A stretch of 42,372 nt of DNA from Oscillospiraceae bacterium (GTDB taxonomy: Bacteria; Bacillota; Clostridia; Oscillospirales; Oscillospiraceae). The stretch spans positions 1-42,372 of the forward strand of contig JAFTYM010000017.1 of the NCBI GenBank assembly GCA_017461585.1. The letters run 5' to 3'. Below the pieces are notes generated by a model, which did not search any database, was not told the origin of the DNA, and worked only from the letters and a program-made list of their open reading frames with translations. Below are positions 1 to 42,372 of this stretch, piece by piece (the stretch's first letter is position 1; each line of letters starts with the position of its first letter). The position numbers and the translations under genes were made by a program.

Positions 1-155
1 ATATTGGCAAAACTGCAAGCACTTAAAAAGATAGATTTTGTTCGTAAACGAGGCAGAAAAGCGCTGTAATACTGTATGTCTTACGAGCTTTGATAACGAT
101 GTTTACGGGCAAAGGATTTCTTTTTAAGCTTATGTTTTCTTATCGGGTACACCCT
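1..155 (+). mobile_element. Right part of a MITE-like repeat element (left window end)
   Basis: Positions 1-142 match 42231-42372 with only three differences (positions 3, 17 and 18); 19-142 is identical over 124 bp. The copy ends at 129-155 in a 27-bp sequence that is the exact reverse complement of 42106-42132, so the two ends behave as terminal inverted repeats (outer tip AGGGTGTACCC). No transposase or other protein is encoded. Its 5' half lies outside the window. It abuts the interior of a kinase gene, so it most likely inserted there. The family is not recognised. Confidence 0.75.
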
Positions 156-156
156 T

Positions 157-552
157 TACGCACTTCACGACCTGTACCTCAGCACTAACGCTGTACAGCA
201 GGCTATCATCGCTCAGGACAAAGCGATCAAGCTCATCGCAGACCGCGGCTCCTGCGTTATTGTCGGACGCGCTGCTGACCATGTTCTGAGAGAAAGAGAA
301 AATGTGGTAAGCATCTTCATCCACGCTCCCAAGCCTTACCGCGTCAATAAAGTCATGGAAATGTATGGTGATACACACGAGGAGGGTGCAAAGAGCATCG
401 CCCGTTCTGACGCTTCCCGTGCAGCTTATTATGAAAATATTTCAGGCAAAGCATGGGGCGACTCCAGAAATTACAGTCTTTGTATCGACAGCAGTATAGG
501 CGTCGAAGCCGCAGCAGAGCTTATATGCTGCTATGTAAAAAACATTAAGTAA
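157..552 (+). pseudogene. Cytidylate kinase-like family protein, 5'-truncated by the repeat
   Basis: The reading frame enters from the repeat and gives about 131 recognisable residues: an N-terminal part with the run CVIVGRAADHVLRER, then SIFIHAP, a lid-like region with KSIARSDASRAAYY, and the ending NYSLCIDSSIGVEAAAEL. This is the C-terminal two thirds of the cytidylate kinase-like family (about 200 residues in full), which transfers phosphate from ATP to a small substrate that is usually not known. The glycine-rich P-loop near the family's N-terminus is absent; the homologous sequence starts right at the repeat boundary. The frame stays open back to position 97 but offers no ATG, GTG or TTG before the internal ATG at 304, so a working protein is unlikely. 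A terminator-like hairpin follows at 562-634. Confidence 0.7.
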
Positions 553-561
553 ATACATCTT

Positions 562-634
562 CCCCCGTTTCATAATTTGACACTAATTTACCTCATATGA
601 TAAAATTTAGTGTTAACAAGAAACGGGGGCATTT
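562..634 (+). terminator. Composite hairpin terminator after the kinase fragment
   Basis: The outer arms at 562-571 (CCCCCGTTTC) and 620-629 (GAAACGGGGG) pair perfectly. An inner imperfect stem (580-589 with 603-613) extends the structure, and CATTTTT follows. It fits a rho-independent terminator for read-through from the kinase gene. Its 3' arm contains the GGGGG that would serve as ribosome site for the next gene. Confidence 0.55.
577..606 (+). promoter_or_regulatory. Sigma-A-type promoter for the AEC/TIR genes
   Basis: TTGACA at 577-582 and TAAAAT at 601-606 are separated by 18 bp. The promoter sits inside the loop of the upstream terminator, so transcripts starting near 613 lack the 5' arm of that hairpin and escape it. 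Confidence 0.55.
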
Positions 635-636
635 TT

Positions 637-1551
637 ATGTTTGAAAGCACACAGATAATCTTAAGTCAGATGTCTCGTATGGTTGTTTTTATCATCATCG
701 GCTTTGCATTGGGCAAGTGCAAAATAGTTACTGAAAAAACGAGCTCTGCCATCACGGGTCTTCTCATAAATGCAATTTTGCCCTGCACCATATTCAATTC
801 ATATTTCATAGAGCGCACACCTGACAACATCCGCATCGTTTTATATTCTCTTTTGGGCGGATTTTTTGCAATGGCTGCAACTGCCATAGTCTCTGCCCTT
901 TTCCTTAGAAAAGACCCCATTGAAAACTTTGGCGGAACAATCGCAAACACAGCCTTTATGGCGATGCCCCTTGTAAACTCCGCATTGGGACAGGGCTCAG
1001 CCCTTTATGTAACAGGCTTTTTCATGGTGCAGACAGTAGTCATGTGGACATACAATATCCTGTTCATGCGCCCCAAGGGTGAAAAGCCCAACTACCGCGC
1101 ACTGTATGCAAGCCCCGTATCGGTTTCCCTTGTACTGGGTATCCTCGTCTTCTTCGCGGGGCTTCCCATTCCCACAATTATACGCGACTGTGCGGCATCC
1201 GTTGCTGCCTGCAACAGCCCCATCGCCATGATAATGCTGGGTATTTACATCAGCAAAACCAAATTCTCTGACATCTTCACAACACCCAGAATCTACTGGG
1301 TCTCTGCCGTCAGACTTATCCTCGTTCCCATTGCGGTAATTCTCGTGCTTTTCATCGTCCCCCGTGACATGACAGCACTTCGCATCGGCATTCTCATCGG
1401 AGCTGCCGCACCCGCTGCCATAAACACAGCAGTTTTCCCCGAAAAGGCGGGCATGAACTATACCCACGGCGTAAAGATCATCTGCCTTTCCACCATTTTC
1501 TCAATCATCACCCTGCCCCTTATGACCTTTATCGCAAATCTCATCTGGTAA
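637..1551 (+). CDS. AEC-family (auxin efflux carrier-like) transporter
   Basis: The 304-residue protein is almost entirely hydrophobic, with about ten predicted membrane segments in two halves. Features typical of the AEC family (bacterial members export or import malate, malonate and other organic anions) are the start QIILSQMSRMVVFIIIGFALGK, the NTAFMAMPLVNSALG stretch of the middle helices, and AAPAAINTAVFPEKAG near the C-terminus. A GTG start at 610 would add nine residues, but that codon lies in the upstream hairpin; ATG 637 has GGGGG eight bases upstream and matches the family start better. The TIR-domain gene follows after 25 bp and is probably co-transcribed. The substrate cannot be told from sequence. 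Confidence 0.85.
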   Translation: MFESTQIILSQMSRMVVFIIIGFALGKCKIVTEKTSSAITGLLINAILPCTIFNSYFIERTPDNIRIVLYSLLGGFFAMAATAIVSALFLRKDPIENFGGTIANTAFMAMPLVNSALGQGSALYVTGFFMVQTVVMWTYNILFMRPKGEKPNYRALYASPVSVSLVLGILVFFAGLPIPTIIRDCAASVAACNSPIAMIMLGIYISKTKFSDIFTTPRIYWVSAVRLILVPIAVILVLFIVPRDMTALRIGILIGAAAPAAINTAVFPEKAGMNYTHGVKIICLSTIFSIITLPLMTFIANLIW

Positions 1552-1576
1552 ACCTGTTTTTTAAGGAGGTTTCCCC

Positions 1577-4500
1577 ATGGAACGAAAATATAAGGCGTTT
1601 ATAAGCTACCGCCATGCGGACTTAGACTCTGCCGTAGCAAAAACTCTTCACACTCTTATAGAGCAGTACCGCATCCCGAAAGCGCTCCGCACAGACGGCG
1701 AAAAGAAAATGGGCATTGTTTTCCGCGACGAAGAGGAGCTGTCTGCCACAAACGACCTTACCGACAAGATATACACCGCTCTTGATAATTCAGAACACCT
1801 TATCGTCATCTGCACAAGAGCAACGCTCCAGTCTCCCTGGGTCACAAAAGAGGTAGAGCATTTTCTCACAAAGCACGATCGCGACAAAGCTCACATCATC
1901 TTGGCTGACGGTGAACCTATGGAGGTATTTCCCCGTCCGCTGACCCACCACGAACTTGAAAACGGCATGGTAGAGGTAACGGAGCCTATGGCTGTGGACG
2001 TGCGTGCCGAGGATATCCCAGCCGTTAAGAAAAGACTTAAATCGCAGATACTGCGTCTTTTTGCCGCCATGCTGGGCTGCCCTTACGACGCCCTTGCCAT
2101 GCGTGAGCAGCGCAGAAAAAGACAGCGTTTCGCCGCTGTTATGTCTGTAGTCCTTGCCATCGCCGTCGGTTTTTCCACGGTTCTTCTGATCAAAAACCAT
2201 CAGATAGACCGCAAAAACGAGGAACTGGACAGCGCCAATACCGCCCTCGAGGCAAAAAACGAGGAACTGGACAAAAAGAACTCCGAGCTGGATCAGAAAA
2301 ACGAGGAGTTGGAAGAGAAAAACGCCGAAGTCCTTCAGCGAGAATCCGAACTCCTGACGGCAAACTCCACCGAAGCTTACCGCGAAGGCAATAACTACAC
2401 CGCCATTGCAGACGCATCTCTTGCTCTGCCTACGGAAAACGACCCTCGCCCCTATTACGCTCCCGCAGAAGCTGCTCTTCTCACCGCCCTCAGTCCCTTT
2501 GACAACGAGGTAAATTATGTAATGAGAGATACGGTTCTGGAACAGACCACACCTGTGGAAAACTTCCGCATCTCAGCAGACGGCACAAAACTTGCCACAA
2601 TCGACCTATACAGCGTTGTCACCATCTTCGACACCGTCTCAGGTGAGGTTCTGAACACCATTCAGCTTAACACAAATACTGTTTATTACTCCTTCAGCAA
2701 TATCCACATGCTCCCCTGTGACGCCATAAACGGCTTCATCATCTTTGACGGCTACACCATTGCAGCCATCTCCTTTGACACATGCGACATCCTGTGGTCG
2801 CATGACGCCCTCCGCTCTGTGTCAGACTTTCTGTGTCCTTCAGGCGACTCAAGTATATTCGCATACGTCCGCACCTATTTTGATGAGACTGACGAATGTA
2901 CAAACTATGAGCTGGTATTTCTCTCGGGCGAAACAGGCAAGACCGTCGCCACATCTACATTTATAGACGGAAGCGTCTACAGCAAAGATAACTATCTCTC
3001 AACATATTTCACAGGCTTGGTCTGCCAGGGAATGTACAATGGACGCTTCTCTTCTGACAATAACACCTTTGTGACCAGCTATTTCTCCCGCAGCGAAGAC
3101 GACGTTTACACCATCCACTACTCCATTACAGATTTAGCTGCCGGCACATCGAAAGACATCTGCAGCTATGACGTGGATGATTATTATTTCTCAGAAGAAG
3201 TTTATTTTCTGTTCTTTGACACTGACAACACAATAATCTCCGTCCGAAAGCACTCCGACTCAGACTACGTTATGCAGGCAGAGCGCATTAACATAAACAG
3301 CGGCAGAATATATTGGCAGCTCCCCTTCCCGAAAGCAACTCTGTTTTCATACACAAGTTCAGAAATAGAAAATATTTTTGGCTTCACCTCAGGCGCAACA
3401 GGCACTACCGCATACGTGATTTTAAACGACTTTGTATACAGCTTTGACACCCTGACAGGTGAATATATCTCCTCAAGCAAAATCAGCAGCAACGTAGTTG
3501 ACGCATACATCGTAAACGGCACCTTTGTCTATGCCCTTGACAACGGACACTACAGCGAAGCATTTCTCTCCTCATACGGAATAAACGACATGGGTGACGC
3601 CATAGATCTGGGTGATATTCTCCGTATGCGCATATGGAACGGCGGTCCAACTGCTCTCCACGGCAGCGCCGAGTATTCTGACGCAGGCTATATTGCCGCT
3701 GTCCCCGCAGACAACTCTCACGCTGTTGTAATCAAGCGAGTAAGCGTGATAGAGGAACTGTTCCCTGCTGAGTATACAGGGCTTAACGATGACAGCTCAT
3801 ACTTCTCAGACAATCATCCATTCCTTCTGGAAGACAGCACCCTCGCCCTGGGACCTTTCTACAGGGACAACACATATTTCTTTAAAATAACAGACTCCGA
3901 CACAGGTGAATTCATCCGCGAATTCCCCCTGTCGAGCACCTTTGGTCTGGATAATATGCTCTTCACCCCCGACGGAAAGCACATCATAAATACCGACGAT
4001 TACGGCAATATCACCGTATACAATGAGGACAACACCTCTGAAGTGCTATACGAAACAGAGTATACTCTCTTTACTTATGCAGACCTTTTCATCTGCGACC
4101 TTCCCGCGCTCAGCGCCTCCTCAGTTTTGTCAGAGACAAAGGATGTTCTCTCCGCTGTATGTACGGAAGATACACTTATTCTCTGGACAAACGGAGAAAA
4201 CCGCCGCGAGATACCGCTTCCCGATGATCTGACATGGCTCTATAAGGATGACTCCAGCGCCACATTCCTAATGGAAATCGCAAGCGACGGAAGCGTCCTG
4301 ATATCCGGCTTTACAAACGATGACCACGATATCGACCGTCTCGCCGCCTACAGCACAGTAAGCGGCAAATGGAATTATATCGATACTGCCGATATCCCTC
4401 TCTGCGTCGGAAGTCTCTATTTCTCCGATACATCATCGACCATGGCGCTGTTGGACGACAACGGTATCGTACACATGTGTGACACTTCGGGAAAAGAGAC

Positions 4501-4933
4501 CGTCTCCTTCTCTCTGCAGCTGCCCACAAACTCCATTTCCCAGTTGGATCTTATTCTGGACGACACCTATATCATGGTCAAAACCACCGATCTGCAGGTT
4601 CTGATCTATGACGCGGCTACAGGCGAGATAGTTTACAGAGAGACAGATGTCTCCCTTTCCATGGTTAAGCTGTATCCCTACTATGACAGCGCAAATAACA
4701 GACTGTACATCGCCACGGAGTCCAACACCTCCGTCTGCGCAGGTCTCTGTATAGACATCAGCAGCTGGACAACGCTGGCACGCATTAACGGCCTTATCTA
4801 TTTCAATGAAGATACCCTCGAGATGTTCCGCGTTGCCTATATCAAAGAGTCCTACGCAACAGGCATCGTAACACAGTCCCTCCCCTCTACAGAAAAGCTT
4901 GCATCTCTTGCAAGAGAATTTCTGGGAATATAA
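1577..4933 (+). CDS. TIR domain / transmembrane / coiled-coil / beta-propeller protein
   Basis: 1118 residues, preceded by AAGGAGG. Residues 4-125 form a TIR domain (start KYKAFISYRHADLD; SPWVTKEVEHF with W88 and E92, the spacing of the glutamate that is catalytic in NAD-cleaving TIR domains). A membrane helix at about 185-205 follows a basic KRQR stretch. Residues 210-262 form a coiled coil built on repeated KNEELD-type heptads. A short TPR-like segment (about 265-300, GNNYTAIADASLAL) leads into about 800 residues with WD40/quinoprotein-like repeats (FDTVSGEVLNTI, YDAATGEIVYRE), probably outside the cell. The layout suggests a membrane receptor that couples extracellular sensing to a cytoplasmic TIR signal or NADase. 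No Thoeris partner is nearby. The ligand and the enzymatic activity are unproven. Confidence 0.8.
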   Translation: MERKYKAFISYRHADLDSAVAKTLHTLIEQYRIPKALRTDGEKKMGIVFRDEEELSATNDLTDKIYTALDNSEHLIVICTRATLQSPWVTKEVEHFLTKHDRDKAHIILADGEPMEVFPRPLTHHELENGMVEVTEPMAVDVRAEDIPAVKKRLKSQILRLFAAMLGCPYDALAMREQRRKRQRFAAVMSVVLAIAVGFSTVLLIKNHQIDRKNEELDSANTALEAKNEELDKKNSELDQKNEELEEKNAEVLQRESELLTANSTEAYREGNNYTAIADASLALPTENDPRPYYAPAEAALLTALSPFDNEVNYVMRDTVLEQTTPVENFRISADGTKLATIDLYSVVTIFDTVSGEVLNTIQLNTNTVYYSFSNIHMLPCDAINGFIIFDGYTIAAISFDTCDILWSHDALRSVSDFLCPSGDSSIFAYVRTYFDETDECTNYELVFLSGETGKTVATSTFIDGSVYSKDNYLSTYFTGLVCQGMYNGRFSSDNNTFVTSYFSRSEDDVYTIHYSITDLAAGTSKDICSYDVDDYYFSEEVYFLFFDTDNTIISVRKHSDSDYVMQAERININSGRIYWQLPFPKATLFSYTSSEIENIFGFTSGATGTTAYVILNDFVYSFDTLTGEYISSSKISSNVVDAYIVNGTFVYALDNGHYSEAFLSSYGINDMGDAIDLGDILRMRIWNGGPTALHGSAEYSDAGYIAAVPADNSHAVVIKRVSVIEELFPAEYTGLNDDSSYFSDNHPFLLEDSTLALGPFYRDNTYFFKITDSDTGEFIREFPLSSTFGLDNMLFTPDGKHIINTDDYGNITVYNEDNTSEVLYETEYTLFTYADLFICDLPALSASSVLSETKDVLSAVCTEDTLILWTNGENRREIPLPDDLTWLYKDDSSATFLMEIASDGSVLISGFTNDDHDIDRLAAYSTVSGKWNYIDTADIPLCVGSLYFSDTSSTMALLDDNGIVHMCDTSGKETVSFSLQLPTNSISQLDLILDDTYIMVKTTDLQVLIYDAATGEIVYRETDVSLSMVKLYPYYDSANNRLYIATESNTSVCAGLCIDISSWTTLARINGLIYFNEDTLEMFRVAYIKESYATGIVTQSLPSTEKLASLAREFLGI

Positions 4934-4945
4934 AAGGATCCGCCT

Positions 4946-5083
4946 ATGAAAAAACCGTTAAAAATAATCATAATCATACTGGTCATCCTGTGCGCTCTGG
5001 CTGTTCGACTAAGCACAAAAATCCCCGATGTACAATACATCGGGGATTTTCTCATTTTTCAAAAATATCTGTTTTGCTCATAA
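4946..5083 (+). CDS. Small hydrophobic ORF, probably a gene remnant
   Basis: An ATG 12 bp after the TIR gene, with AAGGA upstream, opens a 45-codon frame: MKKPLKIIIIILVILCALAV, then a short tail. The start looks like a genuine signal peptide or membrane anchor (two lysines, then about 14 hydrophobic residues). The frame then runs straight through the strong hairpin at 5018-5050 and stops inside the 3' end of the convergent queT gene. The 3' part of a once longer exported protein was probably lost. It may alternatively be a true small membrane protein. Confidence 0.3.
   Translation: MKKPLKIIIIILVILCALAVRLSTKIPDVQYIGDFLIFQKYLFCS
5018..5050. terminator. Bidirectional terminator between the TIR gene and queT
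   Basis: A perfect 15-bp stem (5018-5032 with 5036-5050; core ATCCCCGATGTA) has a CAA loop and is flanked by A-run and T-run, so it can act on both convergent transcripts. Confidence 0.85.
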
Positions 5084-5534
5084 CGCGATGGAGCAGGATA
5101 CCCAGCACACCGCAGGATATCACTTCACCGATGCCCACCGTCATAACAAGGAATATCCATGCATCGGGAGCTCCGTAGACATACTGCAGCACAAGAGGTA
5201 CGATGACCATATTTGCAAGTATGGGAAACACGGGAGCGAGATATTTGCTCTTTTTTCTGCACCAGTACGTGCCCAGCGCACCGAGTAGCGTTGCGATTGA
5301 GCCGAACACTACATCCCAAAGGGCACAGCCTGTGAGGACATTTGCGAGAATGCACCCCACAAAAAGTCCGGGCACGGCAGCAGGTGTAAACAGGGGCAGG
5401 ATGGTCAGCGCCTCGGAAAGGCGGATCTGCACAACTCCGCTGGCAAGTCCCAAAAGGTTTGCAGCGAACGTCAGCGCGACGTACATGGCGGCAATCAGCG
5501 CACCGTGAGTCAGATAGCGTGTCTTTCTGTTCAT
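5052..5534 (-). CDS. queT: QueT-family queuosine-precursor transporter (ECF S component)
   Basis: 160 residues, five to six membrane helices. The sequence is typical of QueT, the substrate-binding (S) component of an ECF transporter for a queuosine precursor such as preQ1 or queuine: an N-terminal THGALIAAMYVALTFAANL helix, the conserved VVQIRLSEALTILPLFTPAAVPGLFVG region, and LGALGTYWCRK. AAGGAG lies nine bases before the ATG. Energising ECF subunits are not in the window and are usually encoded elsewhere and shared. A preQ1-I-like riboswitch and its own promoter lie directly upstream, which supports the substrate and predicts repression when preQ1 is plentiful. Confidence 0.9.
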   Translation of the reverse strand: MNRKTRYLTHGALIAAMYVALTFAANLLGLASGVVQIRLSEALTILPLFTPAAVPGLFVGCILANVLTGCALWDVVFGSIATLLGALGTYWCRKKSKYLAPVFPILANMVIVPLVLQYVYGAPDAWIFLVMTVGIGEVISCGVLGILLHRVMSKTDIFEK

Positions 5535-5540
5535 ATTAAA

Positions 5541-5587
5541 TTTCTCCTTTAGTTTTGTTTATAGTGAGGAAGGTCTCGAACTCACTG
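5541..5587 (-). promoter_or_regulatory. preQ1 class I riboswitch candidate
   Basis: Read on the minus strand, the queT leader has stem AGTGAG (5581-5586) / CTCACT (5563-5568), a 12-nt loop TTCGAGACCTTC, and an A-rich tail ATAAACAAAACTAAAGGAG. This is the small H-type pseudoknot layout of preQ1-I aptamers (P1, GUUC..AG loop, A-rich tail ending in CUAA). The tail runs into the ribosome site, so control of translation initiation is likely. The position just downstream of the predicted start of transcription and the QueT target gene both support it. Confidence 0.7.
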
Positions 5588-5593
5588 GGAGAG

Positions 5594-5622
5594 ATTATAC
5601 TACCCCTTTTTACAGATTGCAA
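5594..5622 (-). promoter_or_regulatory. Promoter of queT
   Basis: On the minus strand, TTGCAA (5617-5622), a 17-bp spacer and TATAAT (5594-5599). Transcription would start near 5587, just at the beginning of the riboswitch. Confidence 0.75.
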
Positions 5623-5624
5623 CA

Positions 5625-5655
5625 AAAAAACACCCGAGAATAAAGGGTGTTTTTT
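5625..5655. terminator. Terminator of the SDR gene
   Basis: AAAAAACACCC (5625-5635) pairs with GGGTGTTTTTT (5645-5655). A T-run follows on the minus strand just after the SDR stop codon; the stem is symmetric enough to work in both directions. Confidence 0.75.
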
Positions 5656-5665
5656 ATCAATATTC

Positions 5666-6571
5666 TTATTCGTCGCCGGGAATGGGATGACCCATGAAGC
5701 AGAACAGCATTGTGAGCTGCATATCGCCGATGTACTGAGCGGGACGCTTAACAACTGTCTCGGGATGGGGGAAGGGATAATCCATAACGCGGAGAACCTC
5801 GCCCATGAGAAGACCTGTAGCGTGGAGCTCTGATGCTCTCGTGCAGCAGTAAACAAGACCGGCACCTGCTGCATCAATGGGAATAAGACCGTCGAAGCCG
5901 GGCATGCTCATCTGCGCAGGATTTACATCATCCATGCTCTTAACAGAGTCGGGGTTGATCTGACCTACGCCTGCAGGAGCAAGGCAGAATACGTTAACGC
6001 CTGTGCCCTTTACTTCGCTTGCCAGAGACATTGTAGCGGATGTGGCAGCAGCCTTACCTGCTGTGTAGATGGAACCGCCCAGCATGGGAGGCAGATAGTA
6101 AGACTGTGTTGTGGAGTAGATAACAGTACCGTGACCGCGCTTGATCATCTCGGGAACGAAAGCCTGAGCTGTCAGCATAACGCCGCGTGCGGAGATAGCA
6201 TAGGATTTGTCAAGATCCTCGATGGAAGACTCAAGAATTGTACCGTTGAGAGAGAGATCCATTGCGTTGTTTACGAGAATGTCAACCTTGCCGTACTTCT
6301 CAAAAGCCTTTGCAGCCAGATTCTTGATATCCTCTGCAACACAAACGTCTGCCTTTACAAAAATAGCAGCATCTGCTCCGCAGTCTGCGCAGATCTCATC
6401 TACAACTGCGCCGCCGCGAGCTTCGTTTCTGCCGACTACAACGACCTTTGCGCCTGCCCAAGCCAGAGCCTGTGCATAACCCTTACCTACGTTGCTTGTA
6501 GCGCCTGTAACAACAGCGACCTCACCGTCGAGGCAGCCCTTCTTCAGGCAGGTATTGTCAAGACTAAACAT
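5666..6571 (-). CDS. Short-chain dehydrogenase/reductase (SDR)
   Basis: 301 residues, Rossmann fold. The cofactor loop is TGATSNVGKG (residues 22-31); the middle glycine of the usual TGxxxGxG is replaced by N27. R49 (VVVVGRN) after the second strand suggests NADP(H). Further classical SDR residues are VNNA (101-104), the serine in STTQS, and Y170/K174 (YTAGK). It has a short N-terminal extension and an unusually long C-terminal tail (PHPETVVKRPAQYIGDMQL), longer than the usual 250 residues. AAGGAGG precedes the ATG. It is a single-gene unit with its own promoter and terminator. The substrate is unknown. Confidence 0.85.
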   Translation of the reverse strand: MFSLDNTCLKKGCLDGEVAVVTGATSNVGKGYAQALAWAGAKVVVVGRNEARGGAVVDEICADCGADAAIFVKADVCVAEDIKNLAAKAFEKYGKVDILVNNAMDLSLNGTILESSIEDLDKSYAISARGVMLTAQAFVPEMIKRGHGTVIYSTTQSYYLPPMLGGSIYTAGKAAATSATMSLASEVKGTGVNVFCLAPAGVGQINPDSVKSMDDVNPAQMSMPGFDGLIPIDAAGAGLVYCCTRASELHATGLLMGEVLRVMDYPFPHPETVVKRPAQYIGDMQLTMLFCFMGHPIPGDE

Positions 6572-6592
6572 GATATATTTCCTCCTTAAAGT

Positions 6593-6608
6593 TTCGGTTT
6601 TAACCGAA
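6593..6608. promoter_or_regulatory. Palindrome in the SDR leader (possible operator)
   Basis: TTCGGTT-TT-AACCGAA is a perfect 7-bp inverted repeat between the -10 box and the ribosome site of the SDR gene. Its position fits a repressor site, but no cognate regulator is identified. Confidence 0.35.
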
Positions 6609-6625
6609 TTAAATTTTCTCTGTAA

Positions 6626-6654
6626 ATTGTACCATCAGTACGGATTTTTTACAA
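6626..6654 (-). promoter_or_regulatory. Promoter of the SDR gene
   Basis: On the minus strand, TTGTAA (6649-6654), 17 bp, TACAAT (6626-6631), about 55 bp before the start codon. Confidence 0.5.
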
Positions 6655-6655
6655 C

Positions 6656-7165
6656 CTATTTTCCCAAAGACGCCACATACTGCCTGTAAATTGGATGCAT
6701 GGCGTTGCCCGGCATATCGGGGAACATGAGCTCCGGAGCTTTTTCATAATGCACCCAGTCCGCCCTGTTGACCTCCTGAGATAAAACCAGCTCTTTTTTC
6801 TTTGCTTTTCCTATAAATCCGTGCATAAGCTGACCGCGCAGTTCAAACCAGTATGTACCTGCGTAGGTCAGCTCATCAAGGTCGAGTCCCAGCTCTTCCT
6901 TAACCTCACGATACGCTGTCTGCTCTGCGTTGTCGCCGGGTTTAATATAGCCCGCAACAAAGGAGCGGTACTCATTTGAAAGATAGTTCTGCTGCAAAAG
7001 TGCGATCTCGTCAAACTCGTTTGCCACAAGGATTATGACACAGCTGTCAAACATATCAAAGCGGTATTTTCCGCACTTTTCGCAAAAAGGAACAAGACCT
7101 TCGTCCCCTGCCGGTTTATCAATCAGCTTTTCCCCGCACTCGGGGCAGTAAACATAATGCATCAT
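6656..7165 (-). CDS. Nudix hydrolase with N-terminal zinc ribbon
   Basis: 169 residues. The N-terminal YCPECGEK...FCEKCGKY is a four-cysteine zinc ribbon, followed by a Nudix domain; the arrangement resembles NADH pyrophosphatase (NudC) but is shorter. The Nudix box reads GYIKPGDNAEQTAYREVKEE, with aspartate instead of the first glutamate of Gx5Ex7REUxEExGU; the REVKEE metal-binding part is intact. A start further upstream (7216) lacks a ribosome site, while AGAGG sits before the tandem ATGATG at 7165/7162. It probably hydrolyses a nucleoside diphosphate derivative such as NADH or ADP-ribose. Confidence 0.85.
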   Translation of the reverse strand: MMHYVYCPECGEKLIDKPAGDEGLVPFCEKCGKYRFDMFDSCVIILVANEFDEIALLQQNYLSNEYRSFVAGYIKPGDNAEQTAYREVKEELGLDLDELTYAGTYWFELRGQLMHGFIGKAKKKELVLSQEVNRADWVHYEKAPELMFPDMPGNAMHPIYRQYVASLGK

Positions 7166-7197
7166 CTGACCTCTTTCATTACCATATTGTTTACAAC

Positions 7198-7226
7198 AGA
7201 TTACCACAGGGCGCACAAATAATCAA
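7198..7226 (-). promoter_or_regulatory. Promoter of the Nudix gene
   Basis: On the minus strand, TTGATT (7221-7226), 17 bp, TAATCT (7198-7203). It lies back to back with the galE promoter. Confidence 0.5.
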
Positions 7227-7232
7227 CGCTCA

Positions 7233-7260
7233 TTGACACCCACGGAAATTAAGATATAAT
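7233..7260 (+). promoter_or_regulatory. Promoter of galE
   Basis: TTGACA (7233-7238), 16 bp, perfect TATAAT (7255-7260), leaving a leader of about 22 nt before ATG 7289. Confidence 0.75.
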
Positions 7261-7288
7261 TGTACTATCTACTTTTGGGAGATAGTTT

Positions 7289-8305
7289 ATGAATAATACC
7301 ATACTTTTAACAGGCGGAGCAGGCTATATCGGCTCGCATACCGCCGTTGAACTTATAGATGCAGGCTATAATGTCATTATCGCTGACGACCTTTCAAACA
7401 GCAGCGAGGACGTTATAGACAGAATTGCACAGATAACAGGACACCGCCCTGACTTTGTAAAGTGTGATTGCGCAGACAAAGAGGCAATGGACAGGATTTT
7501 CACCGCGCACGAAATCGATGCCGTCATCCATTTCGCAGGCTTTAAAGCGGTGGGAGAATCCGTCGAAAAGCCGCTTAAGTACTACCGCAACAATATAGAC
7601 ACCGCCCTCACCGTCCTTGAGCTTATGGAAAAACACGGCGTAAAGCGCTTTGTCTTCAGCTCTTCCGCAACTGTTTACGGTACAGGCAGCGTTCCCCCCC
7701 TTACGGAAAATGCCCCCACAGGCGATTGTACCAACCCATACGGTCAGACAAAGTTTATGATCGAGCAGATCCTGTGTGACACCGCAAATGCAGATCCCGA
7801 GCTCTCCGTTGTGCTCCTTAGATACTTTAACCCCATCGGAGCCCACGAAAGCGGTCTTATCGGTGAAAAACCCAACGGCATCCCCAACAATCTTATGCCC
7901 TACATCACGCAGGTCGCTGCAGGCATCCGCGAAAAACTCAGCGTTTTCGGAAACGACTACCCCACACACGACGGCACAGGTGTGCGCGACTATATCCATG
8001 TCACAGACCTTGCTAAAGGTCACGTCGCCGCTCTTAAATATGCAAATTCCCACACGGGCGCAGAAAGCTTTAATCTGGGCACAGGCACAGGCTACAGCGT
8101 TCTTGACATTGTAAAAGCTTTTGAAACAGCAAACAGCCTCACCATACCCTACGTCATTGCCCCCAGACGAAGCGGAGATGCAGCGTCATGCTTCGCAGAC
8201 CCTTCAAAGGCAAAGGCGCTTTTAGGATGGCAGGCTGAAAAGACCCTTGAGGATATGTGCCGTGATTCATGGATCTGGCAGAAATCCATCTCAGAAAGCA
8301 GGTAA
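7289..8305 (+). CDS. galE: UDP-glucose 4-epimerase
   Basis: 338 residues, the normal length. It interconverts UDP-glucose and UDP-galactose in the Leloir pathway and sugar-nucleotide supply for surface polysaccharides. Visible motifs are the NAD-binding GGAGYIGSH (9-17), HFAG (81-84), the catalytic S/T in SSSATVYG (124-131), Y151 and K155 of NPYGQTK, and the RYFNPIGAH substrate loop. GGAG precedes the ATG. The sortase gene begins seven bases after its stop, so the two are probably translated from one message. Confidence 0.95.
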   Translation: MNNTILLTGGAGYIGSHTAVELIDAGYNVIIADDLSNSSEDVIDRIAQITGHRPDFVKCDCADKEAMDRIFTAHEIDAVIHFAGFKAVGESVEKPLKYYRNNIDTALTVLELMEKHGVKRFVFSSSATVYGTGSVPPLTENAPTGDCTNPYGQTKFMIEQILCDTANADPELSVVLLRYFNPIGAHESGLIGEKPNGIPNNLMPYITQVAAGIREKLSVFGNDYPTHDGTGVRDYIHVTDLAKGHVAALKYANSHTGAESFNLGTGTGYSVLDIVKAFETANSLTIPYVIAPRRSGDAASCFADPSKAKALLGWQAEKTLEDMCRDSWIWQKSISESR

Positions 8306-8312
8306 CCTCACT

Positions 8313-9110
8313 TTGAAAAAGAAAATTACGATCTATAATATACTCCTGACAATTTTTGCCCTGATTTTTGCCGCAGCATGCTTTTTCCTTGTAAAAGAAT
8401 TGGTAGAGCGCAGACAGGCAGCAGTTTACATGGCATCGCTGCAGAGCGAGTATGTGCCGACCATACCAACTCTTCCCGACACCGGCTCAAAAGTACCCGA
8501 AGCCGGAGATGCGCCTGTTGAAGAGGAGGCTCCCGTGACCATGGATCAGACCAGCACCGCAAACCCGTCTATTCAAAAGCTCGTCTCGGATTATCCCGAT
8601 GTTGTAGGCTGGCTGACCGTCGAAGGCGCCAACATAAGCCATCCCTTCGTACAGACCGATGACAACTCATCATATCTCTGGGCAGATCTTGATCACAAAT
8701 TTATAAACGGCGGCACGCTGTTTATGGACTACTACAATTCCAAAGACTGCTCCGACAAGATCACTGTAATTTACGGACACAATATGAAAAACGGAAGCAT
8801 GTTCGGTCAATTGAAAAAGTATCTTGATTTTGATTACATTACCGAAAACAGCGATGTTTACATCTCATTCCCCGAATCTACCGCCCACTACACAGCCGTT
8901 GCCTGCTTTGTTGTTGACGGAGCAAACAACATAATATTCGACAGTATCGGAGAAAAAGAAGATGTACAGGATGTTGTGGACTATATATGTGCCAACACAA
9001 AGGTAAATCCCGACGTTGCCATGGACGGCAGCAGCGATATTCTGGTGCTCTCCACATGTCACGGCTCTTACGAGACCGCACGCACACTTCTTATTTGCAT
9101 AGCTGATTAA
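8313..9110 (+). CDS. Class B sortase
   Basis: 265 residues from the TTG at 8313, seven bases after the galE stop; the in-frame ATG at 8247 lies deep in galE and would add unrelated residues. A signal anchor (about 5-27, ITIYNILLTIFALIFAAAC) leads to a Pro/Glu-rich linker and the sortase domain. The catalytic triad is visible: H156 (VIYGHNM), C249 (LVLSTCHG) and R257 (ETARTLL). WADLDHKF and GTLFMDYYN fit class B. The enzyme joins surface proteins to peptidoglycan or to pilin partners; no substrate with a sorting signal is encoded in the window. Confidence 0.9.
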   Translation: MKKKITIYNILLTIFALIFAAACFFLVKELVERRQAAVYMASLQSEYVPTIPTLPDTGSKVPEAGDAPVEEEAPVTMDQTSTANPSIQKLVSDYPDVVGWLTVEGANISHPFVQTDDNSSYLWADLDHKFINGGTLFMDYYNSKDCSDKITVIYGHNMKNGSMFGQLKKYLDFDYITENSDVYISFPESTAHYTAVACFVVDGANNIIFDSIGEKEDVQDVVDYICANTKVNPDVAMDGSSDILVLSTCHGSYETARTLLICIAD

Positions 9111-9113
9111 AGC

Positions 9114-9161
9114 AAAAGAGCTGATTTCAAAAGGGTACACCCTAAAGAAATCAGCTCTTTT
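9114..9161. terminator. Bidirectional terminator between sortase and DUF523 genes
   Basis: A perfect 15-bp stem (9114-9128 with 9147-9161, AAAAGAGCTGATTTC) serves both convergent genes. The 18-nt loop holds a second small stem, AGGG-TACA-CCCT, identical over 11 bases to the tip of the window-end repeat element. Confidence 0.85.
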
Positions 9162-9581
9162 CTATATTTCCTCTTCGGTTATAACGCGTATGCCGTGTTT
9201 TTTCAGAAGCTCCGCCGTCACTCCGTCACCGCTTATTCTCGTCCCAGTAAATGTTCCGTCATATATAATTCCGCTTCCGCAGGAAGGGCTGCGCGCCTTC
9301 ATAACCGCCAGCTTAACATTATTTGTAAGGGCTTTCTCAAGGGCGATCTCAGCACCTTTTGTATACTCTGCGGTTACATCCTTGCCCGTTTTTGATATGA
9401 CCTTGTCATGCTTACGCTCAGCAGGGTCACGAGGTATAGGCAGCCCTCCGTCTGCCTCGGGGCACACGGTTATGATTTTATATTGTTCGCCCAAAGCGAC
9501 AACCTTTTCACAAAAATTGCTGTCGCCGCGATAGGTGCAGTTTTCACCAAGAAGGCAGCGGCTTATAAGTATTTTCTCCAT
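9162..9581 (-). CDS. DUF523 protein (TudS-like thiouracil desulfurase candidate)
   Basis: 139 residues. The family signature is SRCLLGENCTYRG near the N-terminus and KARSPSCGSG in the middle; C9, C15 and C101 correspond to the three cysteines that hold the [4Fe-4S] cluster in TudS, the characterised member that removes sulfur from 2-thiouracil. VCPEADGGLPIPR is also typical. A longer frame to 9629 exists, but GGGAG lies nine bases before ATG 9581 and the family starts there. Whether it desulfurates thiouracil in this organism is not shown. Confidence 0.85.
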   Translation of the reverse strand: MEKILISRCLLGENCTYRGDSNFCEKVVALGEQYKIITVCPEADGGLPIPRDPAERKHDKVISKTGKDVTAEYTKGAEIALEKALTNNVKLAVMKARSPSCGSGIIYDGTFTGTRISGDGVTAELLKKHGIRVITEEEI

Positions 9582-9600
9582 ATTTCTCAGCTCCCTTTTT

Positions 9601-9629
9601 AAACTATCACAACTTGCCCTTTTGGTCAA
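9601..9629 (-). promoter_or_regulatory. Promoter of the DUF523 gene
   Basis: On the minus strand, TTGACC (9624-9629), 17 bp, TAGTTT (9601-9606). Moderate match. Confidence 0.4.
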
Positions 9630-9640
9630 CTTACCGTAGG

Positions 9641-9669
9641 TTGCTTACACCCGCCAAAGGCTGTATACT
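9641..9669 (+). promoter_or_regulatory. Promoter of the XRE-desulfoferrodoxin gene
   Basis: TTGCTT (9641-9646), 17 bp, TATACT (9664-9669); AAAGGGG and ATG 9691 follow. Confidence 0.5.
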
Positions 9670-9690
9670 TATCTCAAAGGGGCGATTAAA

Positions 9691-10275
9691 ATGGATAACT
9701 ACGTTACAGGCGCAGTAATAAAAAGGCTTCGCGAAGCAAAAGGAATGACTCAGGCAGAGCTTGCCGAAGTCCTTGGCGTAAGCGACAAAGCAGTATCAAA
9801 ATGGGAGACCGCCAAGGGTCTTCCCGATATAACCCTTATAGAGTCTCTGGCAAAGGCGCTGAACGTATCTGTACTGGAGCTTATGTCGGGTAAATGCGTA
9901 GAAAACTGCAATATTTCCGCCAATATTCTGCGCTCAAAATTTTATGTCTGCCCGTTATGCGGAAACATTATCCGCACCACAGGCGAGGCAGTTATAAGCT
10001 GCTGCGGCATAACCTTGCCGCCCCTCGAGGCTGAAGAAGCGGACAGCAACCACCGCATCACAATAGAGAGCGTGGAGGATGAGCACTTTATAACCGTCCA
10101 CCACCCCATGACAAAGGATCACTACATCTCATTTATCGCCTATCTCACCTCAGACAGAGTTCAGTTTGTAAAACTCTACCCCGAGGGAAATGCCGAGACG
10201 CGCCTTAACCTTCGCGGCTTCGGAAAACTATATATTTACTGCAACAGGCACGGACTTATGCACATCAAAAAATAA
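9691..10275 (+). CDS. XRE-type regulator fused to a desulfoferrodoxin
   Basis: 194 residues in three parts. Residues 7-65 are an XRE helix-turn-helix (MTQAELAEVLGVSDKAVSKWE). Residues 84-110 form a desulforedoxin-like centre with C87, C90 (CPLC) and C104, C105 (CC). Residues 115-194 resemble superoxide reductase: H121, H138 and H144 (HHPMTKDHY), C184 and H187 (YCNRHGL) match all five ligands of the ferrous catalytic centre. The Glu-Lys pair normally before the first histidine is replaced by Ser-Asn, so catalysis may be altered. It could be a DNA-bound sensor of superoxide or iron state; this is inference. It is divergent from the DUF523 gene and ends in a shared terminator with the amino-acid ABC operon. 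Confidence 0.85.
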   Translation: MDNYVTGAVIKRLREAKGMTQAELAEVLGVSDKAVSKWETAKGLPDITLIESLAKALNVSVLELMSGKCVENCNISANILRSKFYVCPLCGNIIRTTGEAVISCCGITLPPLEAEEADSNHRITIESVEDEHFITVHHPMTKDHYISFIAYLTSDRVQFVKLYPEGNAETRLNLRGFGKLYIYCNRHGLMHIKK

Positions 10276-10300
10276 ACGCAGAGGAAAATTCCTCTGCGTT
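10275..10300. terminator. Bidirectional terminator
   Basis: AACGCAGAGGA (10275-10285) pairs with TCCTCTGCGTT (10290-10300); it overlaps the stop codon of the regulator and lies five bases after the ABC ATPase stop. Confidence 0.8.
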
Positions 10301-10305
10301 ATATT

Positions 10306-11049
10306 TTATAAGATTTTAGACAGGAAGGATTTAAGTCTGTCAGACTTGGGATTTGAGAAGATTTCATCGGGAGTTCCCTCTTCGATGATCTTGCCCTCGT
10401 CCATAAAGATAACACGGGTCGCAACTTCCTTTGCAAAGCCCATTTCATGAGTAACACAGACCATCGTCATACCCTGTCGAGCCAGATCCTTCATAACATC
10501 CAGAACCTCGCCGACCATTTCAGGGTCGAGAGCGGATGTAGGCTCGTCAAAGAGCATTACCTGAGGCTCCATACACAGAGCGCGGACAATTGCAACACGC
10601 TGCTTCTGACCGCCGGAGAGCTGGCTGGGATAAGCTTCTGCTCTGTCACCTAACCCCACCTTTTCAAGAAGTGCTCTCGCCTTTCTTTCAGCATCCTCTT
10701 TGGAGATTTTGAGAAGCTTTATGGGCGCAATAGTCATATTCTTCAAAATATTCATATTGGGAAACAGATTGAAGTGCTGGAAAACCATGCCCATCTTCTG
10801 TCTGTGCTTGTTGATATCTGTCTTGGGGTCGGTGATGTCAACACCCTCAAATGTAATAGTACCGTCCGTTGGCAGTTCAAGAAGGTTCATACTGCGCAGA
10901 AATGTGGACTTGCCGCTTCCGGAAGGACCGATAACAACAACAACTTCTCCTTTTTCAATCTCAAGATCAAGACCGTCCAGCGCCTTTATCTCGCCGCCGT
11001 TATAATGCTTTTTCAGTTGTTTGATTTTAATAAGGCTGTTACCGTTCAC
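10306..11049 (-). CDS. Polar amino-acid ABC transporter, ATP-binding protein
   Basis: 247 residues from GTG 11049, which has AAAGGAGG ten bases upstream; the ATG at 11070 lies within that ribosome site. Walker A is GPSGSGKST (41-49), then the Q-loop [10 protein letters not shown], signature LSGGQKQR, Walker [15 protein letters not shown] and the switch histidine in VTHEMGFA. The sequence is of the GlnQ/HisP type that powers polar amino-acid uptake. The start overlaps the permease gene by 11 bp, so the two are translationally coupled. Confidence 0.92.
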
Positions 11050-11797
11050 TGGAGCGCAGCCTCCTTTCAAGCTTGCCTACAAGCCATGTGAGAATCATTA
11101 CCATAAGCAGGTAGATAAGTGCAAGGACGATAAGAGGCATGTAGTAGGAATATGTTCTTCCGATGATGATATAAATGCCCTTCGTAAGATCCTGCACCGC
11201 GATGTAACCTACAACAGAGGTCTCTTTTAAAAGTGCGATAAATTCATTGCACAATGTGGGCAGAACGTTTTTGAAAACCTGAGGAATAACAATATGGATC
11301 ATAGTCTGAACATAGTTAAAGCCAAGGCTTCTGCCCGCCTCAAACTGGCCGTGGTCTATAGCCATGATACCGCCGCGGAATATCTCTGCAACGTAAGCAC
11401 CGGAGTTGATACCAAACGCCGCAATGGCGATAGGTATGGGGTTTGTAAGAGACGCGAAGATGATGTAGTACATAATAAGAAGCTGAACAACTATAGGAGT
11501 TCCGCGGATAACAGTTATGTATATCTTGCATACACCGTTGAAAAACTTCAAGATTTTCGCGCCGAAGCCGCCGCGCTTTTCATACTCCTCCCTGTTTTTA
11601 TCATAGGTAGAGCGCACAGCTGCAACGATGATACCGAGAACCACACCGATAGCCATACTGCAGATAGTTATAATCAGCGTGGTGGCGATACCGTCTGTAA
11701 GAAAACGCCATCTTTCCTCTGTAATAAAGTTCATCACAAAGGTGTCTTTAAGATGAATAGCGATATCAACTATTTTCGTCCAAATTTTATCAAACAA
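11039..11797 (-). CDS. Polar amino-acid ABC transporter, permease
   Basis: 252 residues with five or so membrane helices and the HisM/GlnP-type loop [34 protein letters not shown] that docks on the ATPase. The start is a TTG at 11797 with AAAGGG upstream; no ATG lies near the N-terminus before residue 22. A single permease gene suggests a homodimer. The gap to the binding-protein gene holds a GC-rich hairpin that probably lowers expression of the membrane components. Confidence 0.9.
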
Positions 11798-11828
11798 TTA
11801 TCAATACACCCTTTCCCAAACATGCAAA

Positions 11829-11854
11829 ATAAGGGGCGGCGAACCGCCCCTTTA
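11829..11854 (-). terminator. Intra-operon hairpin after the binding-protein gene
   Basis: GGGGCGG (11833-11839), loop CGAA, CCGCCCC (11844-11850), extended by A-U pairs and followed by a T-rich stretch. It probably acts as a leaky terminator or mRNA 3' stabiliser, giving more binding protein than permease. Confidence 0.7.
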
Positions 11855-11871
11855 TTTATATGCTGTATTGA

Positions 11872-12624
11872 TTAGTCAGCGTTGATGTACTTGTCGATGA
11901 TCTTCTGAACTTCGCCGTTAGCAATAAGCTTTACGAGAGCTTCATCGATCTTCTCACCAAGCTTTTCGTTGCCCTTTGCATAGCAGATAGCATAGTCTTC
12001 AATTGCGTATGCTGTGTCGAGAACGACAAGACCGGGGTTTGCAGCTACGAATGCTTTAGCGGGCTCGTTGTCGATGATAACGCAGTCGATCTTACCTGCA
12101 ACGAGAGCAGCAACAGCGTCTGCACCCTTGTTGTAACGGGAAACTGTACCAAGACCTTCATCTTCGATATCCCATGTTGCATAGAGGTCACCTGTTGTAC
12201 CTGTCTGAACACCGATTGTGTAGTTGCCGTCGCCGAAGAGGTCGTCAGCGCATGTGATGGGGCTGCCTTCTGCAACGATGATAGCCTGAACACCTGTTGC
12301 GTAGGATGTTGTGAAGTTTACGCTCTCAAGACGCTCGTCTGTAACTGTCATACCAGCCATACCGATATCGTACTTACCGCCTGCAACACCGGGGATGATG
12401 GAGTCGAAGTCTGTGTCAACGATAACAAGCTCCATGCCAAGCTCCTTAGCGATAAGAGCAGCGATCTCAGCGTCGATACCTACAACTGTCTGACCCTCAT
12501 AGTACTCGTAGGGAGGGAACTCAGCGTTTGTCGCCATTGTAAGTGTGTCGTTCTTCTTGCCGCAGCCTGCCATGCAGCATACAAGCATAAGAACAGCAAG
12601 GATAATAGCAATAGTCTTTTTCAT
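11872..12624 (-). CDS. Polar amino-acid ABC transporter, substrate-binding lipoprotein
   Basis: 250 residues. Lipoprotein signal MKKTIAIILAVLMLVCCMAGC with the modified cysteine at 21. The mature part is a family-3 solute-binding protein: MATNAEFPPYEYYEG, GIDAEIAALIAKELG, the central DIGMAGMTVTDERLESVNFT and QTGTTGDLYA. An upstream ATG at 12648 exists, but AGGAG sits nine bases before 12624. It captures an amino acid at the membrane and hands it to the permease; the specific ligand is not evident. Confidence 0.92.
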   Translation of the reverse strand: MKKTIAIILAVLMLVCCMAGCGKKNDTLTMATNAEFPPYEYYEGQTVVGIDAEIAALIAKELGMELVIVDTDFDSIIPGVAGGKYDIGMAGMTVTDERLESVNFTTSYATGVQAIIVAEGSPITCADDLFGDGNYTIGVQTGTTGDLYATWDIEDEGLGTVSRYNKGADAVAALVAGKIDCVIIDNEPAKAFVAANPGLVVLDTAYAIEDYAICYAKGNEKLGEKIDEALVKLIANGEVQKIIDKYINAD

Positions 12625-12672
12625 TTTGTTTATCTCCTGTCTTTTCATAATTATTCGTTAAAAAGTATGGAT

Positions 12673-12702
12673 ATTATACCTCTTCACTTTAGTAAATTGC
12701 AA
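12673..12702 (-). promoter_or_regulatory. Promoter of the amino-acid ABC operon
   Basis: On the minus strand, TTGCAA (12697-12702), 18 bp, TATAAT (12673-12678). The rest of the gap, 12703-12884, is AT-rich with a GAATATATTC-type palindrome near 12820-12830 and no gene. Confidence 0.6.
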
Positions 12703-12884
12703 TAGTAATTTTAAATTTTTATTCATTTCGGCATTTTTGTGCGTTTTTCGGATATTTAAGTGTTTTAACCATACAAAACATACAATTACGCCGAGAAAAA
12801 TATTCATTTTTAGTGAATATATTCATTCCAAACTATACATTAACTAAACAATCCGAATTTTGCTGCCATAAGAAAGCGCAAAAA

Positions 12885-12916
12885 TATACGCATAAACATA
12901 CAAGTTTATGCGTATA
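12885..12916 (-). terminator. Terminator of the butyrate operon
   Basis: TATACGCATAAAC (12885-12897) and GTTTATGCGTATA (12904-12916) form a perfect 13-bp stem; on the minus strand TTTTT follows. It lies 20 bases after the SDR stop. Confidence 0.75.
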
Positions 12917-12935
12917 CCCTGAATATCGCGAATAA

Positions 12936-13703
12936 TTACATTCTCATAGCGCCATCAAGGTAGATTGTTGTACCGTTGATGTAGAGGTTTCTCAGAATCT
13001 CACAAGCGATTGAAGCAAACTCTTCGGGCTTGCCGAGACGCTTGGGGAATACTGCGCTCTTGATAAGACCGTCCAGAACCTTCTCAGAGAGAACGTCTGT
13101 CATCGGAGTGAGAATCGTGCCGGGAGCGATGCAGTTGCAGCGGATGCCGTAACGTGCAAGCTCACGGGCAATGGGCATTGTCATAGCCTGAAGACCGCCC
13201 TTGGAAGCAACATATGCTGCCTGACCGATCTGGCCGAAGTTAACAGCGAAGGAGATTGTGCTGATGATGCCGCCGCGCTCGCCGTCTTCGTTGAGAGGCT
13301 CGTTGTTCATCATAGCGTGGGAAGCATACTTGATCATGTTGAAGCCGCCCTTGAGGTTTGTGTTGATAACATTGTCAAACATCTCAGCTGTGTGAACGCC
13401 GCCCTCTTTGGGGAGAACCTTCATAGCAGGACCAACACCTGCGCAGTTGATGAGAGCGGTGATCTTACCGAACTTCTCAACAGCCTTTTTAACTACGTTC
13501 TCTGCGTTTTCCTCGATGGAAACGTCGCCCTGAACGTACATGCACTTGTCTTCGCCGTATTCCTTTACAAGAGCCTCAGCCTTCGCTGTGCTGCGGCATG
13601 TGATGCAGACCTTGCCGCCGCCTTCGATGATAGCTCTTGTTGTAGCCTCACCCATGCCGGAAGCGCCGCCTGTTACAATAGCAATTACCTGATCTATACG
13701 CAT
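12936..13703 (-). CDS. SDR-type 3-hydroxyacyl-CoA dehydrogenase
   Basis: 255 residues from ATG 13703 (AAAGG upstream). Cofactor motif TGGASGMG (11-18), NCAG (86-89), serine in ISTIS, Y164/K168 (YVASKGG), and CIAPGTILTPM. The overall pattern (VTGGASGMGEAT, GQIGQAAYVASKGG) resembles type-2 3-hydroxyacyl-CoA dehydrogenases (HSD10-like) and acetoacetyl-CoA reductases. Its place after thiolase, phosphotransbutyrylase and butyrate kinase suggests that it reduces acetoacetyl-CoA to 3-hydroxybutyryl-CoA in place of the usual Hbd; the stereochemistry and cofactor are unknown. Confidence 0.8.
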   Translation of the reverse strand: MRIDQVIAIVTGGASGMGEATTRAIIEGGGKVCITCRSTAKAEALVKEYGEDKCMYVQGDVSIEENAENVVKKAVEKFGKITALINCAGVGPAMKVLPKEGGVHTAEMFDNVINTNLKGGFNMIKYASHAMMNNEPLNEDGERGGIISTISFAVNFGQIGQAAYVASKGGLQAMTMPIARELARYGIRCNCIAPGTILTPMTDVLSEKVLDGLIKSAVFPKRLGKPEEFASIACEILRNLYINGTTIYLDGAMRM

Positions 13704-13733
13704 TTTTCTTCTACCTTTCAGTTTAAAATAAGG

Positions 13734-13772
13734 TGCCTGACCTGTTCTCTTGTTCAGAAAACAGGTCAGGCA
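13734..13772 (-). repeat. Intercistronic hairpin between thiolase and SDR genes
   Basis: TGCCTGACCTGTT (13734-13746) and AACAGGTCAGGCA (13760-13772) are perfect inverted repeats with a 13-nt loop. On the minus strand CCTTATTTT follows, so it may be a partial terminator or an mRNA processing/stability element. Confidence 0.7.
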
Positions 13773-13784
13773 AAGGATCAAAAC

Positions 13785-15017
13785 TTAGATCATTGCGTTC
13801 TCAAGAAGGATAGCAGCACCCTGACCGCCGCCGATGCATGCAGTAGCGATACCGTACTTCTTACCTGTTTCATTGAGCTCGAATACAGTTGTACCTACGA
13901 GACGAGCGCCTGTCATGCCGAGGGGGTGACCAAGTGCGCATGCGCCGCCGTTGGGGTTGATTCTTTCGTAAAGGTCTGTGCCGATGTAGTTGCCCCACTC
14001 CTTGCAGCAGCCGAGAACCTGAGCTGCGAATGCTTCGTTGAGCTCGAGGATGTCGATGTCAGCAAGTGTAAGACCGTTCTTCTGGAGGAGCTTGTTAACA
14101 GCGGGAACAGGACCAAGACCCATAACTCTGGGATCTACGCCGCCGAAAGCATAACCCTTAACGTATGCAAGGGGCTGGAGACCGAGAGCAAGGCACTTCT
14201 CTTCGCTCATGAGAACGAGAGCAGCAGCAGCGTCGTTCATACCGGAGGAGTTACCTGCAGTTACGCGGCCGCCCTTCTTGAAGCAAGGCTTAAGAGCTGC
14301 AAGGCCTTCGAGAGTTGTGTTGGGACGGGGATGACCATCCTTGTCAACTACGTTTACGATGCCCTTCTTCTTGTTTACAACAACTTCAACAGGAATGATT
14401 TCCTTTGCAAAGCGGCCGCTCTCAATAGCTGCCTTTGCCTTCATCTGAGACTGGTATGCGAAGAGGTCAGCATCCTCTCTGGGGATGTCGTACTTCTCAA
14501 CGATGTTCTCAGCTGTCTCACCCATGGACTCGATAGGACCGTACTTTACTTCGTCATGTGTGTGCTTGCACATCTCTTCGTTGGAGCAAAGGAGCATCTT
14601 GTTGCCGTTCTTGATGCCCTCGTAACGGTAGTTCAGAGGGAGGTAGTAGGGAACGCGGGAAAGGGACTCCGCGCCGCCTGCTACGTAGATGTCTGCGTTC
14701 TCTGTCCAGATTTCCTGAGCAGCGCAGATTGTTGCCTGAAGACCGGAACCGCAGATTCTGTTAACTGTGAAGCCGGGAACTGTCTCAGGGCAGCCTGCCA
14801 GCTGGTTTACCAGACGACCAAGGTTACCTGCCTCAGGAGAGGAAATAACGTGACCGAAAACAGAGCCATCGATTGTGCCGAGATCTTCAATGTTGGATCT
14901 CTCAACAGCTGCCTTAAATGCGATTCTTGCTAGCTCCTGTACGGGAACTGTCTTAAGATCGCCAAGGAAAGCGCCGATAGGTGTTCTTGCATAACTTGTG
15001 ATTACTACTCTTCTCAT
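13785..15017 (-). CDS. Acetyl-CoA acetyltransferase (thiolase)
   Basis: 410 residues. It condenses two acetyl-CoA to acetoacetyl-CoA, or runs in reverse. The nucleophile C89 lies in [10 protein letters not shown]364 in GHPLGMTG and C394 in CIGGGQG, the complete thiolase triad; NEAFAAQ is also present. GAGGTG precedes the ATG. It lies between ptb and the SDR dehydrogenase in the butyrate operon and would start the four-carbon branch. It is slightly longer than the usual 390-395 residues but otherwise ordinary. Confidence 0.93.
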
Positions 15018-15058
15018 TTTAAATACACCTCTTTAAAATATTTAAAAGTTTTATATTT

Positions 15059-15964
15059 TTACAGTGCCTGAAGCATTGCGCAAGCAATGGAGTTCAGCTT
15101 GTTAGCTGCAGAGTCGGAACGGGATGTCATAACCAGGGGGCACTTAGCACCGAGAACAACACCTGCTGTTCTATAGTCTGCGAAGAAGCGCAGGGACTTA
15201 TCAAGAATGTTGCCTGCGTTGAGGTCGGGCATAACGAGGATGTCTGCCTGGCCTGCTACGGGGCTCTCGATCTTCTTGTGCTTTGCAGCCTCAAGGGAGA
15301 GAGCATTGTCCAGAGCGAGAGGACCGTCTACGATGCAGTTCTTGATCTGCTTGCGGTCTGCTGCCTTGGAGAGCATAGCTGCTTCAACTGTGGAGGGGAT
15401 GCTGTTCTTAACTTCCTCAAGAGGAGTTACGATAGCAACCTTGGGAGTGTCGATCTGCATCTTGCGAGCAAAATCAACAGCGTTCTGTGTGATCTTCATC
15501 TTCTCTTCGAAGGTGGGAGCGATGTTGATAGCACAGTCTGTGATCATCATCATGCGGTCTTCCTTCTCAAAGTAGAGAACTGTTGCCTGAGAAATAAGAG
15601 CCTTCTTGTCAACAAGACCGAGCTGGCTATTCAGCATACCCTTCAGGAATACGCTTGTGTGGAGGATGCCCTTCATGGGAGCATCAGCCTTCTTGTCAGC
15701 AACCAGCTGAGCTGCTGTGTTTGCGCTCTCTGTGTCGCTGCTTGTCTGGATGTACTCGTAATCGTCAAGATTCTCGCCCATGTCCGTGAGGATCTTCTTG
15801 ATCTCATCTACATTACCGATAAGGATAAAGTCTGCAAGACCGATCTTACGTGCGTTTGCAGCGGATGTAAGAGCGTCTGCATCGTGAGCAGCAGCAAGAG
15901 CTATCTTCTTTCTTGTGCCTGCTTCTGTAACTACCTTGTAGATATCTTCAAAGCTTCTAAGCAT
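15059..15964 (-). CDS. ptb: Phosphate butyryltransferase
   Basis: 301 residues, the family length. It converts butyryl-CoA and phosphate to butyryl-phosphate. Recognisable are the Ptb/Pta-type stretches MKGILHTSVFLKGMLN, IVDGPLALDNALSLEAAKHK, VAGQADILVMPDLNAGNILDKSL and GVVLGAKCPLVMTSRSDS. It lies 20 bp downstream of butyrate kinase, whose substrate it makes. GAGAGG precedes the ATG. Broader acyl specificity (isobutyryl, acetyl) cannot be excluded. Confidence 0.92.
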   Translation of the reverse strand: MLRSFEDIYKVVTEAGTRKKIALAAAHDADALTSAANARKIGLADFILIGNVDEIKKILTDMGENLDDYEYIQTSSDTESANTAAQLVADKKADAPMKGILHTSVFLKGMLNSQLGLVDKKALISQATVLYFEKEDRMMMITDCAINIAPTFEEKMKITQNAVDFARKMQIDTPKVAIVTPLEEVKNSIPSTVEAAMLSKAADRKQIKNCIVDGPLALDNALSLEAAKHKKIESPVAGQADILVMPDLNAGNILDKSLRFFADYRTAGVVLGAKCPLVMTSRSDSAANKLNSIACAMLQAL

Positions 15965-15984
15965 TTTTACAAAACCTCTCTATC

Positions 15985-17052
15985 TTAATCTTCGATTCTC
16001 TGGATCTCAACTTCGCCTGTCAGAGCTTCATAAGCGCCTGTTGCAAGGGATTCCATCTCGTTCTCACCGGGATATACGGTGATGGGAGCGATAAAGGAAA
16101 GTCTCTCCTTCAGGATGCCAGTGAGCCACTCGGAGTATGCAATACCGCCGGTCAGGAGGATCTGATCGACCTTACCGTTAACAGCAACTGTGACGCCTGC
16201 AGCAAACTTAGCTGTCTGATACATCATAGCCTCAAGAACTTCCTTGACCTTGGGATCTGTCTCAGCCATCTTTGTGCACTTCTGAACGTCCTGCTCACCT
16301 ATGTAAGCCATAAGTCCGCCCTTGCCCTGGATCATCTTGTAAACTTCCTGCTTTGTGTACTTCTCGGAGTAGATGATGTCTGCAAGGTACTTAGCCATGA
16401 GAACGCCGCTGCGGTTTGTGGAGAAGGGGCCGTCGCCTTCGATACCGTTTGTGCCGTCGATCATCTTGCCGTTTGCGTGCATAGCGATGGATGTGCCGCC
16501 GCCAAGGTGGATTGTCAGAATGTTGATGTTGTTGTAGTCAAAGCCATACTCACGGCAGTAGCGCTTTGCTGTAGCCTTGTGGCTGAGAGCGTGGAACTTG
16601 GACTGACGCTCCATGAGGGGGTGACCGCCGTAGCGAGCCAGGGGGAAGTACTCGTCTGTGATGGGGGGATCTACGATGAATGCCTTGCAGCCGATGGAGT
16701 TTGCCATATCGTAAGCCATTGCAGAGCCAACATCACAGGGGTGGTTGCCGAACAGGCCGCTTGCCTGCTCACGGAGCATTACCTCGTTTACTTCATAAAC
16801 ACCGCCGGGGATGGGACGAGTGTGTCCGCCGCGGGCTGTGATAGCATCCAGCTCGCTCATAGCAACACCGTTTTCCTTACAGAACTCTGTTACCTTGCCC
16901 GTACGGTAGTCCTTCTGCTCGAAAATGGAGTTGAACTGTGAGAGCTCCTCTACGGGATGCTCAAGATTTGTCTTGCATACGCAGTTCTTATCCTCATAGT
17001 AAGCAACCTTTGTGGATGTGGAACCTACGTTGATAACCAGTATCTTTTTCAC
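15985..17052 (-). CDS. buk: Butyrate kinase
   Basis: 355 residues from GTG 17052, which has GGAAGGAG seven bases upstream and gives the usual length; an in-frame ATG at 17112 has no support. ASKHA-fold signatures: ILVINVGSTSTKVA (phosphate 1), ARGGHTRPIPGGVYEV, IHLGGGTSIAMH (phosphate 2) and ILLTGGIAYS (adenosine). It makes ATP and butyrate from butyryl-phosphate. It is the first gene of buk-ptb-thiolase-SDR, driven by a consensus promoter. Confidence 0.95.
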   Translation of the reverse strand: MKKILVINVGSTSTKVAYYEDKNCVCKTNLEHPVEELSQFNSIFEQKDYRTGKVTEFCKENGVAMSELDAITARGGHTRPIPGGVYEVNEVMLREQASGLFGNHPCDVGSAMAYDMANSIGCKAFIVDPPITDEYFPLARYGGHPLMERQSKFHALSHKATAKRYCREYGFDYNNINILTIHLGGGTSIAMHANGKMIDGTNGIEGDGPFSTNRSGVLMAKYLADIIYSEKYTKQEVYKMIQGKGGLMAYIGEQDVQKCTKMAETDPKVKEVLEAMMYQTAKFAAGVTVAVNGKVDQILLTGGIAYSEWLTGILKERLSFIAPITVYPGENEMESLATGAYEALTGEVEIQRIED

Positions 17053-17074
17053 GTTGTGTCTCCTTCCGTTTAAC

Positions 17075-17106
17075 TGGTCAAAATACGTTTTGTTGCGCTT
17101 TGACCA
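17075..17106 (-). promoter_or_regulatory. Inverted repeat in the buk leader (possible operator)
   Basis: TGGTCAAA (17075-17082) and TTTGACCA (17099-17106) are perfect 8-bp arms 16 bp apart, about 35-65 nt downstream of the predicted transcription start. They could be a repressor site or a leader hairpin. Confidence 0.4.
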
Positions 17107-17145
17107 AATCACATACCTAAAAATTATTATATAATCTAATAAAAA

Positions 17146-17174
17146 ATTATAAATTATTTCTCATCCGCTGTCAA
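17146..17174 (-). promoter_or_regulatory. Consensus promoter of the butyrate operon
   Basis: On the minus strand, TTGACA (17169-17174), exactly 17 bp, TATAAT (17146-17151): a perfect sigma-A consensus, indicating strong basal expression. Confidence 0.85.
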
Positions 17175-17209
17175 TCTGTTCTTTCACTTTAGTATTTTTG
17201 CACAAAAAC

Positions 17210-17250
17210 AGTCGCACAAGTTTGTTACATTCGGTCAAACTTATGCGACT
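17210..17250 (-). terminator. Terminator of the histidine phosphatase gene
   Basis: AGTCGCACAAGTTT (17210-17223) pairs with AAACTTATGCGACT (17237-17250) with one mismatch; on the minus strand TGTTTTTG follows. Confidence 0.75.
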
Positions 17251-17255
17251 GATTA

Positions 17256-17813
17256 CTAAAATTCTTCTGCAGTTACATTCGTACGCACTACACGGTAGTT
17301 ACCATTCTTAAATTCAAGCTCGGTAACAGCTGCATTTTTGAGCTTTGTGATACCTGTTCCTGCGCTGCCTTCGCTGATACAGTAAAGTGCAGCGTTTATC
17401 GTACCGCCGTGAGACACCACGGCAAAATCACCGTCATACAGCGCGGTGTACTTGTCCAGCACCCTCATAAACCTCGCCCCCGCCAGCTCTCTAGGCTCTT
17501 CACCGGGGCACACAGCATCGTAAATATCCTCAACTATAACACCGGACATTTCGCCGTAGTCGCACTCTGTCAGGTCATCTTCTACATAAATCCTGTCAAT
17601 TCCTATGTACCCGGCGATTATCTCACCGGTGACCTTTGCACGCTGCAGAGGACTTACCACCATATACGCAGGGGCTATCTTGCCTTTGATATTTCTTCCT
17701 GTTTCATGAGCCTGAGCAATTCCGTTTTCATTCAAGGGAATATCCTCTCTGCCCTGTATTCTGTGTATGGCATTCCAGTCCGTCTCACCGTGGCGGAATA
17801 CATAAATCTTCAA
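17256..17813 (-). CDS. Histidine phosphatase family protein (phosphoglycerate mutase-like)
   Basis: 185 residues from TTG 17813, which has AAGGAG seven bases upstream; the open frame continues to 17993 but covers the end of spoVT's neighbourhood and carries no family sequence there. The catalytic FRHGETDWN lies at the N-terminus, then GREDIPLNENG, VSPLQRAKVTGEII (second arginine), ECDYGEMSG, and the second histidine in VVSHGGTINAAL. It is a small-molecule phosphatase of the PhoE/CobC/GpmB group; the substrate is not recognisable. It may be co-transcribed with spoVT, 67 bp upstream. Confidence 0.9.
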   Translation of the reverse strand: MKIYVFRHGETDWNAIHRIQGREDIPLNENGIAQAHETGRNIKGKIAPAYMVVSPLQRAKVTGEIIAGYIGIDRIYVEDDLTECDYGEMSGVIVEDIYDAVCPGEEPRELAGARFMRVLDKYTALYDGDFAVVSHGGTINAALYCISEGSAGTGITKLKNAAVTELEFKNGNYRVVRTNVTAEEF

Positions 17814-17880
17814 AAACCCATCTCCTTTTTTGAGGAATATGGGTAATATACCACTTTCCGCCGTCATGTGCAATCGAAAA

Positions 17881-18417
17881 TCAGTTCTCCATCTGTCTGC
17901 CCAAAAATCCTGCAACAGTCTGAGCAAGCTTATACTCCGTCTCGCCCATGATCTTTCCATCATCAGAAAACATAACGATACATCCCATGACATCTCCCTC
18001 GGAAACTATGGGCGCAGCTGTACCCGCCATGTGTTTGCCGTCCTCGGTAAGCGGCACCGCCTTCTCTCCTGCCTTGTACTGATAAACGCTGCGCTCTTCC
18101 ATGATGTTTTCAAGTTCTCGGCTCACATGCTTTTCCAGCAGCTCTCTTTTGGGCGCACCGAAAACAGCAATAAACTCGTCTCTGTCTGCAACCGCAACAC
18201 CGCAGCCTGCTGTCTTGTAAAGGGATTCCGCTATGCTCACCGCAAATTCAGACAGCTCTCCCACGGGGGAATACTTTTTAAAAATAACCTCGCCGTCCTT
18301 TTCGGTAAAAATTTCCAGCGGATCTCCCTCACGAATGCGCAAAGTCCTGCGGATCTCCTTTGGAATTACCACCCTTCCAAGGTCGTCGATTTTTCTCACT
18401 ATCCCTGTCGCCTTCAT
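17881..18417 (-). CDS. spoVT: Stage V sporulation protein T
   Basis: 178 residues, normal length. Residues 1-50 are an AbrB/MazE-type swapped-hairpin DNA-binding domain (MKATGIVRKIDDLGRVVIPK, EGDPLEIF); about 55-178 form a GAF-like domain. SpoVT is a forespore regulator of sigma-G-dependent genes in endospore formers. AAGGAG lies before the ATG. Its presence is the strongest sign that the host forms spores. The promoter in 18418-18540 was not resolved. Confidence 0.92.
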   Translation of the reverse strand: MKATGIVRKIDDLGRVVIPKEIRRTLRIREGDPLEIFTEKDGEVIFKKYSPVGELSEFAVSIAESLYKTAGCGVAVADRDEFIAVFGAPKRELLEKHVSRELENIMEERSVYQYKAGEKAVPLTEDGKHMAGTAAPIVSEGDVMGCIVMFSDDGKIMGETEYKLAQTVAGFLGRQMEN

Positions 18418-18589
18418 ATATAAATCTCCTTATCGTTCTTTTTACGATGCTATTATCTGTAAAAGAGGGTGATTTATACTCTCAAATTCACCACGAATTC
18501 GCAAAGGTTATAACAACAAATCTTTATCATAAAAAAGAAATAAAACTTTTCAGAAGCGTTATGACGTGCGCTATTGAATTATGCGTCAG

Positions 18590-18617
18590 TTGATTTATTT
18601 TTGTTTTGTAGTAATAT
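18590..18617 (+). promoter_or_regulatory. Promoter candidate for the URO-D-fold gene
   Basis: TTGATT (18590-18595), 16 bp, TAATAT (18612-18617), followed by AGGAGG near 18657 and ATG 18671. Confidence 0.4.
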
Positions 18618-18670
18618 GTAGCCATCACCGTATAAATTAAAAAATTTATATAAATCAGGAGGTTATATGT

Positions 18671-19759
18671 ATGGCAATTCCCGCATTTGATCCCAAAGAG
18701 TTAGAAATGGTAGGCAGAATGCCTCCCATGTTTGGTCCTCCCATCCCCATCTATTCAAACCCTGTTTCCAACAAAGAGGCCGTTACAGCTCTTTATGAGA
18801 GACGTCCTTACTGGCAGATGCACGGTATGGAAACAAGCCTTTCCATGTTCTCTCCCATGGTAAACCCCGACAACATTGCCCGCGGCTTCATTTTTGAAGG
18901 TCGTCAGCTCGATCCTTCCCAGTACGGCGGTAAGGATATGTTCGGCATCGAGTGGGAGTATGTTCCCCAGGTAGGCGGCTCCATGGTTCGCCCCGGCGAC
19001 CCCTTCATGGAAGACATGTACGACTGGGAAGAGAAGGTCGTATGGCCTAATCCCGACGAGTGGGATTGGGAAGCAGCTGCCGAAGCCAACAACGGCAAGT
19101 ACCTCGCTCCCGACAGATTCAACGTTGCATGGTTCCTCAACGGCTGGTATGAGCGTCTGATCTCCTTCATGGACTTCGAAAACGCTATTATGGCTATTTT
19201 TGACGAAGATCAGCAGGAATATGTACACGCTTTCTTTGACAAGCTCACAGATCTGTATATCAAGATCCTCGGCAAGTACATCGAGTACTTCCCCGCAATC
19301 GACGGTTTCTGCATCCATGACGACTGGGGCTCTCAGAAAGAGACATTCTTCTCTCCCGCACTTGCAGAAGAGATGATCGTTCCCTATATGAAGAGAGTTA
19401 CAGACTTCCTTCACAGCAAGGGCAAGTTCTGTGAGATCCACAGCTGCGGTCAGAACTACAAGCAGGTTCCCAACTACATCAAGGCCGGCTGGGATATGTG
19501 GGTACCTCAGGCAATGAACGATACTCAGAAGATCTACGACGATTACGGCGACAAGATCATCATCGCAGTTATCCCCGACAAGCTTCCCGAGAACGCAACA
19601 GAGGAAGAGCAGCGCGCAGCTGCACGTGCTTTTGTTGACAAGTTCATGCAGCCCGGCAAGCCCTGCATCATGAGCTACAACGAGATGTCCATGTGCACAG
19701 ACGCATTCATGGAAGAAACCTACGCTTACTCACGTAAAAAAGCTGCCGATCAGGCATAA
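18671..19759 (+). CDS. Uroporphyrinogen decarboxylase-fold protein, methyltransferase-like
   Basis: 362 residues with AGGAGG upstream. The C-terminal two thirds have the URO-D barrel: FCIHDDWGSQ (213-222), EIHSCGQN with H257 and C259, and a later cysteine in SMCTD. The H-x-C plus distal C pattern is the zinc site of the corrinoid-linked methyltransferase branch (MtaA/MtbA/CmuA and the MtvB-type O-demethylases) and not of the heme enzyme HemE, which has no such site. The N-terminal ~130 residues, rich in Met/Pro/Trp, are poorly recognisable. No corrinoid protein or activase is adjacent, so the methyl donor and acceptor remain unknown. It stands alone, with its own promoter and a terminator. 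Confidence 0.75.
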   Translation: MAIPAFDPKELEMVGRMPPMFGPPIPIYSNPVSNKEAVTALYERRPYWQMHGMETSLSMFSPMVNPDNIARGFIFEGRQLDPSQYGGKDMFGIEWEYVPQVGGSMVRPGDPFMEDMYDWEEKVVWPNPDEWDWEAAAEANNGKYLAPDRFNVAWFLNGWYERLISFMDFENAIMAIFDEDQQEYVHAFFDKLTDLYIKILGKYIEYFPAIDGFCIHDDWGSQKETFFSPALAEEMIVPYMKRVTDFLHSKGKFCEIHSCGQNYKQVPNYIKAGWDMWVPQAMNDTQKIYDDYGDKIIIAVIPDKLPENATEEEQRAAARAFVDKFMQPGKPCIMSYNEMSMCTDAFMEETYAYSRKKAADQA

Positions 19760-19776
19760 GTATCACGGATTAACTT

Positions 19777-19806
19777 AAAGAGGAAGAGCTACTGCTCTTC
19801 CTCTTT
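19777..19806. terminator. Bidirectional terminator
   Basis: AAAGAGGAAGAGC (19777-19789), loop TACT, GCTCTTCCTCTTT (19794-19806). It contains the stop codon and last codons of the convergent small gene. Confidence 0.85.
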
Positions 19807-20025
19807 TTCGTCTGTCTTTCGCACAAGGGCATTTTCCAGAACCCGCCTGTAAAAGCCCTTATAGCGGCATCTGAGCTTTTCGACTTTTCTGTCGAAGTCT
19901 CCTTCGGTGATAAGACCGTCTCTTTTTTGGGTTTTCAGTTTTTTGACTTCCTTGTTTATTCTGCCAATTTCCTTGTCAACTGCGCCCATAGCGGCATTTG
20001 CGGTGGGGTTGGAATAGTAACTCAT
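19789..20025 (-). CDS. Small charged protein with SHOCT-like segment
   Basis: 78 residues from ATG 20025 (GGAGG eight bases upstream); a longer frame to 20145 crosses the leader and is not credible. The N-terminus MSYYSNPTANAAMG is polar, the middle DKEIGRINKEVKKLKTQKRDG is a short amphipathic helix, and GLITEGDFDRKVEKLRCRYKG resembles the SHOCT/short C-terminal motif that often mediates oligomerisation. The last residues are acidic. Function unknown. It has a consensus promoter and an unusually long leader. Confidence 0.65.
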   Translation of the reverse strand: MSYYSNPTANAAMGAVDKEIGRINKEVKKLKTQKRDGLITEGDFDRKVEKLRCRYKGFYRRVLENALVRKTDEKEEEQ

Positions 20026-20172
20026 ACTGGTTTCCTCCAAAAATATTGAAATTCCCCAATACAAAAAGGCAATAAAAAACGCCTGCCTTTTGCAAATGGG
20101 TATACTTCGCCTATACGCAAAGTACAAATCATTTACAAAAAACAAGCTAACCGCTTATCTCTTAAATTTTAG
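20026..20172 (-). promoter_or_regulatory. Long structured 5' leader of the small charged gene
   Basis: About 147 nt separate the predicted transcription start from ATG 20025. The leader can form a hairpin TACTTTGCG...CGAAGTA and then a stem GCAAAAGGCA...TGCCTTTTTGT followed by T-rich sequence, which resembles an attenuator terminator. No known riboswitch class was recognised. Confidence 0.4.
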
Positions 20173-20178
20173 AGTTTG

Positions 20179-20207
20179 AATATATCACATAATGTTGCAA
20201 ATGTCAA
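20179..20207 (-). promoter_or_regulatory. Promoter of the small charged gene
   Basis: On the minus strand, TTGACA (20202-20207), 17 bp, TATATT (20179-20184). Confidence 0.7.
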
Positions 20208-20224
20208 CATTTATTTCCAAAAAC

Positions 20225-20252
20225 AAGGCTGTGCCAAAATTAGCACAGCCTT
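20225..20252 (-). terminator. Terminator of the oligopeptide transport operon
   Basis: AAGGCTGTGC (20225-20234), 8-nt loop, GCACAGCCTT (20243-20252), six bases after the last stop codon of the operon; a T-run follows on the minus strand. Confidence 0.8.
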
Positions 20253-20258
20253 TGATTT

Positions 20259-20516
20259 TTATTTGAACCAGACAAATACGCAAAACAGGATAAATATCAG
20301 CGCGCCCAGCAGAAAAACTCCTGCAACGAGAAGTCCTGCTTTCATGGCACCTGTAACAATAGCTCTTGCTTCGCTTTTTGTCAGGTCACTCATATCTGAC
20401 TCTGACGCACGCTTACCGCGTCTGTCATCTCCGGAATACCAGGGCATTCCGTCAACATTCATGTTTGCAATAACGCGACCGTCGTCGTCATCGTAGACCT
20501 TTTTCTTCCTTGCCAT
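20259..20516 (-). CDS. Small single-pass membrane protein, end of opp operon
   Basis: 85 residues. Basic start (MARKKK), acidic run DDDD, hydrophilic middle, and one strong C-terminal membrane helix (about 57-83, AGLLVAGVFLLGALIFILFCVFVWF). Its ATG follows the stop codon of the upstream ATPase gene without any gap, and AGGA lies seven bases upstream, so it is translated from the same message. No family is recognised. Its role, perhaps accessory to the peptide transporter, is unknown. Confidence 0.7.
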   Translation of the reverse strand: MARKKKVYDDDDGRVIANMNVDGMPWYSGDDRRGKRASESDMSDLTKSEARAIVTGAMKAGLLVAGVFLLGALIFILFCVFVWFK

Positions 20517-21593
20517 TTACTTATCCTGGGGAATAGCCGCCTCAAGCTCTGCCTGACGTTCGGGAGAGTTGTAGAGGTGGCATGCACAGAAGTGGTCTTC
20601 CTCCAGCTCCACAAAGTCGGGGTTGAAGTACTTACATACTTCCATGCACTTGGAGCATCTTGTGTGGAACTTACAGCCGGAGGGGGGATTTGCAGGAGAA
20701 GGAATGCTGCCTTCAAGAACAACACGGTCCATCTTATAGTCCGGATCGGGAACGGGGATAGCGGAGATAAGAGCCTGTGTGTAAGGATGCATGGGCTTTG
20801 CAAATACCTTCTCTGTAGGTGCATACTCAACCATGCTGCCCAGATACATAACGCCGACAGTATCGGAGATATGTTCAACAACGGACAGGTCATGGGAGAT
20901 GAACAGATATGTGATGCCGAATTCCTTCTGCAGATCTCTCAGAAGGTTGATGATCTGAGCCTGGATGGAAACGTCCAGAGCGGAAACGGGCTCATCACAG
21001 AGGATAAAGTCGGGGTTAAGAGCAAGCGCACGGGCAATGCAGATACGCTGACGCTGACCGCCGGAGAACTCATGAGGATAACGATCCTTATGGTACTCCT
21101 GAAGACCGCAGGCCTTCATGATGCGGGAAATATATTCGTCATGCTCTTCCTTGGGAACGATACCGTGCTCACGGACACCCTCGCCGATGATCTCAGCAAT
21201 AGGAAGTCTGGGAGAAAGGCTGGAGTAGGGATCCTGAAAGATTATCTGGATGTCAGGGCGTGTCTTTCTCAGCTCCTGCTTGGAAAGGCTGAATATTTCG
21301 GTACCGTTGAAGTATACCTCACCGTCAGTCTTGTCCTGCAGGCGGAGGATTGTCTTACCTACGGTGGACTTACCGCAGCCGGACTCACCAACAAGACCCA
21401 TTGTTGTACCGCGCTTGATTTTAAAGGAAATACCGTCAACAGCCTTAACATTGCCGATAGTCTTCTTAAAGAAGCTGGACTTAATGGGGAAATACTTTTT
21501 AAGGTTCTTTACAACCAGTAGGTACTGGGGATCGTTCTCTGCGCCGTCAAAGCTGTTGAGAGAAGTATTCATATTCTTTAATTCTTCAGACAT
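20517..21593 (-). CDS. Oligopeptide ABC transporter, ATP-binding protein (OppF type)
   Basis: 358 residues from ATG 21593 (GGAGGAG seven bases upstream, one base after the preceding stop). Walker A GESGCGKST, Q-loop IIFQDPYSSLSPR, signature FSGGQRQR, Walker B FILCDEPVSALDVS and switch histidine in FISHDLSVVEH. The C-terminal oligopeptide/dipeptide extension has the cysteine-rich CKFHTRCSKCMEVC, which in some family members binds an Fe-S cluster. It forms a heterodimer with the OppD-type ATPase encoded just upstream. Confidence 0.92.
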   Translation of the reverse strand: MSEELKNMNTSLNSFDGAENDPQYLLVVKNLKKYFPIKSSFFKKTIGNVKAVDGISFKIKRGTTMGLVGESGCGKSTVGKTILRLQDKTDGEVYFNGTEIFSLSKQELRKTRPDIQIIFQDPYSSLSPRLPIAEIIGEGVREHGIVPKEEHDEYISRIMKACGLQEYHKDRYPHEFSGGQRQRICIARALALNPDFILCDEPVSALDVSIQAQIINLLRDLQKEFGITYLFISHDLSVVEHISDTVGVMYLGSMVEYAPTEKVFAKPMHPYTQALISAIPVPDPDYKMDRVVLEGSIPSPANPPSGCKFHTRCSKCMEVCKYFNPDFVELEEDHFCACHLYNSPERQAELEAAIPQDK

Positions 21594-21594
21594 A

Positions 21595-22785
21595 TTAAAG
21601 CTCCTCCACATTCGCAGATTTGGGATAACCCAGTATTTCGCCCTGCTCAAAGAATCTGTAGCAGGAAACAACATGTGTATCGCTGATCTTTATCTCAGGG
21701 GGATACTGACCGGAGCAGTGCTCGCACTGCATCTCGCAGCGGTCCTTGAAATAACAGTAGTTAGGCATGTCAACAGGGTTGGGAACGCTTCCCGGGATGT
21801 TGTAAAGCTCTTCTACCTTCTTTCCGACAACGGGCTTGGACTTCATAAGACCTATTGTGTAGGGGTGGCAGGGATTGTGGAAAATATCGTCTGCTGTGCC
21901 CTTTTCGATAACACGGCCTGCATACATAACGACAACGTAGTCAGCCATGTTTGCAACAACTCCAAGGTCGTGTGTGATGAGCATGATGGAAGAGTTGATC
22001 TTATCCTTCAGCTCGCGGAGAAGGTCAAGGATCTGAGCCTGAATCGTAACGTCCAGAGCAGTCGTGGGCTCATCGGCAATGATAAGCTCAGGTGTACAAG
22101 CAAGAGCGATAGCGATCATAACACGCTGACGCATACCGCCGGAGAGCTCATGGGGGTACATATTATATACGCCCTCCTTGTTGGCGATACCAACAAGCTC
22201 AAGCATCTCAAGTGTACGTGCCTTGATCTGTTCCTCTGTCATTTCAGGGTGGTGGAGCTCAAGCACCTCATTTACCTGTCTGCCGATACGGAAAACAGGG
22301 TTAAGGGATGTCATAGGCTCCTGGAAGATCATGGAGATGCGGTTACCGCGGATCTCCTGCATCTTTGCAGTAGGTGTCTTTACGATATTCAGCGCATTGC
22401 CGTCACCTGTGTTGAAGCGGATCTCACCACCGACAGTCTGACCTGTGGGACGCTGAAGAAGCTGCATAAGAGAAAGGCTTGTAACTGACTTTCCGCAGCC
22501 GGACTCACCAACAACACCGACAGTAGAGCACTTGGGAACATCAAAGGTTACACCGTCTACCGCCTTAACTGTACCGATATCGGTGAAAAAGTAGGTACAT
22601 ACATTGTCAAACTCAACAACATTGTCAGGATTCTTCATCTTTGTTGTGTACAGAGCGGGATCCTTACCTGCATCGTTGCGGTCCTTTTCAAGCTTTTTTG
22701 TAAGCTTTCTGTTAAATTTGGATATCTGGCGGGAAGCTTTTGCGGAGATATAGCTGCCGCCTTTTTTCTTTTCGTTATTTGCCAT
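21595..22785 (-). CDS. Oligopeptide ABC transporter, ATP-binding protein (OppD type)
   Basis: 396 residues from ATG 22785 with AAGGAGG. Walker A GESGCGKSV, IFQEPMTSLNPVF, signature LSGGMRQRVMIAIAL, Walker B LIIADEPTTALDVT and switch histidine in ITHDLGVVA. The C-terminal domain has the CYFKDRCEMQCEHC cysteine cluster. An extra basic N-terminal segment of about 55 residues (KKKGGSYISAKASRQISKFN onwards) precedes the ATPase domain and is absent from typical OppD proteins. Confidence 0.92.
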   Translation of the reverse strand: MANNEKKKGGSYISAKASRQISKFNRKLTKKLEKDRNDAGKDPALYTTKMKNPDNVVEFDNVCTYFFTDIGTVKAVDGVTFDVPKCSTVGVVGESGCGKSVTSLSLMQLLQRPTGQTVGGEIRFNTGDGNALNIVKTPTAKMQEIRGNRISMIFQEPMTSLNPVFRIGRQVNEVLELHHPEMTEEQIKARTLEMLELVGIANKEGVYNMYPHELSGGMRQRVMIAIALACTPELIIADEPTTALDVTIQAQILDLLRELKDKINSSIMLITHDLGVVANMADYVVVMYAGRVIEKGTADDIFHNPCHPYTIGLMKSKPVVGKKVEELYNIPGSVPNPVDMPNYCYFKDRCEMQCEHCSGQYPPEIKISDTHVVSCYRFFEQGEILGYPKSANVEEL

Positions 22786-22798
22786 ACTTCCCACCTCC

Positions 22799-24859
22799 TT
22801 ATCTCTTCATTTTCGGGTCGAAGGCATCACGCAGACCGTCACCAACGAAGTTGAATGCAACAACTGTGAGACAGATAAGGCAGCCTACGGGGATCCAGAT
22901 ATATGTGTACTGTGTCATAGCTTGTGCGCTGGTAGCAACAGAGTTGATCATAGTTCCCCAAGTAGCCATGGGGTGCTTAACACCGAGGCCAAGGAAGGAC
23001 AGAGTGGACTCTGTAAGGATAACGGAGCCGAGACCCATTGTTGCTGTAACGATCAGCTGGGGCATTACATTGGGGATAAGGTGACGGAAGATACGACGTC
23101 TTACGGGAAGACCTGTAGCTTCTGTTGCGACCATGAAGTCCTGCTCACGGAGAGAGAGGATCTGACCGCGAACCAGTCGTGCGATACTTGCCCAGCCGAG
23201 GAAGCCGAGAACAGCCATCAGCCACATCAATCGTACATAGGGATCAACGCGGAGAGAATCCAGCATTGAACCGAGGATGATAAGGATAGGCATAGAGGGG
23301 ATGCAGTAGAAGATATCAACAAGTCTCATGATGATATTGTCTACCCAGCCGCCGAAGTAACCTGCAAGACCGCCCATGATAACACCGAGGATAATCTCAA
23401 GGATAACAACAACGAAACCAACCAGCAGGGAGATACGGCCACCTGCCATCATACGTGCAAGGATATCCATACCGTCGCCGTCTGTACCGAAGGGATGCTC
23501 ATCTGTGGGACCTGCGAAACGGTCCAGCATGTATGTGTACTGCTCACAGACAAGAACAAATGTTGTTACCTTGTCTTTAACGATAAGCTCAGACTCAACA
23601 AGAATCTCATTGCCGTTTTCGTCGAGAAGGGGCAGACCGTTCTCATCGAGCTGAGGCAGATTGTAAGTAAAGCTGTACTCACCGAGGTTGTTCTCCTCCA
23701 TGTGCATAACTGCTTCACGTGTAACAGCCTTGAAATCAAGGCTAAGAGAGTCTTCACCGTTATAGCGGCGGACAACGAATGTGGAGATAGCAGCAAACTG
23801 CTCACCGTTTGCATCGTAAACGCTCTGCTCCTCATCGGAGTTTACTACTGTATAGTTCTGTCCGTCATAAGCGAACTCACCGCTGTCATAAATAGCAAGA
23901 AGAGCATTGACCTTGAACTCATCAGCAAGCGCCATGCCGGGCTCAACAGTATCAAATACGAATGTAGAAGATACGTACGCTGTCTGCAGATCGTCAATAC
24001 CTGCGATAGTATACTGACCATCCTGACCTGCTGCAGCTGTGTAAAGGCCGCCGTCATATTCAAAGGACAGTACGCCTGCAACGATGTTCTCGCCTACAAG
24101 AGCGGCAAACTCATCGCCAAGACCTGCACCTGTATACTTCATCTCGCCGTTTGTGCCGAGAATCTGGTATTCCTTGTCGTTGGCACCGGGGAGAACAAGA
24201 TATGTTGCGCCTTCGAATGTGAATTCTGCAGCACCTGCATCAACAGCTGTCTTTGCAGCTGAGCTGAACTGTGCGCCCAGATTTTCGCCTGCAAACATGA
24301 CTTTGCCGAACTTGGTGTTGTACTTACCAACATTCTGCAGCGCATAAGTACCGACATTTACAGGTGTGCCGACAGACATTGTGTAGACGTTGTCGCCCTC
24401 TTTCAGGACAACAGCATCCTGATTGCTTTCATCGTCGTGAATAACATGCCAGTTTGTTCCCTCTTCCTCCATTGTGAGGATGATGGAGTTGAACATGTTC
24501 TTTGTGTTTGTGCCGATGCCGAGATCGTTTACGGGATAAACTGTGTACTCTGTACGCTCTTCAGCGTTTGCATAGTTTACATTAAGAAGCTTGTATGCAT
24601 TAAAAACCTCAGTCTGACCGTAACGGTAGAAGTAGGGTCCGAGGAAAGCGAAGAGGAACATTGCAATAAGGATACATGCGCCTACGATAGCCAGCTTGTT
24701 GCGGATAAAACGCTTGAAAACAAGCATACCGGGAGACAGGACCTTAACGCGGGCAGCGTCGTCCAGAGTCATTTCGTTTTCGCCTGCACGGCGGGCGTTT
24801 TCTTCTCTCTCGCGAAGTTCGCGCTGTTTCAGCGCTTCGTTAAAATTACGTTTTTCCAT
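22799..24859 (-). CDS. Oligopeptide ABC transporter, permease (OppC type) with large insert
   Basis: 686 residues, about twice the usual 300. The charged N-terminal tail (1-45), TM1 (about 56-78) and, from HPFGTDGDGMDILARMMAGGR (455 on), the remaining five helices match OppC, including the EAA-type loop EQDFMVATEATGLPVRRRIFRHLIPN. Between TM1 and HPFGTD there are about 370 residues instead of some 35. This part is polar and extracytoplasmic by topology, with repeated EFTFEGATYLVL / EFAYDGQNYTVV / VLSFEYDGGLYTA-like units. No frameshift is seen and the insert is continuous. It could be a docked substrate- or wall-binding domain. Confidence 0.85.
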   Translation of the reverse strand: MEKRNFNEALKQRELREREENARRAGENEMTLDDAARVKVLSPGMLVFKRFIRNKLAIVGACILIAMFLFAFLGPYFYRYGQTEVFNAYKLLNVNYANAEERTEYTVYPVNDLGIGTNTKNMFNSIILTMEEEGTNWHVIHDDESNQDAVVLKEGDNVYTMSVGTPVNVGTYALQNVGKYNTKFGKVMFAGENLGAQFSSAAKTAVDAGAAEFTFEGATYLVLPGANDKEYQILGTNGEMKYTGAGLGDEFAALVGENIVAGVLSFEYDGGLYTAAAGQDGQYTIAGIDDLQTAYVSSTFVFDTVEPGMALADEFKVNALLAIYDSGEFAYDGQNYTVVNSDEEQSVYDANGEQFAAISTFVVRRYNGEDSLSLDFKAVTREAVMHMEENNLGEYSFTYNLPQLDENGLPLLDENGNEILVESELIVKDKVTTFVLVCEQYTYMLDRFAGPTDEHPFGTDGDGMDILARMMAGGRISLLVGFVVVILEIILGVIMGGLAGYFGGWVDNIIMRLVDIFYCIPSMPILIILGSMLDSLRVDPYVRLMWLMAVLGFLGWASIARLVRGQILSLREQDFMVATEATGLPVRRRIFRHLIPNVMPQLIVTATMGLGSVILTESTLSFLGLGVKHPMATWGTMINSVATSAQAMTQYTYIWIPVGCLICLTVVAFNFVGDGLRDAFDPKMKR

Positions 24860-24872
24860 GTGCGATTCCTCC

Positions 24873-25865
24873 TTAGCTCAGGCGAACACGTGGATCGACA
24901 GCAGCATAGAGCAGGTCTGCGATCAGGTTGCCTATCAGAGTGAGAATGGCCATGAACGTCAAATAGAACATGGTAAACGGAATATCACCGACTATCATGG
25001 ACTGATAAGATGTGTAGCCGATTCCGGGGATGGAGAACAGCTGCTCTGTGATAAGAGCACCGGAGAAAAGACTGGGCAGGCTGCCGCCGAGGATAGTTAC
25101 GATGGGTATAAGGGTATTTCTGAAAGCGTGCTGATTGATAACGCGCTTTTCAGGCAGACCCTTAGCTCTTGCTGTTCTGATGTAGTCTGCATTCATAACC
25201 TCAAGCATGTTTGTACGTGTGTAACGCATAAGACCGCCGATGGAGATGATAACGATAGTAACGCAGGGCAGAACAAGGTGCCAGCCCATGTTCATGATCT
25301 TGCCGAACTGGCTCAGTGTGTCAAATGTTCTCGCAGAGGTAAGACCTGCGATCTCAAACCATCCGAGATGTACGCCGAACACCAGTTTTAAAAGTGTTGC
25401 AACAAAGAAAGTAGGCATGGAGATGCAGACCATTGCCAGAACTGTGACAAAGTAGTCGATTCCGCTGTACTGCTTCTTTGCAGCAAGGATGCCGAGAGGA
25501 ATTGCGATAATAACCTCAAGAACCATGGCTACAGCACCGAGAACAAAGCTTACCCAGATAACATCGGAAAACTTCTCTGTACATTCTACGTTGTGTACCC
25601 AGCTTGTACCGAAGTCGCCAACAGCAGCCGACTTCAGCCATGTGAAGAAGCCGCCGATGATACCCTTGTCCATACCATACTGAGCGTTCAGATCTGCCAG
25701 CCATTCAGCAGCCGACTTTGTGGAGCCGGGACGTTCTGCCAGCTGACGTGCCATTGTCTCAATATAGTTGGTGGGGAGGCAGTGCATCAGCGTGTAGATT
25801 ATCAGCATGACGAAAAACAGGATCACGACTGATAAAAGGAGACGCTTAACAATAAATTTTCCCAT
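24873..25865 (-). CDS. Oligopeptide ABC transporter, permease (OppB type)
   Basis: 330 residues with six membrane helices; N-terminal MGKFIVKRLLLSVVILFFVMLIIY, the EAA loop RTARAKGLPEKRVINQHAFRN and the ending DLLYAAVDPRVRLS are typical of OppB/DppB. GGTGAT lies before the ATG. Thirteen bases separate its stop from the OppC-type gene. A structured 217-bp gap separates it from the binding-protein gene upstream. Confidence 0.93.
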   Translation of the reverse strand: MGKFIVKRLLLSVVILFFVMLIIYTLMHCLPTNYIETMARQLAERPGSTKSAAEWLADLNAQYGMDKGIIGGFFTWLKSAAVGDFGTSWVHNVECTEKFSDVIWVSFVLGAVAMVLEVIIAIPLGILAAKKQYSGIDYFVTVLAMVCISMPTFFVATLLKLVFGVHLGWFEIAGLTSARTFDTLSQFGKIMNMGWHLVLPCVTIVIISIGGLMRYTRTNMLEVMNADYIRTARAKGLPEKRVINQHAFRNTLIPIVTILGGSLPSLFSGALITEQLFSIPGIGYTSYQSMIVGDIPFTMFYLTFMAILTLIGNLIADLLYAAVDPRVRLS

Positions 25866-25897
25866 TCTATCACCAATTTCTAAAAATTTTTATACGT

Positions 25898-26042
25898 GGA
25901 CAAAAAAGCGCTCAAAGCGCTGAAAATTGCCTGTCTGAGCAGGCAAATCCAACTCCGAAAGCTTCATCGGGATCAGATTTGCCTGTTCAGGCTTCACTCC
26001 GAAAAAATTAGTGTCGGGGAGCTGCGGTTTTCGCAGCTCCCC
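25898..26042 (-). repeat. Intercistronic hairpins between oppA- and oppB-type genes
   Basis: The gap holds a strong stem GGGGAGCTGCG (26016-26026) / CGCAGCTCCCC (26032-26042), and weaker ones at 25927-25946 (TTGCCTG/CAGGCAA) and 25981-25992 (GCCTG/CAGGC). As in the amino-acid transporter, this probably limits read-through so that binding protein exceeds membrane components. Confidence 0.6.
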
Positions 26043-26082
26043 AGACAGTATCACCTTTTAAATAAGGGATATTTGCTCGTTG

Positions 26083-28443
26083 TTAGTTGAGCTCCAGCAG
26101 GTGGATCTCAGAAGCCCAGCCGTAGTAAGGTGTCATATCAGCGGGGATTGTTTCAACGTTAACACGCTCTGTGGAGAACAGAGTTGCTTCCTGTCTCTGG
26201 TATGTGGGAATCTCAACGCCCCACTCCATGATGAGCTCAAGAGCAGACTTGTAAGTTGCCTTACGGAATGCCTGGTCTGTTGTGGAACGACCTGTCATAA
26301 TGAGGTTGTCGAGCTCTTCATCCTGAATTCTGTAGTGGTTGGAGTTGGAGGAACCTTCCATGCCAACAACGTTGGAGGAGTGGTAAACCTGATACATATC
26401 GGGGTCAACTGTGGAGCCCCAAGCAGCTGCCCACATCTGAGCTGTGTTTGCATCGAGAGCATCCCAAAGCTCGTTGGAGTCAGCGGGGTCGTTGATGATG
26501 AGGTCAAGACCCATCTCGTTCAGAGCGTTCTTTGTCTCTGTGAGGATACCGTATGCGGGGTGATCACCAACACCGTTAGCGGGGATGATGATTTCCCAAG
26601 CCATGTCAGCACCTTCGGGAGCAGCTGTGAACTTGCCTGTAGCTTCGTCGAATGTGTAGCCAGCAGCGATGAAGAGGGACTTTGCAGCTTCCTTAGCAGC
26701 AGCAACCTTCTCTTCCTGAGTCATGTCAGCTGTGATAACGATCTCGCCTGCTGCGTTCTGAGAGTATGCAAGTGCATAGCCTTCGTCAGCGGGCTTGGGA
26801 GCTGCCCAGGATGTGTTGGAGATGGGGTACTGGATGATGGAAGCGCGGTCGCCGTAGTAAGCGTAAACAACGGGCTCACGGTAAACAGCGAGGAGAGTTG
26901 CGATACCGCGGCGGAGTGCCTTGGAAGCATCGGAAGCCTTGTCGTCGCCAACCTTAACGTTGTCTGCATTGATACCAATGTAGCCGTAGCCAAGGAAGTC
27001 TGTTGCCATTGTTGTGATCTTATCGCCTGTGAGCTCGCCATTGGAGTTAGCAGCCTTGATAGCAGCGATATCGTCGTCGTTGTAGTTGGGGATTGTGATG
27101 TCGAACAGGTCTGTTGTCATACCTGTCATCTTATCAGCGGAAGATACGCCCTGAAGCTTCAGGTTAGCGATCTTGGGAGCGCCATCATAGTAGCTCTCGT
27201 TTGCTACATAAGAGATAACGTTGTTCTCGTAGGAAACGAATACGTAGGGGCCAGCACCAAGGGGCTGTGTTGTCTTGCCGCGAACGCCGGAGAGGTCGCC
27301 CTTTACGAAACCGAACTGGTTAGCTTCGTAGTTGTAGAGGGATACATCGCCGTAGTAGTGGAGAGGAGCGATAGCCAGTGTGAGCTGGTAGATGAATGTG
27401 GGGTCAATGCCCTCAACTGTGATCTCGAGGGAGTAGTCGCCTGTCTTAACAACACCTGCGATGTTAGCAGCGCCTTCACCTGTGGAAACACCAGCCTGGT
27501 ATACGCCAGCGTTGTCGCCGAGTACCTGATACATAAATGTTGCGAGGTCTGTACCTGCAGACTCGTAGTTGATGCCTTCGGAAGAAAGGTCATAGCCGAA
27601 ATTGTCAACGATTACGTTGAACCAGTCAGCAGCTGTAGACTCAGCTGTGAAGAGTCCGCTGTAGCCCCAGAGCTCAGCAGCGGAAGCAACGTCTGTTGCA
27701 CCGTAGCCTTCACAGTAAGCAACGATCTCTTCTACGAAGAGAACACCAGCTGCGTCGAAAGCAGCCCAGAACTCGTTGTACTGCTCTTCTGTGTAGAGGT
27801 CATTTGCCTCATAGCCAGCACGCTCTGTTGCGAAGATAACGTTGAACAGAGTGTCCATGCCGGAACGGTATGCGTCCATACCGAGGATCTTCTGGGAGTA
27901 GAGTGTGGAAGAACCGTCGTATGTGGGGTCGCACAGTACGTAGATGGAGAAGATAACGTCATCAGCTGTAAGAGCGTCGCCATCGGAGAAGACAACGTCG
28001 TTACGCATGTCGATCTTATAAGTAACTGTGCCGTCAGCGTTCTCTACGATCTCACAGTTAGCAATACCTGTGTAGGTATAGTCTGTGCCGTTGTAAGTAA
28101 CAACTTCGCCTTCCTTAGCGTTAAGGAGAACGTTACCTTCACGGTCAGTGGGCAGAAGGCTTACCTGTGTAAGGCCAGCTGCATCCTGGTCGTAGGATGT
28201 TGTTGCGAAGAAGGGAGAGAACTTCTCGGAGAAGTAGTCGTAAGCAACAACGAGTGTGTCGTTTACGGGACCTTCATCTTCGCCTGTTGTGTCATCGGGT
28301 GTGTTTGTTGTGTCGTCGGGAGTGTCGGTTGCTGTAGTATCGTCAGCAGGAGCTTCGTCTTTCTTGCCGCAGCCTGCGAACATACCCAGAACCATCACGC
28401 AGACCAGCAGCAATGCCAGAATCTTTGTGAGCTTGGATGTCAT
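26083..28443 (-). CDS. Oligopeptide-binding lipoprotein (OppA type)
   Basis: 786 residues; larger than typical OppA (530-600). The lipoprotein signal MTSKLTKILALLLVCVMVLG ends in MFAGC with lipidated C25, followed by an Asp/Thr/Pro linker with repeated DDTT units (about 28-62). The family-5 solute-binding fold follows (VVAYDYFSEKFSPFF, VTYKIDMRNDVVFSDGDALTADDVIF, and later KPADEGYALAYS). AGGAGG precedes the ATG. It captures peptides for the downstream transporter. An insertion in the middle (GYEANDLYTEEQYNEF to LYNYEAN) accounts for the extra length. Confidence 0.92.
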   Translation of the reverse strand: MTSKLTKILALLLVCVMVLGMFAGCGKKDEAPADDTTATDTPDDTTNTPDDTTGEDEGPVNDTLVVAYDYFSEKFSPFFATTSYDQDAAGLTQVSLLPTDREGNVLLNAKEGEVVTYNGTDYTYTGIANCEIVENADGTVTYKIDMRNDVVFSDGDALTADDVIFSIYVLCDPTYDGSSTLYSQKILGMDAYRSGMDTLFNVIFATERAGYEANDLYTEEQYNEFWAAFDAAGVLFVEEIVAYCEGYGATDVASAAELWGYSGLFTAESTAADWFNVIVDNFGYDLSSEGINYESAGTDLATFMYQVLGDNAGVYQAGVSTGEGAANIAGVVKTGDYSLEITVEGIDPTFIYQLTLAIAPLHYYGDVSLYNYEANQFGFVKGDLSGVRGKTTQPLGAGPYVFVSYENNVISYVANESYYDGAPKIANLKLQGVSSADKMTGMTTDLFDITIPNYNDDDIAAIKAANSNGELTGDKITTMATDFLGYGYIGINADNVKVGDDKASDASKALRRGIATLLAVYREPVVYAYYGDRASIIQYPISNTSWAAPKPADEGYALAYSQNAAGEIVITADMTQEEKVAAAKEAAKSLFIAAGYTFDEATGKFTAAPEGADMAWEIIIPANGVGDHPAYGILTETKNALNEMGLDLIINDPADSNELWDALDANTAQMWAAAWGSTVDPDMYQVYHSSNVVGMEGSSNSNHYRIQDEELDNLIMTGRSTTDQAFRKATYKSALELIMEWGVEIPTYQRQEATLFSTERVNVETIPADMTPYYGWASEIHLLELN

Positions 28444-28513
28444 TTCATTTTCCTCCTATAAAATTTTTATATCCACCGGTTTGTCCGGTAAATAACGTAA
28501 GTTAAAGGGACAT

Positions 28514-28557
28514 CATGAATACATAGTGTATTCATGCAAAAAGCCATGGCTTTTTGC
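28514..28557. terminator. Two hairpins before the opp operon
   Basis: CATGAATACA/TGTATTCATG (28514-28523, 28527-28536) and the palindrome GCAAAAAGCC-ATGG-type (28536-28557) lie between the hypothetical membrane gene and the opp genes. They probably end transcription of the former; no clear opp promoter was found, though ACCGG/CCGGT arms near 28474-28488 are possible operator sites. Confidence 0.5.
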
Positions 28558-28566
28558 GCCCGCTAT

Positions 28567-29130
28567 TTATTTTTTTGCCTGAGGCTTTTCGGGGTTTTCC
28601 TCTTCGGTCATTTTGAGGTTTTTCTTCAGCACGAACATTGCCGCCCCACACCAAAGAAACACCGCGCAGCAGAGAAGAACCGCAAGATTTTTCATTGCAT
28701 TGTCTTTAAACCCAAAGTAAAACGTACTGCCTATGGTACTGATAAGTCCAAAAATTATCATAAACACCGATGCGCCGCTAATGCGCTGATACATCATATC
28801 ATAGTGTTCGCGCTCTACCTTGTCCTTTGCTGTCCAAATGCGCCATACTGAGCATGCAGCCAGCACCCAAGGGATCCATGCGATTACCGCGGGCATCTGA
28901 ACATACCATGTTCTTGTAGCTCCGCAGTCTATACACATGGGAATAATAAGTGCCGCTGCGGAAACTGCAGTTAAAATAAGATAAAACCACTTCAGCTTTG
29001 CTATTTTCTCTGCAGGAGCAGTAAATCTGAAATAGGGACCGACATAAATACGCACAGCCTCGGGTCTTTTTTTCCCAAGTCTGTCTCTATATTCGATTTC
29101 GTAATCCTTTGCGTATTTTCTGTATCCCAA
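28567..29130 (-). CDS. Hypothetical membrane protein, four helices
   Basis: 187 residues from TTG 29130, which has AAGGAG eight bases upstream; a GTG at 29154 lies upstream of that site. The N-terminal 45 residues are charged (KYAKDYEIEYRDRLGKKRPE), then YVGPYFRF, and four membrane helices (about 52-70, 78-96, 120-140, 150-170); the tail is acidic and lysine-rich. No family is recognised. It has its own promoter and stands alone between the opp and molybdoenzyme operons. Confidence 0.65.
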   Translation of the reverse strand: MGYRKYAKDYEIEYRDRLGKKRPEAVRIYVGPYFRFTAPAEKIAKLKWFYLILTAVSAAALIIPMCIDCGATRTWYVQMPAVIAWIPWVLAACSVWRIWTAKDKVEREHYDMMYQRISGASVFMIIFGLISTIGSTFYFGFKDNAMKNLAVLLCCAVFLWCGAAMFVLKKNLKMTEEENPEKPQAKK

Positions 29131-29173
29131 CCCGGTTGCTCCTTTTTTGATCACAAATAGAACATTATAGTAC

Positions 29174-29202
29174 AGTATAGCATACTTTCATGCACTTTTC
29201 AA
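29174..29202 (-). promoter_or_regulatory. Promoter of the hypothetical membrane gene
   Basis: On the minus strand, TTGAAA (29197-29202), 17 bp, TATACT (29174-29179). Confidence 0.6.
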
Positions 29203-29353
29203 CGGAATAACCTTCCAAAAACCTTGATTTTTCAAGGCTTTCATGCGTTTTTCTCATGCATCACATTACCGCGTAAAAGTGCCATGTGCAGAAACGCGCC
29301 ATGATATTATATCAGTACATTTTTCAAATTTCAATACTATTTGATAAAAAAGT

Positions 29354-29381
29354 CCGCCGCAGAAGCATATTTCTGCGGCGG
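29354..29381 (-). terminator. Terminator of the molybdoenzyme operon
   Basis: CCGCCGCAGAA (29354-29364), loop GCATAT, TTCTGCGGCGG (29371-29381); on the minus strand a T-rich stretch follows. It lies just after the asrB-like stop. Confidence 0.85.
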
Positions 29382-29387
29382 TTTATA

Positions 29388-30176
29388 TTAGTCCAGTAAC
29401 TCTTTTGCCTTTGTGTAGTTGAACACGGGACCTTCAAGGCAGACATAAGTCTCATTTATCTTGCAATGTCCGCACTTACCTACGGCGCAGGACATCTTAC
29501 GCTCAAAGGATACCCAGATCTTCTCCTCAGCAGCACCGCACTTTACACATTCCTGTGCTGCGATGTGCATCATGGCAGGCGGACCGACGATGACTACGTT
29601 GTAGTCCTCATAGTCTGCAAAGGGCACATCACTTATGCACTGTGTGACAAAGCCGCTCTTAAAGCCTTCCATTTCACCTGTATCAAGGCAGTACTGTGTG
29701 TTGAATCTGTCCTTAAACTTCTCCAGCTCTTCTGTGAAAAGAACAGCATCAGGAGCCTTAAAGCCTGCCATAAAGCGGACTTCAGGACATTTTTCAGGAT
29801 TATCATAAAAATAGTTAAGCGTTGTGCGCACAGGGCACATACCCGTACCGCCGGAAATGACGATAAGAGGCTTGCCCTCAAAGCTTTCAACAGGGAAGCT
29901 GTTTCCGTAAGGTCCGCGCATGAACAGATTATCACCCGCAGCAAGACCGAACATCCCGTCCGTCAGGCGACCGACTTTTCGGATTGTAAACTCAACATAT
30001 CCCTCGCCTCTTCCGCTGACGGAAATTGGAGCTTCGCCGATTTTGGGAATGGACAGCATATAGAACTGACCGTGCTTTGACTCATCACTGCATTCAACGC
30101 GGAAGGTATACTCCGCCTGTGTCTCTTTCAGAACTCTAAGTATCTTATGAGGTTTTGGAAGCATGATATTTTCCAT
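29388..30176 (-). CDS. asrB: AsrB-like NAD(P)H:flavin / [2Fe-2S] electron-transfer subunit
   Basis: 262 residues, the length of anaerobic sulfite reductase subunit B. The N-terminal half is a ferredoxin-reductase FAD domain (APISVSGRGEGYVEFTIRKVG, RGPYGNSFP), the second half the NAD-binding domain (VISGGTGMCPVRTTL, VVIVGPPAMMHIAA), and the C-terminus a cysteine cluster SCAVGKCGHCKINETYVCLEG for [2Fe-2S]. In Asr systems it takes electrons from NADH and passes them via AsrA to sulfite reductase AsrC. Here no AsrC is present; the partner is presumably the molybdoenzyme. Its ATG shares one base with the asrA stop (TAATG). Confidence 0.88.
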   Translation of the reverse strand: MENIMLPKPHKILRVLKETQAEYTFRVECSDESKHGQFYMLSIPKIGEAPISVSGRGEGYVEFTIRKVGRLTDGMFGLAAGDNLFMRGPYGNSFPVESFEGKPLIVISGGTGMCPVRTTLNYFYDNPEKCPEVRFMAGFKAPDAVLFTEELEKFKDRFNTQYCLDTGEMEGFKSGFVTQCISDVPFADYEDYNVVIVGPPAMMHIAAQECVKCGAAEEKIWVSFERKMSCAVGKCGHCKINETYVCLEGPVFNYTKAKELLD

Positions 30177-31816
30177 TATTTTGCCTCCTTTGCTGTATCC
30201 AAAGCTTCGGTAAAGCCGTTTACGACCTCTGCAAAGTCAATATCCTTGGGACAACGGGATGTACATCTTCCGCAGCCCACGCACATATTTTCCTTGCCGA
30301 AGCGCTTTTTAAAGTCATAGGTCTTATGGAGAACCTTAAAGCGCATATTTGCACCCGCTGTTTTTCTGGCTCTGCCGCCGCCTGCTGTGAGTGTGAATGT
30401 GTCCAGCATGCAGGATGACCAGACTCTTCTTCTCTCTCCGTCCACGCTTGTCTCATCGTAGATAACGTCTACTGTGTCAAAGCATGCACATGTGGGACAG
30501 ACTGTGTTGCAGCCGCCGCAGCTGATGCACTTTTCATCAAAGCTGTTCCAGTATTCAAGACCGCTTGCCAGTTTGACATCGTCCTTGCCCTCTACCTTGG
30601 GCATATTTACCGCCTTTTTGTTCTCCGTCACAAACTTGGGTGCAAACTCTGTCTCCTCGCACCCATTAAACAGAGCTGCAAACTCGCCGTCCTTTACGAG
30701 AACGCTATTGGTTTCGCCAAGTCTTAAAGCCATTGCGTAATCCTCGCAAACATTGCTGCCTGCTGATACGCAGAAGCAGTTTTCAAAGCTCTCCGCGCAC
30801 TCAAGCATTACAAACTTGACCTTGTTTCTAAGTCTTGCGTAATATACATCGCCGTGATTTCCGTTTTCGAGGAAAATGCTGTCAAGGCGGCGTACTGCGT
30901 TAATATCACAGGGATGAGCAATGATGATAATGCCCTTGTCATCTTTCAGTTCGCTCTCGCGGCTCTCACTTTCCGTGAAGTAGATCATCGTCTGCATAAC
31001 GGGGTAGTAAACTTCCTTTGCGGAAAAGTCTGACTGTCGGTCATAAACTATCTCGGAAACGCTTTTAATTTCACCGAAGCGGACGATCTCCTTGCCGTTT
31101 CTTCCGAATTTTCCTGTGAGACGCGGTGCATATACCTTATAGTCCTTGGAAAGGCGCTCAATAACCGCATCAAACTGTGCGTCGGTAACGGAATAAGCCT
31201 TTTCCGCATGCTCCTGACCTTCCAGCTCTGTGAGAAGCGCAAGATCCATTTTAAGGAAGCCACGGAGAAGCGCTGCTGCGCCCTTATAAAAATCAGTTTC
31301 AGCATATTTTTCAATATCGGCGCAGAATCTATCTGCCCAGCATAAAAGATGCCCGCTCAAAAATGCCTTAGCATCATCAATATCATCAAGCTGTGCCATA
31401 AACTGCAGCTCTATGGAAATGTGATCCTCCATCATTTCAGAAGGTACGTTTTCCAGCGCAAGACCATGCTGCGCATATATCTTCTTTACCTCTTCCCAGG
31501 GCTTCTGCATTACAAGAGGCTTTTCGCCCATGTATACAGACTCATAGGGGAAGGCTGCATTTCCCTCGTGGCTGCCTGCACCGAGGAATACCTTTGAAAA
31601 ATCCGCAGCCAGCTCATCAAGGCTGTTTTCGCCGCTGTTTTTCAGGTAAGCCGCGATGGCATCATAGCCCTTCTGCATCTCGGCATCCCCGCAGTTTTCG
31701 GAAAATGTCATTCCCTTAAGAGCGCCAAGAAGCTGTGCATCCACCTCTTTATAGAAAAGACGCTGTAAAAAGGTGTAAAAGTCTTTTCTGCCTGTCATTA
31801 TTTCTGAAGTTTTCAA
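30176..31816 (-). CDS. asrA: TorD-type chaperone fused to AsrA-like iron-sulfur protein
   Basis: 546 residues from TTG 31816, which overlaps the upstream stop as TTGA. Residues 1 to about 200 are a TorD/DmsD chaperone domain (KDFYTFLQRLFYKEVD, MEDHISIELQFMAQL, GHLLCWADRFC), which normally binds the leader or apoform of a molybdoenzyme. The remainder is AsrA: KEVYYPVMQTMIYFTES, IIIIAHPCDINAVRRLD, and two [4Fe-4S] motifs CISCGGCNTVCPTC and CVGCGRCTSRCP near the C-terminus. AsrA alone is about 340 residues. The fusion ties the electron-transfer arm to maturation of the molybdenum subunit. Confidence 0.88.
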   Translation of the reverse strand: MKTSEIMTGRKDFYTFLQRLFYKEVDAQLLGALKGMTFSENCGDAEMQKGYDAIAAYLKNSGENSLDELAADFSKVFLGAGSHEGNAAFPYESVYMGEKPLVMQKPWEEVKKIYAQHGLALENVPSEMMEDHISIELQFMAQLDDIDDAKAFLSGHLLCWADRFCADIEKYAETDFYKGAAALLRGFLKMDLALLTELEGQEHAEKAYSVTDAQFDAVIERLSKDYKVYAPRLTGKFGRNGKEIVRFGEIKSVSEIVYDRQSDFSAKEVYYPVMQTMIYFTESESRESELKDDKGIIIIAHPCDINAVRRLDSIFLENGNHGDVYYARLRNKVKFVMLECAESFENCFCVSAGSNVCEDYAMALRLGETNSVLVKDGEFAALFNGCEETEFAPKFVTENKKAVNMPKVEGKDDVKLASGLEYWNSFDEKCISCGGCNTVCPTCACFDTVDVIYDETSVDGERRRVWSSCMLDTFTLTAGGGRARKTAGANMRFKVLHKTYDFKKRFGKENMCVGCGRCTSRCPKDIDFAEVVNGFTEALDTAKEAK

Positions 31817-32430
31817 AGCTCTGCCACCCCTTTCGTCTTGTCGCTGTCCTGCGGCAGCACATCTATCCATTTATCTCTTCTCAGTATATAGCGCACGCCC
31901 GGCTTGTTGCCGAAGTCGCGCAGCGTGTATATATTTTCTTCTCCTGCTTCGCTCAGAAGCTTCGAAACCTCGCTGTCGGGGTCGTTTATATCTCCTACGT
32001 GCAGCGCTCTGCCTGCACAGTTTTTAACACAGGCAGGTGTCTCGCCTTCAGCTCGTAAGCTTTCACATATATTGCACTTGTCCATAACGCGCAGCTCTGC
32101 GTTGAAGGTGTTGACCTTGTAAGGACATGCGCCCTCACATGTGCGGCAGCCGATGCACACATTGCGGTCAATTCTCACAACACCGTCTGACGGGTCCTTG
32201 TAGCATGCGCCTGTGGGACAAACCTCCGCACAAGTGGGATTTTCGCAATGCTGGCACATAGCGGGAAGAAAATACATCTGAATGTCGGGATATGTGCCGA
32301 TGGGACCTATCTGCTTTACTTCATTTCGGCATGCGCCCAGCGCAACGCCGTTTTCCTGCTTGCAGGATATCTGACATGCACGGCAGCCGATGCAGCGGTC
32401 TAAATCTATTACAAATGTTATCTTTTTCAT
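31813..32430 (-). CDS. DmsB-type ferredoxin subunit
   Basis: 205 residues. Four [4Fe-4S] cysteine groups are visible: CIGCRACQISCKQENG, CQHCENPTCAEVCPTGAC, CIGCRTCEGACPY and CNICESLRAEGETPACVKNC. This is the electron-transfer subunit of DMSO-reductase-family enzymes. It has no membrane anchor. It starts three bases after the molybdoenzyme stop and ends overlapping the chaperone fusion, so stoichiometric production is likely. Confidence 0.9.
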   Translation of the reverse strand: MKKITFVIDLDRCIGCRACQISCKQENGVALGACRNEVKQIGPIGTYPDIQMYFLPAMCQHCENPTCAEVCPTGACYKDPSDGVVRIDRNVCIGCRTCEGACPYKVNTFNAELRVMDKCNICESLRAEGETPACVKNCAGRALHVGDINDPDSEVSKLLSEAGEENIYTLRDFGNKPGVRYILRRDKWIDVLPQDSDKTKGVAEL

Positions 32431-32433
32431 ATC

Positions 32434-35100
32434 TTACACCTCGCTGCTCGTAAGTTCGGGCACGCTGTCGGAATATTCGGGCAGCCACTTCTTAAAGTCG
32501 GACGGCTTTGTCCAAACGCCCTCGGGAGCACCTTCTGCAGGACTTATCTTTACAAGATAGCCGCGGAGCGTGTATGTACCCACAACACGGTTGTAAGGAC
32601 CTTCGGAGCGTGAGAGCATGTTGACATTCATCTCCTGCCATCCGTGAGTATCGCTGTTAAGGTTCTCGGGATTCCAGAAACGCTCCATATAAACAGTACC
32701 GGGTCTTATTGCTGTCGTGACAGACGCCTTTGCGCGTATCTTTCCGCGCTTGGACTCTACCCAAACCCACTTTCCGTCTTCGATGCCGTATTTTGCAGCG
32801 TCTGCAGGCGTTACCCAAATCTCGGGAACAGGGTATATCTCACGGAGCCAAGGCACATTTCGAAGTGTGCTGTGATGATAGTAGGGCACACGTCCGTTGG
32901 TCATAACAAGGGGATATTCCTTTGCTGTCTCGGGGTCGGACACAGGACTCTCTGCAGGCTCGTGATATTTCGGCAGGGGATCGTAGTCCTCAGAAGCAGG
33001 TGGCAGCGCCTTTCCCGTATATGGAAGGCCTGTTCTTCCAAGAGTAATAAAGCCCTCACCGTAAGCCTCACACTTTTTGCTGCCGGTCATAAAGCCGCGG
33101 GGCTTTCCGCTTTCGTCAAGTTCCCTGTACAGGTAATATGTGCGGAACTCCTCTTCACTGGCATATTCGTAAGGCGCCTCGTTGGAGAGGGTCTTAAACT
33201 CCTCCCATGTCATTCCTATCTTGCTTGTAAAGTGCTCCATACACTCTGTCATGCTGTCAAAGTTTGTGTAGTTATGTCCCATAAACTCGGGGTCATAGCT
33301 CTTTTGCATAGTCTCATGACCGTGCTTTGCCAGATATTTGCCGATAAGGCACCATACAAGAGCCTCGTCAATAGTCTCGTAGAGATGTGCCGCAGGCTGG
33401 CGGATGGTAACTGTATTCAGCGCTTTCTGGACGTAGTTCGTCTCCAGCCACTCTGTTGTGGGAAGCAGAACATCGCAGTAAGCGGAGAAGGATGTGTAGT
33501 TTGTGTACATGTGAACCATCAGGTCAAGGTTTCTCATCGCCTTTACCCAGCGGTCACCGTTTGCCAGAACAGCCAGCTTGTTGCCGCTTCTGTCGATCCA
33601 CGCCTTGATGGGATAGGGATTTGCATTTTCCATCGCCTCAAGGCAGGAGGGAACATGGGCAGTCTGCCACATGATAAGACCCTTATACTCAATTCCGCCG
33701 AGACGCTTGCAAAGCTGCTCATAGGGCAGAGCCTCGTTTGCAAAGGGGATGACCTCAACGTCAATAGGCTTTTTTGCACCGAAGCGCTGCATAAGAGAGC
33801 CGGGACGTTCAACGTTGCCTAAAAGCATATCGATGATGTTTGCTCCCATGGCAGCCTCAACAGAGTTGGGGCTTTGGTCTGTTGCAACACCGATGCAAAG
33901 TCCACCGGGAGTATTTTCTGCATAGAGCTTTACAGCCTCTTCAATCTTATCCTCGGGCAGCCAGCAGACCTCTGCGCCCTTGGCAAGTGTCCACTCGGAA
34001 ACTCTGTCAACAAGCATCCTGAATCCCGTCTTGTATGTAACGCCGTCTATCTCGTATGTACCGTCAAGTTCGACATCATAAGCATCATTCCACGGATATT
34101 CCAGAGGCTGAGCGGAATTTGTCTTCTTATCCCATACCATAAATGTATCAGCTTCACCGGGGCCGTTGCCGCGGGCTGCTCTCCAGCACTCTTTAGTCTC
34201 GGTGCTCACAAGGTAGGGCAGGTTTGTCCACTTCATGACAAATTCCTCGTCATAAAGCTTATTTGTAATTATGTAGTTTATCCATGTAAGCTGCAGAGCA
34301 ACGTCTGTTCCGGGACGGACAGGCAGCCACACATCAGCCTTTGCCGCATCGGGAGTCATACGGGGATCCACAACAATGGACTTGACGCCTTTTGCGCGCA
34401 GTTCTGCCAGCTGTCCGCCGCCCTGACCTGCACAGGACATAGAGGGAGCAACGCCCCAAAGGCAGATAGCCTTCATGGGTGTGTCCTCATGATAGTATAT
34501 CTCCAGCGCATTGGAGTCTGCGATACTGGAGTCGTCTCCGCCGTACATCAGGTTGTATGTGAGAAGTCTGGGCAGGTAGCACTGGGCACTTCCCGGCTCA
34601 AACCAGTTGGGCGTTCCGAAAAGATTGCAGAATCGGGGAATACTTGTAAACTGGGGATTTCCGCCGCCGCCTGTAGAACACATTACGCTCTCTGCGCCGT
34701 ACTTTTCGCGAATATCCATGAGCTTTACGGCAACATAATCCAGAGCCTCATCCCATGAGACACGCTTCCACTTGTTTTCTCCGCGCTCACCCACGCGCAT
34801 CATGGGATATTTGATGCGGTTGGGGTTGTAGAGAGCCTGAATTCCCGAAAGGCCCTTGGAGCAAAGTCTGCCCTTGCTCATCTTGTTTTTCGGGTCACCT
34901 TCCAGCTTTACAACTCTGCCGTTTTTAATAGTCGCAATAACGCCGCAGTTTGCAATGCAGGCACGGCAGGCTGTGCGTATCTTTACGACCTCGTCTGCTT
35001 TTTCCTGTACTGCTTTCGCAGATTCAACAAGACCGGGACATCCGCACACAGCTTTAAGCTCAGCACTTATGCCCGCAGCCTTCATAAAAATATCTTTCAT
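32434..35100 (-). CDS. Molybdopterin oxidoreductase (DMSO reductase family), cytoplasmic
   Basis: 888 residues. C45, C48, C52 and C80 (TACRACIANCGV ... LCSKG) form the N-terminal [4Fe-4S] motif. GPGEADTFMVWD, KADVWLPVRPGTDVALQLTW, and the C-terminal molybdopterin-binding domain (TNGRVPYYHHSTLRNVPWLRE, ITVPEIWVTPADAAKYGIEDG-like) follow. There is no twin-arginine signal; a 40-residue leader (MKDIFMKAAGISAELKAVCG onwards) precedes the cluster. C174 (SAQCYLPRLL) lies where the metal ligand could be, but this is unproven. Sequence style recalls the uncharacterised reductases and catechol dehydroxylases of gut Actinobacteria. The substrate is unknown. Confidence 0.85.
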   Translation of the reverse strand: MKDIFMKAAGISAELKAVCGCPGLVESAKAVQEKADEVVKIRTACRACIANCGVIATIKNGRVVKLEGDPKNKMSKGRLCSKGLSGIQALYNPNRIKYPMMRVGERGENKWKRVSWDEALDYVAVKLMDIREKYGAESVMCSTGGGGNPQFTSIPRFCNLFGTPNWFEPGSAQCYLPRLLTYNLMYGGDDSSIADSNALEIYYHEDTPMKAICLWGVAPSMSCAGQGGGQLAELRAKGVKSIVVDPRMTPDAAKADVWLPVRPGTDVALQLTWINYIITNKLYDEEFVMKWTNLPYLVSTETKECWRAARGNGPGEADTFMVWDKKTNSAQPLEYPWNDAYDVELDGTYEIDGVTYKTGFRMLVDRVSEWTLAKGAEVCWLPEDKIEEAVKLYAENTPGGLCIGVATDQSPNSVEAAMGANIIDMLLGNVERPGSLMQRFGAKKPIDVEVIPFANEALPYEQLCKRLGGIEYKGLIMWQTAHVPSCLEAMENANPYPIKAWIDRSGNKLAVLANGDRWVKAMRNLDLMVHMYTNYTSFSAYCDVLLPTTEWLETNYVQKALNTVTIRQPAAHLYETIDEALVWCLIGKYLAKHGHETMQKSYDPEFMGHNYTNFDSMTECMEHFTSKIGMTWEEFKTLSNEAPYEYASEEEFRTYYLYRELDESGKPRGFMTGSKKCEAYGEGFITLGRTGLPYTGKALPPASEDYDPLPKYHEPAESPVSDPETAKEYPLVMTNGRVPYYHHSTLRNVPWLREIYPVPEIWVTPADAAKYGIEDGKWVWVESKRGKIRAKASVTTAIRPGTVYMERFWNPENLNSDTHGWQEMNVNMLSRSEGPYNRVVGTYTLRGYLVKISPAEGAPEGVWTKPSDFKKWLPEYSDSVPELTSSEV

Positions 35101-35200
35101 AAACTGTAATCACCCCGTATTGTGTTATACATAAATGTCAAGTGCACAATTATTCAAGAATAATAATATACCAAACTCCAATTTTTCGCAACAAAAATAG

Positions 35201-35227
35201 GACGCACCGAATATATTTCGGTGCGTC
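35201..35227 (-). terminator. Terminator of the FAD-dependent oxidoreductase gene
   Basis: GACGCACCGAA (35201-35211) and TTCGGTGCGTC (35217-35227); on the minus strand CTATTTTTG follows. It separates the FAD gene from the molybdoenzyme operon. Confidence 0.85.
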
Positions 35228-35245
35228 TTTTGTTGCTTATTAAAC

Positions 35246-36688
35246 TTACGGAAGGATCGCTCCGCTCTCTAAAAGCTTCTCGCGAAGCTCTTCATATTTC
35301 ACATCGCGAACCTCAATTCCCTGCTGCACAGCAAGTGCCGCCGCAATACCTGCAGCATGACCGAAGCACATGCAATGGGGGATAAGGTTAAAGAATTCGG
35401 AGAACTCGTGGTCGGAGGAGAATGCGCGGCAAGCGACAAGGAGTCCTTCCACACCCTTGGGCAGAAGCGCTCTGTAGGGCACATATGCCTTGGGATTTAC
35501 AAGAGATCTGTCGCCGCGGTCATTGTCTGCAAATACCGCAATAGTATCCTCAAAGGGTTCCGTTCTCTCAAGGTCATTCTCATCGAGGTAATATTCGCCG
35601 ATAATACGAAGTCCGCCGGATGTGCCGAGCTGCGGACAGGACAGCATGATAAAGCTGTTTTCAAAGCCGGGCATATACTTTTTCATAAGCTCCCATGTCT
35701 TAACAGCTGTCTTTCTGCCCTCAACATCGAGGTATGTCATCTCCTCGGGGTCTGTCTGCTGCAGAGAGCCGATAAGGCGGTGGAGCCATACAACGCCCTT
35801 CTGATGATCCAGAAGTCCGCGGGAGAAGAAGGGTCTGCCGCCCTCTTCCATGATTTTGCCGAATATTTCCTTCATCTTTTCGGGATCGGCATCATTTACC
35901 TCGTCGTACTTATCAAGGTCAACACCGCAGATCCAGAACACCCAGCCAAACTGAGCAATACGTGAACCCGGACGCATATAGTCTATCTTCTCAATGTCAA
36001 GATCGCGGATAATGTCACCGTCGCCTGTGCAGTCGATAACGACCTTTCCCAAAATTGCCTGACGGCCTGCCTTTGTCTCGACCACAACGCCCTTAACGCG
36101 GTTGCCCTCCATAATGGGCGAAGTCACCCATGTGTGGAGCATGAGCTCAGCACCCGCTTCAAGCACCATTGTGTTAAGCTCATCTTTTGCAATTTCGGGG
36201 TCAACAACGGCGGTATACAAAACTACATCCTCGTCGTTTTTATCTTTACGGACATAGAAGTGACGCATATTCGCCTTGAGATATTTGTCTACATATTCGT
36301 TATTTCCCTTACCCCAAACTTCTTTAGGAGGGAAACATGCGCCGTCTCTTGCGTAAAGGCGCTCAATAAGCTCCTGACAGAATCCGCCGATGCAATGCTC
36401 GCCGTAAATATTCGCAAGGTTGGGGATGATGTTTACAAGTCCGCCTGTTGCCATTCCGCCCAGATGACCGTAACGCTCGATAAGTATTGTCTTTGCTCCG
36501 CTGCGGGCAGCATGTACAGCAGAAGCCACACCGCCGGGGCCTCCGCCGACAACTATAACATCTGCCTCACGTACCACAGGAATTTCCCTTGCGCCTTCCT
36601 CAATTGTTTTGCTTCCGTCAAGAGTCTTTCTCTCATATTCATGGGGCATGTCATAAACAGATACTACGCCTTTGCCGTATTTTGCCAT
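35246..36688 (-). CDS. FAD-dependent oxidoreductase (FAD_oxidored family)
   Basis: 480 residues. The FAD-binding Rossmann motif is VIVVGGGPGGVASAVHAARSG with the ribose-binding E71, followed by GHLGGMATGGLV, a family-specific loop; the second nucleotide contact is VIDCTGDGDI. The C-terminal HCMCFGHAAGIAAALAVQQG completes the FAD site. Such enzymes act on unsaturated or amino substrates using a bound flavin. A 40-residue N-terminal extension precedes the Rossmann fold. It has its own consensus promoter and terminator. The neighbouring redox genes suggest a common pathway; its substrate is not recognisable. Confidence 0.88.
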   Translation of the reverse strand: MAKYGKGVVSVYDMPHEYERKTLDGSKTIEEGAREIPVVREADVIVVGGGPGGVASAVHAARSGAKTILIERYGHLGGMATGGLVNIIPNLANIYGEHCIGGFCQELIERLYARDGACFPPKEVWGKGNNEYVDKYLKANMRHFYVRKDKNDEDVVLYTAVVDPEIAKDELNTMVLEAGAELMLHTWVTSPIMEGNRVKGVVVETKAGRQAILGKVVIDCTGDGDIIRDLDIEKIDYMRPGSRIAQFGWVFWICGVDLDKYDEVNDADPEKMKEIFGKIMEEGGRPFFSRGLLDHQKGVVWLHRLIGSLQQTDPEEMTYLDVEGRKTAVKTWELMKKYMPGFENSFIMLSCPQLGTSGGLRIIGEYYLDENDLERTEPFEDTIAVFADNDRGDRSLVNPKAYVPYRALLPKGVEGLLVACRAFSSDHEFSEFFNLIPHCMCFGHAAGIAAALAVQQGIEVRDVKYEELREKLLESGAILP

Positions 36689-36718
36689 AGTGGTACCTCC
36701 CTGTTGTTATTTGTACTC

Positions 36719-36748
36719 ATTATAGTATGCCGCTTGACGCTGTGTCAA
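36719..36748 (-). promoter_or_regulatory. Promoter of the FAD-dependent oxidoreductase gene
   Basis: On the minus strand, TTGACA (36743-36748), 18 bp, TATAAT (36719-36724). GTTAAGCTAAC (36828-36838), a small palindrome between the divergent genes, may be a shared operator. Confidence 0.75.
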
Positions 36749-36876
36749 TTTCTCTGCACAAACTGCATTAAATTGTACACATTTTTATCTTTCTCCTGTT
36801 TCTTCGTTGCACAGTTGTTTTGGTCATGTTAAGCTAACTGTATACATCTAATTATAAGTAACGGGGAGTGTTTTAC

Positions 36877-38190
36877 ATGTATTATCCCAAAAGCAAAGCG
36901 GAGCTGCAGGAGATCATAAGAGCCGCCCGAGAAAAAGGAACGCCCCTTGTTCCCGTAAGCTCAGGCACACCTCATATCCACGGCATCTCCGCAAACGAAA
37001 AGGCCGAGACCTTAGACATGAGCAAGATGAATAAAATCATGAAAATCAGCCGTGACAACCGCTACGCCAGAGTCGAAGTCGGCGTTACCTTCGGGGAGCT
37101 TATTCCCGAAATGAAAAAGAACGGTCTTCGCCTCAACGCACCCTTTCTTCCCCGCGCAAACAAGTCTGTAATAACAAGTGCGCTGGAGCGCGAGGCTGTG
37201 CTTGTTCCCAAGTATCAGTACGACTACACAGACCCCCTTCTCACCATGGAAGTCGTATTCGGAACAGGCGACGATTTCCGCACAGGTTCTGCCTCAGGTC
37301 CGGGTCCTTACGAAGAGCTGAAGGCAGACATGGTTTCCCCCTGGGGACCCGGTACTGTTGACTATCAGCGCTTTATCATGGGCGCACAGGGCACCATGGG
37401 CATCGTCACATGGGGTACTCTCAAGGCCGAGCTCATGCCCACAAAAAGCAAGTTGTTCTTTGTTGAAGCTGAGGAACTGTCCGTTCTCACAAAATTCACA
37501 AACGAGCTTCTTCGCTACCGCACATTGGACGACTGCATCATCTTAAACTCCGTAAACCTTGCAAAAGCCTTCTCCGACACCGCGGAGGAAGAACAGGATA
37601 TTCTTAAACGCGCAGCTCCATGGACATTTATCTGCCGTATCTGCGGCTTTGACCGCTATCCCGAAAAGCGCATCGAGATCTATGAGAGCTATTTTGCAGA
37701 CATCTGCCAAAAGCACGGCATTGAATTTAAGTCCGCCCCCTTCGGAAACCTTGAGCTTGCCGCAAAGATCGACAGTATGCTTTGGGATTGCGACAGACGC
37801 GAGACTTACTGGAAAGTCAAAAAAGGCGATGTCCGAGAGATACTTTTCCTGACACCGCCAAGCAAAGTACCCTATCTGACAGAAACTCTCAAAAACGCAG
37901 TTTCCGCCCATCCTGCAGAAGACGTGGGCATAACCCTCCAGCCACAGGTTCAGGGCAGAGCTTTCCGAATAGAGTGCGACCTGTTCTGCAAATCATCAGC
38001 AGACGTTGAAGAGCTTGCATTTAACGCCGAGACCGGGCTTTTGAAAAACGGAGCATACTTTGACAGACCCTACAGCAATATATGTCAGGAGGTCTATTCC
38101 ATCGACCCCGTCGGCACAGAAAGTCTCAGAAAAATCAAAAACATCTTTGATCCGGATGGAATTTTCAATCCGGGCAAACTCTGTTTTTAA
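36877..38190 (+). CDS. FAD-binding oxidoreductase (PCMH/GlcD-type), first of the trio
   Basis: 437 residues from ATG 36877 (GGGGAG nine bases upstream). The FAD-binding half has VPVSSGTPHIHGIS, RYARVEVGVTFGELIPEMKKNGL, and GAQGTMGIVTWGTLKAELMP; the C-terminal half ends in the typical IKNIFDPDGIFNPGKLCF. This is the glycolate/D-lactate dehydrogenase-like flavoprotein group, which oxidises 2-hydroxy acids or related substrates. It lies 14 bp before the CCG iron-sulfur gene and reads in the same direction as the second flavoprotein. Confidence 0.85.
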   Translation: MYYPKSKAELQEIIRAAREKGTPLVPVSSGTPHIHGISANEKAETLDMSKMNKIMKISRDNRYARVEVGVTFGELIPEMKKNGLRLNAPFLPRANKSVITSALEREAVLVPKYQYDYTDPLLTMEVVFGTGDDFRTGSASGPGPYEELKADMVSPWGPGTVDYQRFIMGAQGTMGIVTWGTLKAELMPTKSKLFFVEAEELSVLTKFTNELLRYRTLDDCIILNSVNLAKAFSDTAEEEQDILKRAAPWTFICRICGFDRYPEKRIEIYESYFADICQKHGIEFKSAPFGNLELAAKIDSMLWDCDRRETYWKVKKGDVREILFLTPPSKVPYLTETLKNAVSAHPAEDVGITLQPQVQGRAFRIECDLFCKSSADVEELAFNAETGLLKNGAYFDRPYSNICQEVYSIDPVGTESLRKIKNIFDPDGIFNPGKLCF

Positions 38191-38204
38191 GGAGGTGCGG
38201 CAAA

Positions 38205-39437
38205 ATGGCAGATTTAAAGAAATTTGAATACACAATGGACTCCTGCAATCACTGCGGTCAATGTAAGTGGATACTCTCTCCCAAGATGCACGGCTGGGAC
38301 TTTTCTCAGATTTGCCCCATCCATGTTCACTTCGGCTTTGACGCCTACTCCGGACAGGGTCTTATAAACATTGCAAAAGAGGTCATGAACGGCACTCTGC
38401 AGTACGGCGACGGTCTTGAGGAAATGCTGTACACCTGCACAGCCTGCGGCGCCTGTGACGTGAACTGCAAAAACGTCCGCGATATGGAGCTTTTGGACAC
38501 TATTTTGGAGCTTCGTGCACATTGCACAGAGCATGGCGCACTCCCCGAAGCCCACAGAAAAACAGCAGAAAACATCGAAACCTCTCACAACATTTACGGA
38601 CTTTCACACGAAAATCGTTTTTCCTGGCTGCCCGATAGCTACAAGGATGACGAGGACGCAGACACAGCACTCTTTGTCGGCTGCTCTGTATACAAGCATC
38701 CCGAACCCGCTTTGGCTGCCATAAAAATTCTCCGCGCAGGCGGTGTGAAGTTCAAGCTCCTGCACGAGGATGAATGGTGCTGCGGCAGTACGCTCTGGCG
38801 CACAGGTCAGAACGAAATGGCAGCAGCTCTCGTTTCAAGAAACAGAGAAATCTTCAAAAAGAACTGCATCAAAACCGTTATCACAGCCTGTGCAGAGTGC
38901 TTTGGCTCTTTCAGAGCAGGTTATACACGCTTTGGCGAAAACGAATTTGAAGTCCTGCATATAACACAAGTAGCGGCTGACCTTCTCAAAACCGGCAGGC
39001 TCACCGTAACAAAAAGCCGTGAGTCCATGCGTGTTACATATCACGACCCCTGCATGCTGGCAAGACTTTCAGAACCCTATATTCCCTGGGAAGGCGTCAT
39101 CCACCCCTACGGTCTCCATGAACCCGAAAAGCAGTGGCGCCGCGGTGAACACGGCGAATATCACGCTCCACGCGAGATTCTTAACGCTCTGCCGGGCATA
39201 GAACTCGCAGAGATGCCCCGTAACCGTGAGGACGCTTTCTGCTGCGGAGCAAACGCAGCAGGCATTGACCCCGAATTCAGTAAACAGACAGCCGCAGAGC
39301 GCCGCCGCGAAGCCGCATCCACAGGCGCTGACGCAATTGTCTCCTGCTGTCCCTTCTGCCGCGATTCTTTGGAAAACGGCAGCGAATATCCCATGCGGTA
39401 TCTTGATCTCACAGAGCTGCTGGCAGAAATGCTGTAA
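38205..39437 (+). CDS. CCG-type iron-sulfur protein (GlcF/HdrD-like)
   Basis: 410 residues, with AAGGAGG upstream. Two [4Fe-4S] motifs: C14, C17, C20 with C37, and C78, C81, C84, C88 (CTACGACDVNC). Two CCG domains follow: C160, CC192-193 with C229/C232 (DEWCCGSTLW, TACAEC) and C283, CC346-347 with C382/C385 (DAFCCGANAAG, SCCPFC). This is the electron-carrying subunit type of glycolate oxidase, LutA and heterodisulfide reductase D. It sits between two flavoproteins and probably takes electrons from both. Confidence 0.9.
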   Translation: MADLKKFEYTMDSCNHCGQCKWILSPKMHGWDFSQICPIHVHFGFDAYSGQGLINIAKEVMNGTLQYGDGLEEMLYTCTACGACDVNCKNVRDMELLDTILELRAHCTEHGALPEAHRKTAENIETSHNIYGLSHENRFSWLPDSYKDDEDADTALFVGCSVYKHPEPALAAIKILRAGGVKFKLLHEDEWCCGSTLWRTGQNEMAAALVSRNREIFKKNCIKTVITACAECFGSFRAGYTRFGENEFEVLHITQVAADLLKTGRLTVTKSRESMRVTYHDPCMLARLSEPYIPWEGVIHPYGLHEPEKQWRRGEHGEYHAPREILNALPGIELAEMPRNREDAFCCGANAAGIDPEFSKQTAAERRREAASTGADAIVSCCPFCRDSLENGSEYPMRYLDLTELLAEML

Positions 39438-39449
39438 AGGAGGATAGTC

Positions 39450-40970
39450 ATGAGTTTATCAAGAGAAATCTATAACGAGCTTGCAGCCATCGTCGGCAGC
39501 GCTCATATAAGCGACAAGCCCCATATTTTAGCAGGCAACCGCGCAAAAACTCCCGATTATCCTATGGAATACAAAAGCGCAGAAGCTATCGTCCGTCCCG
39601 GAAGCGTTGAAGAGCTTCAGGCGATTGTAAAGCTCTGCAATAAATACGGAATCATCTTCGCCCCCATGGTATCGGGCGTTATGCCCACGGCTTTTGCCAG
39701 CCGTCCCAACACGATCATTATTCAGCTTTCAAGAATGAACAGAATCGTTGAGATAAACGAGGAAGACCGCTATGTTGTCATCGAGCCCGGCGTCCGTCAT
39801 GTCCAGCTCTACCCTGAGCTTCGCAAGCGCGGCTTCAGTTACACCGCAGCCTCCGTCGGTCCCGGCGGCTCCGTTCTGGCAAACTTCACCAGCACATCCG
39901 GTGACCACCACACGCAGCACGGAAACTCCCGTGCAAACCGTTATCTTCTAGGTGTTGAGATGATCCTGCCTGACGGTGAGATAATCAGAACAGGCTCTCT
40001 GCAGACCGGAAGCGGCTGGTTCTGCCCTGACGGTCCCGGCCCCGGTCTTCGCGGCATTGTAAAGGGCTACAACGGCAACCACGCTCAGTTCGGCATAATC
40101 ACGCGCATCGCTATTGCCATTGACCCCTGCAAGGGGCCAGCCGAGCCAGAAATGAGCGGCATCAGCCCCCATCACACCGTCCGCATGAACACCCCCTGCA
40201 GCAAGGTCATTATTTATAAATTTAAAGACATCGACCATCTCCGCGATGCCATGATAAAAACAGGAGAAGCCGAGATCGGCTCTACTGTTATCAAATATTT
40301 CTATCTCCCCGCAACACTTATGATGACAGACTCTGCCAACGATTTCTGGAAAATGTGGACAGATGAGCACAAGGCAGAGCTTACCATGCCCCTTATCGTC
40401 CACCTTGCCACAAGGTCCGAGGAAGAGATGAAATACGAGGAGACAATTCTCCACGATATCGCTGCAGAGCTGGGTGGTGTGCGCATTAAGCGCGAGTATG
40501 AAGAGTGGTGGGAAAACCACATGGACTTCTTCATGATCGTAAGCAGACTTCAGAGCGTTCTCCGTCTCGGCGGAGGTTGGGCACCCATAAAACTGGCATC
40601 AGACTCTGTAGCTCACATCTGCGAGGTCGGCAAAAACATCAACAACTTTATCCACGACTTTACTGACACAGGCAAAATTTTCGATGCTCCCGAGGATTAT
40701 CAGATAATCCCCATGGAATACGGTCACTTTGCCCACATCGAGCTTCTCATCATGTGGGACAGAACTGACCCCAACGTCATGAAGGGCGTCGGAGAATTCC
40801 GCGCAGCCAGCCGTCAGACAGATATCGACAATCACTTCCACGCAGAGATGCCTGTTTTCTTAAGTCCCGGCTCCATGCAGATCGGCCCTCTTTACAGCAA
40901 CTTCCACATCTGGCTGAAACAGCTCAAAGAGGCTTTTGACCCCAACAACGTGGCAAATCCCATGATGTAA
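39450..40970 (+). CDS. FAD-binding oxidoreductase (VAO/PCMH-type), second of the trio
   Basis: 506 residues, AAGGAGG before the ATG. FAD-binding motifs are VRPGSVEELQAIVKLCNKYG, APMVSG, RYVVIEPGVRHVQLYPEL and SVGPGGSVLANFTSTSGDHH, followed by VEMILPDGEIIRTGS; the C-terminal ending is LKEAFDPNNVANP. The length and cap domain resemble the 4-cresol dehydrogenase / vanillyl-alcohol oxidase group more than GlcD. The first flavoprotein, the CCG protein and this enzyme are consecutive with gaps of 12-14 bp, one transcription unit. The substrate is unknown. Confidence 0.87.
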   Translation: MSLSREIYNELAAIVGSAHISDKPHILAGNRAKTPDYPMEYKSAEAIVRPGSVEELQAIVKLCNKYGIIFAPMVSGVMPTAFASRPNTIIIQLSRMNRIVEINEEDRYVVIEPGVRHVQLYPELRKRGFSYTAASVGPGGSVLANFTSTSGDHHTQHGNSRANRYLLGVEMILPDGEIIRTGSLQTGSGWFCPDGPGPGLRGIVKGYNGNHAQFGIITRIAIAIDPCKGPAEPEMSGISPHHTVRMNTPCSKVIIYKFKDIDHLRDAMIKTGEAEIGSTVIKYFYLPATLMMTDSANDFWKMWTDEHKAELTMPLIVHLATRSEEEMKYEETILHDIAAELGGVRIKREYEEWWENHMDFFMIVSRLQSVLRLGGGWAPIKLASDSVAHICEVGKNINNFIHDFTDTGKIFDAPEDYQIIPMEYGHFAHIELLIMWDRTDPNVMKGVGEFRAASRQTDIDNHFHAEMPVFLSPGSMQIGPLYSNFHIWLKQLKEAFDPNNVANPMM

Positions 40971-40994
40971 CAGTATTTTGTGCTCAGCCGAATA

Positions 40995-41023
40995 TTGACC
41001 CAATCCCTGTTTTGAGTTATTAT
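40995..41023 (+). promoter_or_regulatory. Promoter candidate of the second URO-D-fold gene
   Basis: TTGACC (40995-41000), 17 bp, TATTAT (41018-41023), 37 bp before the chosen ATG. Confidence 0.45.
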
Positions 41024-41059
41024 TTGGCTGATAAATCCTCACGAAAGGCAATGATAACA

Positions 41060-42067
41060 ATGCTTAGTAATAAACAGAATTTTCTCGAGACAATAAAGCC
41101 TGACGGAAAACCTGACAGACTGGTAAAGCAGTTTGAAGGTACAGTTTTCCTCCCCGGCGACCCTGTTAACTACTTCGTCCGCGGCGACCGTTTCCCCGGC
41201 ATGGCTCCCAAGCAGGACCTTTGGGGCACAACAATCGTTTGGGGCGAGGATGAGCCCGGCGCAATGCCCTATGTTACAGAGGCAAACAAGGTTATCAAGG
41301 ACGTTACAGATTGGCGCTCTTTCACAAAGGTGCCTGACCTTATCGCAAACTGCTCTGACATGGCTCTTTGGGAGCCCTACCTTGAGAGAGCAGCAGCAAT
41401 TGACAGAAGCGAAAATCTTCTTATGATGTTTGCTCCCACAGGTCTTTTTGAAAGACTTCACTTCCTCATGGGCTTCGAGGACACAATGATAAACCTCCTT
41501 ACCGAGCCTGAGGCTATGGAAGATCTTTGCGCTGCTATCGGCGAGTACCGCTACAACGGCTTTAAGCTCATGGTAGAGTCCGTACACCCCGACATGCTCC
41601 TCTCCCACGACGACTGGGGCAGCAAGAACAGCCTTTTCATGCAGCCTGATACATGGAGAGAGTTTATAAAGAGCAACTATCAGAAGGGCTATGACTACCT
41701 TCACGACAACGGTGTTATCATCATGCACCACTCCGACTCCTTCTGTGAGCCCATCGTTGAGGACATGATCGACCTGCACATTGACATCTGGCAGGGCGTT
41801 CTCCCCCAGAACGACATACCCAAGCTGCAGGAGCAGATCAATGGCCGCATGACTCTTATGGGAGGTCTCGACGCTGCTATTGTTGACCGCGCAGATTCCA
41901 CAGAGGAAGAGATCCGCACAGAAGTTCGCAGAGCTTGCGACGCCTATGCACCTGCAGGACACTTTATCCCCTGTATCACATACGGTGGTCCCGGCTGCAT
42001 CTATCCCAACGCAGATAAGTTCATCGACGACGAAATTGCTCGCTGGAACGAAGAGCACCCCATGTAA
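41060..42067 (+). CDS. Uroporphyrinogen decarboxylase-fold protein, second copy
   Basis: 335 residues from ATG 41060 (GAAAGG about 12 bases upstream; the ATG at 41051 is too close to it). URO-D barrel signatures: HDDWGSKNS (183-191), MHHSDSFC (H223/H224, C229), MTLMGGLDAA, and a cysteine in FIPCITYGGPG. The H-x-C spacing of the MtaA group is changed to H-x4/5-C, so a standard methyltransferase zinc site is not certain. It resembles the 18671 gene only in fold (shared HDDWG), not closely in sequence. It is 90 bp downstream of the flavoprotein trio and may belong to that pathway. Confidence 0.75.
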   Translation: MLSNKQNFLETIKPDGKPDRLVKQFEGTVFLPGDPVNYFVRGDRFPGMAPKQDLWGTTIVWGEDEPGAMPYVTEANKVIKDVTDWRSFTKVPDLIANCSDMALWEPYLERAAAIDRSENLLMMFAPTGLFERLHFLMGFEDTMINLLTEPEAMEDLCAAIGEYRYNGFKLMVESVHPDMLLSHDDWGSKNSLFMQPDTWREFIKSNYQKGYDYLHDNGVIIMHHSDSFCEPIVEDMIDLHIDIWQGVLPQNDIPKLQEQINGRMTLMGGLDAAIVDRADSTEEEIRTEVRRACDAYAPAGHFIPCITYGGPGCIYPNADKFIDDEIARWNEEHPM

Positions 42068-42105
42068 ACAGATAACGCCTTATCATATAGAAAATGCTCC
42101 CTTTT

Positions 42106-42372
42106 AGGGTGTACCCGATAAGAAAACATAAGGTTTTGCCTTTATCTATTCGGCTATAATGCAACTTAAAAAATCCGCCAATACATACCAGTATTGGCGG
42201 ATTTTTGTAAATTGATTCTATCTCGAATATATTTTGGCAAAACTGCTTGCACTTAAAAAGATAGATTTTGTTCGTAAACGAGGCAGAAAAGCGCTGTAAT
42301 ACTGTATGTCTTACGAGCTTTGATAACGATGTTTACGGGCAAAGGATTTCTTTTTAAGCTTATGTTTTCTTA
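42106..42372 (+). mobile_element. Nearly complete MITE-like element (right window end)
   Basis: It begins with the 27-bp inverted repeat (42106-42132, tip AGGGTGTACCCGATAAG), has a ~98-bp left part with a strong hairpin, and then repeats the left window end from 42231. By comparison with 1-155, the element should end at 42385, 13 bp beyond the window, for a total near 280 bp. It lies 38 bp after the stop of the URO-D-fold gene. No coding sequence; a mobilising transposase must be elsewhere. Confidence 0.7.
42170..42205. terminator. Strong hairpin inside the repeat element
   Basis: AAAATCCGCCAATAC (42170-42184), loop ATACCA, GTATTGGCGGATTTT (42191-42205): perfect 15-bp stem with flanking A- and T-runs. 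It could serve as the terminator of the URO-D-fold gene, so the element brings its own terminator. Confidence 0.75.

Follow-up and report, generated by a model that had tools for sequence, protein, structure and literature searches.

A four-gene operon on the minus strand of the window (by which we mean the whole 42,372-nucleotide stretch analysed; operon at positions 29388-35100) encodes a molybdenum enzyme, a ferredoxin, a TorD-AsrA fusion and AsrB. We propose, with a probability of roughly 0.7, that the products form a soluble cytoplasmic complex in which electrons would pass from NAD(P)H through AsrB, AsrA and the ferredoxin subunit (FeS) to the catalytic subunit (MoA). AsrB would oxidize NAD(P)H via FAD and then use its [2Fe-2S] cluster; AsrA would pass the electrons through 4Fe-4S clusters to FeS, which would feed the [4Fe-4S] cluster and the bis-MGD molybdenum (or tungsten) centre of MoA; MoA would reduce an acceptor; and the TorD half of the fusion would mature MoA. 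The electron path, NAD(P)H as the donor, the reductive direction and the acceptor are what we infer from sequence.

The four open reading frames lie where the preliminary description had placed them, all on the minus strand. Domain matches and alignment identify MoA as the 888-amino-acid catalytic bis-MGD subunit of the DMSO-reductase family (32434..35100). It is followed by FeS, a DmsB/NrfC-like ferredoxin subunit of 205 amino acids (31813..32430), by the fusion of a TorD/DmsD-type chaperone domain with AsrA (30176..31816; listed open reading frame, 30176-31870), and by AsrB, a FAD/NAD(P)H and [2Fe-2S] flavoprotein recognized by domain matches and alignment (29388..30176). For the fusion, a TTG at 31816 is the probable start codon, giving 546 amino acids; read by eye, this candidate start has AGGGGTGG upstream and overlaps the FeS stop codon as TTGA. 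The tight coupling of the genes described earlier holds, with the gaps corrected under this start to +3, -4 and -1. At the 3′ end of the operon we found the expected terminator-like hairpin and T run (29346..29381, minus strand): the hairpin, at 29381-29354 after asrB, has 11 pairs, 8 of them G-C, and is followed by ACTTTTTT. A second terminator-like hairpin, at 35227-35201, separates moA from its upstream neighbour. A terminator scan of the region gave 10 sites versus 6.4 ± 2.7 in shuffles, and the longest stems were those of these two hairpins. Neither hydrogenase subunits nor an aromatic gene are among the four genes.

The electron-transfer subunits were assigned from domain models and conserved cysteines. 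In FeS, 16 cysteines are invariant in all nine aligned rows (eight operon rows plus L093; alignments A1, A3 and A4 omit L090, which the other analyses include), and we therefore assign it four [4Fe-4S] clusters, as had been supposed. The open reading frame at 30176-31870 matches TorD at residues 25 to 214 and AsrA at residues 225 to 558 (TIGR02910, 373.6 bits; cut-off, 323.15), the AsrA domain spanning 30197..31198. The two matches in one frame bear out the reported fusion, but it is not general: TorD and AsrA are fused solely in the window and in one metagenome-assembled genome (2/9), and at the G1168 locus, for example, they are separate genes in the order Mo-FeS-TorD-AsrA-AsrB. In AsrA, 15 cysteine columns are fixed in 9/9 Mo-linked rows (L142 was left out of this comparison and kept in the AsrA tree). 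The AsrB-like character of the last gene was upheld by TIGR02911 (331.5 bits; cut-off, 288.6), and C230, C235, C238 and C246 are invariant in all 10 aligned AsrB rows, eight Mo-linked and two asrC-linked. The AsrA/AsrB-like pair corresponds to the beta/gamma module of a solved protein, sulfhydrogenase 1 (9nez, presumably from Pyrococcus; 3.3e-25 and 3.7e-41). The two electron modules (HydB/HydG-like) are homologous, although AsrA and AsrB score below the NCBIfam sulfhydrogenase equivalog cut-offs; that of sulfhydrogenase 1 drives a hydrogenase, whereas that of the window is paired with a molybdenum enzyme.

A search of genomes for the same gene order found Mo-FeS-TorD-AsrA-AsrB in 9/9 genomes with a close MoA and AsrAB, with asrC absent from these loci. 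Because the order recurs in all nine, we regard the operon as more than a chance arrangement. The gene set is rare and occurs in some Clostridia; a related-locus search of genome contigs gave one confirmed locus, L012. Among 391 genomes of the class, asrC adjoins 38 of the 44 strongest AsrA loci. These 44 are the best of 108 matches; the other 64 fall below 238 bits, three of them are TorD-only stretches, and from them G070 (L142) and, in L045, the G382 stretch matching TorD were also looked at. Absences in the genome searches are limited to the 2 to 4 best first-look candidates per genome, because these alone were scored. The nine Mo-linked AsrA proteins form one clade (support, 100/99).

Both curated AsrA and AsrB cut-offs are passed, which would suit a displaced sulfite-reductase module serving an AsrC encoded elsewhere. 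The siroheme subunit AsrC did not rise above its cut-off in the window genome, which is 79% complete (best, 26.4 bits; cut-off, 324.1), and the sole AsrA found there is that of the fusion protein. Furthermore, the operon order is kept in nine genomes, two of which (G318 and G210) carry complete, separate asrABC sets of their own. We consider a displaced module extremely improbable, and for the nine-genome set it is already contradicted. Sulfite reductase was rejected as the function because no AsrC was found in the window genome or at the operon loci. The window thus shares AsrA and AsrB with AsrABC but has a molybdenum enzyme and FeS in place of AsrC, and an AsrA clade of its own. The presence of AsrAB usually counts as a sign of sulfite reduction. 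In these genomes the pair marks a molybdenum reductase, so that annotating from AsrA/AsrB alone would be misleading.

The absence of AsrC and of a membrane anchor had been noted for the operon. No NrfD-type anchor was found in the 79%-complete window genome, and none in any of the nine operon genomes (the window genome and eight more); this genome-wide test covered the NrfD type, with PF04976 DmsC outside its scope. Neither an AsrC or anchor partner elsewhere nor a different enzyme served by AsrAB came to light. TatC was not found in 8/9 operon genomes and is present in one, G1123. The lack of TatC in eight genomes and the existence of a Tat/anchor relative elsewhere speak for an NAD(P)H-linked complex in the cytoplasm; together with the lack of NrfD, they support the cytoplasmic NAD(P)H-dependent reductase first suggested, whose activity, direction and acceptor are putative.

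MoA matches PF04879, PF00384 and PF01568, all above cut-off, which places it in the DMSO-reductase (bis-MGD) family. It has an N-terminal [4Fe-4S] motif (C45-x2-C48-x3-C52...C80), and C174 aligns with the metal-ligand position, a role we take it to share. As described before, the molybdoenzyme has no TAT_signal match. The cofactor gene moaA is above cut-off in two copies in the window genome; in G382, none was above cut-off. A plasmid search for a named close relative gave 1170 records, all below 60% identity, with 24 to 29% among the 30 matches listed. An AlphaFold model of MoA from two sequences (pLDDT, 30; pTM, 0.24) was discarded.

The solved protein nearest to MoA is acetylene hydratase (2e7z; 223 bits versus 184 for 2vpw), with Cys at the metal-ligand position in both. 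MoA is 161 amino acids longer and has electron partners, and the acetylene hydratase motif CQSCDINC reads CRACIANC, with Ile in place of Asp. This Asp has a catalytic role in acetylene hydratase, and we rejected acetylene hydratase function for MoA because of its replacement. Acetylene hydratase requires a reductant for activation, so MoA might be a non-redox enzyme of this kind, with AsrAB merely keeping the metal reduced. Given the lost Asp, and a four-cluster ferredoxin and NAD(P)H flavoprotein in fixed order that such an enzyme would not need, we think this highly improbable.

A 2020 eLife study gives acetylene hydratase as the closest relative of the catechol dehydroxylases and names C. 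ljungdahlii among carriers of a putative catechol dehydroxylase. We place MoA near the catechol dehydroxylases because of this literature and its own closeness to acetylene hydratase, the published proxy used here, the tree rows being without named Dadh, Hcdh and Cadh. By this proxy, the bit score and a quick tree of 47 rows agree: MoA groups with acetylene hydratase and not with 2vpw (SH-aLRT, 98), and L073/L077 sit on the 2vpw side. A careful tree of 24 of the 47 rows does not separate MoA, the acetylene-hydratase group and L073/L077. As acceptor of the NAD(P)H-linked complex we favour a catechol-like compound or another organic hydroxyl, a predicted substrate class to which, taken by itself, we give a little under even odds.

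The same soluble complex might instead reduce an S- or N-oxide or inorganic sulfur (thiosulfate, polysulfide or sulfoxide). The best NCBIfam model for MoA is thiosulfate reductase PhsA, AsrAB is familiar from sulfite reduction, the careful tree leaves MoA and the 2vpw-side rows unseparated, and PMC5640608 treats the C. ljungdahlii operon among genes of sulfur metabolism, proposing a role in the metabolism of sulfoxides. However, the PhsA score is 289 bits against a cut-off of 694, and the bisC S/N-oxide model gives 123 against 1017. Membership of MoA in PhsA or DMSO reductase was rejected on these scores, and the NrfD-type anchor that would go with PhsA/PsrA was not found in the window genome. 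In addition, the quick tree places 2vpw outside the branch with MoA, and no recurring sulfur gene was noticed by eye in the flanking open reading frames. We regard a sulfur or N-oxide acceptor as unlikely, though the most plausible of the alternatives.

The relative with Tat signal and anchor comes from a Desulfitobacterium-like genome, G1002, which encodes 15 NrfD proteins. Its enzyme is 58 to 59% identical to MoA and has a TAT_signal above cut-off, and its locus has a DmsC/NrfD anchor, TorD and two further Fer4-type proteins. The gene layout matches the E. lenta dopamine dehydroxylase (dadh) cluster as given in PMC11887054, which likewise has the anchor and two further ferredoxin-type proteins. 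This bears on the direction of the reaction. Flavin/Fe-S modules as in sulfhydrogenase are reversible in principle, and bis-MGD enzymes include dehydrogenases, such as the ethylbenzene dehydrogenase among the structure-database matches of MoA, so that MoA could oxidize or hydroxylate its substrate while AsrAB reduced NAD(P)+. In contrast, the G1002 counterpart has the layout of a reductase, Dadh, and the C. ljungdahlii operon is reported to be up with syngas and H2/CO2 (PMC5640608), when reductant should be plentiful. We judge the reverse direction improbable.

The natural reading of this pair is that the same catalytic half has had a quinol-side input and an NAD(P)H input exchanged, the G1002-type counterpart presumably being quinol linked. 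The N termini of 6/9 MoA proteins, which are close kin and not independent, resemble the G1002 Tat leader (0/2000 shuffles as good for each). No Tat remnant is seen in those of the window, L012 and L045 (equally good matches in 173, 1498 and 213 of 2000 shuffles), and a vestige in every MoA was ruled out. The nine AsrAB-linked MoA proteins formed a clade apart from the Tat form in 2% of 200 bootstrap trees of the careful analysis; the best tree holding them together was not rejected (p-AU, 0.146). The Tat form, L093, falls inside the AsrAB-linked group, at different spots in the two trees. We therefore dropped a single AsrAB-linked clade and a proven direction of exchange; with the clade not recovered, the exchange may have gone either way and may have happened more than once. 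A tentative scenario, to which we give about one chance in three, is that Clostridia once internalized a Tat-exported, quinol-linked complex of the catechol-dehydroxylase type. The export signal would have decayed, losing its twin arginine with a remainder recognizable in the six leaders; the anchor and extra ferredoxins would have been replaced by AsrAB of sulfite reductase; and the chaperone would then have fused to the AsrAB module in one sublineage. If so, the fusion would make cofactor loading and electron-donor docking one step, and a respiratory dehydroxylase would now serve fermentation, disposing of NADH by reducing organic hydroxyl compounds. The 59%-identical pair, one exported and anchored and the other cytoplasmic and NAD(P)H linked, offers a natural experiment on a change of compartment and electron source.

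The operon had not been recognized as a described system. It is not wholly unnoticed, since a probable C. ljungdahlii form is mentioned as uncharacterized in PMC5640608 (2017). There, CLJU_RS12535-12555, five genes of unknown function "possibly in sulfoxide metabolism," include a DMSO-reductase-family molybdenum enzyme and a flavoprotein 41% identical to Salmonella AsrB; these genes are probably the window operon in a five-gene form. The passage contains no cross-genome comparison and no Tat counterpart, and it is the one exception among the texts retrieved in our literature search, in which no bis-MGD enzyme is otherwise proposed to receive electrons from AsrAB. Three clostridial loci (L113, L132 and L134) also have AsrAB beside a molybdenum enzyme, combining asrABC with a ~700-amino-acid molybdenum protein and a ~140-amino-acid FeS; unlike the window, they keep AsrC, their molybdenum protein scores 53 to 67 bits to MoA, and they resemble the C. 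ljungdahlii nitrate-assimilation cluster outlined in PMC5640608.

Compared with the catechol dehydroxylases, the window shares the catalytic bis-MGD subunit, FeS subunit and TorD-like chaperone with E. lenta DadhABC and DadhD-I. As described in PMC11887054, Dadh is Tat exported and membrane linked, whereas the window enzyme lacks these Eggerthella-type features, Tat and anchor, and has AsrAB instead. The Gordonibacter-type enzymes (PMC7028382 and PMC11574389), like the window enzyme, have no Tat signal and a small FeS partner and are predicted to be soluble; their catalytic subunit is without an Fe-S motif, according to the review, whereas MoA has one. No NAD(P)H module or electron donor for these soluble enzymes is named in the passages retrieved from the two sources. 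The operon suggests a concrete NAD(P)H donor route for soluble catechol dehydroxylases, apparently in the acetogen C. ljungdahlii too, and it could give fermenting bacteria an electron sink in organic molecules, possibly plant phenols. C. ljungdahlii is culturable and genetically modifiable. A LysR gene adjoins the operon, from which induction by the substrate would be predicted. A further point in favour of our reading is that the window genome also has a pyrogallol-transhydroxylase-like protein with an adjoining Fer4_11 protein.

Four genes on the minus strand make up the operon (window 29388-35100), where the preliminary description had placed them. The first encodes MoA, the 888-aa bis-MGD subunit, which has three DMSO-reductase-family domains and no match to the TAT_signal model even at E values up to 1. 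The second encodes a DmsB/NrfC-like ferredoxin (FeS); 16 cysteines are invariant in all nine rows of its alignment (eight operon rows plus L093, the locus of the Desulfitobacterium-like genome G1002), in agreement with the four clusters originally proposed. The third ORF fuses a TorD domain to AsrA, and the fourth encodes AsrB; both the AsrA and the AsrB matches exceed the curated NCBIfam cut-offs. The fusion more probably starts at the TTG at 31816 than at the listed ORF start, 31870; by eye, the upstream AGGGGTGG resembles a ribosome-binding site, and the TTG overlaps the FeS stop codon in TTGA. With the TTG start, the intergenic distances are +3, -4, and -1. One terminator-like hairpin follows asrB, where a single closing terminator had been placed, and another separates moA from its upstream gene; hence, the transcription unit probably consists of these four genes.

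The same gene order was found in eight more genomes. A metagenome-assembled contig (JAJQAC010000019.1) has both the order and the TorD-AsrA fusion of the window, and seven genomes (G318, G210, G382, G1143, G1165, G1168, and G1123) have Mo-FeS-TorD-AsrA-AsrB with TorD and AsrA separate. MoA proteins of the operon genomes are 58 to 62% identical to that of the window. A locus search detected asrC in none of the nine operon loci; a 19-bit match in the G382 locus was discarded as an ATPase-like ORF by eye. In five of the nine (G318, G210, G1165, G1123, and the genome of the metagenomic contig), moaA scored above its cut-off within ~7 kb of the operon. Adjoining regulators identified with Pfam were a PucR HTH protein in L089 and LysR proteins in L091 and L093; those beside the remaining operon loci were judged by eye. 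Scoring the best two to four candidates per genome, we found MoA at an E value of ≤1e-60 in only 1 of 295 genomes of the window's order (the window genome itself) and in 6 of 206 genomes of family f44. Across the phylum, 57 of 398 genomes had a match at 1e-40, with >36% identity only in the window genome and G1002. We concluded that the operon is real, rare, and conserved.

We examined the usual context of AsrA. The fusion protein found matches in 95 of 391 genomes of the class, and we inspected the loci of all 44 matches of at least 238 bits. In 38 of these, asrC adjoins asrB; four carry the Mo operon (window, G318, G210, and G382), one is on a contig ending in asrB (L118), and one is a lone asrA (L046, G082 contig C11), 50% identical to window AsrA, with neither asrB nor asrC in the 16 kb taken. 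A 50-row AsrA tree (9 Mo-linked and 41 others) places the Mo-linked proteins in a single clade (support, 100/99; recovered in 100% of the 200 bootstrap trees), with the two fusions as sisters (100/100). The simplest reading of this history would be one recruitment, followed by one fusion. All 15 cysteine columns of window AsrA are kept in all nine Mo-linked rows. Across the 40 other rows, 14 of these columns are likewise invariant, and the fifteenth is kept in 39. Another eight positions are invariant among the Mo-linked proteins and occur in ≤10% of the others; these may be interface changes.

The preliminary description remarked that a membrane anchor is missing from the operon; none of the nine operon genomes has an NrfD anchor, compared with 15 in G1002. 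TatC is missing from eight of the nine, and G1123 has two. With a completeness of 79%, the window genome by itself gives weak evidence of absence. Completeness is ≥96% in six others, whose contamination does not exceed 4%, and 100% in one more, with 6% contamination; no figure is available for the genome of the metagenomic contig. Taking the whole genome set together with the missing signal peptide, we conclude that MoA probably stays in the cytoplasm.

From the domains and motifs present, we infer a path in which NAD(P)H would reduce the FAD and [2Fe-2S] cluster of AsrB, which would pass electrons to the 4Fe-4S clusters of AsrA, then to the four clusters of FeS, and finally to the [4Fe-4S] cluster and Mo of MoA, and on to the acceptor. 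Gene anatomy and comparative genomics support the proposal of an NAD(P)H-driven molybdenum reductase well. Sulfhydrogenase 1 (9nez), whose beta/gamma half is homologous to AsrAB, offers a precedent for a donor module serving different catalytic partners. An AsrA/AsrB-like pair in L142 (G070 contig C29), with asrC absent from the 11 kb taken, has HdrA/MvhD-like, FdhB-like, FocA-like, and formate-THF-ligase-like neighbors by eye; AsrAB-like modules may serve further partners.

This arrangement has probably been described previously. PMC5640608 describes five Clostridium ljungdahlii genes, CLJU_RS12535-12555, that encode an oxidoreductase of the DMSO reductase family together with an AsrB-like flavoprotein. 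They are reported as upregulated with syngas and H2/CO2 and as of unknown function, possibly in sulfoxide metabolism. From gene number and content, we infer that this is the G1168 locus. L113, L132, and L134 resemble another arrangement in that paper, asrABC adjoining a candidate assimilatory nitrate reductase; these loci differ from the Mo operon because AsrC is kept. Passages of PMC12771579, PMC11574389, and PMC10949509 were also consulted.

The enzyme of G1002 is a Tat/anchor counterpart. Its MoA is 58 to 59% identical to window MoA, exceeds the TAT_signal cut-off (26.5; cut-off, 22.7), and is followed by FeS, a DmsC/NrfD anchor, TorD, and Fer4 and Fer4_5 proteins (NapG-like and NapH-like by eye). 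The 19 kb taken around it yielded neither AsrA nor AsrB, and the layout resembles that reported for the Eggerthella lenta dopamine dehydroxylase cluster in PMC11887054. Thus, the catalytic half is shared with the AsrAB operons, whereas the electron-input half differs. Six of nine clostridial MoA N termini still align to the G1002 Tat leader (e.g., NRRDFLKSTAITG and NKKDFLSATNITG; 0 of 2,000 shuffles as good), with the twin arginine replaced by KK in four, SK in one, and RS in one; the six come from close relatives and are not six independent results. In the same shuffle comparison, no resemblance was seen for the N termini of the window, the metagenomic contig, or G382. One history would have a Tat-exported, quinol-linked complex brought inside once in Clostridia, with the anchor and ferredoxins exchanged for AsrAB and the chaperone fused later. 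A single AsrAB-linked MoA clade was not rejected (p-AU, 0.146), yet the nine held together in just 2% of 200 bootstrap trees, which lowers the odds of this history, and we regard it as less likely than not. The G1002 enzyme fell inside the AsrAB set in a careful tree of 24 MoA-type rows (94/90) and at another spot within that set in a quick tree of 47 rows (support, 82); with these placements, the anchor could possibly have been regained in the G1002 line.

The nearest solved protein to MoA is acetylene hydratase (223 bits), followed by 2vpw, named thiosulfate reductase (184 bits). The hydratase motif CQSCDINC, whose Asp is the catalytic residue, aligns to CRACIANC in window MoA, with Ile at the Asp position. 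The two trees gave a divided answer: the quick tree, with partial references, grouped MoA with acetylene hydratase apart from 2vpw (SH-aLRT, 98), but the careful tree, from which 2vpw was absent, gave no resolved branching order for MoA relative to two rows of the 2vpw side and the acetylene-hydratase group. Catechol dehydroxylases are described as closest to acetylene hydratase (eLife 2020), and C. ljungdahlii and Desulfitobacterium are listed in the literature among carriers of putative catechol dehydroxylases; in G1168, which carries the operon, the next MoA match is 103 bits. Elsewhere in the window genome are pyrogallol-transhydroxylase-like proteins (L152:10468-14005, contig C15, and L003:1147-3966, contig C21): a large subunit matching 4v4c at 697 bits, adjoining a 281-aa Fer4_11 protein, and a second large-subunit-like protein (460 bits). 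These suggest that this genome handles polyphenols. The G1143 operon flank (L154, contig C179) encodes, by Pfam, URO-D, MFS, an OYE/FAD reductase, a BcrAD activator, two HGD-D dehydratase subunits, and an AMP-ligase, with acyl-CoA-dehydrogenase- and Etf-like ORFs by eye, and resembles an aryl-lactate/phenylpropanoid reduction cluster. The G1002 operon is flanked by an FMN_bind protein and by an FAD_binding_2 reductase whose N terminus looks Tat-like. Both flanks, as single cases, would fit a phenylpropenoate-type setting. A catechol-like substrate for MoA is a tentative assignment, at slightly under even odds.

Just upstream of moA in the window, beyond the hairpin, is a 480-aa FAD_oxidored protein on the same strand (35246-36688). 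Next come an FAD_binding_4/FAD-oxidase_C protein, a CCG-domain Fe-S protein, and a second FAD_binding_4 protein in tandem (36868-39437 and 39450-40970), which are glycolate/lactate-dehydrogenase-like. At 1577-4933, a 1,118-aa protein has an N-terminal TIR_2/ThsB_TIR domain above the cut-off and beta-propeller matches mostly below it; it is possibly a defense or signaling protein.
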